Shown: piece by piece, positions 1-64,000 of the stretch | Layout: every line of letters begins with the position of its first letter | How positions within the stretch are numbered: the first letter of the stretch is position 1 | From: Limnobacter thiooxidans | GTDB lineage: Bacteria; Pseudomonadota; Gammaproteobacteria; Burkholderiales; Burkholderiaceae_B | DNA: 64,000 nt | Assembly: GCF_036323495.1 (NCBI RefSeq) | Contig: NZ_AP028947.1 | Location: forward strand, 1,674,001-1,738,000 | Direction of reading: 5' to 3' | Notes under the pieces: generated by a model | Database searches by the model: none | What the model was told of the DNA's origin: nothing | The model's input: only the letters and a program-made list of their open reading frames with translations | Program-made: the position numbers and the translations under genes

Positions 1-463
1 GCACCACAATCCAGGCCCCGGCATCTGCAATCTGCCTGGCCGCTTGAACAAACACAGAAGAGGGCACACCATTTTGATGAAAGGAATCTGTGCTCAAGTA
101 CACAGTGCAGCACGATTCAAGTACTGACCTGATCCAAGGCGCAGTCTCCGGACTTTTCGCCCAAACACCACTGGTGTAAATCACAATCGATTTGTTGCAG
201 GCCGACATTGCTTCGCAGGCCTTGGTTAGCCCACGCCGTTCAGAAAAAGGCTCTCCGCCAGAAATGCCCACGACCTGAATGTCGGGGTCACCACAAATGC
301 CATCAAGCAAGTTCTCGAATAGGCCAAAATCCGTGATCATTGGGCTGTCTGCGCGGGAGTCGACCGAGCAATGGGCACAACCTACCGGGCAACGGTCTGT
401 AATAAACAACAGAACGGAATTCCCCCGTGTGCGCCGTGCAATCTCAATGTCGTTGTGTTTCAT
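1..463 (-). CDS. radical SAM protein, second enzyme of a RiPP-like locus (3' end outside window)
   Basis: The reading frame starts at ATG 463-461 and stays open to the window edge, giving 154 codons of a longer gene. The N-terminus has the radical SAM iron-sulfur motif CPVGCAHC (Cx3Cx2C, residues about 25-32), followed by the SAM-binding GGE motif in GISGGEPFS (about 66-74). Both place it in the radical SAM superfamily, where a 4Fe-4S cluster cleaves S-adenosylmethionine to start radical chemistry. It begins 4 nt after the stop of the upstream radical SAM gene, so the two are probably translationally coupled. The N-termini of the two enzymes resemble each other, suggesting paralogues. The substrate is not visible; a peptide substrate is inferred from the small gene at the head of the operon. 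The C-terminal half, which would show any SPASM or other accessory domain, is missing. Confidence 0.85.
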   Translation of the reverse strand, partial: MKHNDIEIARRTRGNSVLLFITDRCPVGCAHCSVDSRADSPMITDFGLFENLLDGICGDPDIQVVGISGGEPFSERRGLTKACEAMSACNKSIVIYTSGVWAKSPETAPWIRSVLESCCTVYLSTDSFHQNGVPSSVFVQAARQIADAGAWIVV

Positions 464-467
464 GGCA

Positions 468-1532
468 TCAGGCACCCAACAGAACCAGTTCCGCAAAACG
501 CGGGTGACTGTAGCGCTTCGCAAAACCCACTGCGCCCAGTTCAAGCTGCAAATCCACCACCGAATCGCCCAGTATTCTTGCGCCCGGTTTCAGCATTTGG
601 GAACTTACGCCCACTTGAATCGCATCCTGTGCATCAAGGTTGATGCAGGTGTCGCAGTAGCCTTTGCAGCCCGTCTTGCCCTGACTGCCGAATTTGGTTT
701 GCAGGTACTCTGGCCCATAGGTTCTCAGTGCAATTTGCATGGCGTTGTCAACGCAACGCGACCGAATGTCCGCCCAGCTGTGAATGCGAATATCCCCAAG
801 CCTTAAATGGCTTGGAACCCGCCCGATCAAATTGTCATTTCCGCAAGCAGCCACTACCCCGTCAAAACCAACCACAGGCCAGGCCGCCATGGTGCAGGGG
901 CTTGCCTCTACCGTCGTTGTGCTTGGTGATGCAGTTTGAATGAAGAAGGTTTTCGCCCTGCCAAAAGGTGACAGGGTATTGACCAGCATCGGGATGCGCT
1001 TGCCAAAGCGCTTTTGAACGAGATTCACCAAATCGTCCAGGTACGGATCGTCTTCTCTTTCGCCAGCGATGTGCAGGCTCAAGTGCTTTCCCTCATCCAA
1101 TAATTGATTTAAAACAGTAAACACGTTCGAGCGGGGAACTTCACGCTCATGAAATGCATCCATGCTGACCGAGAAATGATCCACCGCATCGATTGCAGAT
1201 TTGATCGATTTGGGAATGCCAGGCTTTCGCGCAAAAAAAAGCCCTGACAGCACACTGGACTTGGTGCCCGATGCGCGCGCCTTCAACGCAAGATTTTTCA
1301 CCAGTGCAGGTCGAAGCAGGGCTTCACCACCCGACATGGCCATGAATTCCGGGTGAGAAGCTTCAGTAAATGTGTCAACAAACCGATTGAACAATTCGGG
1401 TCGGCTTTGCTCGCTTTGCATGGTCGAGCTTGTTGAACAATGGGCACAGCTTAGGGGGCAACGCCGTGTAATGCCAACTGAAACTCCGGCGGCGGGTACT
1501 GCACGACGAGCAAGCATTTCGACAAGGTGCAT
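468..1532 (-). CDS. radical SAM protein with SPASM-like C-terminus, candidate peptide maturase
   Basis: A 354-residue protein. The motif CPLSCAHC (Cx3Cx2C, about residues 25-32) binds the radical SAM 4Fe-4S cluster and SGGEALLRP is the GGE motif. The C-terminal third carries further cysteines: a CTMAAWPVVGFDGVVAACGN segment and GCKGYCDTC. This resembles the auxiliary-cluster SPASM/twitch domains of peptide-modifying radical SAM enzymes. SPASM proteins commonly install C-C or C-S crosslinks, or decarboxylate, in short precursor peptides. It lies 91 nt downstream of the 74-residue candidate precursor and 4 nt upstream of a second radical SAM gene. No strong Shine-Dalgarno precedes ATG 1532, so the start could be a few codons off. 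Membership of the superfamily is clear; the RiPP role is inferred from context. Confidence 0.85.
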   Translation of the reverse strand: MHLVEMLARRAVPAAGVSVGITRRCPLSCAHCSTSSTMQSEQSRPELFNRFVDTFTEASHPEFMAMSGGEALLRPALVKNLALKARASGTKSSVLSGLFFARKPGIPKSIKSAIDAVDHFSVSMDAFHEREVPRSNVFTVLNQLLDEGKHLSLHIAGEREDDPYLDDLVNLVQKRFGKRIPMLVNTLSPFGRAKTFFIQTASPSTTTVEASPCTMAAWPVVGFDGVVAACGNDNLIGRVPSHLRLGDIRIHSWADIRSRCVDNAMQIALRTYGPEYLQTKFGSQGKTGCKGYCDTCINLDAQDAIQVGVSSQMLKPGARILGDSVVDLQLELGAVGFAKRYSHPRFAELVLLGA

Positions 1533-1566
1533 GGTGATTCACTGGCGGACAAGCGGGTGGAGGGGT

Positions 1567-1598
1567 GGGGCATTGAAGCAAATTGCATCCAATGCCCC
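1567..1598 (-). promoter_or_regulatory. perfect inverted repeat between precursor gene and radical SAM genes
   Basis: GGGGCATTG (1567-1575) and CAATGCCCC (1590-1598) form a perfect 9-bp stem with a 14-nt loop in the gap between the peptide gene and the first enzyme gene. No U-tract follows on the minus strand, so it is not a classical terminator. A partial-termination, processing or mRNA-stabilising hairpin that makes the peptide message more abundant than the enzyme message is common after small precursor genes. That role is inferred here. Confidence 0.55.
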
Positions 1599-1623
1599 GA
1601 TTGAACAATGGGTTCAGATCAAA

Positions 1624-1848
1624 CTACCAAACAAATCCACCCACAGTGTCCGCAGCATTCTTTAGCTTTTCGTCCAGCCCTGAATTCAACTTCGACTTGA
1701 TGCTGGTTAACACCGCCAACTCATCATCATCGAGCTTGGCTACCTGAGCTTTCAAATTGTCGCTTAGTGCATCCAGCTGGAATGCGGCTCCAGTGGCTTT
1801 GACGCGCATTGATCGAGCAGAACTCATACCTGTTTTTTCATCAGACAT
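1624..1848 (-). CDS. candidate RiPP precursor peptide, 74 aa, ends VGGFVW
   Basis: A 74-residue peptide preceded by a clear Shine-Dalgarno (AGGGG at 1859-1855, 6 nt before the ATG). The N-terminal two-thirds is charged and predicted helical, with LDALSDNLKAQVAKLDDDEL and SIKSKLNSGLDEKLK stretches typical of leader peptides. The C-terminus is short and quite different: ADTVGGFVW. It contains a Gly-Gly that could be a leader cleavage point and two aromatic residues flanking a valine. It has no cysteine. It is the first gene after a promoter, followed by two radical SAM genes. I do not recognise the family. The precursor role rests on size, leader/tail asymmetry and context. It could instead be an unrelated small helical protein. 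Confidence 0.65.
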   Translation of the reverse strand: MSDEKTGMSSARSMRVKATGAAFQLDALSDNLKAQVAKLDDDELAVLTSIKSKLNSGLDEKLKNAADTVGGFVW

Positions 1849-1898
1849 AACAATCCCCTATTGGTGTAGTTGACGCATTGAAAAACAATGCCCAATAA

Positions 1899-1927
1899 GT
1901 TGTACGCCGGGCAGGTTAACCCGTCAA
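1899..1927 (-). promoter_or_regulatory. sigma70-type promoter for the radical SAM/peptide operon
   Basis: On the minus strand TTGACG (1927-1922, 5 of 6 to consensus) is separated by exactly 17 nt from TACAAC (1904-1899, 4 of 6). This would start transcription about 45 nt upstream of the peptide gene. It is the only good match in the gap between the rne terminator and the peptide start, so the locus probably has its own promoter rather than reading through from rne. Confidence 0.55.
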
Positions 1928-1970
1928 AAATCGATTCGGTTCTGCTGCTGCCTTCTGAACGGTAGGCAAT

Positions 1971-2014
1971 AAAAAAGCGCCCAGAGAATTTTCATTCTTG
2001 GGCGCCTTTTTATA
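1971..2014 (-). terminator. intrinsic terminator downstream of rne
   Basis: GCGCCC (1977-1982) pairs with GGGCGC (2000-2005), and the stem continues inward through AGAAT/ATTCT with one bulge. The stem is flanked by A6 (1971-1976) on one side and T5 on the other, so it can terminate in both directions. It starts about 30 nt after the rne stop codon and separates rne from the RiPP-like operon. Confidence 0.8.
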
Positions 2015-2042
2015 GGTGACGAATCACCTGTCAAACATTACT

Positions 2043-5000
2043 TCAGTTCGCGCTGCTCTTGAACTCCGGCTTGGTTTCGATCAACACCAGGTTTTCAGTT
2101 GAAATTTGAACAACAGGCTTGCGCTCCCGGGGAACGCGAGCAGGCTTTGTGGATTCGCTCAATTTCGACTGAACAACAGACCACTTTTCGTGGTCGGTTT
2201 CAACCCAAAGCATTCCGGCACTGTTCAGCATTTGCTCAAGTGAGGTTCTGTCCAGCTTTGGCGCTGGGGCAGGTGCACCCTTTTGAACGTTGGCTTCAGT
2301 TGCTGCCACTGTTGCTGCTGGCGCCGTTACGGGCGCTTTTACTTCGGCTGCAGGCTCAGCAATTTCAGCAGGTGCTGCAGTTTCCACCAACGCGGCTTCT
2401 ACTTTCTCTACAGCAGCCAAGGTTACTTCAGCCACAGGCGCGCTTTGAACCGATTCAACCACCACGGCTTCAACAGCTGGGGTTGGCTCGGTCGCCAAGG
2501 CCTCCTGTTGAACCTCGGTTTTTGCAGGCTCTACTTCAGCAGTTTGTGCCACTGCAGCGATAACAGACTGAACGGCCTGCACGTCTGCCGATTGAACATT
2601 CGACTCATCGGGATTGTTTTCAGTAGAACCCATTGCTGTAGGTTCAGCTGGCAAGCCCATTTGAGAGACATTCAAGCCGGTTGCTGCAATAACGGGAGCG
2701 GGTGCGGAAGCTGTTTCAGCCATCTCAGGTGCTGGTGCTGATTCAACTGAATCGCTGCCTTCAGCGGCTTGTTCAGCGTCCGATGAATCACGAACGCCAT
2801 CCCGATTACCTCCGCGACCACGGCGACGACGACGGCGACGCGGCTCTTCGCTACCCGCTTCTTCTTCGCTGCCATATGACATGGTTTCGGCAATCTTGTT
2901 GGCCAATTCTTCATCTTCAGCTGCATCGGCTGCCTGAAATGCGTCTTCAGACTGCAATGCAGACTGTTCAGCCGCCAAGCCTGTTTCACCTTCACCGGCT
3001 CCGCGACCACCACGGCCGCGACGACGGCGGCGACGACCACCAGTGCGTTCACTTTGCTCTGCAGCATCTGCTGCATCGCCTTCCACTGCATCTACAGCGG
3101 CCAAAGGCTTCAATTCAAGCGCTTCGGCACCCGCAGCGCGGTCCTCACGTGGTTTGCCACGACCACCACGATTCTGTTGTGCAGAACGAGGCTGTTGTGT
3201 GTCAGCTACCTTGACTTCGTCTTCCGCAACTGGGTTTGTACCCGTTGCTTCATCTTCGCGTCCACGTCCGCCACCACGACGGCGATTTCGTCCACGACCA
3301 CCGCGTGAGTCGTTGCGGTCACCTTGTGGGCGACCTTGGCCACGACCTCCACGGTCACTGGTTTTCTGCTCGATCACCACTGCTGGTACTTCCACATTGG
3401 TATCGCGCTTGAACCAAGCAATAATGCGCTGAATCAAAGACGGTGCCGCAGGGGCAGCAGCAGCCACAACCAGTTCTGTTTTTGGCTTGCGTTCCTGATG
3501 GGGCGGGGCAGGCTGGGTTGGAATCACACCCTTGATTACCGCTTCCTGACGCTTTACTGCTTCGCCTTCCACTTTCTTGTCGTAGTAACTTTGCTCGTCC
3601 TTGGAGGTGGCCAGCTCGAAGCTCTGGCGTGGGTCTTCAAGGCGCTCATCGTCATGGCGAAGGCGTGTAATCTCGTAATGTGGAGTTTCCAGATGCTTGT
3701 TTGGAATCAACAGCACGTTGACCTTCAAACGCGCTTCCAGCTTGTAGATTTCAGACCGCTTTTCATTCAGCAAGAAAGTGGCCACATCCACCGGCACCTG
3801 CGTGTGAACGCTGGCAGTGCCTTCTTTCATGGCTTCTTCCTGCAAAATACGCAGTACGTGCAATGCCGTGCTTTCTGTATCGCGAATAACACCCGTGCCA
3901 TTGCAGCGTGGGCAAGTGGTGTGCGAGCCTTCGTTAAGGGCAGGGCGGATACGCTGGCGGCTCAATTCCATCAGGCCGAAGCGGCTGATTTTGCCCATTT
4001 GCACGCGTGCGCGGTCAAAATGAAGGCTGTCCTTGACTCGTTGCTCCACTTCCTTCTGGTTGCTGGCTTTTTCCATGTCGATAAAATCGATCACGATCAA
4101 GCCGCCCAAGTCACGCAGGCGCAACTGGCGGGCTACTTCTTCAGCCGCTTCAAGGTTGGTGCGCAAGGCCGTGTCTTCAATGTCTGTGCCGCGTGTTGAA
4201 CGGGCCGAGTTCACATCGATGGACACCAGCGCTTCCGTGTGATCAATCACAATGGCGCCGCCCGAGGGCAGGGGAACCATGCGGCTGTAGGCCGTTTCAA
4301 TCTGGTGTTCGATCTGGAAACGGCTGAACAACGGAATGTCGTCGCGGTAGCGTTTTACCAGGTTCATCATGTCGGGCATGACATGCTGCATGAACTGCTT
4401 GGCCTGGTCGTAAATTTCGTCGGTGTCGATGAGTACTTCGCCAATATCCGGGCTGAAGTAATCGCGAATGGCACGAATCACCAGGCTGCTTTCCTGGTAA
4501 ATCAGGAAGGCGCCGTTGGCCGATTTGCCAGCACCGTCAATGGCTGTCCACAGTTGGAGCAGGTAATTCAGGTCCCACTGCAGTTCTTCAACCGAGCGGC
4601 CGATACCGGCTGTGCGGGCGATGATGCTCATGCCCTTGGGGTATTCCAGCTTGTCCAGCGCTTCACGCAGTTCTTGACGTTCTTCGCCTTCGATTCTGCG
4701 GGATACACCGCCTCCGCGGGGGTTGTTGGGCATCAGCACCAAGTAGCGGCCTGCCAGGGAGATGAAGGTAGTCAGGGCTGCGCCCTTGTTGCCACGCTCT
4801 TCTTTTTCGACCTGAACAAACAGTTCCTGACCTTCTTTTACGACGTCTTGAATGCGGGCTTTGCCGGCTTCAACACCTTCCTTGAAATACTGACGGGAAA
4901 TTTCCTTGAATGGCAGAAAACCGTGGCGGTCTTCGCCGTAATTGACGAAACAGGCTTCGAGACTGGGTTCTACGCGGGTAATGACACCCTTGTAAATGTT

Positions 5001-5117
5001 GCTTTTCCGTTGTTCACGGCCTGCTGTTTCAATGTCAATGTCGATAAGTTTCTGGCCGTCGACAATGGCGACCCGCAACTCTTCTGAATGAGTTGCGTTA
5101 AATAACATGCGCTTCAT
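2043..5117 (-). CDS. rne: ribonuclease E
   Basis: A 1024-residue endoribonuclease that initiates mRNA decay and processes rRNA and tRNA, and normally scaffolds the degradosome at the membrane. The start is set at ATG 5117 ([15 protein letters not shown]), the conserved N-terminus, with GGAG just upstream; a longer in-frame extension is not typical. The catalytic half has the S1 RNA-binding domain (about 35-120), the active-site acidic segments VSIDVNSAR and [10 protein letters not shown], and the Zn-link cysteines CPRCNGTG. The C-terminal half (from about 500) is low-complexity. It has three arginine/glycine-rich patches (for example [12 protein letters not shown] and [11 protein letters not shown]) that would bind RNA, then an Ala/Glu/Val-rich acidic stretch. 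The conserved C-terminal tail contains [10 protein letters not shown] roughly 126-nt leader precedes it, consistent with the autoregulation known for rne. Confidence 0.97.
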
Positions 5118-5243
5118 GCACACTCCAATGGCACCGCAGTGCGAAAAGAGATGCTGAAAAAGCGGAAGGAGCAAAGAAAATCAAAAACGAATACAACAAA
5201 GCGCCGCACGGGTCTAGCCAAGGGCGGCGATCACACTAAGGCA

Positions 5244-5272
5244 TTGATATTTAATAATAAATATTGGTTCAA
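5244..5272 (-). promoter_or_regulatory. possible rne promoter in AT-rich segment
   Basis: On the minus strand TTGAAC (5272-5267) and TATCAA (5249-5244) are spaced by 17 nt; each matches 4 of 6 consensus positions. The surrounding sequence is strikingly AT-rich in a GC-balanced region. It would give rne a 5' leader of about 120 nt. The assignment is tentative. Confidence 0.35.
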
Positions 5273-5276
5273 ATTT

Positions 5277-5396
5277 CACCTGTGTAAGGTGGGCCTGCGT
5301 CGTTTTTGTTAGTACCCAGCGCTTCTTGTGCGCGCTGGTGCGTATAAATTCTTTGTTTCCAGCTTAAGGCGGGCATTCAGCCGCGCGCCTCTTTTT
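5277..5396 (+). ncRNA. candidate small RNA or structured leader between rne and rluC
   Basis: The 421-bp gap between the divergent rne and rluC genes contains three hairpins on the plus strand. They are CACCT/AGGTG (5277-5281/5287-5291), CCAGCGC/GCGCTGG (5316-5322/5332-5338) and AGGCGGGC with GCC...CGCCT (5367-5390). The last is followed by C then T5 (5392-5396), which looks like a Rho-independent terminator. No plus-strand gene lies upstream, so a terminator here implies a short plus-strand transcript. The rest of the gap (5397-5538) shows no convincing promoter for rluC. Confidence 0.3.
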
Positions 5397-5538
5397 CAGC
5401 GATCATTGCCACCATCCAGGGTAGGCGGCACACCCACTAAATAAAATCGCTGTGGGGCGTATCCAGAAGTGAATTCGGACGCTTCCCAAGCGATAATCCC
5501 ATTATATGCTGAACCCGCCCAATTGGTAAAACAAAGAA

Positions 5539-6546
5539 TTGAAAACACAGGAAAAACCCAACCCCGACAGGGCTGTTCTGCTTGAAATTGACGAAAAACA
5601 TCAAGACCAGCGTCTCGACAATTTCCTGTGCAGTGTTTGCAAAGGTGTACCCAAAAGCCACGTATTCCGTATTATCCGGTCCGGTGAAGTTCGCATCAAC
5701 CGAAAGCGGGCAGAAGCGAAAACCAAATTGTGCATTGGCGATGTGGTTCGGGTTCCCCCCATTCAGGTGGTGGAAAAACAAAGCCTTGAATCAACGCCTT
5801 CAAGCGCTTCATTCAACAAGGTTCAGCTGTTGAATGCCGCCGCCGCAATCCCCATCCTTTTTGAAGACGAACATCTGCTTGTGGTGAACAAACCATCCGG
5901 CATGGCCGTTCACGGTGGCTCAGGGTCGTCATTTGGTTTAATTGAATGTATTCGGGCACTTAGATCGGAAACTCACCAGGATCTCGAGCTTGTCCACCGA
6001 ATTGATCGTGAGACTTCTGGAGTATTGATCATTTCCAAAAAACGTAGTGCTCTTAGGAAGTTACAGGAACAACTTCGAGCCAGATCCTGGAAAAAGTATT
6101 ACAAAACACTGGTGCTGGGGCATTGGCCTGAGAGCTTGCGTCAGGTCGATCTGCCCTTGTTGAAAACCCAAAGCAACGAAAAAGAAGCCCGTGTTTTTGT
6201 GGACCCATCAGGTGATAACGCCTGTACCAAATTCAAGACTATTCAATGTTATAGGTCCCTATATTCAGAATTCACTTTAATTCAGGCGCAAATCCTGACA
6301 GGTCGAACCCATCAAATTCGTGTGCACACCAGTGCGAGCAAGTTTCCGATCGCCGGGGACGACCGATACGGAAATTTCGAGATGAACAAGCAATTGGCGC
6401 GACACGGGCTAAAACGCATGTTTTTGCACGCCGCACGCCTGCAGCTGGTACACCCGGCTACAAATGAATCTATAGTAATAGAGGCGCCTTTGGCCGCTGA
6501 ATTAGACAGTTTTTTACAAACCTTACAGGCAGTAAACCGCAAATGA
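5539..6546 (+). CDS. rluC: 23S rRNA pseudouridine synthase, RluC/RluD type
   Basis: A 335-residue enzyme that converts specific 23S rRNA uridines to pseudouridine. An S4 RNA-binding domain occupies about residues 24-72 and the RluA-type catalytic domain follows. The active-site motif HRIDRETSG (153-161) contains the catalytic Asp156, and GRTHQIRVH is present near the C-terminus. The gene lies divergent to rne, the arrangement known for rluC. No ATG lies in frame before residue 122, so the start is taken as TTG 5539 with only a weak Shine-Dalgarno; a stop codon 12 nt upstream limits any extension. The stop overlaps the next start by 4 nt (ATGA). Confidence 0.92.
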   Translation: MKTQEKPNPDRAVLLEIDEKHQDQRLDNFLCSVCKGVPKSHVFRIIRSGEVRINRKRAEAKTKLCIGDVVRVPPIQVVEKQSLESTPSSASFNKVQLLNAAAAIPILFEDEHLLVVNKPSGMAVHGGSGSSFGLIECIRALRSETHQDLELVHRIDRETSGVLIISKKRSALRKLQEQLRARSWKKYYKTLVLGHWPESLRQVDLPLLKTQSNEKEARVFVDPSGDNACTKFKTIQCYRSLYSEFTLIQAQILTGRTHQIRVHTSASKFPIAGDDRYGNFEMNKQLARHGLKRMFLHAARLQLVHPATNESIVIEAPLAAELDSFLQTLQAVNRK

Positions 6547-7205
6547 CTTACAAAATGGTGGTGTTTGATTGGGATGGCACCATACTGGATTCAACCGGCG
6601 CAATTACTCGGGCCATTCAAGGTGCCTGCGTGGATGCCGGTTTGCCAGATCCTGGCGCAGAAATCGCCTCCTATGTGATTGGTCTGGGCCTGAGTGACGC
6701 CCTGCGTCACGCAGCACCTGGCGCAAGCGAGCAACAAATTGCCATGTTGGTCGATAGTTATCGGCGGCACTACCTGAGCAACGACCATGAGCTTGAGTTG
6801 TTCACCGGCGCAATACCCTTGCTGAAACAGCTCAATGAAATGGGCGTGATTTGCACAGTAGCCACCGGAAAAAGTCGACAAGGCTTGAATAGGGCCATGT
6901 CACATTCCGACACGGGTCGCTACTTCATGGGTTCCCGGTGTGCAGATGAGTGCCACAGCAAGCCTCATCCTCAAATGATTCTTGAATTGATGGAAGAATT
7001 TGACACGGATCCGGCCGATGTCGTCATGATTGGTGACACCACGCATGACCTTAACATGGCAAACGCTGCCGGCGTGCATGCACTGTCGGTGCAAACAGGC
7101 GCGCATCCGCCCAAATTGCTGAACCAGGTGCCTCACCTGCAATCTTTTCATTCCATCAACGAGTTGGCGCCCTGGTTGGTGAAAACCATTTCTTCAAGAC
7201 TCTGA
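6543..7205 (+). CDS. HAD-superfamily phosphatase (HAD-IA)
   Basis: A 220-residue phosphatase of the haloacid dehalogenase superfamily. Motif I is DWDGT (residues 9-13, nucleophile Asp9), the motif II threonine lies in VATGKS, a lysine lies in SKPHP, and the acidic motif IV is GDTTHDLNMA. The family hydrolyses small phosphometabolites; phosphoglycolate phosphatase-like annotation is common for this neighbour of rluC, but the substrate cannot be read from sequence. It overlaps rluC by 4 nt and precedes the Rieske gene by 2 nt, so all four genes to sppA look like one operon. Confidence 0.88.
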   Translation: MTYKMVVFDWDGTILDSTGAITRAIQGACVDAGLPDPGAEIASYVIGLGLSDALRHAAPGASEQQIAMLVDSYRRHYLSNDHELELFTGAIPLLKQLNEMGVICTVATGKSRQGLNRAMSHSDTGRYFMGSRCADECHSKPHPQMILELMEEFDTDPADVVMIGDTTHDLNMANAAGVHALSVQTGAHPPKLLNQVPHLQSFHSINELAPWLVKTISSRL

Positions 7206-7207
7206 TC

Positions 7208-7585
7208 ATGTCTCAAATTCAAGTATGTCAATCAAGCGACCTGTCTGAAGGTGGCATCGGTTACCGTTTCAGGGTGCTGTATAACGGTGAGGAAACCACA
7301 GCCTTTGCCGTACGGGTCGACAACGATGTGCGCTGTTTTCTCAATCGCTGCTCACATGTTCCCGTTGAGCTAGACTGGAATTACGGCGAATTTCTCGATG
7401 ACTCCGGCCGAATCATTGTTTGCGCAACCCATGGCGCCAGTTATGACGCCACTGATGGCAACTGCCTTGGGGGCCCCTGCAGCGGAAACCCTTTGGTCAG
7501 ATTGGCCATCGAAGAAAAAGACGGTGCTGTGTACTGGACCCCTTCCGAACAAATTACGGTGCCCGCTGATGGCATTGAGGACTAG
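7208..7585 (+). CDS. Rieske [2Fe-2S] domain protein
   Basis: A 125-residue single-domain Rieske protein. The cluster ligands are visible as CSH (Cys48-x-His50) and CATH (Cys72-x2-His75), the Cx1H...Cx2H pattern of Rieske ferredoxins and dioxygenase components. No partner oxygenase is nearby; it sits between the HAD phosphatase and sppA with almost no spacing. An electron-carrier role is likely, but the redox partner is unknown. Confidence 0.88.
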   Translation: MSQIQVCQSSDLSEGGIGYRFRVLYNGEETTAFAVRVDNDVRCFLNRCSHVPVELDWNYGEFLDDSGRIIVCATHGASYDATDGNCLGGPCSGNPLVRLAIEEKDGAVYWTPSEQITVPADGIED

Positions 7586-7588
7586 AGA

Positions 7589-8545
7589 ATGAGCGAAGAA
7601 AACAATCAATGGGAGCGCAAGTTGCTCGAAAAGCTGGCTTCTGAATCTTTGGTCGAGCAACGGCGCAAACGCCGCTGGGGTATTTTCTTCAAACTCATCG
7701 GCGTGGCTTATGTAGGTATCTTGATTGCCTCGGTTATGGGGTTGGCCAGCGCACCCGGGCTAGAGGTTAGTCGTCACACCGCCTTGGTTAACCTGGATGG
7801 GGTCATCGCAACCGATACGCTCGCCAGCGCTGATCGAATCAACTCCAGTCTTCGCGCTGCATTTGAAAGCGAGCAGTCTGTTGGAGTCATTCTGCGCATC
7901 AACAGCCCCGGGGGTAGCCCGGTACAGGCAGGATTAATCAATGACGAAATTGAACGCCTGCGTGCCAAATATCCGGCCAAACCACTCTATGCCGTGGTTG
8001 AAGAGGTGTGTGCCTCGGGTGGATATTACATCGCTGCAGCGGCAGACAAGATTTACGTGGACAAGGCCAGCCTGGTGGGTTCAATTGGCGTCGTCATGAA
8101 CGGCTTTGGTTTCACGGGCACGATGGAAAAGCTGGGAGTAGAGCGTCGCCTGATCACCGCTGGTGAAAACAAGGGTTTTCTGGATCCTTTCAGTGCGGCA
8201 GACCCCTATCAAACCGAATTCGCCAAACAAATGGCCGAAGAAATCCACCAGCAGTTCATCGCTGTTGTTAAAGAAGGGCGCGGGGACAAACTCTCCAACA
8301 ATCCTGAACTGTTCAGTGGCCTTGTGTGGACTGGAGCAAAAAGTGTGGAGCTTGGCTTGGCGGACGAACTGGGTTCCATTGATACCGTGGCCCGTGATGT
8401 CCTGAAGGCCGAAGAAATTCTGGATTACACCGAGCAGGATTCTTTCGCAGAACGTTTTGCGCAACGGGTGGGTGTGGTGTTCGGCATGGGAATTCGCAGT
8501 GCGTTTCCTGAATTTGGCACCAGTCAACGGGTTGGGTTTCAATAA
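7589..8545 (+). CDS. sppA: signal peptide peptidase SppA-type, S49 family
   Basis: A 318-residue inner-membrane serine protease that degrades signal peptides after they are cleaved from secreted proteins. One membrane segment lies at about 33-51 after a basic N-terminus. The nucleophile region CASGGYYIAAAADKIY contains Ser143, and the probable catalytic Lys lies in ITAGENKGFLDPF. The length fits the short (36-kDa, single-domain) SppA class. It is the last gene of the rluC operon. A small hairpin (CGCTGG 8566-8571/CCAGCG 8580-8585) just after the stop may act as a weak terminator. Confidence 0.92.
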   Translation: MSEENNQWERKLLEKLASESLVEQRRKRRWGIFFKLIGVAYVGILIASVMGLASAPGLEVSRHTALVNLDGVIATDTLASADRINSSLRAAFESEQSVGVILRINSPGGSPVQAGLINDEIERLRAKYPAKPLYAVVEEVCASGGYYIAAAADKIYVDKASLVGSIGVVMNGFGFTGTMEKLGVERRLITAGENKGFLDPFSAADPYQTEFAKQMAEEIHQQFIAVVKEGRGDKLSNNPELFSGLVWTGAKSVELGLADELGSIDTVARDVLKAEEILDYTEQDSFAERFAQRVGVVFGMGIRSAFPEFGTSQRVGFQ

Positions 8546-8581
8546 CGCGAGCTCAAATCGCTCGACGCTGGTTTAATGCCC

Positions 8582-8631
8582 AGCGGATTTAGCATCCATA
8601 GCATTTAGCATCCATAGCGCTTAGTACCCAT
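8582..8631. repeat. 16-bp tandem repeat, three units, upstream of structured element A1
   Basis: Three consecutive units end at 8599, 8615 and 8631. The clearest is AGCATTTAGCATCCAT (8600-8615), flanked by AGCGGATTTAGCATCCAT (8582-8599) and AGCGCTTAGTACCCAT (8616-8631). A fourth, degraded unit may follow. It lies 34 bp before the first type A fold. No protein-coding gene was found in 8546-9227; the features listed in that range are all I can see there. Confidence 0.7.
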
Positions 8632-8664
8632 GGCGCTTGACACTCACTCGGCGCGAGTTCCAAC

Positions 8665-8811
8665 CGCTCACCCAAAAACCTGCATTTCCCTTTTTGATCC
8701 AACCCACTGCTCACAAACACTCGGCAAAACAGATGGCCGAGTGTTTGTGACGCCCTTCGGGCATACGCAGTGGGCTGAACCAAACGGGCAGGTTTTCTTG
8801 AGGGCGAAGCG
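8665..8811. ncRNA. structured element type A, copy 1 (candidate ncRNA/ssDNA fold)
   Basis: This is a nested multi-helix fold. P1 pairs AAAACCTGC (8675-8683) with GCAGGTTTT (8788-8796). P2 pairs CCCACTGC (8703-8710) with GCAGTGGG (8767-8774). Inside P2 sit P3, a perfect 15-bp stem (8711-8725/8736-8750) with a 10-nt loop, and P4, GCCC-TTC-GGGC (8752-8762). Three unpaired blocks are shared with the copy at 50699-50838: CCCTTTTTGA (10/10), the P3 loop (9/10) and CAAACGGGCAGG (12/12), followed by TTTCTTGA (8/8). Stems differ but stay paired. Strand and function are unknown; it lies in a convergent gap after sppA. I do not recognise a known RNA family. Confidence 0.6.
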
Positions 8812-8920
8812 ATGGAACATCGCTGCCGATTGGGTGCTAACCAGTCGGTAATTGATCGCGCGGTGGATTCATCTAAATATGTGGGTTCTGTCTGCTGCTT
8901 GAACATCCGTTGGTGCTCAG

Positions 8921-8986
8921 CCTGCTCGGCGGCATGTTGCTAGAATCGCAGCCAGTGTCTTGCCAGCTCGGCAGCGTGTTTGCTTG
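8921..8986. repeat. imperfect direct repeat, period about 42 bp
   Basis: CCTGCTCGGCGGCATGTTGC (8921-8940) recurs as CCAGCTCGGCAGCGTGTTTGC (8963-8983), about 80% identical. It lies between the type A and type B folds of the sppA downstream region. It may be another decayed tandem duplication of the kind seen before and after it. Confidence 0.4.
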
Positions 8987-9000
8987 TTCTGCATATTCAA

Positions 9001-9136
9001 GAAAAACGCCCGACTTGAACAAGGTTTCAATGGTCGCCAAGCGGTGAAACCGATGGCGGCACCTCAGCCCGACCGTTTGTGTTGTCGGGCTGAGGTGAAT
9101 TGAAAGCCTTGCTTCAAGAAGGGATCGGCGGTTTTC
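9001..9136. ncRNA. structured element type B, copy 1 (three-way junction)
   Basis: An outer helix joins GAAAAACGCC (from 9001) to GGCGGTTTTC (to 9136). A second helix of about 16 pairs joins 9014-9030 (CTTGAA, AAGG, TTTCAA) to 9100-9118 (TTGAAA, CCTT, TTCAAG). It encloses two hairpins: GTCGCCA/TGGCGGC (9033-9039/9054-9060) and a perfect stem CACCTCAGCCCGAC/GTCGGGCTGAGGTG (9060-9073/9084-9097) with a 10-nt loop. Such nested pairing is unlikely by chance. A smaller fold of similar plan follows the second type A copy at 51013-51066. Confidence 0.5.
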
Positions 9137-9142
9137 TGTGCA

Positions 9143-9217
9143 GAATCAAGCAACTCGCGCCGAGTAGGCATGCACACGGTCTGTATGCCGAATCAGGTAA
9201 CTCGCGCCGAGTAGGCA
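9143..9217. repeat. 28-bp direct repeat, 47-bp period
   Basis: GAATCAAGCAACTCGCGCCG... (9143-9170) is repeated at 9190-9217 with 26 of 28 identical bases. Each unit contains the small palindromic hairpin ACTCG-CGC-CGAGT. The exact reverse complement of that 13-mer occurs once more at 8646-8658, just before the type A fold. A GGCAT/ATGCC stem lies between the two units. No integrase or transposase is nearby. Confidence 0.65.
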
Positions 9218-9227
9218 ACTGCACCAA

Positions 9228-9920
9228 TCAGGCCAGCCACAGGAAAAGACAGGGCAGTTTCCCCGGCGCAGGCGGTTGCTTTCTCCAGTTGGCAACAGTT
9301 TTGGTCTGGATAAACTGATCATCGCCAGTCAAATCCCACCCAACACACAGCAAGGTACTGTCTGAGAGTTGCTTTAATAAAGCCTCAATCAGTTTGTCAT
9401 TTCGAAAGGGGGTTTCGATCACCAATTGTGTGCAGTTCTGGGATTTGGACTCACGCTCTGTTTGCTTGATCCAGATATCGCGCTGGGCGGGCTCAAGAGG
9501 AGGGTAGCCGTGAAAACGAAAACTTTGACCATTCAGCCCGCTGCCCATCAGGGCCAGCAATATTGAACTGGGTCCCACCAACGGGTTCACCGGGCAGCCC
9601 ATCTTGTGGGCCAAAGCTACAATTTCAGCGCCGGGGTCGGCCACGCCGGGGCAGCCTGCATCACTCATTACTGCAATAGGCTCGCCCGCTTTGCACTGCT
9701 CAATCAGCGCAGACCGTTGATTCAGGTCAAGTTTGGATATTTCCAGGATCTGTAAATCCCGAATGGCCACAGGCATGTTGAAATCTCCCAAGGCAGCGCG
9801 CGCGGGCTTGGCATTTTCAACCAGCCAGACTTTGCATTGCTGAACCAGGTGCAAGTCGGCCTGCAATAATGGGGCTTTGGGCGTTTTCTGGCTTAAGGGG
9901 CTGGGAACAAGGTGAAGCAT
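9228..9920 (-). CDS. SAM-dependent methyltransferase, RsmI/YraL-like (tetrapyrrole methylase fold)
   Basis: A 230-residue protein of the SAM-dependent tetrapyrrole methylase superfamily. The characteristic SDAGCPGVADPG stretch and VGPSSILLALMGSGL match the region conserved in RsmI, the 16S rRNA C1402 2'-O-methyltransferase. At 230 residues it is shorter than canonical RsmI (about 280), and many betaproteobacteria carry such a short paralogue next to maf. It starts 1 nt from the maf stop, so the two are co-transcribed. Its exact substrate is not known from sequence. Confidence 0.85.
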   Translation of the reverse strand: MLHLVPSPLSQKTPKAPLLQADLHLVQQCKVWLVENAKPARAALGDFNMPVAIRDLQILEISKLDLNQRSALIEQCKAGEPIAVMSDAGCPGVADPGAEIVALAHKMGCPVNPLVGPSSILLALMGSGLNGQSFRFHGYPPLEPAQRDIWIKQTERESKSQNCTQLVIETPFRNDKLIEALLKQLSDSTLLCVGWDLTGDDQFIQTKTVANWRKQPPAPGKLPCLFLWLA

Positions 9921-9921
9921 C

Positions 9922-10503
9922 TCAGGGCAGCGTCACTTCAAACTGTCTCAAGGCACTGGACACTTCTATTAGAGGCAATCCAATCAAGGCAGTTGGGTCG
10001 CTGGATTCCACTCTTTTTAGCAAAGAGATACCAAGTCCCTCACTTTTTGCTGAGCCGGCGCAATCGTAGGGCTCCTCGGCAATCAGATAGCGTTCAATTT
10101 CGGCTGCATCCAATTCACGAAACTCTACCGAGGTGGGCACTGTGAATTCAATGGTTTGGGCTGTTTCAACACAGCAGACGCATACAGCCGTGTGAAATAC
10201 GATCGTTTTGTTGCTCATGCTGCGCAGTTGGGCGCGTGCGCGGTCGTGTGTGCCGGGCTTGCTGATCGCCACACCATCCACATCTGCAACCTGGTCCGAA
10301 CCGATTACAATCGAAGCGGGGTGCTCGGCAGCCACAGCCATGGCTTTTTCTCGCGCCAGGCGCTTGCAGGTATCCAGCGGTGTTTCTCCCTGTTTGGGGG
10401 TTTCATCGATTTGGGGGGATTCACACCGGAAATTGATTTGCAGGCGCGCCAAAAGCTCACGCCGGTACTTGGAACTGGATGCTAAATACAGGGAACGGGT
10501 CAT
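9922..10503 (-). CDS. maf: Maf/YceF nucleoside triphosphate pyrophosphatase
   Basis: A 193-residue Maf-family protein that hydrolyses non-canonical or methylated nucleoside triphosphates to monophosphates. The N-terminal phosphate-binding loop ASSSKYRRELL (residues 8-18), the acidic SDQVADVDG motif and the C-terminal YDCAGSAKSEGLG segment are typical of the YceF (7-methyl-GTP) branch. It is divergent from yceD-rpmF, the usual position of yceF, and leads the two-gene operon with the methyltransferase. Confidence 0.93.
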   Translation of the reverse strand: MTRSLYLASSSKYRRELLARLQINFRCESPQIDETPKQGETPLDTCKRLAREKAMAVAAEHPASIVIGSDQVADVDGVAISKPGTHDRARAQLRSMSNKTIVFHTAVCVCCVETAQTIEFTVPTSVEFRELDAAEIERYLIAEEPYDCAGSAKSEGLGISLLKRVESSDPTALIGLPLIEVSSALRQFEVTLP

Positions 10504-10521
10504 TTGATTTGGATGCCGGCT

Positions 10522-10550
10522 TTGACATAAAACGTTAGGCAGAGTATTAT
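10522..10550 (+). promoter_or_regulatory. strong sigma70 promoter for yceD-rpmF-plsX-fab cluster
   Basis: TTGACA (10522-10527, perfect) and TATTAT (10545-10550, 5 of 6) are separated by exactly 17 nt, 27 nt before the yceD start. It is the best sigma70 match noticed in the window and fits the high demand for ribosomal protein L32 and fatty-acid synthesis. Confidence 0.8.
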
Positions 10551-10577
10551 CGCGCGTTTCCTGCTTTTCTTATCCGC

Positions 10578-11165
10578 ATGCGGCACAAAGGCCCACTAAA
10601 ACAGTTTGACGAATTCGACGCATGGTCGTTTTCTCGCTCGGGCGAACGCATTCGCAGTGATGAAGTGAAGTTTGACTTCCCCAGACTGGCTGGTGACGAA
10701 AGCATATCAGCCAGTCATGTTGAAAATTGGGAAATTTCCGGGCGAATCAACGCCAAGTCTGAGAGCGTAATCCGGTTTCAAGGCCGGTTTTCTGCCGAGT
10801 TTTCTTGCGTAGTATGTGGTTCTGGCGTGCAGCACGTCATCGACTTTGATCGTCATTTGGTGCTGGTTACTTCAGAATCCCAAGCTGATGTTTACGATGA
10901 AGAGACACTTGACGAGCAAACTGATGTGGTTGCATGCCCGGGTGCGATAAACTTGCGCGACTGGCTCGAAGACGAAATACTGTTGGCTTGTCCAATGTTT
11001 CCAAAGCATGATGCTTGCTCGGATGTTGCGGGGCGGTCATGGCGGGACAGCGAATCCGACGAAGATACTGATGATCACCAGGATGACACTGCTGGTGATA
11101 CAAAACAGGAAGTACAGCGTCCTTTTGCCAACCTGGGCGATTTGCTCAAGGGCAGCAAAAAGTAA
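10578..11165 (+). CDS. yceD: DUF177/YceD family protein
   Basis: A 195-residue YceD/DUF177 protein. The family is conserved next to rpmF in bacteria and has been linked to 23S rRNA accumulation and ribosome assembly. A CVVCGS cysteine pair (about 77-80) matches the conserved CxxC, and the C-terminus ends in the family's FANLGDLLKG motif. An acidic, low-complexity insert (ESDEDTDDHQDD) precedes this motif. It is the first gene after the strong promoter, 24 nt before rpmF. Confidence 0.92.
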   Translation: MRHKGPLKQFDEFDAWSFSRSGERIRSDEVKFDFPRLAGDESISASHVENWEISGRINAKSESVIRFQGRFSAEFSCVVCGSGVQHVIDFDRHLVLVTSESQADVYDEETLDEQTDVVACPGAINLRDWLEDEILLACPMFPKHDACSDVAGRSWRDSESDEDTDDHQDDTAGDTKQEVQRPFANLGDLLKGSKK

Positions 11166-11189
11166 CACTTTTATACATGGAGCTTTAAA

Positions 11190-11372
11190 ATGGCCGTTCA
11201 ACAGAACAAAAAATCACCTTCCAAGCGTGGCATGCACCGCTCACACCAGAACCTGACAGCGCCGACCTTGTCTGCTGATTCTTCTTCTGGTGAAACACAT
11301 CTGCGCCACCACATCAGCCCCAACGGCATGTATCGTGGCAAGAAAGTTGTAAAGACCAAAGCTGACGAGTAA
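11190..11372 (+). CDS. rpmF: 50S ribosomal protein L32 (bL32)
   Basis: A 60-residue bL32 with the typical start [20 protein letters not shown] and ending GMYRGKKVV. The four zinc cysteines of C+ forms are absent (no cysteine at all), so this is a C-minus, zinc-independent type, as in many beta- and gammaproteobacteria. GGAG lies upstream of the ATG. A small hairpin, GGCAAC/GTTGCC (11391-11396/11405-11410), lies between rpmF and plsX. Confidence 0.97.
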
Positions 11373-11436
11373 TTATTTACTGATCAACCAGGCAACTGCA
11401 GTCTGTTGCCATGAAAACCAAAAGGTCTAAGAACGG

Positions 11437-12519
11437 ATGGTTCGCATAGCGATTGATTGCATGGGTGGAGATCACGGATTGTCGGTCACCATCCCGGCCT
11501 GTTTGCGCTTTATCAAGTTGCACCCTGATGTACAGCTTGTTTTGGTAGGAAAGCAGACAGAAATTGAAGCTGCCCTGGCCAAAAAGAAGGCATTGGAGCT
11601 CCCCCAAATTACCATCCGTCACGCCAGTGAAGTGGTGGAAATGGATGAGCCTCCCGCCCAAGCCTTGCGTAACAAGAAAGATTCATCAATTCGTGTATGT
11701 GCCAATCTCGTCAAAGACGGGTTGGCAAGTGCATTTGTGAGCGCCGGAAACACTGGTGCGCTGATGGCAATTTCACGTTTCGTACTGAAAACGCTCGACA
11801 GCATCGACCGCCCGGCCATTGCTTCTTCATTGCCCAATATGAAGGGCAAGGGCACTTTGATGCTCGACCTGGGCGCAAACGTCGATTGCGATCCGTCACA
11901 TCTGTTTCAGTTTGCGGTGATGGGTTCGGCTTTTGTCAAAGGTATCGAAGGCATAGACCGGCCCACAGTGGGTTTGCTTAACATCGGCGAAGAAGTTATC
12001 AAAGGCAATGAGGTTGTTAAAAAAGCCTCTGAATTGTTGCGTGCAAGCGAATTGAATTTCTACGGCAACGTAGAAGGCAATGACATTTACAAAGGCACCA
12101 CCGATGTAGTGGTTTGCGATGGATTTGTGGGTAACGTGGCCCTTAAAACATCCGAAGGCCTTGCGCAGATGCTGGGCGACATCATCAAAACCGAGTTTAA
12201 AAGAGGCCTGTGGCCCAAGGTGGCTGCGGTGTTTGCTGCGCCAGTGTTGCTCCGATTCAAAAAAAGGGTGGATCACCGCCGATACAACGGGGCAGCTTTG
12301 CTAGGGCTGAAGGGGATTGTGATAAAAAGCCACGGCTCGGCAGACGCCTATGCCTTCTTCCACGCGATCAAGCGAGCCTACGATGCCGCCAACGGTAATT
12401 TGTTGGACAGCATTCGGCTTACGATGTCGCACTATGTACCTTTGGCTGCGCCAGCGGCTTCAAGTGCAGGGGAAGCAGTCGTTGTCCCGGTTGAGGCAAA
12501 ACCCGACCAAGTGATTTAA
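11437..12519 (+). CDS. plsX: phosphate acyltransferase PlsX
   Basis: A 360-residue peripheral membrane enzyme that converts acyl-ACP to acyl-phosphate for the first step of phospholipid synthesis. It has the N-terminus [24 protein letters not shown] and the [13 protein letters not shown] segment of the family. It follows rpmF and overlaps the fabH start by one base (TAATG), so PlsX and FabH are translationally coupled, as in many proteobacteria. Confidence 0.97.
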
Positions 12520-13496
12520 TGTCTCCATACAGTGCGATTCTTGGCACAGGCGCGAGCCTGCCAAGACGTGCGGTTTCAAATCAGGAACTGACCTTGTTTC
12601 TCGCCGAAAAAGGTGTGGAAACAAGCGCGGAATGGATTGAAACGCGCACCGGTATCCGGCAACGGTATCTTTGCGACCCCGATGAAACGAATTGCGAAAT
12701 GGCGAGTAAGGCCGCACTGCAGGCTTTGCAGGCTGCTGGCGCCACTCCGCTTGACGTCGAACTCATTATTCTCGCCACATCAACGCCTGATCAGGTGTTT
12801 CCTTCCACGGCCTGTGCTGTTCAGGCCGAATTGGGCGCGCACAAGGCAATCGCATTTGATATTCAGGCTGTTTGCAGCGGCTTTGTGTACGCACTGACCG
12901 TGGCTGATTCCATGATCCGTGCTGGGCAAGTCAACAACGCCCTTGTTATTGGATCAGAAGTGTTCAGCCGTCTCATGGACTGGAATGACCGCACGACCTG
13001 TGTGTTGTTTGGTGATGGCGCCGGTGCCGTATATCTGAAAGCCAGCAGCGAGCCCGGAATATTGGGCTGCAAGCTACATTCCGATGGCAACATGGGTAGC
13101 ATTTTGAACACCACAGGTCGAATTGAAGGCGGGCGCATTGTGGGTGATCCGTTCCTTCGCATGGACGGCCAGGCCGTATTTCGGCAGGCCGTATCAGTTC
13201 TTGGAAACAGCGCACTTGAGTTGTTCGAAAGCCTGAACTTCAAGCTTGAGGATCTGGATTTTCTGGTGCCGCATCAGGCCAATGTGCGTATTTTGAATTC
13301 AGTCGCCAAAAAACTGAAGTTGCCCGAAGACCGGGTCATTGTCACCGTGGGGATGCACGGCAACACGTCTGCAGCCTCGGTACCGTTGGCACTGAACCAT
13401 GCAATTGTGCAGAAACAGATCAAAAAAGGTCATAACGTGCTCTTACAGGGCGTTGGGGGCGGTTTTACTTGGGGCAGCGTGCTTGTTCGCATGTAA
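12519..13496 (+). CDS. fabH: 3-oxoacyl-ACP synthase III (KAS III)
   Basis: A 325-residue initiation condensing enzyme joining acetyl-CoA to malonyl-ACP. The catalytic triad is visible as Cys119 in IQAVCSGF, His in PHQANVRI (about 251) and Asn in HGNTSAAS (about 281). It sits between plsX and fabD in the standard fab cluster order. Confidence 0.97.
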   Translation: MSPYSAILGTGASLPRRAVSNQELTLFLAEKGVETSAEWIETRTGIRQRYLCDPDETNCEMASKAALQALQAAGATPLDVELIILATSTPDQVFPSTACAVQAELGAHKAIAFDIQAVCSGFVYALTVADSMIRAGQVNNALVIGSEVFSRLMDWNDRTTCVLFGDGAGAVYLKASSEPGILGCKLHSDGNMGSILNTTGRIEGGRIVGDPFLRMDGQAVFRQAVSVLGNSALELFESLNFKLEDLDFLVPHQANVRILNSVAKKLKLPEDRVIVTVGMHGNTSAASVPLALNHAIVQKQIKKGHNVLLQGVGGGFTWGSVLVRM

Positions 13497-13518
13497 AATA
13501 ACGCAAATTGAAAATTAG

Positions 13519-14481
13519 ATGAATTCCTCCAATATGATCAAAAAAATCGCGTTTCTGTTTCCGGGGCAAGGCTCTCAGTCTGTGGGAATGTTGAATGCAT
13601 TCAAGACTGCCCCTTCTACGGCGGGTCTGTACGCATCTGCCATGTTGGAAGCCGAGCAGTCTCTGGGTCAGAACCTGGGTGAGCTTATTGAAAATGGTCC
13701 TGCTGAATCATTGAACCTTACCGTCAATACCCAGCCAGCCATGTTGTTGGCTGACACACTCGTATTGCGTGCATGGATTGCTGCCGGCGGGTCCGCGCCT
13801 GATTTGGCCGCTGGGCACTCCCTGGGTGAATATGCTGCATTGGTGGCAGCAGGGGTACTCAGTTTGTCGGAAGGGCTCGCGCTCGTTCGAATCCGCGCAC
13901 AAGCCATGCAGGAAGCGGTGCCTGTGGGGCAGGGCGGTATGGCGGCTATCTTGGGTCTAAGTGACGAACAGGTCAAACAAGCCTGCTTGCAAGCCAGCGT
14001 TGACGGCGAAGTGGCCGAGGCGGTCAATTTCAACGCGCCAAGCCAGGTCGTTATTGCCGGAAGCGCACATGGGGTGAAATCTGCTTGTGAGGCGGCCAAG
14101 GCCTTGGGGGCCAAACGAGCACTCGAACTACCTGTGTCTGCACCGTTTCATTCCAGCCTGATGAAGCCTGCTTCAGTGAAACTGGCAGCGGCATTGGGTC
14201 AGAAAAAATTCTCGACAGCGGCATTCCCTGTGTACAACAACATTGATGTGGCTGTAGAATCCGACCCCGCACGAATTCAGGATGCGTTGGTGCGTCAGGC
14301 TTATGGGCCGGTGCGTTGGGTCGAGACCATTCAGGCGATGACTTCAGCTGGAACAACACTTTTTGTAGAATGCGGGCCAGGCAAGGTGCTTGCCGGATTG
14401 GTGAAGCGAATCAGCGATGTTCCGGTAGTCAATATTTATGACCCTGACAGTATTCAGGCGGCTTTGACCGCCGAACAATAA
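13519..14481 (+). CDS. fabD: malonyl-CoA:ACP transacylase
   Basis: A 320-residue enzyme that loads malonate onto acyl carrier protein. The FPGQGSQ start, the nucleophile motif AGHSLGEYAA (Ser101) and the histidine in VSAPFHSSLM are present. ATG 13519 is chosen; a second in-frame ATG five codons later (MIKKIAFLFPGQG) could be the true start, as neither has a strong Shine-Dalgarno. Confidence 0.97.
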   Translation: MNSSNMIKKIAFLFPGQGSQSVGMLNAFKTAPSTAGLYASAMLEAEQSLGQNLGELIENGPAESLNLTVNTQPAMLLADTLVLRAWIAAGGSAPDLAAGHSLGEYAALVAAGVLSLSEGLALVRIRAQAMQEAVPVGQGGMAAILGLSDEQVKQACLQASVDGEVAEAVNFNAPSQVVIAGSAHGVKSACEAAKALGAKRALELPVSAPFHSSLMKPASVKLAAALGQKKFSTAAFPVYNNIDVAVESDPARIQDALVRQAYGPVRWVETIQAMTSAGTTLFVECGPGKVLAGLVKRISDVPVVNIYDPDSIQAALTAEQ

Positions 14482-14493
14482 GGAATTGCCTGT

Positions 14494-15246
14494 ATGACAT
14501 TCTTTGATTTGACTGGGAAAATTGCATTGGTCACTGGCGCAAGCCGGGGCATCGGTCGGGAAATTGCCTTGGCACTTGGCAAGGCTGGCGCAACCGTGGT
14601 TGGTACAGCCACCTCGGAAAGCGGTGCGGCAGACATCTCGGAAGGTTTGAAAGACGCTGGAATCAAAGGGTTCGGCGCTGTGTTGAACGTCACGGAAACT
14701 GCAACACTTGAACCCCTGTTTACCCGAATTGCAGATGAACTTGGGCAACTGACCATTCTGGTCAACAATGCGGGCATTACCCGCGATCAGCTGTCCATGC
14801 GCATGAAAGACGAAGACTGGGATGCTGTCATTGCCACCAACCTGTCGTCTGTATTCAAGTTGTCAAAGCTGGCCATGAAACCAATGATGAAAGCTCGCAC
14901 GGGGCGGATCATCAGTATTACCTCGGTAGTGGGAACAAGCGGTAACGCAGGACAGGCCAATTATGCCGCTGCAAAAGCTGGCGTTACAGGAATGACAAAA
15001 GCGTTGGCACGCGAGCTGGGAAGCCGCAATATCACTGTAAACTGTGTGGCGCCCGGATTCATTCAAACTGATATGACTGATGCCCTGTCGGAAACGCAGG
15101 TGGATCAGTTGAAGCAACAAATCCCGCTGGGGCGTATGGGGCAGGTCACGGACATTGCTGCGGCTGTGTTGTACCTGGCCAGCGATCAAGCGGGGTATGT
15201 AACTGGAACCACATTACACGTAAATGGTGGAATGTGGATGGGATAA
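14494..15246 (+). CDS. fabG: 3-oxoacyl-ACP reductase
   Basis: A 250-residue short-chain dehydrogenase that reduces 3-oxoacyl-ACP with NADPH. It has the cofactor loop TGASRGIG (residues 14-21), the NNAGITRD motif and the active-site Tyr-x3-Lys in YAAAK. It lies 12 nt after fabD and before acpP. Confidence 0.97.
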   Translation: MTFFDLTGKIALVTGASRGIGREIALALGKAGATVVGTATSESGAADISEGLKDAGIKGFGAVLNVTETATLEPLFTRIADELGQLTILVNNAGITRDQLSMRMKDEDWDAVIATNLSSVFKLSKLAMKPMMKARTGRIISITSVVGTSGNAGQANYAAAKAGVTGMTKALARELGSRNITVNCVAPGFIQTDMTDALSETQVDQLKQQIPLGRMGQVTDIAAAVLYLASDQAGYVTGTTLHVNGGMWMG

Positions 15247-15282
15247 TAGCAAGACATTTGGAATATGATTTGTCATATCGAC

Positions 15283-15310
15283 TTGCTAAACTCTTTTGAT
15301 TTTTTATAAA
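15283..15310 (+). promoter_or_regulatory. probable acpP promoter
   Basis: TTGCTA (15283-15288, 4 of 6) and TATAAA (15305-15310, 5 of 6) are spaced by 16 nt, about 20 nt before acpP. An internal promoter for acpP is expected, since ACP is needed at far higher levels than the flanking enzymes. A small ATATGA/TCATAT hairpin (15263-15278) lies just upstream. Confidence 0.5.
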
Positions 15311-15329
15311 AACCCACGGAGGCTCCGTA

Positions 15330-15569
15330 ATGGACAACATTGAACAGCGCGTTAAAAAGATTGTGGCCGAACAGCTCGGCGTTAAGGAAGAAGAAATCAA
15401 AAACGAATCTTCCTTCGTAGATGATCTGGGCGCTGATTCCTTGGACACAGTGGAATTGGTTATGGCTTTGGAAGAAGAATTTGAAACAGAAATTCCTGAT
15501 GAAGATGCCGAGAAAATCACCACTGTGCAACAAGCGATTGATTACGTTAAGACAAACTCTAAGTCTTAA
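15330..15569 (+). CDS. acpP: acyl carrier protein
   Basis: A 79-residue acidic carrier protein; Ser37 in GADSLDTVE receives the 4'-phosphopantetheine arm from AcpS, which is encoded at 26960-27370. The Shine-Dalgarno CGGAGG (15317-15322) lies inside a short palindrome ACGGA-GGC-TCCGT immediately before the ATG. This could modestly modulate translation. Confidence 0.98.
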
Positions 15570-15579
15570 TGGCTGATTA

Positions 15580-15618
15580 ACCAAGGCCACAGGTGATCAA
15601 TATCGCCTTGGCCTTGGT
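15580..15618 (+). promoter_or_regulatory. long hairpin between acpP and fabF
   Basis: ACCAAGGCCA (15580-15589) pairs perfectly with TGGCCTTGGT (15609-15618). After one bulged C, AGGTGAT (15591-15597) pairs with ATCGCCT (15602-15608), with a CAAT loop. About 17 pairs result, starting 10 nt after the acpP stop. No long T-tract follows, so it is more likely an attenuating or 3'-end-stabilising hairpin than a full terminator. Confidence 0.6.
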
Positions 15619-15650
15619 CATTTCAGGCAAACATGGATAAAGGAGGGCTT

Positions 15651-16889
15651 GTGAGCCGTAGACGTGTTGTTATTACCGGTTTGGGCATCATCAGCCCAGT
15701 GGGTAATTCTGTAAGCGAAGCGTGGACAAGCCTTACTCAAGGCAAATCCGGTATTTCAAGCATTACCCGCTTTGAAACAGAAGCCCTGACTGCAAAAATT
15801 GCCGGAGAGGTCAAAGGGTTTGACGTCGCCGAATACATTCCTGGTAAGGAAGCCGCGCGGATGGATACTTTTATCCATTATGGCTTGGCTGCGGGTATTC
15901 AGGCCTTCAAAGACTCGGGGCTGGAAGTCACCGAACAGAATTCCGAACGAATCGGGGTCAGCATTGGTTCTGGCATTGGCGGTTTGCCAATGATCGAGGA
16001 CACGCACACCGATTTGGTCAACAAAGGCTATCGCCGGATTTCCCCATTTTTCGTACCCGGTAGCATCATCAACATGATCTCTGGTCACATGTCCATCATG
16101 TACGGTTTGAAAGGGCCGAATATTGCAATGGTCACCGCGTGCACCACAGGCACACATTCCATTGGAGAGGCCGCCCGTATCATCGAGTATGGCGATGCAG
16201 ATGTCATGGTGGCCGGCGGTGCTGAATCCACTGTTTCTCCTCTGGGAATCGGTGGTTTTGCTGCCATGCGTGCACTTTCCACCCGCAACGATGACCCTGC
16301 TGCAGCAAGTCGCCCATGGGACAAGGACCGCGATGGTTTTGTTCTGGGTGAGGGTGCTGGTGTGTTGGTGCTTGAAGAATACGAGCACGCCAAAAAGCGT
16401 GGAGCCAAGATTTACGGCGAAGTCGTAGGTTATGGCATGAGCGCAGATGCAAGTCACATGACTGCACCCTGCGCAGACGGCGATGGTGCCGCCCGCTGCA
16501 TGAAAGCAGCCCTGCGAAATGCCGGCATGAACCCTGAGGACGTGAATTATGTGAACGCACATGGTACGTCCACTCCATTGGGGGACGTGGCTGAAACCAT
16601 GGCGTTAAAGCGTGCCTTGGGTGATCATGCCTACAAAACCGTGGTGAATTCCACCAAAAGCATGACCGGGCACCTTCTGGGCGCTGCTGGCGGCATCGAA
16701 GCTGTATTCACTGCATTGGCGGTTCATCATCAGGTGTCTCCCCCTACCATCAACCTGCTTGAGGCGGGTGAAGGCTGTGATCTTGATTACTGTGCGAACA
16801 CAGCCCGTGACCTGAATATCAAGCTAGCGTTGTCCAATTCATTTGGCTTTGGCGGTACCAACGGTACTTTGGCCATCGCGAGGGTGTAA
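15651..16889 (+). CDS. fabF: 3-oxoacyl-ACP synthase II (KAS II)
   Basis: A 412-residue elongation condensing enzyme. GTG 15651 is chosen as the start because AAAGGAGG (15639-15646) precedes it and the product [12 protein letters not shown] matches the usual FabF N-terminus. The in-frame ATG at 15633 would place the Shine-Dalgarno inside the coding sequence. Active-site residues are Cys in [10 protein letters not shown] and the two histidines in [11 protein letters not shown] and [13 protein letters not shown]. Confidence 0.96.
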
Positions 16890-16900
16890 CGGGGCTATCT

Positions 16901-17299
16901 TTGTTAAACACACGCTTGGGCGGCGCACCTGATGACTTTGTGTTTGCCGCCCATGTAGTCTCCCTCTCTGCTTATTCTCAACGGGTCTTGTTTCGTTTTT
17001 CGATGCAAGATGAGCTGGATGAGACAATCAAGTTCAACCCCAGGTTTTTTCAGATAGTCAGCCAGGGATCGAATTCCCGCGCCATACCTGTAAAGCCGCA
17101 ACGTGCATGGGTGACTCCCTTCTGTATTTTTCTTCAAATTCCGGTAGAGCCCAAATCCGCATCTCGTTGGGTCATCGTGCCCGAATCTGTTCAGGCTTTC
17201 CTGTTGCTGCGGGTGTGTTTGAATCGACTTTCTCTGGATGATAATCCGGATAAACCTTCTCTTCTTGCCTATTTTTGGAGGATGAATGTCCTCCGATAA
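16901..17299 (+). CDS. hypothetical protein between fabF and rpoE
   Basis: This 132-codon frame starts at TTG 16901 and overlaps the rpoE start by 14 nt, filling an otherwise empty 396-bp gap. No strong Shine-Dalgarno precedes it. I do not recognise it with confidence. The C-terminal segment RWVIVPESVQAFLLLRVCL has a pattern (hydrophobic strand, P-E/D-S, then LRV-L) that faintly recalls the C-terminus of small YgfX/CptA-like proteins often found next to rpoE. There is no clear membrane hairpin at the N-terminus, which those proteins have. It may be a diverged remnant or not a gene at all. Confidence 0.35.
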   Translation: MLNTRLGGAPDDFVFAAHVVSLSAYSQRVLFRFSMQDELDETIKFNPRFFQIVSQGSNSRAIPVKPQRAWVTPFCIFLQIPVEPKSASRWVIVPESVQAFLLLRVCLNRLSLDDNPDKPSLLAYFWRMNVLR

Positions 17300-17888
17300 A
17301 GACGATGATCTGTTGATAGTTCAGCGCGTGCAAGCGGGCGACAAGTTGGCATTCAACTTGCTGGTGAACAAGTATCACCGGCGGGTAGGGCGGTTGCTCA
17401 CCCGAATGGTGCGTAACCAGGAAGACATTGAAGACATTGTTCAGGAAACTTTTATCAAGGCTTATCGCGCCATTGGGAATTTCAGGGGTGATAGCGCGTT
17501 TTATACCTGGATTTATCGAATTGCCATCAACACCGCGAAAAATCTTCTGGTGACACAAGGCAGAAGGCCTTCCACCTTGAAGGAGGCAAATGATGATGAC
17601 AATGAAACTTTTGAAGACAATGCCGCTCTTAGTAACATCGATACGCCTGAGTCCTTGTATCAGACCAAGCAAATCGGTGAAGCTGTCAATGAAGCCATGG
17701 CTGCGCTACCTGAAGAGTTAAGGTCCGCCATCGTCATGCGGGAAATTGATGGGTTGAGTTATGAAGAAATTGCAATTGCAATGGATTGCCCAATCGGAAC
17801 CGTCCGATCGCGAATCTTTCGTGCAAGGGAGTCGATTGCGGCAAAAATCAAGCCTTTGTTAGAACCAAAGGGTAGCAAGCGTTGGTGA
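17286..17888 (+). CDS. rpoE: RNA polymerase sigma factor RpoE (AlgU/sigma-E)
   Basis: A 200-residue ECF sigma factor. Region 2 (about 25-95) includes QEDIEDIVQETFIKAYRAI and FYTWIYRIAINTAKN. Region 4 (about 140-190) includes ALPEELRSAIVMREIDGLSY and the helix-turn-helix CPIGTVRSRIFRARE. It heads the envelope stress operon with rseA, rseB and mucD. GGAGG lies just upstream of ATG 17286. Confidence 0.96.
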   Translation: MSSDKDDDLLIVQRVQAGDKLAFNLLVNKYHRRVGRLLTRMVRNQEDIEDIVQETFIKAYRAIGNFRGDSAFYTWIYRIAINTAKNLLVTQGRRPSTLKEANDDDNETFEDNAALSNIDTPESLYQTKQIGEAVNEAMAALPEELRSAIVMREIDGLSYEEIAIAMDCPIGTVRSRIFRARESIAAKIKPLLEPKGSKRW

Positions 17889-17904
17889 ACTGGTGAAAAA
17901 AGTG

Positions 17905-18555
17905 ATGAGCAAAAACGAACAAATTTCTGCAATGTTGGATGGCGAACTCAGTGAGGACGAACTGAAGGCGTTGTTGTCTGACATGGATCTCGACGATACC
18001 CAAACCTGGACGAGTTACAGTGCCGTGGGTGATCTTATCCGTTCCACTGAAATGTCCGTTTTTCATTCACCACCTCTACTCGACAGGATTGCAGCGCGTC
18101 TGAATGAAGAGCCCACCGTGGTGGCACCAGTTATTGCTGCCAAGGTTGCCCGTGAATCCACTTTACAGAAAGCCCTTGGCGCAGGGCGGGCCCGGCGCGT
18201 GTTCGCATCTGTTGCAGCAATCGGTTTTTTCAGTTTTGCTTTGAATCAGGCCATTCCACCATCTGACAGTCAGGTTCAAATGGTTCGAACCCAGCCTGTG
18301 CAAAACCAGGTGTCCGAAGCAGATCTGGCCTTGTGGCAAGAGTATTTCATGGCCCATCAACAGAACAGCGTTCGAAGTGGACTTTCCGGTGTTTCACCAA
18401 TCGCCCGGGTTGAGGCAGACCGCCCCTCCATGGACAACACCGAACGTGTCATTGTTAACAACACCGACACGGTGGAATGGATGAATGTTTGGGAACCTTC
18501 CTCTTATGCAAGCGACCCCAGCGTGAAATTTACTTATGTCTCGTCCAGTCGCTAA
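17905..18555 (+). CDS. rseA: anti-sigma-E factor RseA/MucA
   Basis: A 216-residue single-pass inner-membrane anti-sigma factor that holds RpoE inactive until regulated proteolysis. The N-terminal cytoplasmic domain begins SKNEQISAMLDGELSEDEL, the conserved RpoE-binding start. One hydrophobic segment (VFASVAAIGFFSFALNQAI) follows a basic stretch, and the rest is periplasmic. ATG 17905 is preferred to the in-frame GTG at 17893 because GGTGA (17892-17896) is well placed for it. Confidence 0.9.
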   Translation: MSKNEQISAMLDGELSEDELKALLSDMDLDDTQTWTSYSAVGDLIRSTEMSVFHSPPLLDRIAARLNEEPTVVAPVIAAKVARESTLQKALGAGRARRVFASVAAIGFFSFALNQAIPPSDSQVQMVRTQPVQNQVSEADLALWQEYFMAHQQNSVRSGLSGVSPIARVEADRPSMDNTERVIVNNTDTVEWMNVWEPSSYASDPSVKFTYVSSSR

Positions 18556-19539
18556 ATGATGAAGATGTACTCCCCGGTTTTCGGTACAAAACAGTTTCTC
18601 TGTGGTTTCCTTCTGGCTGTTGCCAATTTCAGCGTTCATGCTGACCCAGCCTTGTGGAATCTGGTGTGGGCCAGCCACGATCAGGCCAAGACGCTGAGCT
18701 ATTCGGGGCTGTTGATTACCGAATCAGGTAAACACTCTCAAACCAGCAAGCTGCTTCATCAAGCCACGGAAGCTGGCGAATTTGAGGTGCTGGAACGTCT
18801 GGACGGTCAGCCTGCGAAGTGGATTCGCCACAACGATCAAATTCAGTGCGTCATCCCCGATCGAAAAATGATTTTGACGGAGCGTCGACACACTTCAGTG
18901 GCCTTTCCCCGTGTTTTTGCCGCCAAGGACGGGGTGAATACATTAGGCCGTTTGTATGACATTAACGAATTGCCAGGGAAGCGTGTTGCCGGGCGTTCCG
19001 TTCGTGTACTAAAGCTTAGCCCCAAAGACGATCTGCGATACGAGTATCGCCTCTACCTGGACAGGGAAAGTAAACTTTTGATGCGTTCAGAAGTTTATTC
19101 ACCAAAGGGTGAAGTACTCGAGAATGTTGGGTTTAAAGAGATCTCGTTTGAACCCGCTTTGCTGGAAAACCCTGCGCTTCAAAAGGCTGGGCCTGGGTGG
19201 ATCAGCAGCAGCACGGAAGTACGCGTTATGGGAAAGGATGAATTAAGCTACGATTTACCCGACCTTGCCTTTGGATTCAAAAAGGCGGATACGGTTTGCC
19301 GAGTAAAAGGCAAGGAAGAGCAAATTCATCAAACTGTTTACTCGGACGGGTTGTCGACTCTGTCTGTTTTCATTCAGAAAAGTCAGCCAGGGCAATCGAT
19401 GCCGCAAGTCCCCATGAGTCATGGTGCAGTGATGTCCATGTCTGCCACGCAGGGCAAACACATGGTGACCGTGCTGGGCGAAGTACCTGAAAAAACTTTA
19501 GAACTATTTTTGAAATCTGTTCGTTGGAAGTCTCAATAA
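18556..19539 (+). CDS. rseB: sigma-E regulatory protein RseB/MucB
   Basis: A 327-residue periplasmic protein with a signal peptide (about residues 1-29, FLCGFLLAVANFSVHA). The MucB/RseB N-terminal domain contains YSGLLITESG and ends around NVGFKEISF. It is followed by the smaller C-terminal domain. In the family it protects RseA from site-1 cleavage and senses lipid or LPS intermediates. Its start directly abuts the rseA stop. Confidence 0.93.
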   Translation: MMKMYSPVFGTKQFLCGFLLAVANFSVHADPALWNLVWASHDQAKTLSYSGLLITESGKHSQTSKLLHQATEAGEFEVLERLDGQPAKWIRHNDQIQCVIPDRKMILTERRHTSVAFPRVFAAKDGVNTLGRLYDINELPGKRVAGRSVRVLKLSPKDDLRYEYRLYLDRESKLLMRSEVYSPKGEVLENVGFKEISFEPALLENPALQKAGPGWISSSTEVRVMGKDELSYDLPDLAFGFKKADTVCRVKGKEEQIHQTVYSDGLSTLSVFIQKSQPGQSMPQVPMSHGAVMSMSATQGKHMVTVLGEVPEKTLELFLKSVRWKSQ

Positions 19540-19554
19540 CAAGGAAATTTTTAG

Positions 19555-21036
19555 ATGAGATCTGAAGCGTTGAATTCCCGCATTGGGTTTGGATTGGCCA
19601 CTTTTTTTCTGGCCTTGGTCTTGATGTTTGGTATGGGAATCAATCAGGCTGAAGCCCAGACCAATTCCCGTGGCTTACCAGACTTTTCTGATCTCGTTGA
19701 TCGGGTCGGGCCGGCGGTTGTGAATATTAGAACCACCCAGAAAGTGCCTCAAAACCAACAGGGCATGCCAGGTTTCCCCGGCATGGATCCCAATGATCCA
19801 TTTTTTGAGTTTTTCCGTCGATTCATGCCACCCGGTACTCCGATGCCAGGTCAGCCAGGACAACCACCTCGAGGTGGCAAGCAAGCCCCGGACCGTGAGG
19901 TGCCCAGTGGTGTAGGTTCTGGTTTTGTTATAGATTCCGATGGTTATTTGTTGACCAACCACCACGTTGTGGATGGTGCAGAATCCATTATTGTGACTTT
20001 CCCCGACAAGCGTGAATTCAAGGGCAAGGTAATTGGTTCAGATCAGCGTACCGATGTGGCCTTGGTGAAAATTGAAGGCAAAAGCCTGCCGTTCCTGAAA
20101 ATCGGCAATGTCAACAACACGAAAGTAGGGCAGTGGGTCGTTGCGATTGGCTCACCATTCGGGCTCGAGAATTCAGTGACTGCGGGTATTGTGAGTGCCA
20201 AGGGCCGTGACACCGGTGAATACCTGCCTTTCATCCAGACTGATGTCGCGGTCAACCCCGGTAACTCCGGTGGCCCATTGCTTAACCTGGATGGCGAGGT
20301 CATTGGTATCAATTCCCAGATTTACAGCCGTACAGGCGGATTCATGGGTATTTCCTTTGCCATTCCAATTGATGAAGCCATGCGAGTGGCCAAGCAATTG
20401 CGCGAAAGCGGCAAAGTAAGCCGTGGCCGCATTGGCGTGGGTATTGGTGAAGTGGACAAAGACGTAGCCAAGGCCCTGGGTCTTGATTCAGCTGTTGGCG
20501 CGTTGGTAGGTTCTGTTGGAAAAGACAGCCCTGCGGACAAGGCAGGCGTGATCGCTGGTGACATCATTTTGCGCTTCGATGGCAAGAAGGTGGACAAGGC
20601 ATCTGATTTGCCGCGCATCGTTGGTGAAACCAAGCCTGGCAGCAAGGTAAACATGGTGCTCTGGCGCAAAGGCGCTGAAAAAACGGTGCCTATTACTGTA
20701 GCCGAATTTGAAAGTGATGCTGCCAAGCCCAGCGCCGCACCTCTTGAAAAACCCAAGCCGGTTGAGGCGGACAAACTTGGCCTTACTGTAACCGACCCAA
20801 CTGCTCAGGAAAAGACGGCATTGAACCTGACTGGTGGCGTGGTAGTTCGCAATGCGGGTGGCGTTGCTGCCGGTGCGGGTATTGCCGCCGGTGACGTCAT
20901 TTTGCGTGTCGGTCGTACTGACATTACATCTGCCAAGCAATTCGCCGACCTGGTCAAGGCCATTCCGAAAGGTCAGGCGGCACCCATGCTGGTGCGTCGC
21001 GGAGAGAACTCCTTCTTCGTGGTGATCACACCTTGA
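19555..21036 (+). CDS. mucD: periplasmic serine protease, DegP/MucD (Do) type
   Basis: A 493-residue trypsin-like protease/chaperone of the periplasm. A signal peptide (about 1-34) is followed by a Gly/Pro-rich linker. The catalytic residues are His137 (TNHHVVDG), Asp167 (RTDVALVKI) and Ser238 (NPGNSGGPL). Two PDZ domains follow (about 285-375 and 405-490). In this operon it degrades misfolded envelope proteins and indirectly limits sigma-E activation. Confidence 0.96.
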   Translation: MRSEALNSRIGFGLATFFLALVLMFGMGINQAEAQTNSRGLPDFSDLVDRVGPAVVNIRTTQKVPQNQQGMPGFPGMDPNDPFFEFFRRFMPPGTPMPGQPGQPPRGGKQAPDREVPSGVGSGFVIDSDGYLLTNHHVVDGAESIIVTFPDKREFKGKVIGSDQRTDVALVKIEGKSLPFLKIGNVNNTKVGQWVVAIGSPFGLENSVTAGIVSAKGRDTGEYLPFIQTDVAVNPGNSGGPLLNLDGEVIGINSQIYSRTGGFMGISFAIPIDEAMRVAKQLRESGKVSRGRIGVGIGEVDKDVAKALGLDSAVGALVGSVGKDSPADKAGVIAGDIILRFDGKKVDKASDLPRIVGETKPGSKVNMVLWRKGAEKTVPITVAEFESDAAKPSAAPLEKPKPVEADKLGLTVTDPTAQEKTALNLTGGVVVRNAGGVAAGAGIAAGDVILRVGRTDITSAKQFADLVKAIPKGQAAPMLVRRGENSFFVVITP

Positions 21037-21127
21037 TTCTATGAAATTCACATGCTGGTCGGCCTTTGAGAAATATGCTGTAAAGCAAGGCCTGATCAGG
21101 TAAAATACAACGTTACCGAAATTTTCA

Positions 21128-21150
21128 GGGGGCCGAGCAGCCCCCTTTTT
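21128..21150 (+). terminator. intrinsic terminator abutting the lepA start
   Basis: GGGGGC (21128-21133) pairs with GCCCCC (21140-21145), followed directly by T5 (21146-21150) and then AATG of lepA. It is a textbook Rho-independent terminator for the rpoE-mucD operon, but it leaves no room for a lepA leader behind it. A palindrome, CCTGATCAGG, and TAAAAT (a possible -10) lie at about 21090-21104, so transcripts starting there would contain the hairpin. Confidence 0.7.
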
Positions 21151-21151
21151 A

Positions 21152-22954
21152 ATGATGCAAATGCAGCACATACGCAATTTTTCGATCATCGCCCACATTG
21201 ATCACGGGAAGTCCACGCTGGCAGATCGCCTAATTCAAAACTGTGGCGGCTTGAGTGATCGGGAAATGGACTCCCAAGTTCTTGATTCCATGGACATTGA
21301 GCGCGAGCGCGGTATCACCATCAAGGCCCAGACGGCGGCTTTGACTTACAAGGCCAAAGACGGCAACACCTATTTGCTGAATTTGATCGACACCCCTGGA
21401 CACGTTGATTTTTCTTATGAAGTCAGTCGATCCCTGTCTGCCTGTGAAGGTGCCTTGCTGGTGGTGGATGCTTCGCAAGGTGTTGAGGCGCAAACAGTGG
21501 CGAACTGCTACACGGCGCTTGATTTGGGTGTTGAAGTGCTGCCCGTGTTGAATAAAATTGATTTGCCCCAGGCTGATCCAGAGAATGCAAAGTCGGAAAT
21601 TGAAGATGTGATCGGCATTGACGCGTCCGACGCGATTGCCATTTCCGCAAAAACAGGTTTGGGCATTGAAGACGTGCTGGAATTGATTGTGCGGAAGGTT
21701 CCACCCGCACGTGGCAGTCGCGAAGCGCCTTTGCAGGCCTTGATCATCGACAGTTGGTTCGACAACTACGTGGGCGTGGTCATGCTGGTTCGGGTGGTCA
21801 ACGGCGTGTTGAATCGCAAAGACAAAATCAAACTGATGGCCACGGGCGACACCTACATTGCAGACGACGTGGGTGTTTTCACTCCCAAGTCGATCGCGCG
21901 TGATTCACTGTCCGCAGGTGAAGTGGGTTATATCAATGCCGGTATCAAGCTCCTCGAAAGTGCCAAGGTGGGAGATACCGTGACGCTGGCTGGCAAGCCG
22001 GCTGACAAGCCTTTGCCTGGTTTCAAGGAAGTACAGTCGCAAGTGTTTGCAGGCCTGTTTCCTGTGGAAGCCAATCAGTACGAAGCCTTGCGTGAAGCAC
22101 TGGACAAGTTGAAACTGAATGACGCAGCACTGAACTACGAACCCGAGGTGTCACAGGCACTGGGATTCGGTTTCCGTTGTGGCTTCCTGGGCATGCTGCA
22201 CATGGACATCGTGCAGGAACGGCTTGAGCGTGAGTTCGACATGGACCTGATCACCACGGCTCCCACCGTGGTGTATGAAATCAAGCAACGGGACGGCACC
22301 ATTTTGCGTGTTGACAACCCGTCGAAAATGCCCGACTTGAGCAAGATCGATGAAATTCGTGAGCCGATTGTGGTCGTGAACTTGCTGATGCCCCAAGAGT
22401 ACGTGGGCTCGGTGATGACCTTGTGTACTGGGCGTCGCGGAAACCAGACCAACATGGTTTATCACGGTCGTCAGGTTCGCCTGACCTTCGAAATGCCCAT
22501 GGCTGAAATTGTGCTCGATTTTTTTGACAAGCTGAAATCGACCTCTCGCGGTTATGCATCCATGGATTATGCTTTCAAGGAATATCGGCAGGCCGACATC
22601 GTGAAAGTGGACATGCTGATCAACGGCGAGAAGGTAGACGCCTTGTCCATCATGGTTCACCGTGGAAACTCCATTTACCGTGGCCGCGCAGTAGCCGGCA
22701 AAATGCGTGAAATCATTTCCCGCCAAATGTTTGACGTGGCCATTCAGGCGGCTATTGGTGCGAACATTATTGCGCGTGAAACGGTGAAGGCGTTGCGTAA
22801 AAACGTGTTGGCCAAATGTTACGGTGGTGACATTTCCAGAAAGAAAAAGCTGTTGGAGAAGCAGAAAGCGGGCAAGAAACGGATGAAGCAGGTGGGTAAC
22901 GTTGAAATTCCGCAGGAAGCATTTTTGGCCATTCTTCAGGTGGAAGACAAATAA
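21152..22954 (+). CDS. lepA: elongation factor 4 (LepA)
   Basis: A 600-residue ribosome-associated GTPase. The G1 motif [10 protein letters not shown], the switch segment [21 protein letters not shown] and the NKID motif are present, followed by the LepA-specific C-terminal domain ending with [23 protein letters not shown] 21152 or the in-frame ATG two codons before QHIRNF may be used. No Shine-Dalgarno is seen because a terminator hairpin occupies the space immediately upstream. Confidence 0.97.
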
Positions 22955-22956
22955 CA

Positions 22957-23823
22957 ATGAATTTTTCCTTGATCCTGTTTTTGCTGGTACTTTTTACCGG
23001 TTTTTTCTACGCTCTGGATGCGTTGGTATTCAAACCCAAGCGAAGACTTGCTGCCGAGCAGGCCTTGGAGGGTAGCGCAACCAATCCAAACCTGAGCGAT
23101 GAAGCAGTTCGACGCATTCGCCACCAGCACATGAAGCAACCGCTGTGGCTTGAATACAGTGCAAGCTTTTTCCCGGTAATCCTGTTTGTTTTCCTGTTGC
23201 GGTCTTTTGTTGTTGAGCCCTTCAAGATTCCTTCCGGGTCCATGATTCCAACCTTGCTGATTGGTGACCTGATCTTGGTCAACAAATTCACTTACGGCAT
23301 ACGCTTGCCGATCATCGACAAGAAGATCATTCCCCTGTCTGACCCGCAACCCGGCGATGTCATGGTGTTTCGATATCCACAAGACCCTTCGCTGGATTAC
23401 ATCAAGCGTGTAGTGGGTGTGGGTGGTGACGTTGTCGAATACAGGAACAAGAAGCTTTCAATCAATGGCAAACCATTGCCCGTGACCGAGCTGGACAAAT
23501 ATTACGACCCCAACAATTTCTCGTATTCACTACAATTTCAGGAAGAGCTTGGTGGTAAAAAGCACTTGGTGATCAATGACGAAGAAGCGCCACCTTTTGT
23601 AATTGGTGCGCAGTCATTCCGCAACCGTGACAATTGCAAATACGACGTCAATGGTTTCCGTTGCGAAGTACCCCAAGGCCACTATTTCATGATGGGCGAC
23701 AACCGCGACAACTCAAGTGACAGCCGCATCTGGGGCTTCGTATCGGACGAACAGGTTGTTGGCAAAGCGTTCCTGGTCTGGATGAACTTCAATGACTTCT
23801 CCCGAATCGGCCTGTTTCACTAG
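22957..23823 (+). CDS. lepB: signal peptidase I
   Basis: A 288-residue inner-membrane protease that releases secreted proteins from their signal peptides. There are two N-terminal membrane segments (about 3-24 and 70-87). The nucleophile is Ser95 in IPSGSMIPTL and the general base is Lys150 in DYIKRVVG. The conserved GDNRDNSSDSR box is near the C-terminus. It follows lepA by 2 nt. Confidence 0.97.
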   Translation: MNFSLILFLLVLFTGFFYALDALVFKPKRRLAAEQALEGSATNPNLSDEAVRRIRHQHMKQPLWLEYSASFFPVILFVFLLRSFVVEPFKIPSGSMIPTLLIGDLILVNKFTYGIRLPIIDKKIIPLSDPQPGDVMVFRYPQDPSLDYIKRVVGVGGDVVEYRNKKLSINGKPLPVTELDKYYDPNNFSYSLQFQEELGGKKHLVINDEEAPPFVIGAQSFRNRDNCKYDVNGFRCEVPQGHYFMMGDNRDNSSDSRIWGFVSDEQVVGKAFLVWMNFNDFSRIGLFH

Positions 23824-23843
23824 GACAGGGCAGGAGATTGTTC

Positions 23844-24560
23844 ATGGACCGTTCCAGGTATTCCCGTCTTGAAGCCGAGCTGGGGTATGAGTTCAGCAAC
23901 CCCGACTTGCTCCGGGTCGCCTTGACCCACCGCAGCTTTTCAAGCCAGCACAACGAGCGCCTTGAATTTCTCGGTGACAGTGTCTTGAACTGTGCAGCGT
24001 CCATTTTGTTGTATCAGACACATCCCGACATGGACGAAGGCAAGATGTCCCGGGTGCGCTCGCACTTGGTCAAGCAGGATTGTTTGGCCATGGTGGGTCG
24101 CAGCCTTTCACTTGAGAAGTATCTCTCACTGGGGGCTGGCGAATTGCGCAGCGCAGCCACCATCAAGGACAGCATTGTTGCCGATGGCCTGGAGGCTTTG
24201 TTCGGGGCCATTCTTCTCGATTCAGGTTTTGAAGCGGCACGGGATTGTGTCATTCGGCTGTTAAAGCCTGTGATGCTTGAAACTCCTGTGGAATCCATGG
24301 GAAAAGATCCCAAAACCCGCTTGCAAGAACTGCTTCAGGGTAAAAAACTGAGGTTGCCTGTTTACACGGTTTTGGTGGAAGGGGGCACTTCAGCCAGTCC
24401 GGAATTCAGCGTGGAATGCGCGGTTCAGGACCTTGAAATAGTCAAGTTGGGCCAAGGCCATTCACGGCGAATCGCCGAACAGCATGCCGCGCAAGCGGTA
24501 CTTATTCAATTGCTTGAGCGGGAGTATTCAGACCCCAATCAAGCCAGCAGGAGGCAATGA
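23844..24560 (+). CDS. rnc: ribonuclease III
   Basis: A 238-residue double-strand-specific endoribonuclease for rRNA processing. ATG 23844 is preferred over TTG 23838 because AGGAG (23832-23836) is correctly spaced for it. The signature motif ERLEFLGDSVLN contains the catalytic Glu41 and Asp45, and a C-terminal dsRNA-binding domain starts near DPKTRLQELLQ. It overlaps era by 4 nt. Confidence 0.96.
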   Translation: MDRSRYSRLEAELGYEFSNPDLLRVALTHRSFSSQHNERLEFLGDSVLNCAASILLYQTHPDMDEGKMSRVRSHLVKQDCLAMVGRSLSLEKYLSLGAGELRSAATIKDSIVADGLEALFGAILLDSGFEAARDCVIRLLKPVMLETPVESMGKDPKTRLQELLQGKKLRLPVYTVLVEGGTSASPEFSVECAVQDLEIVKLGQGHSRRIAEQHAAQAVLIQLLEREYSDPNQASRRQ

Positions 24561-25459
24561 ACATGGCCGAATCAAAATGTGGCGTCATTGCGGTAGTTGG
24601 GCGGCCCAATGTGGGCAAATCAACCCTGATGAACGGCATGATTGGCGAACACTTGTCGATCACCTCCAGCAAGCCTCAGACAACACGTCACCGTGTGCTG
24701 GGTGTGATGACTGAAACAGTGAAAGAAGTGCCCACACAATTTATTTTCGTCGACACCCCTGGTTTTCAGACCAAGCACTCGAACGCGCTGAACAAGACCA
24801 TGAACCGCGCGGTATTGACTGCTTTGGCTGATGTGAATGTCATCTTGTGGGTGATTGAGCAGGGCAAGTTGACACCAGCCGACATGAAAGTGCTTGAGCT
24901 TTGCCCCAAAGGCGTGCCTCTTGTGGCTGTGGTGAACAAGGTTGACCTGCTGGAGAAGAAAAACGAGGTGCTTCCTTTCCTGCATAAGGTAAGCGGGCAG
25001 CGTAATTTCGATGCCATCGTGCCCTTGAGCGCGCAAACGAACAAGAACCTGGACAGCCTTAAAGAGGCGGTGTCGGCTTTGTTGCCCGAACAACCTTTTT
25101 TCTACGATGAAGACACGCTGACGGACCGCCCAGAAAAATTCCTGGCGGCCGAGCGGATTCGGGAAAAACTGTTTCGACTGGTTGGCGACGAATTGCCATA
25201 CACCTGCACAGTGGTGATCGACAAGTTTGAAATTGAAGAAGGGCGCCGGGTTATTCACGCCTCCATTCTGGTTGATCGGTCTTCTCACAAGGCGATGATT
25301 ATTGGTAAGGGCGGTGAAAAGCTCAAGCGGATCGGTTCTGAAGCTAGGCAGGACATGGAGCGCCTGTTCGGCGGCAGTGTTCACCTTGAAACCTGGGTGA
25401 AGGTGCGCAGCGGATGGGCCGACAACGCCAGTTTGCTGCAAAGCCTGGGGTATGAATAA
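24557..25459 (+). CDS. era: GTPase Era
   Basis: A 300-residue GTPase for 16S rRNA maturation and 30S assembly. The G1 motif GRPNVGKST, DTPGFQT and NKVD motifs are followed by a C-terminal KH domain with IIGKGGEKLKRIG. Overlaps with rnc and recO indicate one operon. Confidence 0.97.
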   Translation: MNMAESKCGVIAVVGRPNVGKSTLMNGMIGEHLSITSSKPQTTRHRVLGVMTETVKEVPTQFIFVDTPGFQTKHSNALNKTMNRAVLTALADVNVILWVIEQGKLTPADMKVLELCPKGVPLVAVVNKVDLLEKKNEVLPFLHKVSGQRNFDAIVPLSAQTNKNLDSLKEAVSALLPEQPFFYDEDTLTDRPEKFLAAERIREKLFRLVGDELPYTCTVVIDKFEIEEGRRVIHASILVDRSSHKAMIIGKGGEKLKRIGSEARQDMERLFGGSVHLETWVKVRSGWADNASLLQSLGYE

Positions 25460-26186
25460 CCCACGATCTGGTTCCGACCTGGCCTATGTGTTGCACAGTG
25501 TGCCATACAAGGAAACAAGTCTTATTGTTGAGTTATTTTGCAGGGAGCATGGGCGAATGCCAGTGGTCGCCAAGGGGGCAAAGCGCCCCCATTCGGCCCT
25601 GCGTGCCGTGCTTGTGAGCTTTCAACCGCTGTCTGTTCGTTTTTCCGGCAAGTCGGACGTCAAAACACTGACACAGGCTGAGTGGCTGGGTGGATTAATG
25701 TCGCCCGATGGAAAGGCCTTGTTCGCGGCTTACTATCTCAATGAACTGTTGATGCGGGGCTTGACCCGGGAAGATGCACACCCTGAACTGTTTGATCTTT
25801 ATCAGCAAACCTTGTTGGGTTTGTCTGAAGGAGAAGACATGAATGTGTGCATTCGGCGTTTTGAAGTAGGCTTGTTACAGGCCTTCGGATACGGCCTGGA
25901 TTGGGCCTATGATGCAAAGGGAGAGGCCATTGAGCCAGCCCTAGAGTATGTGTGGTTGGACCAACATGGATGGATTCCCTCAGTCGGGGGAAATGTAAAC
26001 AATTTGCAGAACGGTAGCGTTGAACAAGTAGTCCAAGGTCAATGGATTGCTGAAATTCAGGAAGGAATTTGGTCCAAAGCCGCTTCCAGTGCGCTAAAGC
26101 CGATTACCCGAAAATTGTTGATGACCCATGTTGCCCCCAATGGTTTGATGTCAAGAGTCTGGATGGAGCATTTGTTAAGAACATGA
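25452..26186 (+). CDS. recO: DNA repair protein RecO
   Basis: A 244-residue recombination mediator that helps load RecA on SSB-coated gaps. The N-terminal OB fold includes [17 protein letters not shown] and [13 protein letters not shown], and a helical C-terminal region follows. It overlaps era by 8 nt and its stop overlaps the pdxJ start. Confidence 0.93.
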
Positions 26187-26923
26187 TTGAACTCGGCGTA
26201 AACATTGATCACGTGGCCACAATTCGGCAGGCAAGGCGAGGGCATGAGCCTGATCCCTTGAAGGCTGCGTTGCTTGCTGAAGAATACGGTGCAGATGCAA
26301 TCACCGTGCATGTGCGCGAAGACCGCCGACACATGCAGGATGATGATGTTCGACGCATCCGACCCATGATCAGCACAAGAATGAATTTTGAATGTGCGGT
26401 GGTTGAGGAGATGATTCGTCTTGTCGAGGAAGTGAAACCCCAAGACGTATGTTTTGTACCTGAGCGTCGCGAGGAAGTGACAACAGAGGGTGGTTTGGAT
26501 GTGATTGGCGGATTTCATTTGATCGCACCTGCTGTTGCGCGTTTGAAAGACCAAGGCATGCGTATATCCCTGTTCATTGATCCAGATATGAATCAGATAG
26601 AAGCCGCCTTGAAATGCGGTGCAGATGCAATCGAGTTGCACACAGGAAGCTACGCCCATGCAAACACAGCCACATTCGAGTACGAGCTTGCCCGAATACG
26701 CAAGGCCGCAAATTTCGGGGCAGCAGAAGGTTTGCGTGTGAATGCAGGGCACGGATTGAACTACGACAATGTCAAACCGATTGCTGCGATTGAAACCATT
26801 GCTGAACTGAACATCGGGCACAGCATTGTAGCCAATTCGGTGTTCATGGGATGGGAAGCAGCCATCAAGAAAATGAAAGAGTTGATGGTGACTGCAAAGC
26901 TGGAAGCGATAAGGCCAAGATAG
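26183..26923 (+). CDS. pdxJ: pyridoxine 5'-phosphate synthase
   Basis: A 246-residue TIM-barrel enzyme that makes pyridoxine 5'-phosphate from 1-deoxyxylulose 5-phosphate and 3-amino-2-oxopropyl phosphate. ATG 26183 gives the family start [20 protein letters not shown] and overlaps the recO stop (ATGA). [14 protein letters not shown] and the [11 protein letters not shown] motif are typical. Confidence 0.96.
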
Positions 26924-26959
26924 TGCTGGTTTGGTGCTGGTTTAGCTGCGAGATAAGCG

Positions 26960-27370
26960 ATGATTGACGATGTTTTTGGCTTGGGCTGCGATATTCTTGA
27001 ACTGGCACGACTGGATGGCTTATTGGGCAACGACAAGGCTCGATTTGTGAAACGGGTTCTCACTGTGCAAGAGCAGGCGGAGTTTGAAAACCGTTCCGCT
27101 AAATCCGACAATAGAGGCCGATTGTATGTCGCAACGCGGTTTTGTGCGAAAGAAGCATTTTCGAAGGCCATGGGAACAGGAATTGGTGCGCAGTTTTCCT
27201 TTCAGGATTTGTCGGTGTTGAACGATGAGCTTGGTCGACCCTTGTTGAGTTATTCCGAGCGGCTAAGCGGCTGGCTGGAATCCCGAAGGGCTTTTGCCAA
27301 AGTCTCCATTAGTGATGAGCAGCACTATGTGATGTCAACAGTAATTTTATATTCAAAAACAATAATTTAG
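26960..27370 (+). CDS. acpS: holo-ACP synthase
   Basis: A 136-residue 4'-phosphopantetheinyl transferase that activates AcpP. The Mg-binding motif GLGCDILELARL and the RFCAKEAFSKAMGTGIG motif (Glu in CAKEA) are present. It lies 36 nt after pdxJ, the common betaproteobacterial order. Confidence 0.95.
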   Translation: MIDDVFGLGCDILELARLDGLLGNDKARFVKRVLTVQEQAEFENRSAKSDNRGRLYVATRFCAKEAFSKAMGTGIGAQFSFQDLSVLNDELGRPLLSYSERLSGWLESRRAFAKVSISDEQHYVMSTVILYSKTII

Positions 27371-27389
27371 AATAAGGAATTCACTCACC

Positions 27390-28412
27390 ATGTTAGGTCC
27401 ATTCATCATCGGTTTAACCGGTTTGACTTTGTCTGAAGAAGACATTGCGCGCATTAAAAGCCCTGCTGTGGGTGGTCTCATCCTGTTCACGCGCAACTTT
27501 GAAAGCAAGGCGCAACTGATTGATCTGGTTCAATCAATTCGTGCAAATGGTGGGCAGAACAAACCGGTTTTCGTTGATCACGAAGGTGGCCGAGTGCAGC
27601 GGTTCCGGGATGGTTTTACCGCCATTCCATCGATGAAACAGATTGGTCAGCGTGCCGAAGTGGATTTCGACGATGCCATGTCCCTGGCGCGTGAAGCTGG
27701 GTTTGTGATGGCCGCTGAACTTCGGGCCTGTGGCATTGACATGAGCTTTGCTCCGGTGCTGGATCTGGATTGGGGCAACAGCGAGATCATTGGTGACCGT
27801 TCTTTCGGCAAAGACGCACGCATGGTGGCGCGGTTGTCATCAGCCCTGATGAATGGCATGGCATTGGCCGGCATGCAAGCCTGCGGCAAACATTTTCCTG
27901 GCCATGGTTGGGTCAAGCTGGACAGCCACCTTGCCTTGCCACAGGACAGTCGCCCATTGAGCGAAATTTTGAAAGTGGATGCATTGCCTTATCAACTGAA
28001 TTCCACATTGAACATGGCCAGTATCATGCCGGCCCATGTTGTCTATTCGGAAGTGGATAGCAAACCGGCGTGTTTCTCCAGTTTCTGGATTCAGGATGTT
28101 TTGCGAGTTCAATTCAGCTTTGACGGTGCAGTTATCAGCGATGACCTGGACATGGTGGGGGCGCACGGGGAGGGCGACATCCACGCTCGCGCCAGTGCGG
28201 CTCTTCAAGCGGGTTGTGATGCCGTATTGGTGTGCAACAATTTCGAGGACATTGCCAGCCTTGTCGAGAATCCGATACCGGAAGCATTTGAAAACAGGGA
28301 GGTACGGGACCGCCGCTTGAGCCGCTTGTTGTCAGGCCCTTTGCTGGACTGGGCAAGCCTGCGACAAACTTATATGTACCAGGCGGCTATTGACCGCATC
28401 ACCAATATCTGA
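27390..28412 (+). CDS. nagZ: beta-N-acetylhexosaminidase NagZ
   Basis: A 340-residue cytoplasmic glycoside hydrolase family 3 enzyme that removes GlcNAc from anhydro-muropeptides in cell-wall recycling. VDHEGGRVQRF, the KHFPGHGWV loop with the catalytic histidine, and the nucleophile Asp in ISDDLDMVG are visible. It is the last gene of the lepA-era-acpS run and ends before a strong terminator. Confidence 0.96.
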   Translation: MLGPFIIGLTGLTLSEEDIARIKSPAVGGLILFTRNFESKAQLIDLVQSIRANGGQNKPVFVDHEGGRVQRFRDGFTAIPSMKQIGQRAEVDFDDAMSLAREAGFVMAAELRACGIDMSFAPVLDLDWGNSEIIGDRSFGKDARMVARLSSALMNGMALAGMQACGKHFPGHGWVKLDSHLALPQDSRPLSEILKVDALPYQLNSTLNMASIMPAHVVYSEVDSKPACFSSFWIQDVLRVQFSFDGAVISDDLDMVGAHGEGDIHARASAALQAGCDAVLVCNNFEDIASLVENPIPEAFENREVRDRRLSRLLSGPLLDWASLRQTYMYQAAIDRITNI

Positions 28413-28440
28413 ACGCTTGCAATAAGCAAACCAGAATAAG

Positions 28441-28477
28441 AAAAGCCGCCTGAACTGTTGAAGTTCGGCGGCTTTTT
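28441..28477. terminator. bidirectional intrinsic terminator between nagZ and the parvulin gene
   Basis: GCCGCC (28445-28450) plus GAACT pairs with AGTTC plus GGCGGC (28462-28472), with one bulged T. A4 lies on the left and T5 on the right (28473-28477), so it serves both convergent genes. Confidence 0.9.
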
Positions 28478-28519
28478 CACAATGCTGCCCTAGAAAACGA
28501 CAGCAGGTACTTGATTTGC

Positions 28520-29302
28520 TTACTTGATTTTTGCGCTGGTCAGCAGCTTGCCTTGATACTCTTCCCACTTGTCGTTGATCATTTTCTGTTCAAGTTGTGG
28601 GCGAATTTCTTCCAGTTTCGGGGCTGTAGCCTGGCGTGTATCCGCCAGCAAAATCACGTGGTAACCAAACTGGCTCTTCACGGGTGTTTTTGTATACTCG
28701 CCTTTTTTCAAGCCGACCATGGCTTGGGAAAACTCGGGTACGAAGCTGTTGGGGTTGGCCCAGTCCAGATCGCCGCCATTTTGGGCTGAACCTGGGTCCT
28801 TGGACTTGCTCTTGGCCAGCTCTTCGAATTTGCCGCCCTTGCCCAGCTGGTCAATGATGGATTTGGCTTCGTCTTCTTTTTCAACCAGAATGTGGCTGGC
28901 GCGGAACTCGCTGCCGCCCATCATTTTTGCAATTTCAGCGTAGGCTTTTTGTACTTCAGCGTCGGTCAGCTTGGTGTTTTTGTAGAAATCTTCACGCAGG
29001 GCATTGGCCAAAATGGCCTGGTTCATCATTTGAACCTGGTATTTCACTTCAGGGTTGCTGCCCAAGCCTTTCTTGACGGCTTCCTGCTTCATCACTTCCT
29101 GATTGATCAGTTCCTGACGAATGGTTGCACGCATTTCCGGTGATGCCGCCTGTCCGCGCTTTTCCTGCTCGGCCATGATGAAATCAACCAAGGCGCTAGG
29201 GATGGACTGACCATTCACCATGGCTGCGTTTTGTGCATGCACGGGGTTGCCCAGAACCAATACGGCGGCCAGACAAGTTGCTTTCAATGTGGTTTTAAAC
29301 AT
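28520..29302 (-). CDS. periplasmic peptidyl-prolyl isomerase, parvulin (PpiC/SurA-like)
   Basis: A 260-residue protein with a signal peptide (CLAAVLVLGNPVHA), a SurA-N-like helical region and one parvulin domain (about 130-220) with FRASHILVEKEDEAK and FGYHVILL. It catalyses proline isomerisation during folding of exported proteins. It is similar to the PpiC-type isomerases of Burkholderiales located next to bolA and yciB. Confidence 0.93.
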   Translation of the reverse strand: MFKTTLKATCLAAVLVLGNPVHAQNAAMVNGQSIPSALVDFIMAEQEKRGQAASPEMRATIRQELINQEVMKQEAVKKGLGSNPEVKYQVQMMNQAILANALREDFYKNTKLTDAEVQKAYAEIAKMMGGSEFRASHILVEKEDEAKSIIDQLGKGGKFEELAKSKSKDPGSAQNGGDLDWANPNSFVPEFSQAMVGLKKGEYTKTPVKSQFGYHVILLADTRQATAPKLEEIRPQLEQKMINDKWEEYQGKLLTSAKIK

Positions 29303-29365
29303 AACAAAATAACCTTGTGTCTCAGAGTTAATACGATATTTCTGGCTGCTGTCCCGAGATGCGTC

Positions 29366-29638
29366 TCAAGAGTTCTCTTCAAGGGAGTCCTCTGTGGAGT
29401 CAATGGCCAAAGCATGGATTTCTTTTTTCATCCATTCTGCCAAAGCATCATACACGAGACGATGGCGCGCCAAAGTTCTCAGCCCATTGAACCGGGCAGA
29501 CTTCAGCTTGACCCGGTAATGTCGCCCACCTGATTTCGCACCTTCGTGACCTGCATGCAGGTGCGATTCATCGGTCACTTCAACCACCGCGTCCAGGGCG
29601 GATTCAAGCCGTTTTTTAATGTCTTCACTGGTGACCAT
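29366..29638 (-). CDS. bolA: BolA family protein
   Basis: A 90-residue BolA/IbaG-type protein with the conserved DESHLHAGHEGAKSGGRHYRV and LARHRLVYDAL segments. The family works with monothiol glutaredoxins in iron-sulfur handling and affects cell shape. It begins 4 nt after yciB ends, so they are co-transcribed. Confidence 0.93.
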   Translation of the reverse strand: MVTSEDIKKRLESALDAVVEVTDESHLHAGHEGAKSGGRHYRVKLKSARFNGLRTLARHRLVYDALAEWMKKEIHALAIDSTEDSLEENS

Positions 29639-29642
29639 GGTT

Positions 29643-30266
29643 TTACTTGGCCTCGCTGTTTTGTTTCATGTGCTTGGACATGTAAAACCCTTGGCCAAAG
29701 ACAAAAACCAGTGTTGCTCCAAGTGAGCCAAACAGTTTGAAGTCGACCCAGACATCGGTGGAAAAGGAGTAGGCCACAGCAATGTTCAAAACGGCCATCA
29801 CCACGAAAAAGCTGACCCAAGCCCACAACAAATTCACCCACGCATGGGCAGGTAGTTCAACCTGGCCTTTCATCATGAGTTCAATGGGGTTTCGCTTGAA
29901 CGCGTAGGCTATCAAAAAACCGGCTGCCATCGCGAGATACAACACCGTGGGTTTCCATTTGATGAAGGTTTCGTTTTGAAGAATCAGGGTAGCGCCGCCA
30001 AAAACCGTGATCAGGATCAGGCCAATCCACTGCATGTTTTCCACTTTTTTGCCGGTGGACTTTTGGTAAATGATCTGCAAAACCGTTGCCAGTATGGCGA
30101 CCACAGTGGCCAGTAGAATGGGCAACTGGGCCGTTTGCACTTCCGCATTTGAAATACTGTTTAGAACGGGTTCCAGAAGCGATTGCGCCTGTTCCGGGTT
30201 GCTGCCCGCCCATTTGAAGCTGACAAAGAATAGAACAATCGGTAAGAAGTCGAGTAACAGTTTCAT
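29643..30266 (-). CDS. yciB: intracellular septation protein A (YciB)
   Basis: A 207-residue inner-membrane protein with about five to six membrane segments. The family start MKLLLDFLPIVLFFVSFKW and NETFIKWKPTVLY are conserved. YciB affects septation and envelope integrity; its mechanism is unclear. It is followed by bolA and the parvulin, an order common in betaproteobacteria. Confidence 0.93.
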   Translation of the reverse strand: MKLLLDFLPIVLFFVSFKWAGSNPEQAQSLLEPVLNSISNAEVQTAQLPILLATVVAILATVLQIIYQKSTGKKVENMQWIGLILITVFGGATLILQNETFIKWKPTVLYLAMAAGFLIAYAFKRNPIELMMKGQVELPAHAWVNLLWAWVSFFVVMAVLNIAVAYSFSTDVWVDFKLFGSLGATLVFVFGQGFYMSKHMKQNSEAK

Positions 30267-30284
30267 GTGGTGGTGGTAGTGGGG

Positions 30285-30698
30285 TTATGCCGAAGAGTCG
30301 GATGCAAAAGGTTCGAACGCAAGGCTGACCGAATTGATGCAATAGCGCAGGCCCGTTGGCGCTGGTCCGTCCTCAAACACGTGACCCAAATGCGAATCGC
30401 ATATTTTACAGGTCACTTCAGTGCGCGTCATGCCGTAACTGCGGTCTATGTGTTCTTCCACATTGTCCGGGTTCAGTGGGGCGAAATAACTGGGCCAGCC
30501 GCAGCCTGAATCAAATTTGGTGTCAGACGCGAACAGTGGGGTGCTGCAACAAATACAGCGGTAAATACCAGGCTCATGGTGGTCCCAATACTGACCGGTG
30601 AAGGCACGCTCGGTGCCTTTTTTGCGAGTTACCTCAAAACTGGTCGGGGTCAGTTCCTCGCGCCATTGTGCCTCTGTTTTTAATACTTTTTCAACCAC
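30285..30698 (-). CDS. msrB: peptide-methionine (R)-S-oxide reductase MsrB
   Basis: A 137-residue repair enzyme for oxidised methionine. Structural zinc cysteines Cys48 and Cys51 (CICC) and Cys97 and Cys100 (CKIC), the resolving Cys in SGCGWPS and the catalytic Cys120 in RYCINSVSL are all present. It lies 18 nt upstream of yciB and 12 nt downstream of selO. Confidence 0.96.
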
Positions 30699-30710
30699 TT
30701 TGGTGTCTCC

Positions 30711-32279
30711 TTAAGACGAACAGCTGAGTACCAGCGATTTGGCCCAATCAGGCGGTTCAGCCATGAATTCGGGTGGCATTGAATCGACTTGGTAGGGATC
30801 AGACAAGGCAATGAACAATCGGTTCACTTCAGCGAAATTGCCGTGCTCTGCCTGTTCAATGGCTTTCTGCAGCAAATGGTTGCGCAGCACAAAGGCCGGG
30901 TTCGTGCGGTCAAGCTGATTGCGCCAATCGGCAAGCGGCACGGTGGACTTGCCGGCTACTGCAAGCCATTGGCCCAGCCAGATTTTTGCACCTTCCACCT
31001 GTGCTTCCTCGCCCAAGCTTAATGTAAAGAAGGGGCTTTGCTGCCAGGCTGCGAAATTCTGCTCAACGCTGGCGGATGGGTTCAATGCGGAAATCGATCT
31101 GAAGAAACGGGTGAAGTCGAGCGTGTGTTCATGCATGAACTTCAGGGTATTTTCAATCAATGTGTCCACAGTTTCACCTTGCTCGATCAGCAAGCCGAGC
31201 TTGTGTGCAAACAGGCTGCTGTGCTGCTCGTGGAACACATCTGCAAAGCCATCCAGCAGGCCTTGCAGCGTTTCCTTGCCGTCGGGCAGCAAGGTGCTTA
31301 CGGCCTGCGCCAGCGCATACAGGTTCCAGTGTGCAATCCTGGGTTGGTTGCGATAACTGTATCGGCCCTGGTGGTCGGAATGGTTGCAGATGTGGTCAAT
31401 GTCGAACCCATCCACAAAGCCATAAGGGCCGTAATCGATGGTCAAGCCCAGCAGGCTCATGTTGTCGGTGTTCATGACGCCGTGACAAAACCCCACTGCC
31501 TGCCATTTGGCCACCATGTGCGCTGTGCGCGCTACTACGACATTCAGCCATTCAAGCAATCCGTTTTGAAAGCTGGCGTCGGTGTCGCCAAGGTCAATTT
31601 CAGGGTGGTGTTGCTCGATGTGCCAAGTCAACAGGTTGCGCAGTGCGTCCAACTGGTTGGTGTAGGCAAAAAATTCGGTGTGACCAAAGCGCATGAAGCT
31701 TTCGCTGACACGGCACACAATGGCGGCTGTTTCCGTGGTTTCCCGAAAAACCGGGTCGGCACTGGCGGTCAGGCTAAGCGCCCGCGTGGTCGGAATGCCC
31801 AAAGCGTGCATTGCTTCAGACGCGAGGTATTCACGTGTGGAAGAGCGCAGCACGGCGCGGCCATCGGCATGGCGGGAGTAGGGCGTGGGCCCAGCACCTT
31901 TCAACTGAAGTTGCCGATACTGGCTTGCCTTGCGCACCTCGGCAATCAGCAGGGCACGCCCGTCGCCCAATTGCGGCACGAACACACCAAATTGGTGGCC
32001 ACAGTACACACTGGCTTTGCTGGTGTATCCAGGCCAGGGTGCGTTGCCTGAAAGCACATCAATTCCCTGCGTGGAGGCAAGCTGTTCAACATTCAAGCCG
32101 ACCTCAAGCGCCAATGCTTCATTCAGATGAAGCATCGTCGGTGGAGTTCGCAACGCAGTAGTGGGCACTTCGGCCAGGTAGGGCTTGCCCAAACTTGCGT
32201 ATTCTTGAACCAAAATAGAATCGTGATTATGAAACAAGGCTCGGTCCTGAAGTATAGTTTCGTTAAATAGCCCCACCAT
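30711..32279 (-). CDS. selO: protein adenylyltransferase SelO (YdiU)
   Basis: A 522-residue pseudokinase-fold enzyme that transfers AMP to Ser/Thr/Tyr residues of target proteins, often redox-linked. YCGHQFGVFVPQLGDGRA, LQLKGAGPTPYSRHADGRAV and GVMNTDNMSLLGLTIDYGPY are signature segments. The C-terminus lacks the terminal selenocysteine/cysteine-x motif of eukaryotic forms but ends LSCSS. ATG 32279 is chosen: a longer frame to 32372 would run into the divergent acyl-CoA ligase start. No strong Shine-Dalgarno is seen. Confidence 0.93.
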   Translation of the reverse strand: MVGLFNETILQDRALFHNHDSILVQEYASLGKPYLAEVPTTALRTPPTMLHLNEALALEVGLNVEQLASTQGIDVLSGNAPWPGYTSKASVYCGHQFGVFVPQLGDGRALLIAEVRKASQYRQLQLKGAGPTPYSRHADGRAVLRSSTREYLASEAMHALGIPTTRALSLTASADPVFRETTETAAIVCRVSESFMRFGHTEFFAYTNQLDALRNLLTWHIEQHHPEIDLGDTDASFQNGLLEWLNVVVARTAHMVAKWQAVGFCHGVMNTDNMSLLGLTIDYGPYGFVDGFDIDHICNHSDHQGRYSYRNQPRIAHWNLYALAQAVSTLLPDGKETLQGLLDGFADVFHEQHSSLFAHKLGLLIEQGETVDTLIENTLKFMHEHTLDFTRFFRSISALNPSASVEQNFAAWQQSPFFTLSLGEEAQVEGAKIWLGQWLAVAGKSTVPLADWRNQLDRTNPAFVLRNHLLQKAIEQAEHGNFAEVNRLFIALSDPYQVDSMPPEFMAEPPDWAKSLVLSCSS

Positions 32280-32332
32280 TGTAGTCGGGGAATTCACGCG
32301 TACAGACGATTGACCTGGAGGAGAGTAGGCAA

Positions 32333-33970
32333 ATGCAAGGTTTGATGATGAATATGCCCCTGTTGATTTCATCGGTGATGGAACATGCAGAGCGGCACCA
32401 CCCGCATGGTGAAATTGTGTCGCGTCGCACGGAAGGCGACATTCATCGAACTACCTACGGTGAGGTGGCCAAGCGCGCGAAAAAGCTGGCCAACACGCTG
32501 GAAGAATTTGGAGTACAGCGGGGTGAAAACATCGCAACCCTGGCCTGGAATGGCTACAGGCACGTTGAAATTTACTACGCCGTATCCGGCATGGGTGCGG
32601 TGGTGCACACGTTGAACCCGCGCCTGTTTCCTGAACAACTGGTTTACATCATCAACCACGCCAAAGACACCACGGTGTTTTTTGACAGTACTTTTGCGCC
32701 CCTGGTCAAAGCCGTTGCAGCGGCATGCCCCACCGTGAAGCGATGGGTGCAAATGTGCGATGAACAAGCCATGCCCGCCGAGCCGGCCGTGGCAGGTTGC
32801 CTGAATTACGAGGCCTTGATCAAAGACGCCTCAGACCAGTATGTGTGGCCCGTTCTGGATGAAAACTCGGCTTCCGGCCTGTGTTATACCTCCGGTACCA
32901 CAGGTAACCCCAAGGGTGCCCTGTATTCTCACCGTTCAACTGTATTGCATGCCTTGGCGGCTTGTACACCCGATGCCTTGGGCCTTAGCAGCCGCGACAC
33001 CATTTTGCCGGTGGTGCCCATGTTCCATGTGAATGCCTGGGGTATCCCTTACATTGCCTTGATGACAGGCGCGAAAATGGTGATGCCTGGCGGAGCCCTG
33101 GACGGTGCATCCATTTACGAACTGCTGGAAACCGAGAAAGTGAATTTTTCTGCAGGTGTACCCACGGTGTGGTTGGGCCTGTTGAACCACGTACAGCAAA
33201 ACGGTTTGAAATTCAGCCATTTCAACCGCACCGTGATTGGTGGTTCAGCCGCACCCGAAGCCATGATCAAGACCCTGAACAATTTGGGTGTGGAGGTGAT
33301 CCACGCCTGGGGCATGACCGAACTTTCACCGCTGGGGACGGTGTGCCGCCTGAAGGCGCAACACGCGGACTTATCGCTGGAAGAGAAACAGAAGATCATG
33401 CAGAAGCAGGGAACAGCCATTTTTGGCGTGGACATGAAGATTGTCAGCGACGATGGCGAGGAGTTGCCATGGGATGGCGAAGCCTTTGGCGATTTGCTGG
33501 TGCGGGGCCACTGGGTCATCGACAGTTACTACGGTGGTGAAGGGGCCAAGGCATTCACGACCGACAAGGACGGCAAGAAGTGGTTCGCCACAGGCGATGT
33601 GTCGAAGATCAACCACGAAGGATTCATGCAGATCACCGACCGTAGCAAGGACGTGATCAAGTCGGGCGGCGAGTGGATCAGTTCAATCGAGCTGGAAAAT
33701 GTGGCCATGGCCCACCCGGCAGTCCACGAGGCTGCGGTTATTTCCGTGTATCACCCCAAGTGGGATGAACGTCCGCTACTGGTGGTGGTGCGCAAGCCCG
33801 GCGCCGAAGTGGGGCGGGATGAGTTGTTGAATTTCTATGAGGGCAAGGTGGCCAAGTACTGTTTGCCAAACGATGTCGCGTTTGTGGACGAGTTGCCGCA
33901 CACCGCAACTGGTAAAATCCAGAAACTGAAGTTGCGCGAGCAATTCAAGGACTACAAGTTGCCCAATTAA
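32333..33970 (+). CDS. acyl-CoA synthetase (AMP-forming; fatty-acid or methylthiopropionate type)
   Basis: A 545-residue ANL-superfamily ligase that activates a carboxylic acid as acyl-AMP and then acyl-CoA. It has the P-loop [27 protein letters not shown] [21 protein letters not shown] and the catalytic lysine region [18 protein letters not shown] (32317-32323) precedes the ATG. It resembles the medium/long-chain and DmdB-like ligases of betaproteobacteria; the chain length cannot be read from sequence. Confidence 0.92.
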
Positions 33971-33988
33971 TTTTTTTTGAGAAGTTCA

Positions 33989-34294
33989 ATGATCAAGCAC
34001 ATCGTATTCTGGCAGTTGAAAGATGAAGCCCTTGGCAACACCAAGGCCCGCAACATGGAACTGGTGAAGGAAAAGCTGATGGCTTGCGCCGACATCGTGC
34101 CCGGTATTGTGGACTTTGAAGTAGGTTTGGGCGGCTCCGGCCTTGAGTGCACCTACGATGTGGTGTTGTATTCCACGTTTGAGGACAAGTCCGCGCTGGA
34201 CGCTTACCAGGTTCACCCCCAGCATGAAGCCATCAAGAGCTTCATTGGGGAAGTGCGCAGTGCCCGGCAGTGCATGGACTACGAAGTGATTTGA
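33989..34294 (+). CDS. Dabb (stress-responsive A/B barrel) protein
   Basis: A 101-residue protein with the Dabb fold start MIKHIVFWQLKDEA and a C-terminal YQVHPQHEAIKSFI segment typical of this dimeric alpha+beta barrel family. ATG 33989 is used rather than an upstream TTG. It follows the acyl-CoA ligase by 18 nt and its end overlaps the convergent NRDE gene by 16 nt. The function of family members is mostly unknown. Confidence 0.88.
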   Translation: MIKHIVFWQLKDEALGNTKARNMELVKEKLMACADIVPGIVDFEVGLGGSGLECTYDVVLYSTFEDKSALDAYQVHPQHEAIKSFIGEVRSARQCMDYEVI

Positions 34295-35082
34295 ATTTGA
34301 AGTGTTTCCCGGCCGGTTTCATCACCGGCCGGATTGAATGTAATCTCGGTAAACTGCACGATCTTTTTCGTGTCCATCAAGATCACGGCGCTTGAACGGG
34401 TGCCATACAGCGGCGACACAATTTTCACAGCCGACAGCATTTTCTCCCACTCGTGCGGCACTCCTGTATAGGGCAGTTCAGTGTCTTCAGCCAACCCGGT
34501 GTGCCCCAGTAATTCAAGCAATGACTGCTCGAAATGACGGCGATCAGTGTTGCTGTTGTTCAGTCGAACAAGCTGATGTTCCAAGCCAGCCTCAAGTCGT
34601 CGGGTTTTCGGCCAAGGCGCACCCAAGTGCCCATTCGACACGCTATAAATCCCAGGTTCCAGAAGCACTGAAAATGGCACACCATTGTTCAGTTTGAGGC
34701 CCTGATTACTGGTGCAATGAATTGTCAGCGTATTCAAATTGCCATGAACCAAATTAAACCCGGCATAGTTCAACGACATTTCTTCCGTAGGCCCTTGGCC
34801 GTTCTCAATAGCGCTGAGCACCAACTCACCCCGTGAAGGCGCCGTTGCCGGCAGGTTTAGCGCTGCGTTTCTCACATTGGTCAACAGGGCAAACTCACCT
34901 TTGCTGCTCAGGCCCAACCAACTGCCACCCGATTGCAAATCCTTGCCGGCAAGCACAAAGCCGCCGGGTACGGGCCAGACTTGCAGTGGGGCAGTGGGCC
35001 TGTTGTGAAATTCATCCCGATTGGCCACGCAAATGAATGGAAAAACCGGGTGAACACCCAAGGCCAAGGCTGCTATGCACAT
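34279..35082 (-). CDS. NRDE family protein (TANGO2-like)
   Basis: A 267-residue NRDE-domain protein, named for the Asn-Arg-Asp-Glu motif seen here as CVANRDEFHNRPT near the N-terminus. The N-terminal Cys2 suggests an Ntn-hydrolase-like arrangement after Met removal. LAGKDLQSGGSWLG is a second conserved block. The eukaryotic homologue TANGO2 is linked to haem/lipid handling; the bacterial role is uncertain. It overlaps the DUF4936 gene. Confidence 0.9.
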   Translation of the reverse strand: MCIAALALGVHPVFPFICVANRDEFHNRPTAPLQVWPVPGGFVLAGKDLQSGGSWLGLSSKGEFALLTNVRNAALNLPATAPSRGELVLSAIENGQGPTEEMSLNYAGFNLVHGNLNTLTIHCTSNQGLKLNNGVPFSVLLEPGIYSVSNGHLGAPWPKTRRLEAGLEHQLVRLNNSNTDRRHFEQSLLELLGHTGLAEDTELPYTGVPHEWEKMLSAVKIVSPLYGTRSSAVILMDTKKIVQFTEITFNPAGDETGRETLQIQITS

Positions 35083-35399
35083 GGCTTGGCTGCCCCCACA
35101 ATTACTTCGCTGAAAATTTCTGTGTGTCGGGCAGGCGGGTTCTCAAAAGTTGAAAAACTGCGCTTGGCCAGTTCCTGCACCTTCTCGCAGAAATCTGCAA
35201 TCTGCTTTGACTGAACTGGCGCAGGCTCAATGACCTCCATCAAGGTGAAATAGGGCTTGTCTGCTTCTTCACGCTGGTACAACTTGGCGGTGCCCAGGTT
35301 TTCGCCCTCGAGCGCCTTGATCAATTCGCCCGCGCAAGCCAGTCCCTGAGCAATGTCAGCCTTGGGAATGCGGTAATAAACAAAAAGCTGCATGGCCAT
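35073..35399 (-). CDS. DUF4936 family protein
   Basis: A 108-residue protein beginning MAMQLFVYYRIPKAD, matching the small DUF4936 family found mainly in betaproteobacteria next to ygfZ and NRDE genes. It has no signal peptide or cysteine motif, and its function is unknown. It overlaps the NRDE start by 10 nt and lies 5 nt after ygfZ, so all three are co-transcribed. Confidence 0.85.
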   Translation of the reverse strand: MAMQLFVYYRIPKADIAQGLACAGELIKALEGENLGTAKLYQREEADKPYFTLMEVIEPAPVQSKQIADFCEKVQELAKRSFSTFENPPARHTEIFSEVIVGAAKPCA

Positions 35400-35404
35400 G
35401 GGTG

Positions 35405-36310
35405 TCAGGCTGTTTCAAACACGTTGCCTTTCTGGTGCACATCGTAAGGTGGGGGTGTAACCTGCAACACTGCCTCACCCGCTTCACTTTTCACACGGAA
35501 AATCGCATTGGGCTGTTCTGCATCGTCAACCGGCAGTTCAATCAGCAAGTGCTGCTGGCCATTCAATTTGACTGAAGTGGCCACCACACCGGCCGGTTCA
35601 TTGTCCTTGCCAGCCAGCCAGACATCTTGCCCCGCAGCCACCACCAAGTCACCACTGGCTGTCGCCTTAAACACGCGCCGTTTGACCTTGCCCAGGTAAT
35701 GGCTTCTTGCCACAATTTCCTGTCCTGGATAACAACCTTTGCTGAAGCTGACCCCACCCACCAAATCAAAATTAATGGCCTGAGGAACAAACATTTCTAC
35801 TGTGGGCTGCGACACATAGGCAATGCCCAGCTGCTGCAAGGCAAATTCAAAGGCATCGTCAGCCTGGGTATCAGCTGTGCCCTGTTCGTCGGCAATCAAG
35901 CTGAAACCGGGTGTTACACCGCCCAAAGCCCGCAGACTGCCCGTGGCATTGCCGTGTTCGTCCCATTCCACCTGCATGGGTCGCGCCAAATCAGTGGCCG
36001 CCACATACGCTACCTGGAACTCGGCAGAACTGTCACGAACCTTGCACTTGCTACGCAGCACAAACATGTTCAAGCGTTTGACCAATGCCGGCACAATTTC
36101 CTTGCGGCACACCATGAAAACCTGTTTGCCTTGGCGCAGAATGAAAAAACTGCCAAGTAGGCGTCCTTTTGCAGTGCAAAGCCCTGCCAGGCGCAGCTGA
36201 CTTTCAGACATGCCCGCCACATCATTGCTCAATTGTGATTGCAGAAAAGAAATGGCGTCGTCTCCGTCCACGCCAATGACGCCCCAACGTGATAAAAACA
36301 GTGCAGACAT
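35405..36310 (-). CDS. ygfZ: folate-dependent iron-sulfur cluster repair protein YgfZ
   Basis: A 301-residue protein related to GcvT that supports maturation or repair of iron-sulfur enzymes. The signature motif KGCYPGQEIVARSHYLGKVKR is present with its essential cysteine. ATG 36310 gives MSALFLSRWGVIGVDG; a longer in-frame extension is unlikely because it would cross into the divergent mltG region. Confidence 0.94.
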   Translation of the reverse strand: MSALFLSRWGVIGVDGDDAISFLQSQLSNDVAGMSESQLRLAGLCTAKGRLLGSFFILRQGKQVFMVCRKEIVPALVKRLNMFVLRSKCKVRDSSAEFQVAYVAATDLARPMQVEWDEHGNATGSLRALGGVTPGFSLIADEQGTADTQADDAFEFALQQLGIAYVSQPTVEMFVPQAINFDLVGGVSFSKGCYPGQEIVARSHYLGKVKRRVFKATASGDLVVAAGQDVWLAGKDNEPAGVVATSVKLNGQQHLLIELPVDDAEQPNAIFRVKSEAGEAVLQVTPPPYDVHQKGNVFETA

Positions 36311-36452
36311 GCTCAAACCCTTTGTATTGATCAAAACAAACAACGCCCAAACCAACCGGAAAAAGTTTCCCGCTATGATTAGGACCAATTCCCACATTGT
36401 AGTGGCTTCTGGTAAGGTCTCGCCTTCCAGCAACCCAAGGTAAAGCAAACAC

Positions 36453-37496
36453 GTGCGCAAAGCCAAAAAATCACGAAAAGTACCCAGGAAAACGAATTTT
36501 CAATGGCTTTGGCTGAAGCGAATTGCCATTGCGGGTGTGGTTTTGCTGGTGGCAGGCCTCGCCCTTTTGTCGTGGTTGATGCTTACACCCATTGACCGGA
36601 ACCAGTTGCGTGTGGATGCCCATGTCAGCAGCGGACAAGGCGCGCGCGGCATTGCCAACGAGCTGAATCAACAGGGCTTGAAAGTCAACCCGACACTGTT
36701 CGTGCTTGCGGCAAGGCTTACTGGCCGTGCCAGCCAACTGAAGGCTGGCCGATATGAACTGCCCGAGGGTATCAGTGTGGTCGGGTTGGTGGAGTATTTG
36801 AGCAAAGGGCAGGGTGTGCTCAGTAGTATCGCCCTGATCGAAGGTCAAACAGCCCGGGCTTTGCTGTTGAAATTGCGCAGCCAACCCGACCTGATCGACG
36901 ATTACCCCGGACTGGATCATCACGCCATTGCCACCCGGATGCAGCTTGAAGGTGGTAGCCTGGAAGGCTGGATTTATCCCGACACTTACAAATACTCGCC
37001 TGGTTCCAGCCTGTCGGAACTGCTGGAACGGGCTGTACGTTTGCAAAAGCTTGAACTTGAAAAGGCCTGGCAGCAGCGTGATCCCCAGTCGCCCTTGAAA
37101 ACGCCTTATGAGGCACTGAAAATGGCCTCGATTGTGGAAAAAGAAACCGGTTTGGCCAGCGACCGTGGCAAAGTGGCCAGCGTGTTCGTGAATCGCCTGC
37201 GCGTGGGCATGCTGCTTCAGACCGACCCCACGGTCATTTACGGCGTTGGTGAGGCATTTGACGGCAACCTGACCCGCAAGCACCTGCAAACCGACACCCC
37301 TTACAACAGCTACACCCGCGCGGGCTTGCCGCCCACGCCGATTGCCACACCGGGCAAGGCGGCTCTTTTTGCGGCCTTGAACCCTGAAAAAACACCTTAT
37401 TTTTATTTTGTGGCCAAGGGTGACGGCAGCAGCTATTTCAGCAAGAATCTGAATGAGCACAACAACGCTGTTCGCAAATATCAACTTGGACGATGA
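36453..37496 (+). CDS. mltG: endolytic murein transglycosylase MltG
   Basis: A 347-residue inner-membrane lytic transglycosylase thought to terminate nascent glycan strands. The start is GTG 36453. A basic N-terminus and one membrane segment (about 22-43) are followed by a LysM-like part and the YceG catalytic domain with MASIVEKETG (catalytic Glu), LQTDPTVIYG and the YNSYTRAGLPPTPI block. It heads the mltG-tmk-holB-pilZ-tatD run, the standard order. Confidence 0.96.
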   Translation: MRKAKKSRKVPRKTNFQWLWLKRIAIAGVVLLVAGLALLSWLMLTPIDRNQLRVDAHVSSGQGARGIANELNQQGLKVNPTLFVLAARLTGRASQLKAGRYELPEGISVVGLVEYLSKGQGVLSSIALIEGQTARALLLKLRSQPDLIDDYPGLDHHAIATRMQLEGGSLEGWIYPDTYKYSPGSSLSELLERAVRLQKLELEKAWQQRDPQSPLKTPYEALKMASIVEKETGLASDRGKVASVFVNRLRVGMLLQTDPTVIYGVGEAFDGNLTRKHLQTDTPYNSYTRAGLPPTPIATPGKAALFAALNPEKTPYFYFVAKGDGSSYFSKNLNEHNNAVRKYQLGR

Positions 37497-37503
37497 TTCA
37501 TTC

Positions 37504-38154
37504 ATGAACAAACGAAAGCAGGGATATTTGATCAGCTTCGAAGGAGTCGATGGTGCGGGAAAGTCTTCGCACATTGCCCGTGTCAAGACGCACCTCGAGC
37601 AGCTTGGGTATGAATGCCTTCAAACCCGAGAACCGGGCGGAACACCCGTGGGCGAGTCAATCCGGGACCTGGTGTTGCACCACGACATGGACATCAACAC
37701 CGAGTTGTTGCTGATGTATGCGGCCCGCCGGCAACACATGGTGCAGACCATACAACCCGCGCTGGATCGCGGGGTGTGGGTAATCACTGACCGTTTCGAG
37801 GACAGCAGTTTTGCCTACCAGGCCGGCGCCGGTGGTGCCAGTTGGGAAGCCTGCCAGCAGCTGAGCAAATGGGCCTTGAATGGTTTCGAACCCACACTGA
37901 CCTTTTTGTTTGACCTGCCCATTGCCGTGTCTCAAGCCCGAATTCAGGGCAGGGCAGGTGACGGGGACAAATTTGAAGCCAAGCCTGGTAACTATTTTGA
38001 AGCGGTTCGGGCCGGGTTCATCAAAAGGGCTCAGTTAAACCCCAGAAGAATCCGGGTGATTGATGCACAACCGTCCGAAGCCGAAGTGGGTGAGGCCGTT
38101 TTGCTTGAACTGGACAAATTCATGCGTACCCATTTGAACCTGGGCTTGGCATGA
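37504..38154 (+). CDS. tmk: thymidylate kinase
   Basis: A 216-residue kinase converting dTMP to dTDP. It has the P-loop FEGVDGAGKSSH, the DR(F/Y) motif TDRFEDSSFAYQ and the LID segment. ATG 37504 is chosen as the family start (MNKRKQGYLISFEGVDG). The stop overlaps holB by 4 nt. Confidence 0.96.
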   Translation: MNKRKQGYLISFEGVDGAGKSSHIARVKTHLEQLGYECLQTREPGGTPVGESIRDLVLHHDMDINTELLLMYAARRQHMVQTIQPALDRGVWVITDRFEDSSFAYQAGAGGASWEACQQLSKWALNGFEPTLTFLFDLPIAVSQARIQGRAGDGDKFEAKPGNYFEAVRAGFIKRAQLNPRRIRVIDAQPSEAEVGEAVLLELDKFMRTHLNLGLA

Positions 38155-39146
38155 GCACGGCAAGCTGGCTGCTTCGTGCCCAGACACAACTGGGCAATCT
38201 GATGCAGGCAACCACTGCACCCATTCTGGTACACGGCCACCAACCCAAGGGCCTGTATGAACTGGTCACCCAGCACCTGGCTGAGGAGCTGTGTGAAAAC
38301 GTTGCGGCAACAAAGCCTTGCCTGCAATGCCCCGGTTGCCACATGCGGCTGGCAGGCAACCACCCGGACCTGCGGTATTTGATGCCGCAAGCCGTGGCAC
38401 TTGAACTGGGCTTCAACGTGGAAGTGAAAAGCGGCGTCAAGCCCAGCCACGACATTCGAATTGACGATGTCCGGGATTTGCAGAATTACTTCAATACGGC
38501 ATCAAGCCGGGGCGCTTCACGTTATGTGGTGGTGTACCCGTTTGATCAAATGAACGCCAACACGGCCAATGCCTTGCTGAAAACCCTGGAAGAGCCAGCC
38601 AACGGATTGCGGTTTGTCCTGGTGGGAAGCCGCATCGACAAATTGCTGCCCACCATTCGTTCGCGCTGTCAGGAACTCACCATGCCCATGCCCGGAATTG
38701 TTGAGTGCCTGAAGTGGCTGGAGGGGCAGGGCGTGGCCCAACCCGAGATCGCCTTGGGTGTGGCCATGAATGATCCCTTCGAAGCTTTAAGCCTTGCGCA
38801 GCAGGCGGCAGACCAACTGGATTTGCGCAAGAAATTTCTGGATTGGCTGGCCAACCCGGATCAGCATGCCAACCCGCCCGCAGGCCTTGAAAAAGTGGGC
38901 TTGCCCGTTGTTCTGGAGTTGGCCATGCGCCTGTGCAGTGATTGTGTCGCCCAGGCCCATGGCCTGAAAGGCAACAATTTTCCCTGGCTTCAACCCAAGC
39001 TGATGTGGGTTAAATCGGTTGGGATTGAACGGTTCAGCAACCTGTACCAAAACCTTCAAAAGGAATTCAGGTTGGCAAATCATCCGATTAACCCCCGTTT
39101 GGCGCTGGAGTATGTGGGCCAACAGTGGCAAACTTTGACCAGGTAG
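38151..39146 (+). CDS. holB: DNA polymerase III delta' subunit
   Basis: A 331-residue clamp-loader subunit. The zinc-binding cysteines lie in KPCLQCPGCHM, the sensor/arginine-finger motif is TIRSRCQ and LLKTLEEPA is conserved. It lacks a functional Walker A, as expected for delta'. It is coupled to tmk. Confidence 0.95.
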   Translation: MSTASWLLRAQTQLGNLMQATTAPILVHGHQPKGLYELVTQHLAEELCENVAATKPCLQCPGCHMRLAGNHPDLRYLMPQAVALELGFNVEVKSGVKPSHDIRIDDVRDLQNYFNTASSRGASRYVVVYPFDQMNANTANALLKTLEEPANGLRFVLVGSRIDKLLPTIRSRCQELTMPMPGIVECLKWLEGQGVAQPEIALGVAMNDPFEALSLAQQAADQLDLRKKFLDWLANPDQHANPPAGLEKVGLPVVLELAMRLCSDCVAQAHGLKGNNFPWLQPKLMWVKSVGIERFSNLYQNLQKEFRLANHPINPRLALEYVGQQWQTLTR

Positions 39147-39188
39147 TTGTTTAAAACCGGTTTCAACCTTGAGCAGGTCTTCAGAAGC

Positions 39189-39572
39189 ATGAACAGTCCA
39201 ACGATCAACAATGCCCGCAACGCGAAAGAGGCCACACGCCCTTGGATGTTGTCATTGACGCTTGGCGACAAGAACACTGCCGCCAGTTTGTACATGCCCT
39301 TCATCAAGGGGGGCGGGGTTTTCATTGAATCGGACAAAGAGTACAACCTTGGAGACCCTGTTTTTGTGCTGCTCACCGTGGGTGATGACGCCAAGAAATT
39401 TCCGATCAACGGCAAGGTGGTGTGGATTTGCGGCGCAAATGCCAGGGGCGACAAAGCCCGCGGTATCGGGGTGCAGTTCCCGAAAGACGACAGTGGCGAA
39501 GGCGCGCGCGTGGCAATTGAGCAAATGATAGGTAAAATGCAAAATTCCATGAAAAAAACAGCAACCTTGTAG
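39189..39572 (+). CDS. pilZ: type IV pilus assembly protein PilZ
   Basis: A 127-residue PilZ-domain protein. LYMPFIKGGGVFIESDKEY, LGDPVFVLLTVGDDAKKFPI and GKVVWI...GIGVQF match Pseudomonas PilZ and its usual position between holB and tatD. It lacks the RxxxR motif of c-di-GMP-binding PilZ proteins, consistent with the PilB-interacting, non-binding type. ATG 39189 is preferred to a TTG at 39147. Confidence 0.92.
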   Translation: MNSPTINNARNAKEATRPWMLSLTLGDKNTAASLYMPFIKGGGVFIESDKEYNLGDPVFVLLTVGDDAKKFPINGKVVWICGANARGDKARGIGVQFPKDDSGEGARVAIEQMIGKMQNSMKKTATL

Positions 39573-40357
39573 TGTTTACCGATTCGCATTGTCATCTTGA
39601 TTTCCCCGGTCTGGTCGAGCAGCTCCCAGACATTCTCAGCCGAATGAAAGCAGCACAGGTCAGTCGCGCCTTGTGTATTTCAGTCCAGCTAGAAGACTTT
39701 CCAAATGTACTGGCGCTGGCCGAAAACCACGACAACTTGTGGGCCACAGCAGGTGTGCATCCCGATTACGAAGACATCACCGAGCCCACAGTTGAAAAAC
39801 TGCTGCAGCTGGCAGACCACGCACGGGTGATTGGTATCGGTGAAACCGGGCTGGATTATTTCCGCTTGAAAGGCGACCTGGAATGGCAGCGCGAACGTTT
39901 TCGCGTGCACCTGCGTGCCGCCAACGTGTGCAAGAAACCCGTGATTGTGCACACCCGCGCTGCTGGGGATGACACGCTACGTATTCTTGAGGAAGAAAAT
40001 GTGCAGGGTTGTGGCGGTGTCATCCACTGCTTCACCGAAACACTGGATTTTGCCCGCAAGGCACTCGACCTGGGCATGTATCTGTCCTTCTCGGGCATTG
40101 TCAGCTTTAAAAATGCAGCCGATTTGCGTGAAGTGGCCCGGTTTGCGCCACTGGACAGAATTCTGATTGAAACCGATTCCCCTTACCTGGCGCCCGTGCC
40201 GCATCGCGGAAAAACCAATGAGCCCAGCTTTGTGCCCCATGTGGCCAAAGTAATTGCAATGGAAAAAGCTATTTCAATTGAAGAGGTTGGTATTCAAACT
40301 TCAAGTAACTTCGACAAACTGTTCGGCTTGGTTCAAACCGAGGACGCGGCAGCTTGA
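39572..40357 (+). CDS. TatD family metal-dependent hydrolase
   Basis: A 261-residue TIM-barrel hydrolase (YcfH-like) with the metal-binding start FTDSHCHLDFPG, GETGLDYF, the PVIVHTRAAGDDT histidine and ETDSPYLAPVPHRGK. The family has DNase or D-aminoacyl-tRNA deacylase activities in different members; the substrate here is open. The start is GTG 39572, overlapping the pilZ stop. Confidence 0.93.
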   Translation: MFTDSHCHLDFPGLVEQLPDILSRMKAAQVSRALCISVQLEDFPNVLALAENHDNLWATAGVHPDYEDITEPTVEKLLQLADHARVIGIGETGLDYFRLKGDLEWQRERFRVHLRAANVCKKPVIVHTRAAGDDTLRILEEENVQGCGGVIHCFTETLDFARKALDLGMYLSFSGIVSFKNAADLREVARFAPLDRILIETDSPYLAPVPHRGKTNEPSFVPHVAKVIAMEKAISIEEVGIQTSSNFDKLFGLVQTEDAAA

Positions 40358-41031
40358 ACAGACGACAGTTCTCCGCCTGCCTTGCTGTAACACTGCTGTT
40401 GCCTTGCTTGTCGCACGCGGGTGCCTTCGAAGACTTTTTCCTCGCAATCAAGTTTGATGATGAAAATCGCCTGCGTGCGCTGCTGCTCAAGGGCATGGAC
40501 CCCAATACAGTTAATGAACAAGGCTTTCCTGCACTTGTGTTTGCAATGATGCAAGACTCGCCAAATGCGGTGCGCGTGCTTTTGTCATCAAACAAACTGG
40601 ACCCCGATCAGCCTGACCCCCGAGGTGAAACACCATTAATGGTGGCCTGCACGCTGAACAAGCCTGAATGGGTTTCGGCCTTGCTGCGCAAAGGCGCAAA
40701 GCAGGGCGCCGATGGCCAGTGGACCCCCTTGCACAATGCAGCGGCTGCAGGTTCATCCACTGCAATTGAACTGCTGGTGAAGGCTGGCGGCAACATCAAT
40801 GTGCTTTCTCCCAATGACACCACCCCCCTGATGATGGCCGCGCGCGAGGGCAGGGAGACAGCAGCCCGCGCACTCTTGAAGTTGGGTGCCAACCCGGCGC
40901 TCACCAATCAGGCTGGCTACAATGCGGCTGGATATGCCATGAAAGCTCAGCGACAAGAGCTGGCTTTCGAGATCATGAAAAAAGAAAAGGCGCTTCGCAA
41001 AGCGCCTTTGAAGCCAAGCCCCGGCAATTAG
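40354..41031 (+). CDS. secreted ankyrin-repeat protein
   Basis: A 225-residue protein with a signal peptide (about 1-23, ACLAVTLLLPCLSHAG) and four to five ankyrin repeats (about 55-205: GFPALVFAMM, GETPLMVACT, WTPLHNAAAAG, DTTPLMMAAREG, AGYNAAGYAM). The start is TTG 40354, overlapping the tatD stop (TTGA). Ankyrin proteins mediate protein contacts; the partner is unknown. The basic C-terminus is encoded within a terminator hairpin. Confidence 0.88.
   Translation: MNRRQFSACLAVTLLLPCLSHAGAFEDFFLAIKFDDENRLRALLLKGMDPNTVNEQGFPALVFAMMQDSPNAVRVLLSSNKLDPDQPDPRGETPLMVACTLNKPEWVSALLRKGAKQGADGQWTPLHNAAAAGSSTAIELLVKAGGNINVLSPNDTTPLMMAAREGRETAARALLKLGANPALTNQAGYNAAGYAMKAQRQELAFEIMKKEKALRKAPLKPSPGN
40986..41009. 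terminator. terminator hairpin overlapping the 3' end of the ankyrin gene
   Basis: AAAGGCGCTT (40986-40995) and AAGCGCCTTT (41000-41009) form a perfect 10-bp stem with a CGCA loop, flanked by short A and T runs. It lies inside the last codons of the ankyrin gene (encoding EKALRKAPL). A second 7-bp stem, CCCGGCA/TGCCGGG (41020-41026/41033-41039), follows. Both lie between convergent genes and can serve either. Confidence 0.6.
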
Positions 41032-41072
41032 ATGCCGGGAGGCCCTTGGCGGGTGAGGGGTAGGGCGTCTGT

Positions 41073-42710
41073 TTACAGGCTCGCTTCAAAATGTTTGACC
41101 AGATTTCGCAAGTCCCCAGAAGTGGAGGCCAATTTTTTGGCAGCACCATCCAGATCGTGAATCGCAGCCACATTGCTTTCAGTCAAGGCACTCATTCTTT
41201 CCATGCTGTTGGCAACTTCCAGGGAGGCTTGGGATTGCTGTTCCAGCATGGCTGATATGTCTTTTGCAGATTGAGCCACACCACGGCTGGCTAACTTGAT
41301 GGCTTGCAAACTTTCGCCAGCCTCCAGAATCAGGGTAGTTCCGACATTGACTTCATCAACAGCCCTGCTCATGGTGTCCAGACCCTTTTGTGTACCGCTT
41401 TGAACTTCCTTCACGGTGGCTGAAATTTCTGTGGTCGATTGTCGCGTCATTTCTGCCAATTTGCGTACCTCGTCAGCCACCACCGCAAAACCTCGCCCGG
41501 ACTCACCGGCACGTGCTGCTTCAATGGCCGCATTCAATGCAAGCAGGTTGGTTTTCTCGGCAATTTCAGTGATGGTTCGTGTCACCGTGCTGATTTTGAC
41601 CACAGCCCGGTTCAGTTCCTCAATGTTTTGTTTGGCGTCCTGAACCACCTCAGCCACTTTTTGAGTGGCTTGTGTGGATTTGTCCATGCTTTCTGCACCG
41701 GTATCCACCACATCCATCGCATTCTTTGCATGGGATGAGCTTGCACCGGTGGCCTCGGAAATTTCCGAAACCGACACTGACAATTCTTCCAGCGCTGCTG
41801 CAACACCGTTAATACCGTCTGATTGCTGCTGGGTACGTGTCATCAGGTTAATAGCCAACTGGCTAAGTGCTTCTGCATTGCCCTTCACCTCGGATGAACT
41901 GGACACCACATCCGCCACAATGGCACGCAAGTTAACCTGCATGCTTTTGAAGGCAGTGTGGACCTTGTTGAACTCGCGGGTGCCCGATTCCGGGATTTCA
42001 TGTTTGAAATTGCCCTCAGACAAGGCGCACAGGGCATTCATCATGGCCTGGTTGGTGTGCTCAACACGACCTTTGATCCACATCAAGCCAAGGCCAGCAG
42101 CCACAAAAGAAGCCAGGGCACTGCCATACACCACGGCGGAAATTCCTGACATTGAAAGCAGGGCGATGATTGCGGGTAAGAAACACACAACACTGAGGTC
42201 GACTAGGAAAGGACGGCCTTTGGCTGGCTTGGTAAACGGGAAAGTGGCATTGCCGGCATTGATTGAGCGGTACAAGGAATCTGCCTGGGACTTTTGCGCA
42301 TCAGTTGGCTTTGAACGTACTGACATGTAGCCAATCTTCTGGCCATTTTGTGTCAACGGCGTGACATAGGCATCCACCCAATAATAACCGCCGTCCTTGC
42401 ACCTGTTTTTTACCAGGCCTTTCCAGGGTTCGTTGCGGTGTCCTGTGTCCCAAAGGTCTTTGAACGCATCGCGCGGCATGTCTGGGTGGCGGACCACATT
42501 GTGCGGTTGCCCAATCAACTCATCGAGCGAAAATCCGGAAATTTCGACAAATGCAGGGTTTGCGTAGGTGATTTTGCCTTTCAAATCAGTTTTGGTAACA
42601 ATCGGGACACGTGGGTCCAAAAGGCGTTCCGGGCCGTTTGTAGACGCTGACATTCGCGCGTTACGACCTTTGAGTTCCGCTTTGATTTCTGTGGAGGCGG
42701 TGTTTGACAT
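41073..42710 (-). CDS. PAS-containing methyl-accepting chemotaxis protein (Aer-like)
   Basis: A 545-residue chemoreceptor. The N-terminal PAS domain (about 35-135) includes [33 protein letters not shown], the Aer-type motif shared with redox/energy sensors. Two hydrophobic segments (about 180-220) form a membrane hairpin with no large periplasmic domain. A HAMP-like stretch and the signalling domain with [22 protein letters not shown] follow. ATG 42710 is chosen; MSASTNGPE at 42653 is an alternative. No other chemotaxis genes are adjacent apart from a distant CheB-type gene. Confidence 0.92.
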
Positions 42711-42824
42711 TTGGTTTTTTCCATACCAGAAGGGTCTATATACCCAAGCATGGTACGAAAAACTCACGTCATGACAGACCTGTAATAGAGGCCCATATCG
42801 ACCTTAGTTTCAAGTATCGAAAGC

Positions 42825-42965
42825 TTATTCGGGCAACTCGAGATCAACCACAATTATTCGTGACTGAAGATCAGAAATGATGACTTGGCTGTTTGTGATT
42901 GCATCGGTAGGCCAGTCTGGATAGACCGCACTTAACACGAATGCAAAGAATACGAATTTGTACAT
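42825..42965 (-). CDS. putative small secreted protein, 46 aa
   Basis: This short frame begins ATG 42965 with AGAGG just upstream at good spacing and ends at TAA 42825-42827. The product starts MYKFVFFAFVLSAVYPDW, a basic-then-hydrophobic stretch like a signal peptide or short membrane anchor, followed by an acidic tail ending VVDLELPE. I do not recognise it. It sits between the chemoreceptor and the divergent subtilase. Support is limited to the ribosome site and the N-terminal character. Confidence 0.4.
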   Translation of the reverse strand: MYKFVFFAFVLSAVYPDWPTDAITNSQVIISDLQSRIIVVDLELPE

Positions 42966-43014
42966 GAATGCCTCTGGCTGAATTGAGCGGGGTCATTCAT
43001 GTTTTCGGGTGAAA

Positions 43015-43043
43015 ACCAAGTTTGAATCATCGCCAAACTTGGT
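43015..43043. promoter_or_regulatory. perfect 10-bp inverted repeat upstream of the subtilase region
   Basis: ACCAAGTTTG (43015-43024) and CAAACTTGGT (43034-43043) are separated by 9 nt, with extra outer pairing GTGAA/TTCAC. It lies between the small secreted frame (minus) and the AT-rich promoter of the subtilase (plus), so it may be an operator or leader hairpin. There is no T-tract. Confidence 0.45.
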
Positions 43044-43081
43044 GGGATTCACTCTGGCTAACCCAATTCGAATCAACCATA

Positions 43082-43115
43082 TTAGTTACGTATAATTTGT
43101 ATTATGTAAACTAAT
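43082..43115 (+). promoter_or_regulatory. AT-rich palindromic promoter/operator before the subtilase
   Basis: TTAGTTACGTATAATTTG and the facing GTATTATGTAAACTAA form a near-palindrome centred at about 43098. It includes a perfect -10 hexamer TATAAT (43091-43096); the -35 is poor (TTCGAA at 43067-43072). An imperfect dyad over a -10 element with a weak -35 suggests a regulated promoter. The segment differs sharply in base composition from its surroundings. Confidence 0.45.
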
Positions 43116-43276
43116 ATTAATATCCGTGTTCAAATGCATCCCGTTGGGTACCCTCTGCCGGTTTTTCCAGCAGAACGAACAAGGACAGGCAAATACTACC
43201 GGTTTGCATGAATCCACCCTCCACCTGTCTAGGTATCATTCCAACACCCCGATTCAATACTCTTCAGGCTTTCCTC

Positions 43277-45277
43277 ATGTTTTTAACCCGCAATCGATTG
43301 CTGTTCGTCTCCGCCTTCTTGTGCCTGTTCACAGCAACAACAGCAAAAGCTTCCGAACGATGGGTTATTCAATTCAAACAGAACCAGTCCGCTCAGGAAA
43401 ACGCCCGGCAATCCCGCCTGTCAGTGTTGCAAAAGCAGCAGGAAATTGGCGCGTTGGTGAATGAACTTTCGAAGGTTCACAAACGCCAGTTCAGGATGGT
43501 TCGTGCCTTTGGTAATCAGGGTGCCATTGTGGTGCTGCCAACAGAATCGAATTGGAACATGGAACAGGTTCGACAAAGGCTTGAATCGGATCCACGTGTT
43601 GAATCAGTCGCCTTGGACCGTCGAATTCGCCTGCGTGCGCAGTCGCCGCTGATCGGTTTGCTCAATGGGCTTGACCCGTCTCGCCAAAGCCGTTCCTGGT
43701 TTCATCAGGCGGTTTCATCCCAACCTGCCTCAATGAATTCGGCCACACTGTGGGCCAATTTTCACGGCACTGCGCCAACGGTTGTGGCCGTGCTGGATAC
43801 AGGTGTACTGCCCTCGCACCCCATGCTTCAAGGTCATTTGTTGTCTGGGTACGATTTTGTAGCGGATCCCTTTATTGGTGCTGACGGGCAGGCCTCAAGC
43901 GGTTCTGATCGTGATGCAGATCCTACTGACCCTGGCGATGGTGTCACGCCCGCAGATTTATTGTTTGACCCGGCTTGCGGTGCGGTCAGCCAGTCCAGCT
44001 GGCATGGTTCTTTTGTATCCGGCTTGCTGGCTGGTAACCCGGTTGTTTCCGAAGGTATCTTTCCTGTGAACTGGAATGCCGCTGTTCTCCCCGTGCGGGT
44101 GTTGGGAAAGTGCGGTGGCTTTTCAACTGACCTGGCTGACGGTATCCGTTGGGCAGCTGGATTGAGTGTGCCTGGTGTACCCGCCAACCCCTTCCCTGCC
44201 AAGGTTATCAATTTGAGTCTGGGTGCCGAAGGCGAATGCGTCGGTGCCATTGAAGGTGCTGCAGTTGCTGCTGCCCGTCAGGCTGGTGCTTTGGTTGTGG
44301 TTGCTTCAGGCAATGATGGCGGTTCCGTTGATTCTCCAGCCAATTGCCCTGGTGCATTTGGAGTGGGGGCGTTGGATCAGCAAGGCTTGAAAGCCAATTA
44401 CAGCAATTATGGACCCAGTATTCAACTGGTGGCACCCGGTGGCGACGCGGCTTTTCCCATTTGGAGTGCCTCAAATACTGGATTTTCTACCCCCTTGAGC
44501 AACACCTACAACACCAAGATCGGCACCAGTTTTTCCGCACCTATGGTGGCAGGCGCAGCTTCTTTGTACTGGTCTGTGAATCCTTCTGCGAGCGTAGCCA
44601 CAGTTGAGTCCGCACTGAAGTCCAGTGCCCGCCCTTTTCTCTCTTTTTCCAATAGACAGATATGCAGCGTGAACACGCCTGGTGTGGAATGCAATTGCAC
44701 CACTGCTTTATGTGGGGCCGGTATGCTTGATGTGTTCAGGCTTGTTACTGGTGTGGCACAGGGCGGTCTGACCAATCTGTTCTCCAATTCAGGCAATGTC
44801 ATCGCTCCGGGTTCTTCCGGTGTTTTTTCAGCCGAAGGTTCTTTGGATTCCACTGGTCAGGAAGTTTCTGCTGTTTCTTTCGATTTGATCAACATTGTGA
44901 AATCAGACAGTTCTGCCCCTGATCCTGTCCTTACCTCAACTGGTCTCACAGTTGAAGTGGCTGCAACTGCAGGCGTATTGGGCTTTGATTTACGTGCACA
45001 GGTCGCCAATGGCCGCTCCGCAATTGCTTCGATTGTGGTTCAGAACCCGGGGGCAACCTCCCCTACTCTCTTGGCGAGTTTATTGTCACCCCTGATTAAC
45101 GGGGCCAGCAGCGGCATTGGTCTGCCCTCTTCGCCCGTCGGGAATATTGTGCTCGATGGTTCTGACTCGCCTCCCGCGGGCGGAGGCTCTTCTTCAGGCG
45201 GGGGTGGGGGTGCACTCCAGCTGTTCGGACTTTTTGCTCTGTTAATCCTACTAGGCTGTTTTAAAAGGACAAAATAG
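43277..45277 (+). CDS. secreted subtilisin-like serine protease with GlyGly-CTERM-like tail
   Basis: A 666-residue S8 family peptidase. The signal peptide covers about 1-25 (FVSAFLCLFTATTAKA), a propeptide-like region runs to about 120, and the catalytic domain follows. Catalytic residues are Asp174 (VLDTGVLPSHP), His243 (SWHGSFVSG), oxyanion Asn346 (ASGNDGG) and Ser418 (GTSFSAPMVAG). The C-terminus has PPAGGGSSSGGGGG, a hydrophobic segment ALQLFGLFALLILLG and a basic end CFKRTK, the layout of GlyGly-CTERM sorting signals processed by rhombosortase. ATG 43277 is preferred to 43208 because it gives a clean signal peptide. Confidence 0.92.
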   Translation: MFLTRNRLLFVSAFLCLFTATTAKASERWVIQFKQNQSAQENARQSRLSVLQKQQEIGALVNELSKVHKRQFRMVRAFGNQGAIVVLPTESNWNMEQVRQRLESDPRVESVALDRRIRLRAQSPLIGLLNGLDPSRQSRSWFHQAVSSQPASMNSATLWANFHGTAPTVVAVLDTGVLPSHPMLQGHLLSGYDFVADPFIGADGQASSGSDRDADPTDPGDGVTPADLLFDPACGAVSQSSWHGSFVSGLLAGNPVVSEGIFPVNWNAAVLPVRVLGKCGGFSTDLADGIRWAAGLSVPGVPANPFPAKVINLSLGAEGECVGAIEGAAVAAARQAGALVVVASGNDGGSVDSPANCPGAFGVGALDQQGLKANYSNYGPSIQLVAPGGDAAFPIWSASNTGFSTPLSNTYNTKIGTSFSAPMVAGAASLYWSVNPSASVATVESALKSSARPFLSFSNRQICSVNTPGVECNCTTALCGAGMLDVFRLVTGVAQGGLTNLFSNSGNVIAPGSSGVFSAEGSLDSTGQEVSAVSFDLINIVKSDSSAPDPVLTSTGLTVEVAATAGVLGFDLRAQVANGRSAIASIVVQNPGATSPTLLASLLSPLINGASSGIGLPSSPVGNIVLDGSDSPPAGGGSSSGGGGGALQLFGLFALLILLGCFKRTK

Positions 45278-45364
45278 ATATTTTCAGGCCTGTTACAACA
45301 ATGTTGTGCTTTAAACAACGTTAGAAGCAGAGCTCCAATCCTTGACAGTCCTCAATGATAAAGT

Positions 45365-45395
45365 GTGATTACTGACTTCGAGGTCAGTAATTCAC
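45365..45395 (+). promoter_or_regulatory. hairpin in leader of small membrane protein gene
   Basis: GTGATTACTGAC (45365-45376) pairs with GTCAGTAATTCAC (45383-45395) with one unpaired base. T6 follows 8 nt later. A perfect -35 hexamer TTGACA (45342-45347) lies just upstream, but only weak -10 sequences fit. It may be a terminator for the subtilase gene or an operator/leader of the next gene. Confidence 0.4.
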
Positions 45396-45421
45396 GCAGT
45401 AAATTTTTTCAGAGGTGTCGT

Positions 45422-45646
45422 ATGAAAGCTCTTCGCTCCTACCCTGGCGTATTGATTTTGATGTTGATTGCAGCAGCCATGCTGGTTCATGGTTTGGTCG
45501 ACTACATCAATTACGAAGCAGCCAGCCCCAGCATTCTCGCCGCCATCGGCTGTCTGTTTTCTGCTGTAGCACTGGTTGCGGTGTATGAATTCAAATCATT
45601 CAAGGCCAATCGCAGACTGGTTCGCGCTAAAAGCCAGACGCTTTAA
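45422..45646 (+). CDS. small two-segment inner-membrane protein
   Basis: A 74-residue protein starting at ATG 45422 with AGAGGTG upstream. There are two hydrophobic segments (about 9-27, VLILMLIAAAMLVHGLVDY, and 36-52, ILAAIGCLFSAVALVAVY) with a short loop, and a basic C-terminus. I do not recognise the family. It follows the subtilase gene and is convergent with the TPR gene, ending 1 nt from that gene's stop. Confidence 0.65.
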   Translation: MKALRSYPGVLILMLIAAAMLVHGLVDYINYEAASPSILAAIGCLFSAVALVAVYEFKSFKANRRLVRAKSQTL

Positions 45647-45647
45647 T

Positions 45648-46679
45648 TCACCTTACCGGGCTGTTTTTGGCGGCGTTTTGCGCTGCAATAACAGCCTGCA
45701 AGTTCTTCTGGGTACTCAACGTCAAAGGGTCTTGGCTGCCCAACGCATCGCTTCGGATGACGTAGGCTTTGCTCAAAGCTACCTCTGATCGTTTCAAGTC
45801 CCCTGCCCTGTACAGCACAACACCCAAATTGTTGAGTGACTGACTCGTTCTAATGTCATTGGGTCCAAATGCGGCTTGTCGAACTTCATAGGCAGCCTGG
45901 TAATTGTTGGCCGCTTCAAGCAATTTGTCGCCCCGCATCTGCAATGTGCCCAGAAATGTCAGCACTTCGGCTCGAATTGGCTCGTTTTTGTATGCCGGTG
46001 AGGCATTGATGATTTCCGCAAGCACCTGAAACTGCTCTTGGGCTTCAGTTTCTCGCCCCATGTCCAGCAACCCCACTGCATGGTTCATGCGAGTTTCCAT
46101 TGTGCGCAGGTGGGTTTTACCCATTCGAATTTCGTAGACAATACGGGAAAGTTTGAACGCCTTTTCAGCTTCATCAGCCTTCGCTTGCAGCGCATAAAAT
46201 GTTCCCAAGGTATCTTGCACCATGCCAGCCGATAGTGAATAGCGTCCTATCGATTGCTCAACTGTGCTCAAGGTCCGGTTCAAGTGCGCCTCGGCTTTTT
46301 GCGGCTGTTCGGCCTGCAAAAGGGTTTGTGCAATCAATACCTGAAGGCGGGTCCAGGTTTCAGATGAAACGGCATCTTCGCGGCTTGGTCGGGCGTACTG
46401 ACTGGCTTCTTTCCATGTGGTGATGGCCAAGTCTGGCTCATTTTGCGACAGGTAAGCTTTGCCCAAGGTTTCGAGAATTACGATTCGCTTCGTAGTGGTA
46501 AGCGAATTAGTCAATTCAAGCCGGCATGTTTCGATTGTGCTGTTGGCGACTTCTTTGCCAAAACTTTGTTCACAACGGCTTGGGCTGACCCCGGCCGCAT
46601 GTGTCACAAGCGCTGGTGCAAGCAATACGAATGAGCAAATGAATCTGAGCGAAAGCAATGGGCTGCGGGTGATCGGCAT
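45648..46679 (-). CDS. secreted tetratricopeptide-repeat protein
   Basis: A 343-residue protein with a signal peptide (about 1-28, FICSFVLLAPALVTHA). Multiple TPR units follow, for example LGKAYLSQNEPDLAITTWKEA, LGTFYALQAKADEAEKAFKL and LNNLGVVLYRAGDLKRSEVALSKAY. The last repeats resemble kinesin-light-chain-type TPRs. Two cysteines (CEQSFGKEV and IETCRLEL) could form a disulfide. It is probably a periplasmic scaffold; the partner is unknown. Confidence 0.85.
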   Translation of the reverse strand: MPITRSPLLSLRFICSFVLLAPALVTHAAGVSPSRCEQSFGKEVANSTIETCRLELTNSLTTTKRIVILETLGKAYLSQNEPDLAITTWKEASQYARPSREDAVSSETWTRLQVLIAQTLLQAEQPQKAEAHLNRTLSTVEQSIGRYSLSAGMVQDTLGTFYALQAKADEAEKAFKLSRIVYEIRMGKTHLRTMETRMNHAVGLLDMGRETEAQEQFQVLAEIINASPAYKNEPIRAEVLTFLGTLQMRGDKLLEAANNYQAAYEVRQAAFGPNDIRTSQSLNNLGVVLYRAGDLKRSEVALSKAYVIRSDALGSQDPLTLSTQKNLQAVIAAQNAAKNSPVR

Positions 46680-46776
46680 CTTTTCTTATTTGTAAATTGC
46701 AATGACTGAAGGAGTTTACTAAAACCAATTGCCAACTTTGGCAGTACAACAATTAACAGCATCACATCAAGTCATC

Positions 46777-47013
46777 ATGGGTCAACATTCAAACATTGAA
46801 GTCAATCAAGTTGAAAATCTCGGGAAGAAATTTGAAACTCTTGCGCTGGTTGACAGACTCATGGAAGAGAACGAAGCTCTAAGACATGAGCTTAACCTAA
46901 AAACTACGCGATTAAGAACCCTGCAAAAGGCAGTTCATGCGTTTTTGATGGGTTCTGATGACCCGAATGCCAATGTGGCAGGGCTGATCGAGCAAACCAG
47001 GGAGCAGACATGA
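46777..47013 (+). CDS. small coiled-coil protein upstream of a DUF3135 gene
   Basis: A 78-residue protein from ATG 46777 (an in-frame TTG at 46729 would add 16 residues). Residues about 20-50 (DRLMEENEALRHELNLKTTRLRTLQKAV) form a leucine-rich coiled coil. No family is recognised. Its end overlaps the DUF3135 start by 4 nt (ATGA), implying joint expression and perhaps a complex. Confidence 0.6.
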   Translation: MGQHSNIEVNQVENLGKKFETLALVDRLMEENEALRHELNLKTTRLRTLQKAVHAFLMGSDDPNANVAGLIEQTREQT

Positions 47014-47435
47014 CCAATTTTGACTTCAAGGAATGGGCTGATTTGTACCAGGTGGACCCTGTGGCGTTCGAACAGCGTCGGGAGGCTGTTTTGGAAGGCT
47101 ATGTGGCCAGTGTTGATCCAGAGGCCAGACAGGCACTCGAACAGACCCTGTTTCGAATCAGGATGATTCGCCAGCGCTCAAAAAGCCCTTTGCAGGCAGC
47201 CATGGAGTCTTCAAAACTCATGTGGGAATCTTTTGGCAAGCTGCGTGAACAGGTGGAAATTCTGGAGAAGGAACTTTCTCCTGCCCCTTTAAAACAGAAT
47301 GGTTTGCGCCTGGTCGATATCGATGCTGCTCAACAAACTGCCAAGGACCTGTTTGAGCCAAAAGAAGCCCATTCACCCGTACAACCCAGTGCACGGGTGA
47401 TTCCATTCACGGCTTCAAACAAACGCGCCCATTGA
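47010..47435 (+). CDS. DUF3135 family protein
   Basis: A 141-residue protein with the DUF3135 hallmark near the N-terminus, FDFKEWADLYQVDPVAFEQR, followed by a helical region FRIRMIRQRSKSPLQAAMES. The family is small, cytosolic and of unknown function. The C-terminal part is more variable and carries a predicted coiled coil (FGKLREQVEILEKEL). It is coupled to the coiled-coil gene and overlaps the convergent SIMPL gene by 29 nt. Confidence 0.8.
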   Translation: MTNFDFKEWADLYQVDPVAFEQRREAVLEGYVASVDPEARQALEQTLFRIRMIRQRSKSPLQAAMESSKLMWESFGKLREQVEILEKELSPAPLKQNGLRLVDIDAAQQTAKDLFEPKEAHSPVQPSARVIPFTASNKRAH

Positions 47436-48129
47436 CCGATACGCTCACGCGGCTTGAACCGGCCGCAGGCGCAACTTCCATACCCTTGCTACGCATGTCC
47501 GATGCAGCAGCATACATGCGCGGGTAGCCCGGTGAAGATTGGTTTTCATCATTGATGGACACTTCACCCAAGGTGTACGCAGTTTTACCGAAACCTTTTG
47601 TGACCACCAAGGCCTTGGCCTGAAACTCCTTCATGGCCAGCTCGAGCAGTTTTTCACGACTTAGCTCAATGCGTTGTTCACTTGGAAAATACTCAAGGTT
47701 GCTCAAGGTCAGGCCTTCAGCCACATTCAGAACCTTCTGGTTTTTCAAGGCCTGCACGGGCATTTCGAATGTCAGGGAACCTACTCCTTGCCAGGTCTGG
47801 ATGATCTGATTCTCCCCATACTGCGGATAGGTTTGAAGGTTGTTCTTCAGCTTGGTGATGTCCTTGTTCTTCGATAGGTTGGCAATCGACTTTTCAAGCA
47901 CAGAATTGATTGCGGTCATCGCTTCGTTGGCACTGGCTGCCTGAATCTGGACCTGCCAGTTCAGGCGAACCATGTCGTTGTCTACCTCTTCGCTGCTGAC
48001 TGCGTTCAGGTTCACAGCAGGCGTTTTCTCACAAAGGTCTGCATGGGCAACCACGGGTTGAAACAATGCAAGACTGGATCCAAGAATGACGATTGGCAAG
48101 GCGTTCGTTAATTTCATTCGCTTTCTCAT
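47407..48129 (-). CDS. SIMPL (DUF541) domain periplasmic protein
   Basis: A 240-residue exported protein. From ATG 48129 it starts MRKRMKLTNALPIVILGSSL with a signal peptide ending near VVAHA. The DUF541/SIMPL domain fills the rest, with LNWQVQIQAASANEAMTAIN and LELAMKEFQAKALVVTKGFG. Family members include the outer-membrane/oxidative-stress protein BP26/YggE; the molecular function is not established. The alternative start at 48117 would shorten it by four residues. Confidence 0.85.
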   Translation of the reverse strand: MRKRMKLTNALPIVILGSSLALFQPVVAHADLCEKTPAVNLNAVSSEEVDNDMVRLNWQVQIQAASANEAMTAINSVLEKSIANLSKNKDITKLKNNLQTYPQYGENQIIQTWQGVGSLTFEMPVQALKNQKVLNVAEGLTLSNLEYFPSEQRIELSREKLLELAMKEFQAKALVVTKGFGKTAYTLGEVSINDENQSSPGYPRMYAAASDMRSKGMEVAPAAGSSRVSVSVNGRVCLKP

Positions 48130-48281
48130 GAAAAAAGAATAAAGGTGGTGTTTAAGTGACAGCAATTCAACATGCGCGTTTGCCAGACCACAAAACAATC
48201 TGTTTGCAATTCAGGCATTGTTACAATGATTGAACCACAAACTAGCGTTCAAGTAACGCGCACAACGCTTCACTGGCTGAC

Positions 48282-49361
48282 ATGGCAGAACACCTGAAAC
48301 AACCGAAGTCCCTGATCAGCACACTGTTTACAGTCCTGATCCTGGTGGGGGCTGCTGTGGTGTTGTCACCATTTTTGCTGGCCATTCTATGGGCTGCAAT
48401 CATCGCCACTGCTTTCTGGCCATTGCATTGTCGTATCCGGGGGCGTTTTCCTGGCAAGCCCAATGGCGCTGCTTTTCTGACCACTCTTGTGGTTGCATTC
48501 CTGCTGGTTGGGCCGATGATTGGTCTGATTGTGTTCATGGTGCAGGACGTACTCGAAATCACCAACTTCCTTCGACAGGCTGACGATTCAGGCGTTGCAG
48601 TTCCGGCATGGCTGCCGAAAATTCCATTGCTTGGCGACTTGCTCGTGGCCAGCTGGAGAGAATACCTCAGCGTACCCAAGCAGATTTCAGGGCTGCTGCG
48701 TGAAACACTCACTCAGCGACTTGGAGACGTGCAAGGCACGGCATCCGCGATATTGCTCGAACTTCTGGGACGGGTAGCCACCCTGTTTTTCGCCCTGTGG
48801 GTACTTTTCTTTTTGTACCGGGATGGCTCGTCCATCAGCATACGAATGAACCGCATTGGCACTGACTGGTTGGGACAACGCTGGAAGCCCTATGTGTCTC
48901 ACATGCCCCCAGCCTTGCGCGCCGCAGTCAACGGACTGGTGATTGTCAGTTTTGCCGAAGCGGTTATTCTTTCCCTGCTTTTTGCTGGCTGCGGTGTATA
49001 CGCCCCCGTGTTGCTGGGCACCGTGGCTGCATTGATTGCGTTTATCCCCATGGCAGCGCCCGGATTACTCGCAATTTTGGGTATGATTTTGTTCTTGAAC
49101 GGCAATGGTGCAGAAGCCATGGTACTGGTTATCGCCGGTATGCTGGTGGTGCTGGTGGCTGACTATCTTGTTCGGCCCCTGTTGATTCAAGGCGGAACCC
49201 ATTTGCCCTTTTTGGCAGTGCTCTTCGGCGTGTTTGGTGGCGTGATCACCATGGGTATTGTTGGCTTGATTATCGGCCCTGTGTTGTTGGTGTTGTTGGT
49301 TGTGTTTTTTGATGAAGCTTCCCATGCCCACCACCACGACACCCCAGAATCCATCAATTGA
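48282..49361 (+). CDS. AI-2E/PerM family membrane transporter
   Basis: A 359-residue inner-membrane protein with about eight hydrophobic segments in the AI-2E (PF01594-like) layout: two N-terminal segments, a soluble region (about 90-150) and five to six C-terminal segments. VLFFLYRDG and the late glycine-rich FLAVLFGVFGGVITMGIVG block are typical. Substrates vary across the family, so no transport function is assigned. It is followed by purT after 24 nt. Confidence 0.88.
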   Translation: MAEHLKQPKSLISTLFTVLILVGAAVVLSPFLLAILWAAIIATAFWPLHCRIRGRFPGKPNGAAFLTTLVVAFLLVGPMIGLIVFMVQDVLEITNFLRQADDSGVAVPAWLPKIPLLGDLLVASWREYLSVPKQISGLLRETLTQRLGDVQGTASAILLELLGRVATLFFALWVLFFLYRDGSSISIRMNRIGTDWLGQRWKPYVSHMPPALRAAVNGLVIVSFAEAVILSLLFAGCGVYAPVLLGTVAALIAFIPMAAPGLLAILGMILFLNGNGAEAMVLVIAGMLVVLVADYLVRPLLIQGGTHLPFLAVLFGVFGGVITMGIVGLIIGPVLLVLLVVFFDEASHAHHHDTPESIN

Positions 49362-49385
49362 TTAATTCGAATTTGTGAGCTGTTC

Positions 49386-50624
49386 ATGACCAAAATTTCT
49401 TTTCCAACCCGCGTTGGAACTCCTTTGACGTCCAATGCCCTGAAAGTCATGTTGCTGGGCAGCGGCGAGCTGGGCAAGGAAGTCATTATTGCGTTTCAAA
49501 GGCTGGGTGTGGAGGTTATCGCAGTGGACCGCTATGCCAATGCCCCAGGCCATCAGGTTGCCCACAAATTCCATGTTATTGACATGACCAACCCAAGCGC
49601 ATTGAAGGCCCTGATTTTGCAGGAAAAACCGCACATTGTGGTACCGGAGATCGAGGCCATCGCCACCCCTGCATTGAAGGAACTGGAAGCCGACGGTGTG
49701 GTACGTGTGGTGCCAACAGCCAATGCAGCCTGGCTGACCATGAACCGTGAAGGCATTCGCAGGCTTGCTGCAGAGGACTTGGGCTTGAGTTGTTCAAGGT
49801 ATGCTTTTGCAGACGACTTGGATACCCTGCGTAAGGCCACTGAACAAGGAATTGACGGGCGCGAGCCAATTGGCTACCCCTGTATTATAAAACCAGTCAT
49901 GTCGTCGTCCGGTAAAGGTCAATCCAAGGTGGATACGCCAGAAGAACTTGAAGCCGCCTGGGACTACGCCGCCAGTGCGGGACGGGTGAACTCAGGCCGT
50001 GTCATTGTTGAATCAGTGGTGCGGTTTGAATATGAAATTACCTTGTTGACGGTGCGCAGTCGCAACCCGAAAACCGGAGCCATTGAAACCAGCTACTGTG
50101 AACCGGTTGGTCACATTCAAGTCAGCGGTGATTATGTGGAAAGCTGGCAACCTCAAACCATGAGCCCCAAAGCCTTGGATGAAGCGAAACGCATGGCTGA
50201 CCTGGTGACCACAGCGTTGGGTGGCACAGGTTTGTTTGGCGTAGAAATGTTCGTCAATGGCGATGAGGTCTGGTTTTCAGAAGTCAGCCCACGCCCCCAC
50301 GACACAGGCATGGTCACCATGATTACCCAATGGCAAAACGAGTTCGAATTGCATGCCCGCGCCATTCTTGGTCTGCCTGTGGACACCAGCCTGAAAACAC
50401 CGGGTGCCAGCGCGGTTATCTATGGTGGAATGGACAGGGAAGGCATTGCTTTTGAAGGTATTGCAGAGGCCTTGGCTGAACCGGGCACTGACCTGCGTTT
50501 GTTTGGCAAACCTGAATCGTTCCTGAAGCGCAGAATGGGTGTGGCTTTGGCGCGCGATGTGGATGTCGAGGAAGCTCGGGCGAAAGCCAAGCGGGCTGCG
50601 GCGAAGGTCAAGCCGGTTGCCTAA
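49386..50624 (+). CDS. purT: formate-dependent phosphoribosylglycinamide formyltransferase
   Basis: A 412-residue ATP-grasp enzyme that uses formate and ATP to formylate GAR in purine synthesis. [20 protein letters not shown], the ATP-grasp region [16 protein letters not shown] and [14 protein letters not shown] are present. The gene is followed by the repeat and hairpin region 50625-51191. Confidence 0.96.
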
Positions 50625-50630
50625 GCAGTT

Positions 50631-50696
50631 GTTTGCACCAGCGCATGCCGAAGTTTGCACCGACGCATGGCAAGGATTGCACCAGCGCATGCCCTC
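50631..50696. repeat. 22-bp tandem repeat, three units, upstream of structured element A2
   Basis: There are three exact-length units: GTTTGCACCAGCGCATGCC+GAA (50631-50652), GTTTGCACCGACGCATGGC+AAG (50653-50674) and GATTGCACCAGCGCATGCC+CTC (50675-50696). They begin 7 nt after the purT stop and run directly into the second type A fold. The 16-bp repeat at 8582-8631 has the same position relative to the first fold but a different sequence. Confidence 0.8.
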
Positions 50697-50698
50697 TT

Positions 50699-50838
50699 CC
50701 GCCCAAAAGCCTGAAACCCCCTTTTTGAATTAACACTGACTCACCAATGCTCGACAAAAAAGATGGTCGAGCATTGGAGTCGGCTTGCAGCCGAACGTTG
50801 CGTGTGAATTCAAACGGGCAGGCTTTCTTGAAGGGCGG
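50699..50838. ncRNA. structured element type A, copy 2 (candidate ncRNA/ssDNA fold)
   Basis: Same plan as 8665-8811. The outer stem pairs CCGCCC (50699-50704) with GGGCGG (50833-50838). P1 pairs AAAGCCTG (50706-50713) with CAGGCTTT (50819-50826). P2 pairs GAATTAACAC (50727-50736) with GTGTGAATTC (50802-50811) with one mismatch. P3 pairs CCAATGCTCGAC with GTCGAGCATTGG (50744-50755/50766-50777) plus GACT/AGTC. P4 is CGGCT-TGC-AGCCG (50781-50793). P1 and P3 differ from copy 1 by compensatory A-T/G-C exchanges, while CCCTTTTTGA, the P3 loop and CAAACGGGCAGG are retained. Confidence 0.6.
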
Positions 50839-51012
50839 ATGCGAGGGCAATGCTGCCGGCACAAACCTTGGAGCTCGGCTCTGGCTTTGGCTTCGGCTTC
50901 GGCAGCGATTGAGTCAGCATGCCCCGCGAGTCACCGTGGCTTCGAGGATTTGCAGAGTTACCGTATCGTTCTGCCGATTCAAGATCAAGACGCCCGCCCT
51001 GATTCACAGCGA

Positions 51013-51066
51013 GGGGCGATTGCCTTGGCAATCGTTGCGAAGACGCGCAAGCGTTTCGCATGCCCC
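51013..51066. ncRNA. structured element type B, copy 2 (small three-way junction)
   Basis: GGGGC (51013-51017) pairs with GCCCC (51062-51066), enclosing two hairpins: CGATTGC/GCAATCG (51017-51034) and TGCGAA-ACGC/GCGT-TTCGCA (51036-51060, one bulged G, GCAA loop). It is followed by CAGAATCAGG, matching the start of the 28-bp repeat after the type B fold at 9001-9136. The rest of 50849-51191 shows no gene. Confidence 0.4.
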
Positions 51067-51191
51067 AAGCCAGAATCAGGAAGGGGAATTCGACTTGATC
51101 AAGGCAGGATGAGCGGTAATCTGCAAAGCCAGAAGACTCAGTTGATTAAGACTGGCTGTGCGGCATCCTGCGACTCTGACGCAGAGAAACC

Positions 51192-52790
51192 TTACTCCAA
51201 CCCAAGACTTTCGCGATACTCTTCGTAGGTGCCGCGGTAATCCGTAATGCCATCTTCCCGCATTTCAAAAATACGGGTTGCAATGCCTGAGACGAACTGG
51301 CGGTCATGCGACACCACAAACACGGTACCTTCAAATTTTTCGACTGCATACTGCAGTGATTCGATGGATTCCATGTCCAGGTGGTTGGTTGGTTCATCCA
51401 TCAGCAAGACGTTGTGACGGCCCAGCATTAGTCTGCCGAAAACCAAACGGTTTTTTTCACCACCTGAACACACTTTCACCTGCTTGGAAATTTCGTCGTT
51501 GCTAAACAGCAATCGGCCCAGAATGCCGCGAATGACTTGATCATCATCGCCTTCTTGCGAAAAGCGTTCTGTCCACTCGCGCAAATTCAGCTGGACGTCA
51601 AATTCATCGCTCACATCCTGCGCCATGTAGCCCAGGTCTGCATTTTCTGACCACTTCACTTCGCCGTAGCTCGGCTCAATCGCTTTGGCCAGCAGCTTCA
51701 GTAGCGTGGTTTTGCCCATACCGTTGGCACCCACAATACCCACCTTGTCGCCGGCTTCCACCATGATCGAGAAATCGCGAATCACCTTGTTGTCGCCATA
51801 GGCCAGGCTGACATTGTCCAATTCCACTGCAAGGCGGTGCATTTTCTTTTTTTGCTCGAATCGAATGAACGGATTTTGGCGTGAAGAGGGCTTCAAAATC
51901 ACTGTGTCTGACTTGATTTTCTCAATCTGCTTTTGGCGTGAAGTAGCCTGGCGAGCCTTGGACTTGTTGGCAGCAAAACGGCGCACAAAGTCTTGCAAGT
52001 CTGAAATACGTTCCTTGGCGCGGGCATTGGATGCCTGGGCACGCTCGCGCGCCTGTGCTGCAGCCAGCATGTAATCGTCGTAGTTGCCGGGCACAACTTG
52101 CAGCGTGCCGTAATCCAGGTCGGCCATGTGGGTGCACACTTCGTTCAGGAAGTGACGGTCGTGGCTGATGATGATCATCGTGCTTTCGTACTGGTTCAGT
52201 ACGTTTTCAAGCCAGGCAATGGTGTTGATATCCAGGTTGTTGGTTGGCTCATCCAGCAGCAAAACGTCAGGCTTTGAAAACAGGGCCTGGGCCAGCAACA
52301 CGCGCAATTTCCAGCCTGGTGCAATTTCACTCATCAGGCCATTGTGGCTTTCCAACGGAATGCCTGCACCCAACAGCAACTCACCCGCGCGGGATTCAGC
52401 CTCATAACCACCGAATTCGGCGTACACCGCTTCCAGGTCGGCCGCTCGCATGTAGTCGTCATCGGTCGCATCCGGGTTAGCGTACAGTGCGTCGCGCTCG
52501 GTCATTGCGGCCCACATTTCCTTGTGGCCCATCATGACCACATCCAGCACCCGGAACTCTTCAAAAGCAAACTGATCCTGGCTCAACTTGCCCAGACGCA
52601 TGTGGCGCTCAATGTCTACATTGCCACTGCTGGGTTCCAGATCGCCACCCAGAATTTTCATGAATGTGGACTTGCCGCAGCCATTTGCGCCAATCAAACC
52701 GTAGCGGTTACCGTCGCCAAACTTGGCATTGATGTTTTCAAAAAGCGGCTTGGCGCCGAACTGCATGGTGATATTGGCTGCGGTGAGCAT
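51192..52790 (-). CDS. ybiT: ABC-F family ATPase YbiT
   Basis: A 532-residue soluble protein with two ABC ATPase domains and no membrane domain. Walker A motifs are GANGCGKST and GANGMGKTT. The first signature region is the unusual [20 protein letters not shown] (here [19 protein letters not shown]) and the second is [12 protein letters not shown]. The inter-domain linker contains the YbiT-like [20 protein letters not shown] helix pair. ABC-F proteins act on the ribosome; YbiT is not one of the resistance members. The gene is convergent with purT. Confidence 0.94.
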
Positions 52791-52868
52791 AAGTATTGGA
52801 AAATTCAGTGATTTTTAACGAAGGTGGCATTATACATGCCGAATATGCAGGTGCGTTGGAAGCCGCCT

Positions 52869-53816
52869 CTAGCGCAGGTTTTGCGTCAACTGTGCAGACA
52901 TGTCAGCGTTGACCTGCAAGCGCCCTTCCCCACCCTGAAACCAGCAGGCTTTCGGTGTGCAATGTCCGAAGGGAAAGTTCATCAACACCGGCACAGAGGC
53001 CCCCAATTGTTGTTGAACAAACTCGGCCGCGCTTTTCAATGTGTAGCCGTTGTCATGAGGCCCGGGTTTGGGTTCACAAAAATTACCTAGCACAACCGCC
53101 TTTTGTTGGACCAACACCCCTGCATGCAGCAATTGCAGCAACATGCGTTCAATCTTGTAGGCGGGTTCATTCACGTCTTCCAGCACCAGAATTCCACCGA
53201 CCACGGTGGGCATCCAAGGTGTGCCCAACAGGCTGCAAATCAAGGTCAAATTTCCACCCCATACCGGACCTTGCAACTGAAAGCCAGCTTGTTGGCCTGT
53301 TGAGTCCAATGGCTCGGCCGCCCATTGAATCTTCACTTGTTTTTCATGCACCGCACGCAGGAAGTGCTCGGTACTTAACGGGTCTGCACCTTGCTCTGGT
53401 CCGAAATCAAAGCAGGCCATGGGCCCGTGCAACAGAGTGTCGGGCTGGGCCCCGGCCTGTAGCAGCGCGAGCTGCAAACTGGTGACATCGCTGTGCCCAC
53501 ACAAAAGGTGCTTCTGGGTGTTCAACTGGAAGGCCAGTTGCGAAAAATTCAGGCTGGGCAGCAGGCGGCTCAAGCCGTAGCCACCGCGTGTGGCGAGCAA
53601 CACAGCAGGATCAAGCTGTGAAAACGCCTGTTCAATACCGCCTGAACGCGCCGCTTCATCACCAGCAAAACGCTGCACCCGCAAGCGGGCTTGGGGCAAC
53701 TCATTCACAGAAAACCCAAGTGATTCCAATTGCGCTGAGGCACGGTCCAACAGTGCCTCGTCCATCAACGCACCGCTGGGTGAAAACATCACGATTTGAT
53801 TCAGCGCGTTGGCCAC
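52869..53816 (-). CDS. ldcA: LD-carboxypeptidase (S66 family)
   Basis: A 315-residue cytoplasmic enzyme that removes the terminal D-Ala from recycled muropeptides. GTG 53816 is proposed as the start because GGAG sits 5 nt upstream and the product then begins close to the conserved VMFSPSGA segment; a longer frame would overlap tadA. The nucleophile Ser is in LCGHSDVTSLQL, and the Glu/His pair lies in LEDVNEPAYKIERML and FPFGHCTPK. It is coupled to tadA, 13 nt upstream, and functionally complements nagZ at 27390-28412. Confidence 0.93.
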   Translation of the reverse strand: MANALNQIVMFSPSGALMDEALLDRASAQLESLGFSVNELPQARLRVQRFAGDEAARSGGIEQAFSQLDPAVLLATRGGYGLSRLLPSLNFSQLAFQLNTQKHLLCGHSDVTSLQLALLQAGAQPDTLLHGPMACFDFGPEQGADPLSTEHFLRAVHEKQVKIQWAAEPLDSTGQQAGFQLQGPVWGGNLTLICSLLGTPWMPTVVGGILVLEDVNEPAYKIERMLLQLLHAGVLVQQKAVVLGNFCEPKPGPHDNGYTLKSAAEFVQQQLGASVPVLMNFPFGHCTPKACWFQGGEGRLQVNADMSAQLTQNLR

Positions 53817-53829
53817 AAAGTCTCCGACA

Positions 53830-54621
53830 TTACAAATACTGCTTCCACGAACGAACAGGTTCACCGTTGAAATAATCGCACAAACTGGCCAGAATGGCGG
53901 CCTGTTGGCGCTCTTGAGCAACCAGCAGTTTGGCGCTGTGCACCTTTAATTCGCCGACCACCTGTTCCAGACCGCGCTGCAGGATGTCTTCCGCTTGCCG
54001 GTACCCCAATTGCCCAAGTATCTCCACCGTATTTTTATTGACGTTGGGCAGGTTCATCAAGCTGGCCAGGTCGCGCACGGCTTCTTCCCTTTGCTTGCGG
54101 TGTGCTTTGAAAAACTGCGTCAACACGGTTTCGCATTCAGCAGCCATACAGTCTGTTTCGAACTGGCAGGGGTGCCAGGCTTGCGACTGTTCAAACAATT
54201 GCAAGGCGTTTTCCAGGTTGTCGTTGTAGCGGGACTGGGCACAACCCACTACCACCCTGCCAATGCGGGCATGCAATATCGCGCCCAAGCACATCAGGCA
54301 GGGCTGCAAGGTCACATACAGGGTGGCATTTGAACCAAGACGGTAGTTGCCGCTGGCTTGACATGCCTGCTGAATTGCCTGAATTTCCGCATGCGCGCAG
54401 GCGTCGTTTCTGGAAATGGGCGCATTGTGCGCACTGGCCATCAATTGTCCGTTTGAAACAATCACGGCACCAATGGGCACCTCGCCTGCTTCCGCCGCAT
54501 TCTCCGCTTGGTCCAGTGCAAGTTTCATCCAGCGGAAATCTTCAGCCTGGGCCACATGCGCTGTTACGGGAAACTTGGTGTTGGTATTGCTGGAAGCCAT
54601 GCGCAATAAGATGGGATTCAA
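53830..54621 (-). CDS. tadA: tRNA-specific adenosine deaminase TadA with C-terminal extension
   Basis: A 263-residue protein; ordinary TadA is about 150-170. The deaminase domain (about 30-170) has zinc ligands in HAEIQAIQQA (with the catalytic Glu) and PCLMCLGAI. It makes inosine 34 in tRNA-Arg(ACG). The extra C-terminal 85 residues begin DLASLMNLPNVNKNTVEILGQLGY, a helix-hairpin-helix-like pattern resembling Cdd1/TfoX C-terminal modules. They could add nucleic-acid binding; this is inferred. M1 or M8 may be the start. Confidence 0.93.
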   Translation of the reverse strand: MNPILLRMASSNTNTKFPVTAHVAQAEDFRWMKLALDQAENAAEAGEVPIGAVIVSNGQLMASAHNAPISRNDACAHAEIQAIQQACQASGNYRLGSNATLYVTLQPCLMCLGAILHARIGRVVVGCAQSRYNDNLENALQLFEQSQAWHPCQFETDCMAAECETVLTQFFKAHRKQREEAVRDLASLMNLPNVNKNTVEILGQLGYRQAEDILQRGLEQVVGELKVHSAKLLVAQERQQAAILASLCDYFNGEPVRSWKQYL

Positions 54622-54675
54622 TCGCGCCAGTTTGACACAAAAAACAGGCGCGTGATCTCGTGCTGCTGGTCTACT

Positions 54676-55659
54676 TCACTTGGCTTTCAACGCCCTCCTT
54701 TCATTCCAGGCAATCACTTCACCCACAATGCCTTTGCGAAATGCCAGCACCACCACGATGAAAATAAACCCGGTCACGATTGTCACTTGTTCACCCAATG
54801 AACGGAACCAGTCAATTTGTGTGGTCACAGCCATCCAGGCACCAAATTCACCGATACGGTTTTCCAGCGCAACAATAACGATGGCACCCACAATCGGCCC
54901 AACCAAGGTGCCCAAACCTCCCACCAGGGTCATCAAAACCACCAGCCCAGACATGCTCCAATGCACATCGGTCAGTGTTTCAAAGCCGAGCACTGTGGCC
55001 TTGGTTGCACCCGCCAGGCCAGACAAAGCAGCAGACAATACAAACACCAGAAGCTTGTACTTGTCCACGTCATAGCCCAGTGAAATGGCACGGGGTTCAT
55101 TCTCCTTGATGGCTTTAAGCACCTGCCCGAAAGGTGAATGCACCGTACGCACAATCAAGCCGTAGGCGGCAATGCAAATGGCCAGCACCACAAAGTACAG
55201 TGTCAGGTCGTTGCTCAAGTCGATCACACCCAGCAAGGTGCCGCGCGGAATGCCTTGCAAACCGTCTTCCCCACCTGTGAATGGGGCTTGCAGAAAAATG
55301 AAGTACAACATTTGAGCCAGTGCCAAGGTAATCATAGTGAAATAAATGCCCTGCCTGCGTATCGCCAGCATACCCATGATCAAACCCACAAACGCAGCGA
55401 AAGCAACCCCTGCCAAAAGCCCGATTTCAAAGGGCAAACCAAGATCACGAATCACATAACCCGCGATGTACCCTGCCCCACCCAGAAAAGCAGCGTGTCC
55501 GAAGGACAGCAGGCCCGTGTAACCAATCAACAAGTTGAAGGCGCAGGCAAAAAGCGCAAAGCACAACAACTTCATCAACAGCACCGGGTACATCACGAAG
55601 GGTGCTGCAACTGCCACAAGCAGCGCCAACAGGGCAAGAATTGTATTTTTTTTCATCAT
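54676..55659 (-). CDS. livM: branched-chain amino-acid-type ABC transporter permease LivM
   Basis: A 327-residue permease with about nine hydrophobic segments. GYTGLLSFGHAAFLGGAGYI near the N-terminus and the coupling region AIKENEPRAISLGYDVDKYKL are family hallmarks. It is the last gene of the liv operon, whose order in transcription is livG-livF-binding protein-livH-livM. Confidence 0.95.
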   Translation of the reverse strand: MMKKNTILALLALLVAVAAPFVMYPVLLMKLLCFALFACAFNLLIGYTGLLSFGHAAFLGGAGYIAGYVIRDLGLPFEIGLLAGVAFAAFVGLIMGMLAIRRQGIYFTMITLALAQMLYFIFLQAPFTGGEDGLQGIPRGTLLGVIDLSNDLTLYFVVLAICIAAYGLIVRTVHSPFGQVLKAIKENEPRAISLGYDVDKYKLLVFVLSAALSGLAGATKATVLGFETLTDVHWSMSGLVVLMTLVGGLGTLVGPIVGAIVIVALENRIGEFGAWMAVTTQIDWFRSLGEQVTIVTGFIFIVVVLAFRKGIVGEVIAWNERRALKAK

Positions 55660-55671
55660 GTGGGGCTCCTT

Positions 55672-56556
55672 TTACTTCTCACGACCAAACAGACCGGCTG
55701 GCCGAATCATGAGCACAACGGCCATGATGATGAACACCACTGTTGCAGACAGTTCAGGATAAAACACACGGGTTAAACCTTCTATCACCCCCAAGCTTAA
55801 ACCGGTGACAATAGCACCCAGAATCGAACCCATTCCACCGATGACCACCACCGCAAACACGGTGATGATGAGGTTGGAACCCATCAGCGGGGAAATTTGA
55901 ATGACAGGGGCCGCCAGCACACCAGCAAATGCCGCCAGTGCCACGCCAAAGCCGTAGGTCAGCGTGACCATCAAGGGCACATTTACACCAAAAGCCTCCA
56001 CAAGCCTTGGGTTCTCCGTGCCCGCGCGCAACAGCGCACCCAGTTTGGTTTTCTCGATGATCAACCAGGTTGCAAAACACACCGTCAGCGAAGCCACGAC
56101 CACCCAGGCCCGGTAGTTGGGCAAAATCATGAAACCCAGGTTAGTGGCACCCCGCAGTGCTTCAGGCACTGAATAGGGTTGACCGGAAACCCCGTACACC
56201 GATCGGAATATGCCTTCCAGCATCAAGGTGATGCCGAAGGTCAACAGCAAGCCATACAGGTGGTCCAGCTTGTAAAGCCAGCGCAGCATTGTTTTTTCAA
56301 TCAGTATTCCAAATGCCCCAACCAACAACGGGGCCAGAATCAACATCACCCAATAATTCAGGTTGAAATACGCCATGCCCATCCAGGCCAGAAACGCACC
56401 CATCATGTACAGCGCGCCATGCGCAAAGTTGATCACGTTGAGCAGGCCAAAAATAACAGCCAGCCCCAACGAAAGCATGGCGTAGAACGAGCCGTTTACA
56501 AGGCCCAGCAGCAATTGCCCCAAAAAGGCCTGCAAGGGAATGCCAAAAATTTCCAT
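55672..56556 (-). CDS. livH: branched-chain amino-acid-type ABC transporter permease LivH
   Basis: A 294-residue permease with about eight hydrophobic segments. GLVNGSFYAMLSLGLAVIFGLLNVINFAHG is the typical LivH N-terminal block and AGTENPRLVEAFGVNV the coupling loop. It pairs with livM, 12 nt downstream. Confidence 0.95.
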   Translation of the reverse strand: MEIFGIPLQAFLGQLLLGLVNGSFYAMLSLGLAVIFGLLNVINFAHGALYMMGAFLAWMGMAYFNLNYWVMLILAPLLVGAFGILIEKTMLRWLYKLDHLYGLLLTFGITLMLEGIFRSVYGVSGQPYSVPEALRGATNLGFMILPNYRAWVVVASLTVCFATWLIIEKTKLGALLRAGTENPRLVEAFGVNVPLMVTLTYGFGVALAAFAGVLAAPVIQISPLMGSNLIITVFAVVVIGGMGSILGAIVTGLSLGVIEGLTRVFYPELSATVVFIIMAVVLMIRPAGLFGREK

Positions 56557-56588
56557 GACGAAAGGTCCATGAGGAGTGCTTGATCAGA

Positions 56589-56614
56589 CCCTCTTTCACA
56601 CAAGGTAAAGAGGG
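56589..56614 (-). promoter_or_regulatory. hairpin between binding-protein gene and livH
   Basis: CCCTCTTT (56589-56596) and AAAGAGGG (56607-56614) form a perfect 8-bp stem with a 10-nt loop in the 74-bp gap. No U-tract follows on the minus strand. Hairpins here often protect the abundant binding-protein message from 3' decay. Confidence 0.5.
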
Positions 56615-56630
56615 CCCGGTACCTGGCGGT

Positions 56631-57839
56631 TTACTTCCACAAAGCGCACTTGGTTTCCGCTTTGGTGGTGAAAGCCTGCTCACCCGAAATGGCTTGAACC
56701 ACTTTCAGGTAATCCCAGGGCTTCTTGGACTCTTTTGGATCTTTCACCTGCATCAGGAACATGTCGTGAATCATGCTGCCATCGGCGCGGTAATAGCCGT
56801 TCTTGGCGTACATGTCATTCACCTTTTGCTTGCGCAATGCGTCCATCACTTTGGCGCCGTCGTCCGTGCTCGCGGCCTTCACAGCATTCAGGTATTGCAA
56901 GGTTGCAGAGTAATCAGCCGCCTGCAGGCTGCTGGGCATTTTTTTCATTTTGTCGAAAAAGCGTTGCGCCCATTTGCGAGATTCATCGCTTTGGTCCCAG
57001 TACCAGCTGTCGGTCAAATACATGCCTTTGGTTTGGCCCAAACCCAAGGCGTGAACATCATTGATGAACATCAAGAGCCCTGCCAGTTTCATCGTGCCTG
57101 TGACACCAAATTCGTTGGCCGCCTTGATGGAATTCACCGTGTCACCACCTGCATTGGCCAAGCCCAGAATTTGAGCACCTGACGCTTGGGCCTGCAGCAT
57201 GAACGATGAAAAATCAGAAGCCGACAAAGGGTGACGCACTGCGCCCTTCACGGTGCCTCCATTGGCTTTCACCACAGCGGTGGTGTCATTTTCGAGGGAA
57301 GTACCAAATGCATAATCAGCTGTCAGGAAGTACCAGCTTTTACCCCCCTGCTTCACCACTGCAGAGCCTGTGCCCTTCGCCATGGCAACCGTGTCATAGG
57401 CATAGTGAATGCTGTAGGGGTTGCACTCTTCATTGGTAATGCGGGCGGTGCCTGCGCCAATGACAAAATTGGGTTTCTGCTTTTCAGCAGCCACCTTGGC
57501 CATGGCCAATGCGGTGCCTGAATTCGTCCCGGAAATCAGCATGTCCACGCCTTCGCGGTCAAACCACTCGCGGGCCTTGCTCGCTGCAATGTCGGCCTTG
57601 TTCTGGTGATCTGCAAAAACAATTTCGATTTTCTTGCCATTCACAGTGCCGCCGAAATCGGCAATGGCCATTCTTGCAGCTTCCACACCGCCAGGCCCGT
57701 CAATGTCGGCATACAGTCCGGACATGTCGGTGATCACGCCAATCTTGATGGTGTCGTTAGAGAATTGTGCCTGCGCAGAACCTGCGGCTAGTGCAAAAAT
57801 TGACAACAATCCGGTTGCAATTGGTTTTAGTTTCATCAT
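56631..57839 (-). CDS. periplasmic substrate-binding protein of the liv-type transporter
   Basis: A 402-residue type I periplasmic binding protein. Its signal peptide covers about 1-24 (GLLSIFALAAGSAQA). The mature start IKIGVITDMSGLYADIDGPG and GTGSAVVKQGGKSWYFLTADYAFG are characteristic. Ligands in this family include branched-chain amino acids, amides, urea and aromatic acids; the specificity cannot be read here. A strong AAAGGAG lies upstream of the ATG. Confidence 0.93.
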   Translation of the reverse strand: MMKLKPIATGLLSIFALAAGSAQAQFSNDTIKIGVITDMSGLYADIDGPGGVEAARMAIADFGGTVNGKKIEIVFADHQNKADIAASKAREWFDREGVDMLISGTNSGTALAMAKVAAEKQKPNFVIGAGTARITNEECNPYSIHYAYDTVAMAKGTGSAVVKQGGKSWYFLTADYAFGTSLENDTTAVVKANGGTVKGAVRHPLSASDFSSFMLQAQASGAQILGLANAGGDTVNSIKAANEFGVTGTMKLAGLLMFINDVHALGLGQTKGMYLTDSWYWDQSDESRKWAQRFFDKMKKMPSSLQAADYSATLQYLNAVKAASTDDGAKVMDALRKQKVNDMYAKNGYYRADGSMIHDMFLMQVKDPKESKKPWDYLKVVQAISGEQAFTTKAETKCALWK

Positions 57840-57884
57840 CTTCTCCTTTGGTTTAAGGCCAATCCTCTGGAAAGGTTGGTTTTT

Positions 57885-58595
57885 TTATACGCCCAGCAAG
57901 GAATGCAGCACGGGCATTTTTTCATTCAGTTCGGGCGCGGCAAATGCTTCAACAATTTGTCCATGCTCCACCACGTAAAAACGGTCGGCTAACGGTGCGG
58001 CGAATCGAAAGTTTTGTTCAACCATCACAATGGTGTAGCCCTTGGCTTTCAAGGTCGTGATCATTCTGGCCAAGGCCTGAACAATCACGGGGGCCAAGCC
58101 TTCAGAAATTTCGTCCAGAAGCAGTAGCTTGGCCCCGGTTCTCAGAATTCGTGCCACGGCCAGCATTTGCTGTTCGCCACCTGACAAGCGGGTTCCCTGG
58201 CTTTTTTTACGCTCTGCAAGATTGGGAAACATGTCGTAAATCTCAGCAACGCTCATGCCCTTGTCTGTCTTCGACACAAAGGGGGGTAGCATCAGGTTTT
58301 CTTCCGCTGACAGGGAAGAAAAAATGCCGCGTTCCTCGGGGCAGTACCCCACACCAAGGTGCGCAATCTTGTGGGTAGGCATGTTGATGGCCTCTACCCC
58401 ATTGATTTTGACCGAGCCCTTGCGCGCACCTGTTAACCCCATGACAGCCCGCAGTGTGCTGGTACGCCCTGCCCCATTCCTGCCAAGCAGGGTAACCACT
58501 TCGCCGCTTTTCACGCTCAAACTCAAGTCATGAAGAATGTGCGACTCGCCGTACCAGGCATTCAAACCATTAATTTCCAGTGCAGTGGCTGTCAT
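57885..58595 (-). CDS. livF: liv-type ABC transporter ATPase LivF
   Basis: A 236-residue ATPase starting at ATG 58595, which overlaps the livG stop (ATGA). The signature is RLSGGEQQMLAVA and Walker B is LLLLDEISEGLAP. The Walker A reads GRNGAGRTST, with Arg in place of the catalytic Lys; the codon CGT is clear in the DNA. The partner LivG keeps a normal Walker A, so the transporter may have one non-canonical site. Confidence 0.93.
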   Translation of the reverse strand: MTATALEINGLNAWYGESHILHDLSLSVKSGEVVTLLGRNGAGRTSTLRAVMGLTGARKGSVKINGVEAINMPTHKIAHLGVGYCPEERGIFSSLSAEENLMLPPFVSKTDKGMSVAEIYDMFPNLAERKKSQGTRLSGGEQQMLAVARILRTGAKLLLLDEISEGLAPVIVQALARMITTLKAKGYTIVMVEQNFRFAAPLADRFYVVEHGQIVEAFAAPELNEKMPVLHSLLGV

Positions 58596-59365
58596 GCGTG
58601 TGCACCCTCCAGGATGGCGGTGCTTGAGCCCATGTAAGCTTCCATCACTGAGGGGTTGGCGGATACTTCTGCATAGCTGCCTTCGGCCAGCACGGCGCCG
58701 CGCTGTAGCACTGAAATTCTGTCGCAAATGCCAGCCACCACATTCATGTTGTGCTCCACCATAAGAATGGTTCGGCCCACTGACACTTTCTTGATCAGCT
58801 GGGTCACCCGATCAACGTCTTCGTGCCCCATGCCCTGCGTGGGCTCATCCAGCAGCATCAGTTCAGGTTCCATGCCCAAGGTGGTGGCAATTTCAAGTGC
58901 GCGTTTTCGCCCGTAAGGCAAATCCACAGTCAATGTGTCGGCAAACTTTCCCAGATCAACCAGGACCAGCAATTCCATGGCTTTGTCGTTCAGTACAGAA
59001 AGAGACTTCTCGCTTTTCCAGAAATGAAACGAATTGCCCATCGACCGTTGCAAACCAATGCGTACGTTCTCAAGCACTGTGAGGTGAGGAAATACTGCGG
59101 AAATTTGAAAGGATCGAATGATGCCCAATCGTGCAATTTGAGCGGGTTTGGCGCGCGTGATGTCATGGCCATTGAACAGGATCTGACCTGACGTGGGTGT
59201 CAGAAACTTGGTCAACAAATTGAAACAGGTTGTTTTACCGGCGCCGTTTGGCCCGATCAGTGCATGAATATGCCCCCTTTGCACTTTCAAATTCACATCA
59301 CTGACTGCCGTGAATCCCTTGAATTCTTTGGTCAGCGCCTTTGTCTCCAACACCACTTCTGCCAT
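58592..59365 (-). CDS. livG: liv-type ABC transporter ATPase LivG
   Basis: A 257-residue ATPase and first gene of the liv operon. The Walker A GPNGAGKTT is intact and Walker B is LMLLDEPTQGMGHED. The signature is the modified LPYGRKRALEIA. The typical LivG helical insert is present. It couples translationally to livF. No firm promoter was found in the 194-bp gap upstream, which otherwise holds only an AATTTCTCC/GGAGAAATT hairpin (59515-59546). Confidence 0.95.
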   Translation of the reverse strand: MAEVVLETKALTKEFKGFTAVSDVNLKVQRGHIHALIGPNGAGKTTCFNLLTKFLTPTSGQILFNGHDITRAKPAQIARLGIIRSFQISAVFPHLTVLENVRIGLQRSMGNSFHFWKSEKSLSVLNDKAMELLVLVDLGKFADTLTVDLPYGRKRALEIATTLGMEPELMLLDEPTQGMGHEDVDRVTQLIKKVSVGRTILMVEHNMNVVAGICDRISVLQRGAVLAEGSYAEVSANPSVMEAYMGSSTAILEGAHA

Positions 59366-59559
59366 GGGTTCTCCATGTTGATTTGTCGTTGTATTGCTTC
59401 ATGCCGGATGGCACAACAATTTAATTTCAGAACGATGTTGGCACGTGGATTTTTATTGGGGAATTAGGGCAAACCTCAGGCAAGTCCAATCAGGAGCTTT
59501 ATTGATGAGAGATCAATTTCTCCTTGTGTTGCAAGTCGGAGAAATTCTGTTTGTCGTGC

Positions 59560-60165
59560 CTAGCTTGCACGAGCGATCCGCACAATTTCCTTGGCTATTT
59601 CTTCGGGCGATAAAATCAGATCGATGCAGCCGCTGCCAATCGCGCTATTTGGCATGTCAGGCTGCTTTGCTGTGGCTGGTATTTGCGCAAAAGTAATACC
59701 ACCCATGTTCCTTATTTCACACAGGGCTTCAGCACCGTCACCATCGTAGCCGGAAACAATAACGGCAATCAGAGTACCGTCCCAGTGCTTGGTGAGAGAA
59801 CGCAGAAACACAGTAATGACATCTGGCCAGCCATGTGGCTTGGAAATAGGCTCGAGATTGAACTCCCCATTCTCGACATGCAAATCCCGATTGGCTGGAA
59901 TAATGAAGACGCGGTTTGGTTCGATCCGCAGGTTTTCCGTAATCAAGTGGACTGGCATTGTGGTGAAGCGCGGCAGCACTTCATGAAGTTGTGTGGGCAC
60001 TTTCGTGATGTGATTGACGATAACAATGGCCACACCCATGTCACATGGAAAGTTCTGCAACAGCCGAATATAGGAATCAAGACCGCCAGCAGAACCACCA
60101 ATGCAAACCACCGGAAATTTTTTCAACGCAACATCCAAGTCAGCATCAAGTGCGCCAAGTCGCAA
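59560..60165 (-). CDS. stand-alone CheB-type methylesterase domain protein
   Basis: A 201-residue protein consisting only of the CheB catalytic domain, without the usual N-terminal receiver. The Ser nucleophile is in CIGGSAGGLDSY, the His region is IVIVNHITKVPTQLHEVLPRF and the Asp is in VSGYDGDGAEAL. The family demethylates/deamidates chemoreceptor glutamates. The start is TTG 60165; AGGTGA (60175-60170) supports it and no in-frame ATG precedes the domain. Possible roles are receptor adaptation (a chemoreceptor lies at 41073-42710) or action on another carboxyl methyl ester. It follows guaA by 82 nt. Confidence 0.85.
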   Translation of the reverse strand: MRLGALDADLDVALKKFPVVCIGGSAGGLDSYIRLLQNFPCDMGVAIVIVNHITKVPTQLHEVLPRFTTMPVHLITENLRIEPNRVFIIPANRDLHVENGEFNLEPISKPHGWPDVITVFLRSLTKHWDGTLIAVIVSGYDGDGAEALCEIRNMGGITFAQIPATAKQPDMPNSAIGSGCIDLILSPEEIAKEIVRIARAS

Positions 60166-60170
60166 ACGAT

Positions 60171-60186
60171 CACCTGTGTTCAGGTG
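60171..60186 (-). promoter_or_regulatory. perfect hairpin covering the CheB-type gene ribosome-binding site
   Basis: CACCTG (60171-60176) and CAGGTG (60181-60186) form a 6-bp stem with a 4-nt loop. On the mRNA strand the Shine-Dalgarno AGGTG is the 3' arm, so the stem would hide it, 5 nt before the TTG start. Translational control is possible. Confidence 0.45.
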
Positions 60187-60247
60187 CTTCGGCCTACCTT
60201 ACTCTCTACTGAATATTTGGCTGTACGCTACCCCGCATAAGGGCAGA

Positions 60248-61870
60248 TTATTCCCACTCAATTGTGGCAGGTGGTTTTCCGGATACATCATAGACCACCC
60301 GATTCACACCTTTTACCTCGTTGATGATGCGATTTGAAACACGGCCCAGCAGCGAATAAGGCAAGTGCGCCCAATGCGCAGTCATGAAATCCTGAGTTTG
60401 AACTGCACGAATGGCCACCACGTATTCATAAGTGCGTCCATCGCCCATTACACCTACCGACTTCACCGGCAAGAACACGGCAAAGGCTTGGCTGGTCAGG
60501 TCGTACCAGGATTTACCAACCTGGTCCTCGGTACACAATTCAGCCGCGGCATCTTTTGCGGTTGCCTTGGTGTTGCGCAATTCCTCGATAAACACAGCAT
60601 CTGCGCGTTGCAGAATTTCTGCATATTCCGCTTTGACTTCACCCAGAATACGAACGCCCAAGCCTGGGCCCGGGAATGGATGGCGATACACCATTTCAGG
60701 GTCAAGCCCAAGTTCAACGCCCAGTTTGCGTACTTCATCCTTGAACAAATCGCGCAGGGGCTCCAGCAACTTGAGGTTCAAGGTGTCGGGCAACCCGCCT
60801 ACGTTGTGATGGCTCTTGATGCTCGTGGCCTTGCCTGTTTTGGCTCCAGCCGATTCGATCACATCGGGATAGATGGTGCCTTGGGCCAGCCAACGGGCAT
60901 TCGCTCGTGTCCCTGCTTCTCGCTGAAACACATCCACAAAGGCCTTGCCGATGATTTTTCGTTTGGCTTCCGGATCGGTCACGCCCTTCAATTGACCCAT
61001 GAATTCTTCGGTGGCATTGACATGCACCACGCGCACACCCAAATGCTTGGCAAAGGTCTCCATGACCTGTTCGCCTTCCTTGTAGCGCAGCAAGCCATGG
61101 TCTACAAACACGCAGGTCAACTGGTCGCCAATGGCCTTGTGAATCAGGGCTGCAGCAACGGAAGAATCCACACCGCCAGACAAACCAAGAATGACCTCAT
61201 CGGTACCGACCTGGGCGCGAATTCTTTCCACCGCTTCATCAACAAAGCTGGGCATGGACCAATCGCCTTTGCAACCACAAATCTCGCGCACAAAGCGGGC
61301 CAGAATATCCTTGCCCTTTTTGGTATGGGTTACCTCGGGGTGAAACTGAACCGCGTAAAAACCCCGCGCTTCATCGGCCATACCCGCGATTGGGCAGGAC
61401 GGTGTTGAGGCCATCAGCTTGAAATTGGGTGGAAGCTCGGTGACCTTGTCGCCGTGGCTCATCCACACATTAAGCAGGCCGTGGCCTTGCTCATTGGTTT
61501 CATCCTGCAGGCCGTCAAACAGGCGGGTGTGGCCATGGGCCCGAATTTGCGCATGTCCAAACTCGCGCACCGTCCCCGCTTCCACTTTGCCGCCCAACTG
61601 CATGGCCATGGTTTGCATGCCGTAGCAAATTCCGAGAACAGGTATACCCAGTTCAAACACCAGGGCAGGCGCCTTGTCCGTGCTTTCTTCATAAGCTGAC
61701 TGGTGGCTGCCCGACAGTACAATGCCGCTGGCGCCGTAATCCTTGATGCGTTGAGGATCTACATCGCAAGGCAAAATTTCGCAGAAAACACCACATTCAC
61801 GAACTCGCCGGGCGATAAGCTGAGTCACTTGCGACCCGAAATCAAGTACCAATATCTTTTGATGATTCAT
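60248..61870 (-). CDS. guaA: GMP synthase (glutamine-hydrolysing)
   Basis: A 540-residue enzyme that converts XMP to GMP. The N-terminal class I glutamine amidotransferase domain has the nucleophile in [11 protein letters not shown]. The ATP pyrophosphatase domain has the [10 protein letters not shown] loop, and the C-terminal dimerisation domain ends [10 protein letters not shown]. It lies downstream of guaB, with one regulatory-type gene in between. Confidence 0.97.
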
Positions 61871-61924
61871 GAAGGTTTGTCTTTGAAATTCTAAAAAGTT
61901 GTAGAAAGGTTAAGCTGCAGGCGT

Positions 61925-62920
61925 TCAAACCAGAGTCAGAAGTTTGTCAACCACTTGAACCGCAGTCCCTTTCAGGTCCTGCCCTGACAAAGTCAAATAG
62001 TGTATTTCAACGTCTACCAACGCTTTGACACCATGTGTTTCAAGGGTCAGTTGGCTAAATTGCAGTTTGAGCTGTTCGATCAGACGACTAACAAGGTCTG
62101 CGGGCATTCCAGAACACACCGCAACAAACGAGTCTGCACCCAGAGAACCGATACCCGCACCTTTGGGTAGGTTGTCCCTAATGATCGAAGCTGTGAACTT
62201 GCTGAAATCAACGATCCGTTCGTGGCCAAACCTGTTCAGCAATAGATCAAAAGAACTTAACTTGACCCAGATCAGACTGACGTTTTCGTTTTTTCGGGAC
62301 GCGTGTTGCAATTCGAGCTGCAGCAACGCTTCAAGCCCGCGCCTGTTCCACGAACCAATAATCGGGTCAATCAACAGTGATCTCTGGTTTTCGGTCAGGG
62401 AAAACACAAACCTCGATAACACGCTGTCTTCCATTGGCTGGGCTATCTCGGCTTCAACCAGACGACCAAAATCACGAAGATCTTGTCTGTCTTCCTTTGA
62501 AAAGGACCGTGGCACGCTATCAATCAAGCACAAGGTGCCGATCACCACACCAAAGGAATCTTTGACTGGTTGACCTGCATAAAAGCGGATTTTCGGGCCT
62601 TCCATCACCAAGGGATTGTCGACGAAGCGCGAATCCTGAAGCGCATTTTCAACAACCAGAGGCTCGTCCTCGTTCAAAATGGCATGACCGCAAAACGATA
62701 TTTCCCGATCCGTTGAACAGACACTAAGGCCCTGCAGCGATTTAAACCACTGGGTTTCCTTGTAGACGATGGTGAGCAGAGCTGAATCGGTGTCAAAGTG
62801 TCTGCAAGCCAGGCGCGTGATGCGGTCAAACCGTGCCTCAGAAGGGGAATAAATCATTCCCAGTTTCTGGATGGCACGGCTTCTTTCGTCTTCATTGATC
62901 GGCAGAACTGGTTTTTGCAT
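61925..62920 (-). CDS. GAF domain protein with degenerate GGDEF domain
   Basis: A 331-residue soluble protein. An N-terminal GAF domain (about 25-165) includes REISFCGHAILNEDEPLVVENA and FYAGQPVKDSFGVVIGTLCLID. A GGDEF-like domain (about 185-325) follows, recognised by IIGSWNRRGLEALLQLEL (replacing the DxLTGLxNRR motif). Its active-site loop reads SLGADSF instead of GG(D/E)EF, so cyclase activity is doubtful and a GTP/c-di-GMP sensing role is possible. It lies between guaB (22 nt) and guaA (54 nt) in the same orientation. Confidence 0.85.
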   Translation of the reverse strand: MQKPVLPINEDERSRAIQKLGMIYSPSEARFDRITRLACRHFDTDSALLTIVYKETQWFKSLQGLSVCSTDREISFCGHAILNEDEPLVVENALQDSRFVDNPLVMEGPKIRFYAGQPVKDSFGVVIGTLCLIDSVPRSFSKEDRQDLRDFGRLVEAEIAQPMEDSVLSRFVFSLTENQRSLLIDPIIGSWNRRGLEALLQLELQHASRKNENVSLIWVKLSSFDLLLNRFGHERIVDFSKFTASIIRDNLPKGAGIGSLGADSFVAVCSGMPADLVSRLIEQLKLQFSQLTLETHGVKALVDVEIHYLTLSGQDLKGTAVQVVDKLLTLV

Positions 62921-62942
62921 GCGAACCGGCTTTCAGAAGGAC

Positions 62943-64000
<1,058 letters not shown>

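Follow-up and report, generated by a model that had tools for sequence, protein, structure and literature searches.

Functionally validated heme-oxygenase-like diiron proteins (HDOs) number about a dozen according to the accessible text of a review of the group, and the substrate is itself a ligand of Fe1 in five structures solved with substrate bound (PMC13108848). The same text describes UndA as binding the carboxylate of its fatty acid, and HrmI and CADD as HDOs whose reaction with O2 needs no substrate ligand. For ribosomal peptides it cites the thiovarsolin paper, whose available part reports that deletion of varO points to an HDO-like dehydrogenase in a RiPP pathway (PMC6511847). MboA is an HDO acting on a peptide, in that case made by a ligase (accessible part of PMC13185094), and a C-terminal nitrile installed by an asparagine synthetase-like enzyme has been described elsewhere (accessible part of PMC13060819). 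Among radical SAM enzymes, EpeE (YydG) has Cys223 as its proposed hydrogen donor, and in the available portion of PMC8326336 the epimerases known from this and similar systems seem not to need a leader. Breakage of the peptide has been reported on mutation of EpeE Cys223, and a C223A mutant appears among the PDB titles of EpeE structures.

The locus described here, from the genus Limnobacter, encodes a short precursor peptide, two radical SAM proteins (rSAM1 and rSAM2) and an HDO. The precursor resembles proteins of the family NF045560 in its leader domain, which scores above the cut-off, in its aromatic C terminus and in the adjoining rSAM1 and HDO genes found at the loci studied, but the Limnobacter locus differs in carrying rSAM2 and in a precursor that ends GGFVW, and there is no core Cys to justify the "sacti" in the family name. 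EpeE (PDB 8ai1-8ai6) is the top solved relative of both radical SAM proteins by sequence and of rSAM1 by fold, and its CysCys pair recurs in rSAM2. Unlike EpeE, the Limnobacter rSAM1 has no donor Cys, both proteins fall below the TIGR04078 cut-off, and an HDO is added. The HDO shares its fold with UndA and CADD and has residues that fit the 3-His/3-carboxylate set of the group that also holds AetD and MboA. However, the characterized members act mostly on fatty or amino acids in the accessible text of PMC13108848, CADD acts on its own residues and MboA on a ligase-made peptide, whereas the Limnobacter HDO adjoins a ribosomal precursor. VarO is likewise a heme-oxygenase-like enzyme of a RiPP pathway, but thiovarsolin comes from a YcaO-TfuA pathway with repeating cores, and neither family is found among the four Limnobacter genes. 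Mycofactocin shares an aliphatic-aromatic C terminus and the use of a radical SAM enzyme, yet that enzyme belongs to another family and the partner genes are missing from the Limnobacter operon.

Organization of the locus

The window, meaning the whole stretch of 64,000 nucleotides that was analyzed (G000:C1:1674001-1738000), lies within a single 3.54-Mb contig. Four minus-strand genes follow each other in the order precursor, rSAM1, rSAM2 and HDO. The precursor gene at 1624..1848 (-) is a 74-aa ORF with an NF045560-type leader and the C-terminal end ADTVGGFVW. rSAM1 at 468..1532 (-) encodes an EpeE-like radical SAM protein of 354 aa with Gly231 where EpeE has Cys223. The ATG of rSAM2 (463-461) lies 4 nt past the rSAM1 stop codon (470-468). 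The 5' part of rSAM2 occupies 1..463 (-) of the window and the gene runs on leftward to G000:C1:1673495, giving a protein of 322 aa that keeps the CysCys pair of EpeE. The first-pass annotation of this DNA had already recognized the peptide gene with its short aromatic tail and the two closely spaced radical SAM genes, and both descriptions hold. It had also proposed extending the contig to the left, and the extension yielded the HDO gene beyond the window edge at G000:C1:1672785-1673498 (-), encoding 237 aa from a TTG start that overlaps the rSAM2 stop. Beyond the HDO gene, the next ORF accepted as a gene runs convergently and resembles lipases (23.4 bits, cut-off 20.3), so that the operon apparently ends at the HDO gene. 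Family-profile scans found no peptidase, exporter or RRE among the four operon genes. The promoter noted in the first pass was not borne out, as a scan of 1530-2060 was at chance level, with a single promoter-like site inside the precursor gene and 0.8 expected by chance.

An RNA hairpin is predicted in the intergenic region between precursor and rSAM1, at 1567..1598 (-), with the stem GGGCAUUG/CAAUGCCC and a z-score of -4.22. The stem is predicted in three Limnobacter species, with scores of -3.05 at L039 and a weak -1.06 at L040 besides the window, and is absent from Mesorhizobium L043 (z -1.50), the sole other genus folded. Phage and defence libraries gave only weak general radical SAM or viperin matches, and Rfam gave no match in L016 16000-20000.

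Distribution and gene linkage

A protein search with rSAM1 detected 771 relatives at E <= 0.001. The set of 81 loci used below comprises the window locus and the best 80 of 104 rSAM1 relatives from a scan of genome contigs, and it spans several phyla. The recurrence goes beyond chance, most of the 80 other loci (the best 80 of 104) having both HDO and precursor. An initial round with HMMs built from chosen members found rSAM2 in 26, HDO in 75 and the precursor in 76 of the 81 loci, and follow-up of the misses raised the counts to 78 for HDO and 77 for the precursor. L049 has its HDO and precursor some 10 kb farther along (L124), and the precursor match in L095 is weak (15 bits). Neither HDO nor precursor was found in the flanks of L054, and no precursor at L059. 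At L070 and L117 the contig ends at rSAM1, and the absence of rSAM2 is unsure for both. In L055 and L087 a single reading frame encodes HDO and rSAM1 as a fusion, and L038 is nearly identical to the window locus. This wide conservation backs the first-pass reading of the locus as RiPP-like, with a short aromatic tail and two radical SAM enzymes. The core of that reading, a precursor plus two radical SAM enzymes, stands in part: the peptide and rSAM1 are most often accompanied by the HDO outside the window, and rSAM2 occurs in just 26 of the 81 loci.

Within the genus, rSAM1 was found in 5 of 16 genomes, the window's own and 15 others (G000, G007, G009 and G015, with a fragment in G010), and the carriers include Limnobacter sp. 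and Limnobacter parvus. Eight named genomes, chosen because they hold such loci, were searched whole, and all 12 NF045560 matches coincide with cluster precursors (that of L049 beside its distant HDO). Among 296 genomes around and including Streptomyces alfalfae (G450), rSAM1 was detected at E <= 1e-15 as four genes in three genomes, each with an NF045560 match within about 2.1 kb. NF045560 exceeded its cut-off in four of the 296, the fourth being a genome without rSAM1 (G724, 35.1 bits). Among 398 genomes of the window's phylum, its own included, NF045560 passes only in G000 and G386 (31.8 bits), and rSAM1 reaches E <= 1e-15 only in G000 and G435. The rSAM1 of G435 is distant (60.4 bits), with no precursor match in the 10 kb fetched.

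The peptide turning up in many genomes away from radical SAM genes had been named in the first pass as a finding that would speak against its reading. This was borne out in part: related peptides with no radical SAM gene of these types nearby occur at two loci in Pseudomonadota, but they lie beside an HDO there. In G386 (L125), a 57-aa peptide ending RPMMF is encoded divergently from an HDO of 246.7 bits, with no rSAM1- or rSAM2-type match within 10 kb. In G375 (L147), an HDO of 190 bits is accompanied by a 60-aa peptide ending GIVI (a weak match of 22.6 bits) and a papain-family peptidase, with no rSAM1- or rSAM2-type match within 14 kb. Neither genome has an rSAM1 at E <= 1e-15. The G375 peptide is also the one counter-example seen to an aromatic end.

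Precursor peptides and their C-terminal core

The precursor family, left unrecognized in the first pass, is already catalogued, since a profile search of the window peptide matches NF045560 ("aroma-sacti cluster domain") with 36.9 bits, above the curated cut-off of 30. The leader family thus has an NCBI name, and it contains many named Streptomyces and Kitasatospora proteins. An HMM built from chosen members gave 82 precursor matches in 76 loci of the set of 81 (own plus the best 80 of 104), to which the following counts refer. The final residue is F in 58, W in 23 and Y in 1 of the 82. Gly stands at -5 in 81 and at -4 in 71, and Leu or Val at -2 in 73. Most precursors therefore end in Gly-Gly-x-x-aromatic, usually as Gly-Gly-x-aliphatic-aromatic. 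Among 20 distinct C-terminal pentapeptides, GGALF accounts for 50 precursors, all from loci without rSAM2, and the Limnobacter end GGFVW comes with rSAM2. Because the seeds and the training filter (ends W, F, Y or H) favored aromatic ends, the search was repeated with a leader-only profile lacking the last 16 residues. It returned 81 matches, all at most 40 aa from a C terminus, with F in 57, W in 23 and Y in 1, a partial control only because its training set stemmed from an earlier round.

All 23 Trp-ending precursors are tied to rSAM2. As proof of a link this association was rejected, being confounded by ancestry: the tree shows two changes in rSAM2, and within each independent pair the end residue is the same. 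The top solved match of the precursor profile, an engineered cytochrome construct (E 0.0045), was taken as chance.

Radical SAM enzymes and the donor cysteine

The SPASM-like cysteines assigned to rSAM1 in the first pass are present as later Cys residues beyond the CxxxCxxC motif, but are better termed EpeE-like, as the alignments show four invariant Cys following the radical SAM motif. EpeE is the top solved match by sequence for rSAM1 (profile E 1.5e-13) and for rSAM2 (8ai1-8ai6, profile E 1.2e-18). The rSAM1 model (pLDDT 89.3) has EpeE chains as all of its nine best Foldseek matches, with TM 0.59-0.67 by query and 17-19% identity in the fold alignment. Against TIGR04078 (YydG/EpeE) the two proteins score 46.1 (rSAM1) and 43.5 bits (rSAM2), far below the cut-off of 300. 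The CysCys pair of rSAM2 aligns with that of 8ai6 and 8ai1 and is kept in 26 of 26 rSAM2 proteins, placing a donor Cys next to a cluster Cys as in EpeE, an arrangement that the window's rSAM1 lacks with its Gly231.

Across the 81 loci (own plus the best 80 of 104), the rSAM1 donor position holds Cys in 63 and other residues in 18. An early generalization that rSAM1 always lacks the donor Cys was true in alignment A1 (31 Gly and 1 Ala of 32) and wrong across the family. In loci without rSAM2 the Cys is present in 53 of 55, the exceptions being L058 and L095, and the 26 loci with rSAM2 comprise 12 with Gly at this position, 10 with Cys and 2 each with Pro and Ser. Hence 79 of the 81 loci encode one or more enzymes with the donor Cys, L058 and L095 lacking both rSAM2 and the Cys. 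When this alignment column is left out of the tree, 6 changes of the trait are counted, or 5 with only the 25 rows with rSAM2 and 2 for the 53 without. This pattern suggests that rSAM1 may lose its donor Cys more easily once rSAM2 is present, with the same caution about ancestry as for the Trp ends. A division of labor between the two enzymes is not general, because both carry the donor Cys in 10 of the 26 loci with rSAM2.

The predicted heme-oxygenase-like diiron protein

The HDO encoded next to the window matches PF14518 (iron-containing redox enzyme) with 31.8 bits (cut-off 28.9). A model was built on the L038 protein, which is identical to the HDO of the window genome at 227 of 237 residues, and reached a pLDDT of 96.5. 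Its best structure matches are 3dde (unknown function), CADD and UndA, in keeping with a heme-oxygenase-like fold. The residues E93, H96, E150, H179, D183 and H186 are kept in 66, 61, 66, 66, 65 and 66 of 66 proteins, respectively, and we take these positions to be putative metal ligands from the general features of the family and a weak alignment with CADD (E 0.044). By sequence, the six would fit the 3-His/3-carboxylate ligand set given in the accessible text of the review (PMC13108848). HDO relatives are common, and at E <= 1e-8 they occur in 85 of the 398 genomes from the window's phylum. With the exception of three places they score below 100 bits and therefore represent a broader family.

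Alternative explanations

The classes that the first-pass annotation had offered as examples (mycofactocin, sactipeptides and cyclophane peptides) fit the locus poorly. For a redox cofactor similar to mycofactocin or PQQ, rSAM1 would oxidatively decarboxylate the C-terminal aromatic residue and join it to the neighboring aliphatic one, and the HDO would oxidize the fragment. The Leu or Val at -2 in 73 and the F, W or Y at -1 in all 82 precursors would suit such a route, which has a precedent in the Tyr decarboxylation and bridge to the adjacent Val of mycofactocin (available portion of PMC8326336). However, the last residue is Tyr in only 1 of 82, rSAM1 scores 15.0 bits against TIGR03962 (MftC-type maturase, cut-off 265) with EpeE as its fold match, and no RRE, MftD or MftE is found among the four operon genes, making a cofactor of this kind unlikely. 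The NCBI domain name contains "sacti", and there is a weak match to NF045559 (StsA-related; 13.7 bits, cut-off 75). The label "sactipeptide" is nevertheless ill-fitting because the core Cys for a Calpha-thioether is missing: no Cys occurs in the last 20 residues of 81 of the 82 precursors and none anywhere in that of the window, which leaves a true sactipeptide a negligible prospect.

Three-residue cyclophanes (triceptide-like crosslinks) form on an aromatic residue followed by two residues. Phe72-Val73-Trp74 of the Limnobacter core matches this motif, radical SAM enzymes are at hand, and an aromatic residue occupies -3 in 14 of the 82 precursors. The chance of such a crosslink is nonetheless slim, given that the last residue is the sole aromatic of the final 15 in 59 of 82 precursors and that EpeE rather than a cyclophane synthase is nearest among solved enzymes. 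The 74-aa protein could instead assist the enzymes as a small partner or a regulatory subunit, as the conservation of the leader part over phyla and the operon's lack of a peptidase or exporter might suggest. Against this stand the multiple precursors with differing ends at single loci (four in L053, three in L042, two in L051) and the placement of the gene before the enzyme genes in some loci and after them in others, and we consider a subunit role very unlikely. A short precursor with a conserved leader and short core, lying beside modifying enzymes in many genomes, argues instead for a RiPP cassette, an assignment from sequence that we regard as very probably correct.

Proposed pathway

The genomes compared establish the gene order, its conservation, the enzyme families and a predicted core that ends in the extreme C-terminal aromatic residue. 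We suggest as the best overall explanation, and on balance a probable one, a four-gene RiPP cassette with epimerization by rSAM2, C-terminal oxidation by the HDO and a related radical step by rSAM1. The conserved leader would recruit at least some of the enzymes. Its recruitment of rSAM2 is disfavored because known epimerases of these kinds appear leader-independent in the available portion of PMC8326336. rSAM2 would abstract the Calpha hydrogen of a core residue, and the second Cys of its pair would return a hydrogen from the other face to give a D-residue; that rSAM2 epimerizes is somewhat likelier than that it does not. By analogy with the way characterized HDOs ligate their substrates, the putative diiron HDO would bind the last residue through its free C-terminal carboxylate and oxidize it by desaturation, oxidative decarboxylation or Trp rearrangement. 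We infer that a terminal residue with a free carboxylate would suit a carboxylate-binding HDO, and action of the HDO on this residue is again somewhat likelier than not. HrmI and CADD, which need no substrate ligand to react with O2, speak against it. The Limnobacter rSAM1, having no donor Cys, may carry out a Calpha-radical step with an outcome other than epimerization, a tentative proposal that falls slightly short of an even balance. The leader would be released by a peptidase encoded elsewhere.

Near the HDO-peptide pair there are no radical SAM enzymes in L125 and L147, one in most Streptomyces loci and two in Limnobacter. A more speculative and rather doubtful extension is an unrecognized RiPP class in which the constant maturase would be a diiron HDO oxidizing the C-terminal residue via its free carboxylate, with EpeE-like radical SAM enzymes as add-on modules. 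In its boldest form, rSAM1 enzymes lacking the donor Cys would let the Calpha radical take another fate, even scission of the backbone. Scission would suit an operon that has no peptidase, but we hold it to be highly improbable in itself. The cassette is widespread and its pathway apparently uncharacterized. A non-exhaustive literature search covering few subscription papers did not turn up the pairing of this leader family with an HDO and one or two EpeE-like enzymes, and a description elsewhere is possible. The cassette combines a putative O2-dependent iron oxidase with EpeE-like radical SAM enzymes, all directed at a single short core that keeps its C-terminal place across phyla. With so few and such small genes, the Limnobacter cassette lends itself to co-expression, and the natural variation at the rSAM1 donor-Cys position allows a direct test of what governs the fate of a Calpha radical in a peptide.

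Neighboring genes

Neighboring ORFs of at least 130 aa were clustered for 32 of the 81 loci, with Pfam run on one member per annotated cluster. Besides the core genes, eleven clusters occur in at least 3 of these 32 loci. They include cyclase/ATPase regulators (18 loci), BTAD regulators (15 loci), a LuxR-type regulator (3 loci) and two clusters of MFS transporters (4 loci each). A prolyl oligopeptidase cluster is present in 3 loci, at a median position about 7.6 kb upstream.

Variation in cassette context and composition

The neighbours of the cassette differ between a Limnobacter metagenome-assembled genome (L040) and both the window and L. parvus (L039), and this difference hints at movement of the cassette within the genus. 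In the window and L. parvus, the cassette adjoins a long ORF that may encode an RNase E, judging by its appearance.

Some genomes carry more than one cluster or precursor. Streptomyces alfalfae (NZ_QEXM01000043.1) encodes two convergent clusters of the precursor, rSAM1 and HDO family (L045 and L108), with precursors spaced about 7 kb apart; rSAM2 is present in one cluster (precursor end SGAFVW) and absent from the other (IGGVLF). Tandem precursors with differing ends occur in Nonomuraea deserti (four; L053, positions 12104-13048 of the fetched stretch) and Kitasatospora indigofera (three; L042, 4986-7464).

Gene content also varies around HDO, the heme-oxygenase-like putative diiron protein. 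In Mesorhizobium (L043, 10782-12467) and Jannaschia (L112, 10774-12357), the gene after HDO combines a DUF6817 domain with an aspartyl/asparaginyl beta-hydroxylase domain and perhaps encodes an additional tailoring enzyme. Consecutive genes for a peptide, HDO and a papain-family peptidase are found at L147 (G375:C10:82000-96000; 5989-7879), where the peptide has a non-aromatic end, GIVI. This locus is possibly a cassette variant bringing its own protease and a non-aromatic peptide end. At L125 (G386:C12:18000-28000; 3866-4855), HDO is divergent from the gene of a related 57-aa peptide ending in RPMMF, and no rSAM1/2-type gene was found around the pair in the 10 kb stretch fetched. This pair is followed by a gene for an 870-aa cyclase/ATPase/TPR protein.

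The genome carrying the window cassette contains a second, more distant HDO-like match (G000:C1:2334117-2334659; 86.2 bits).
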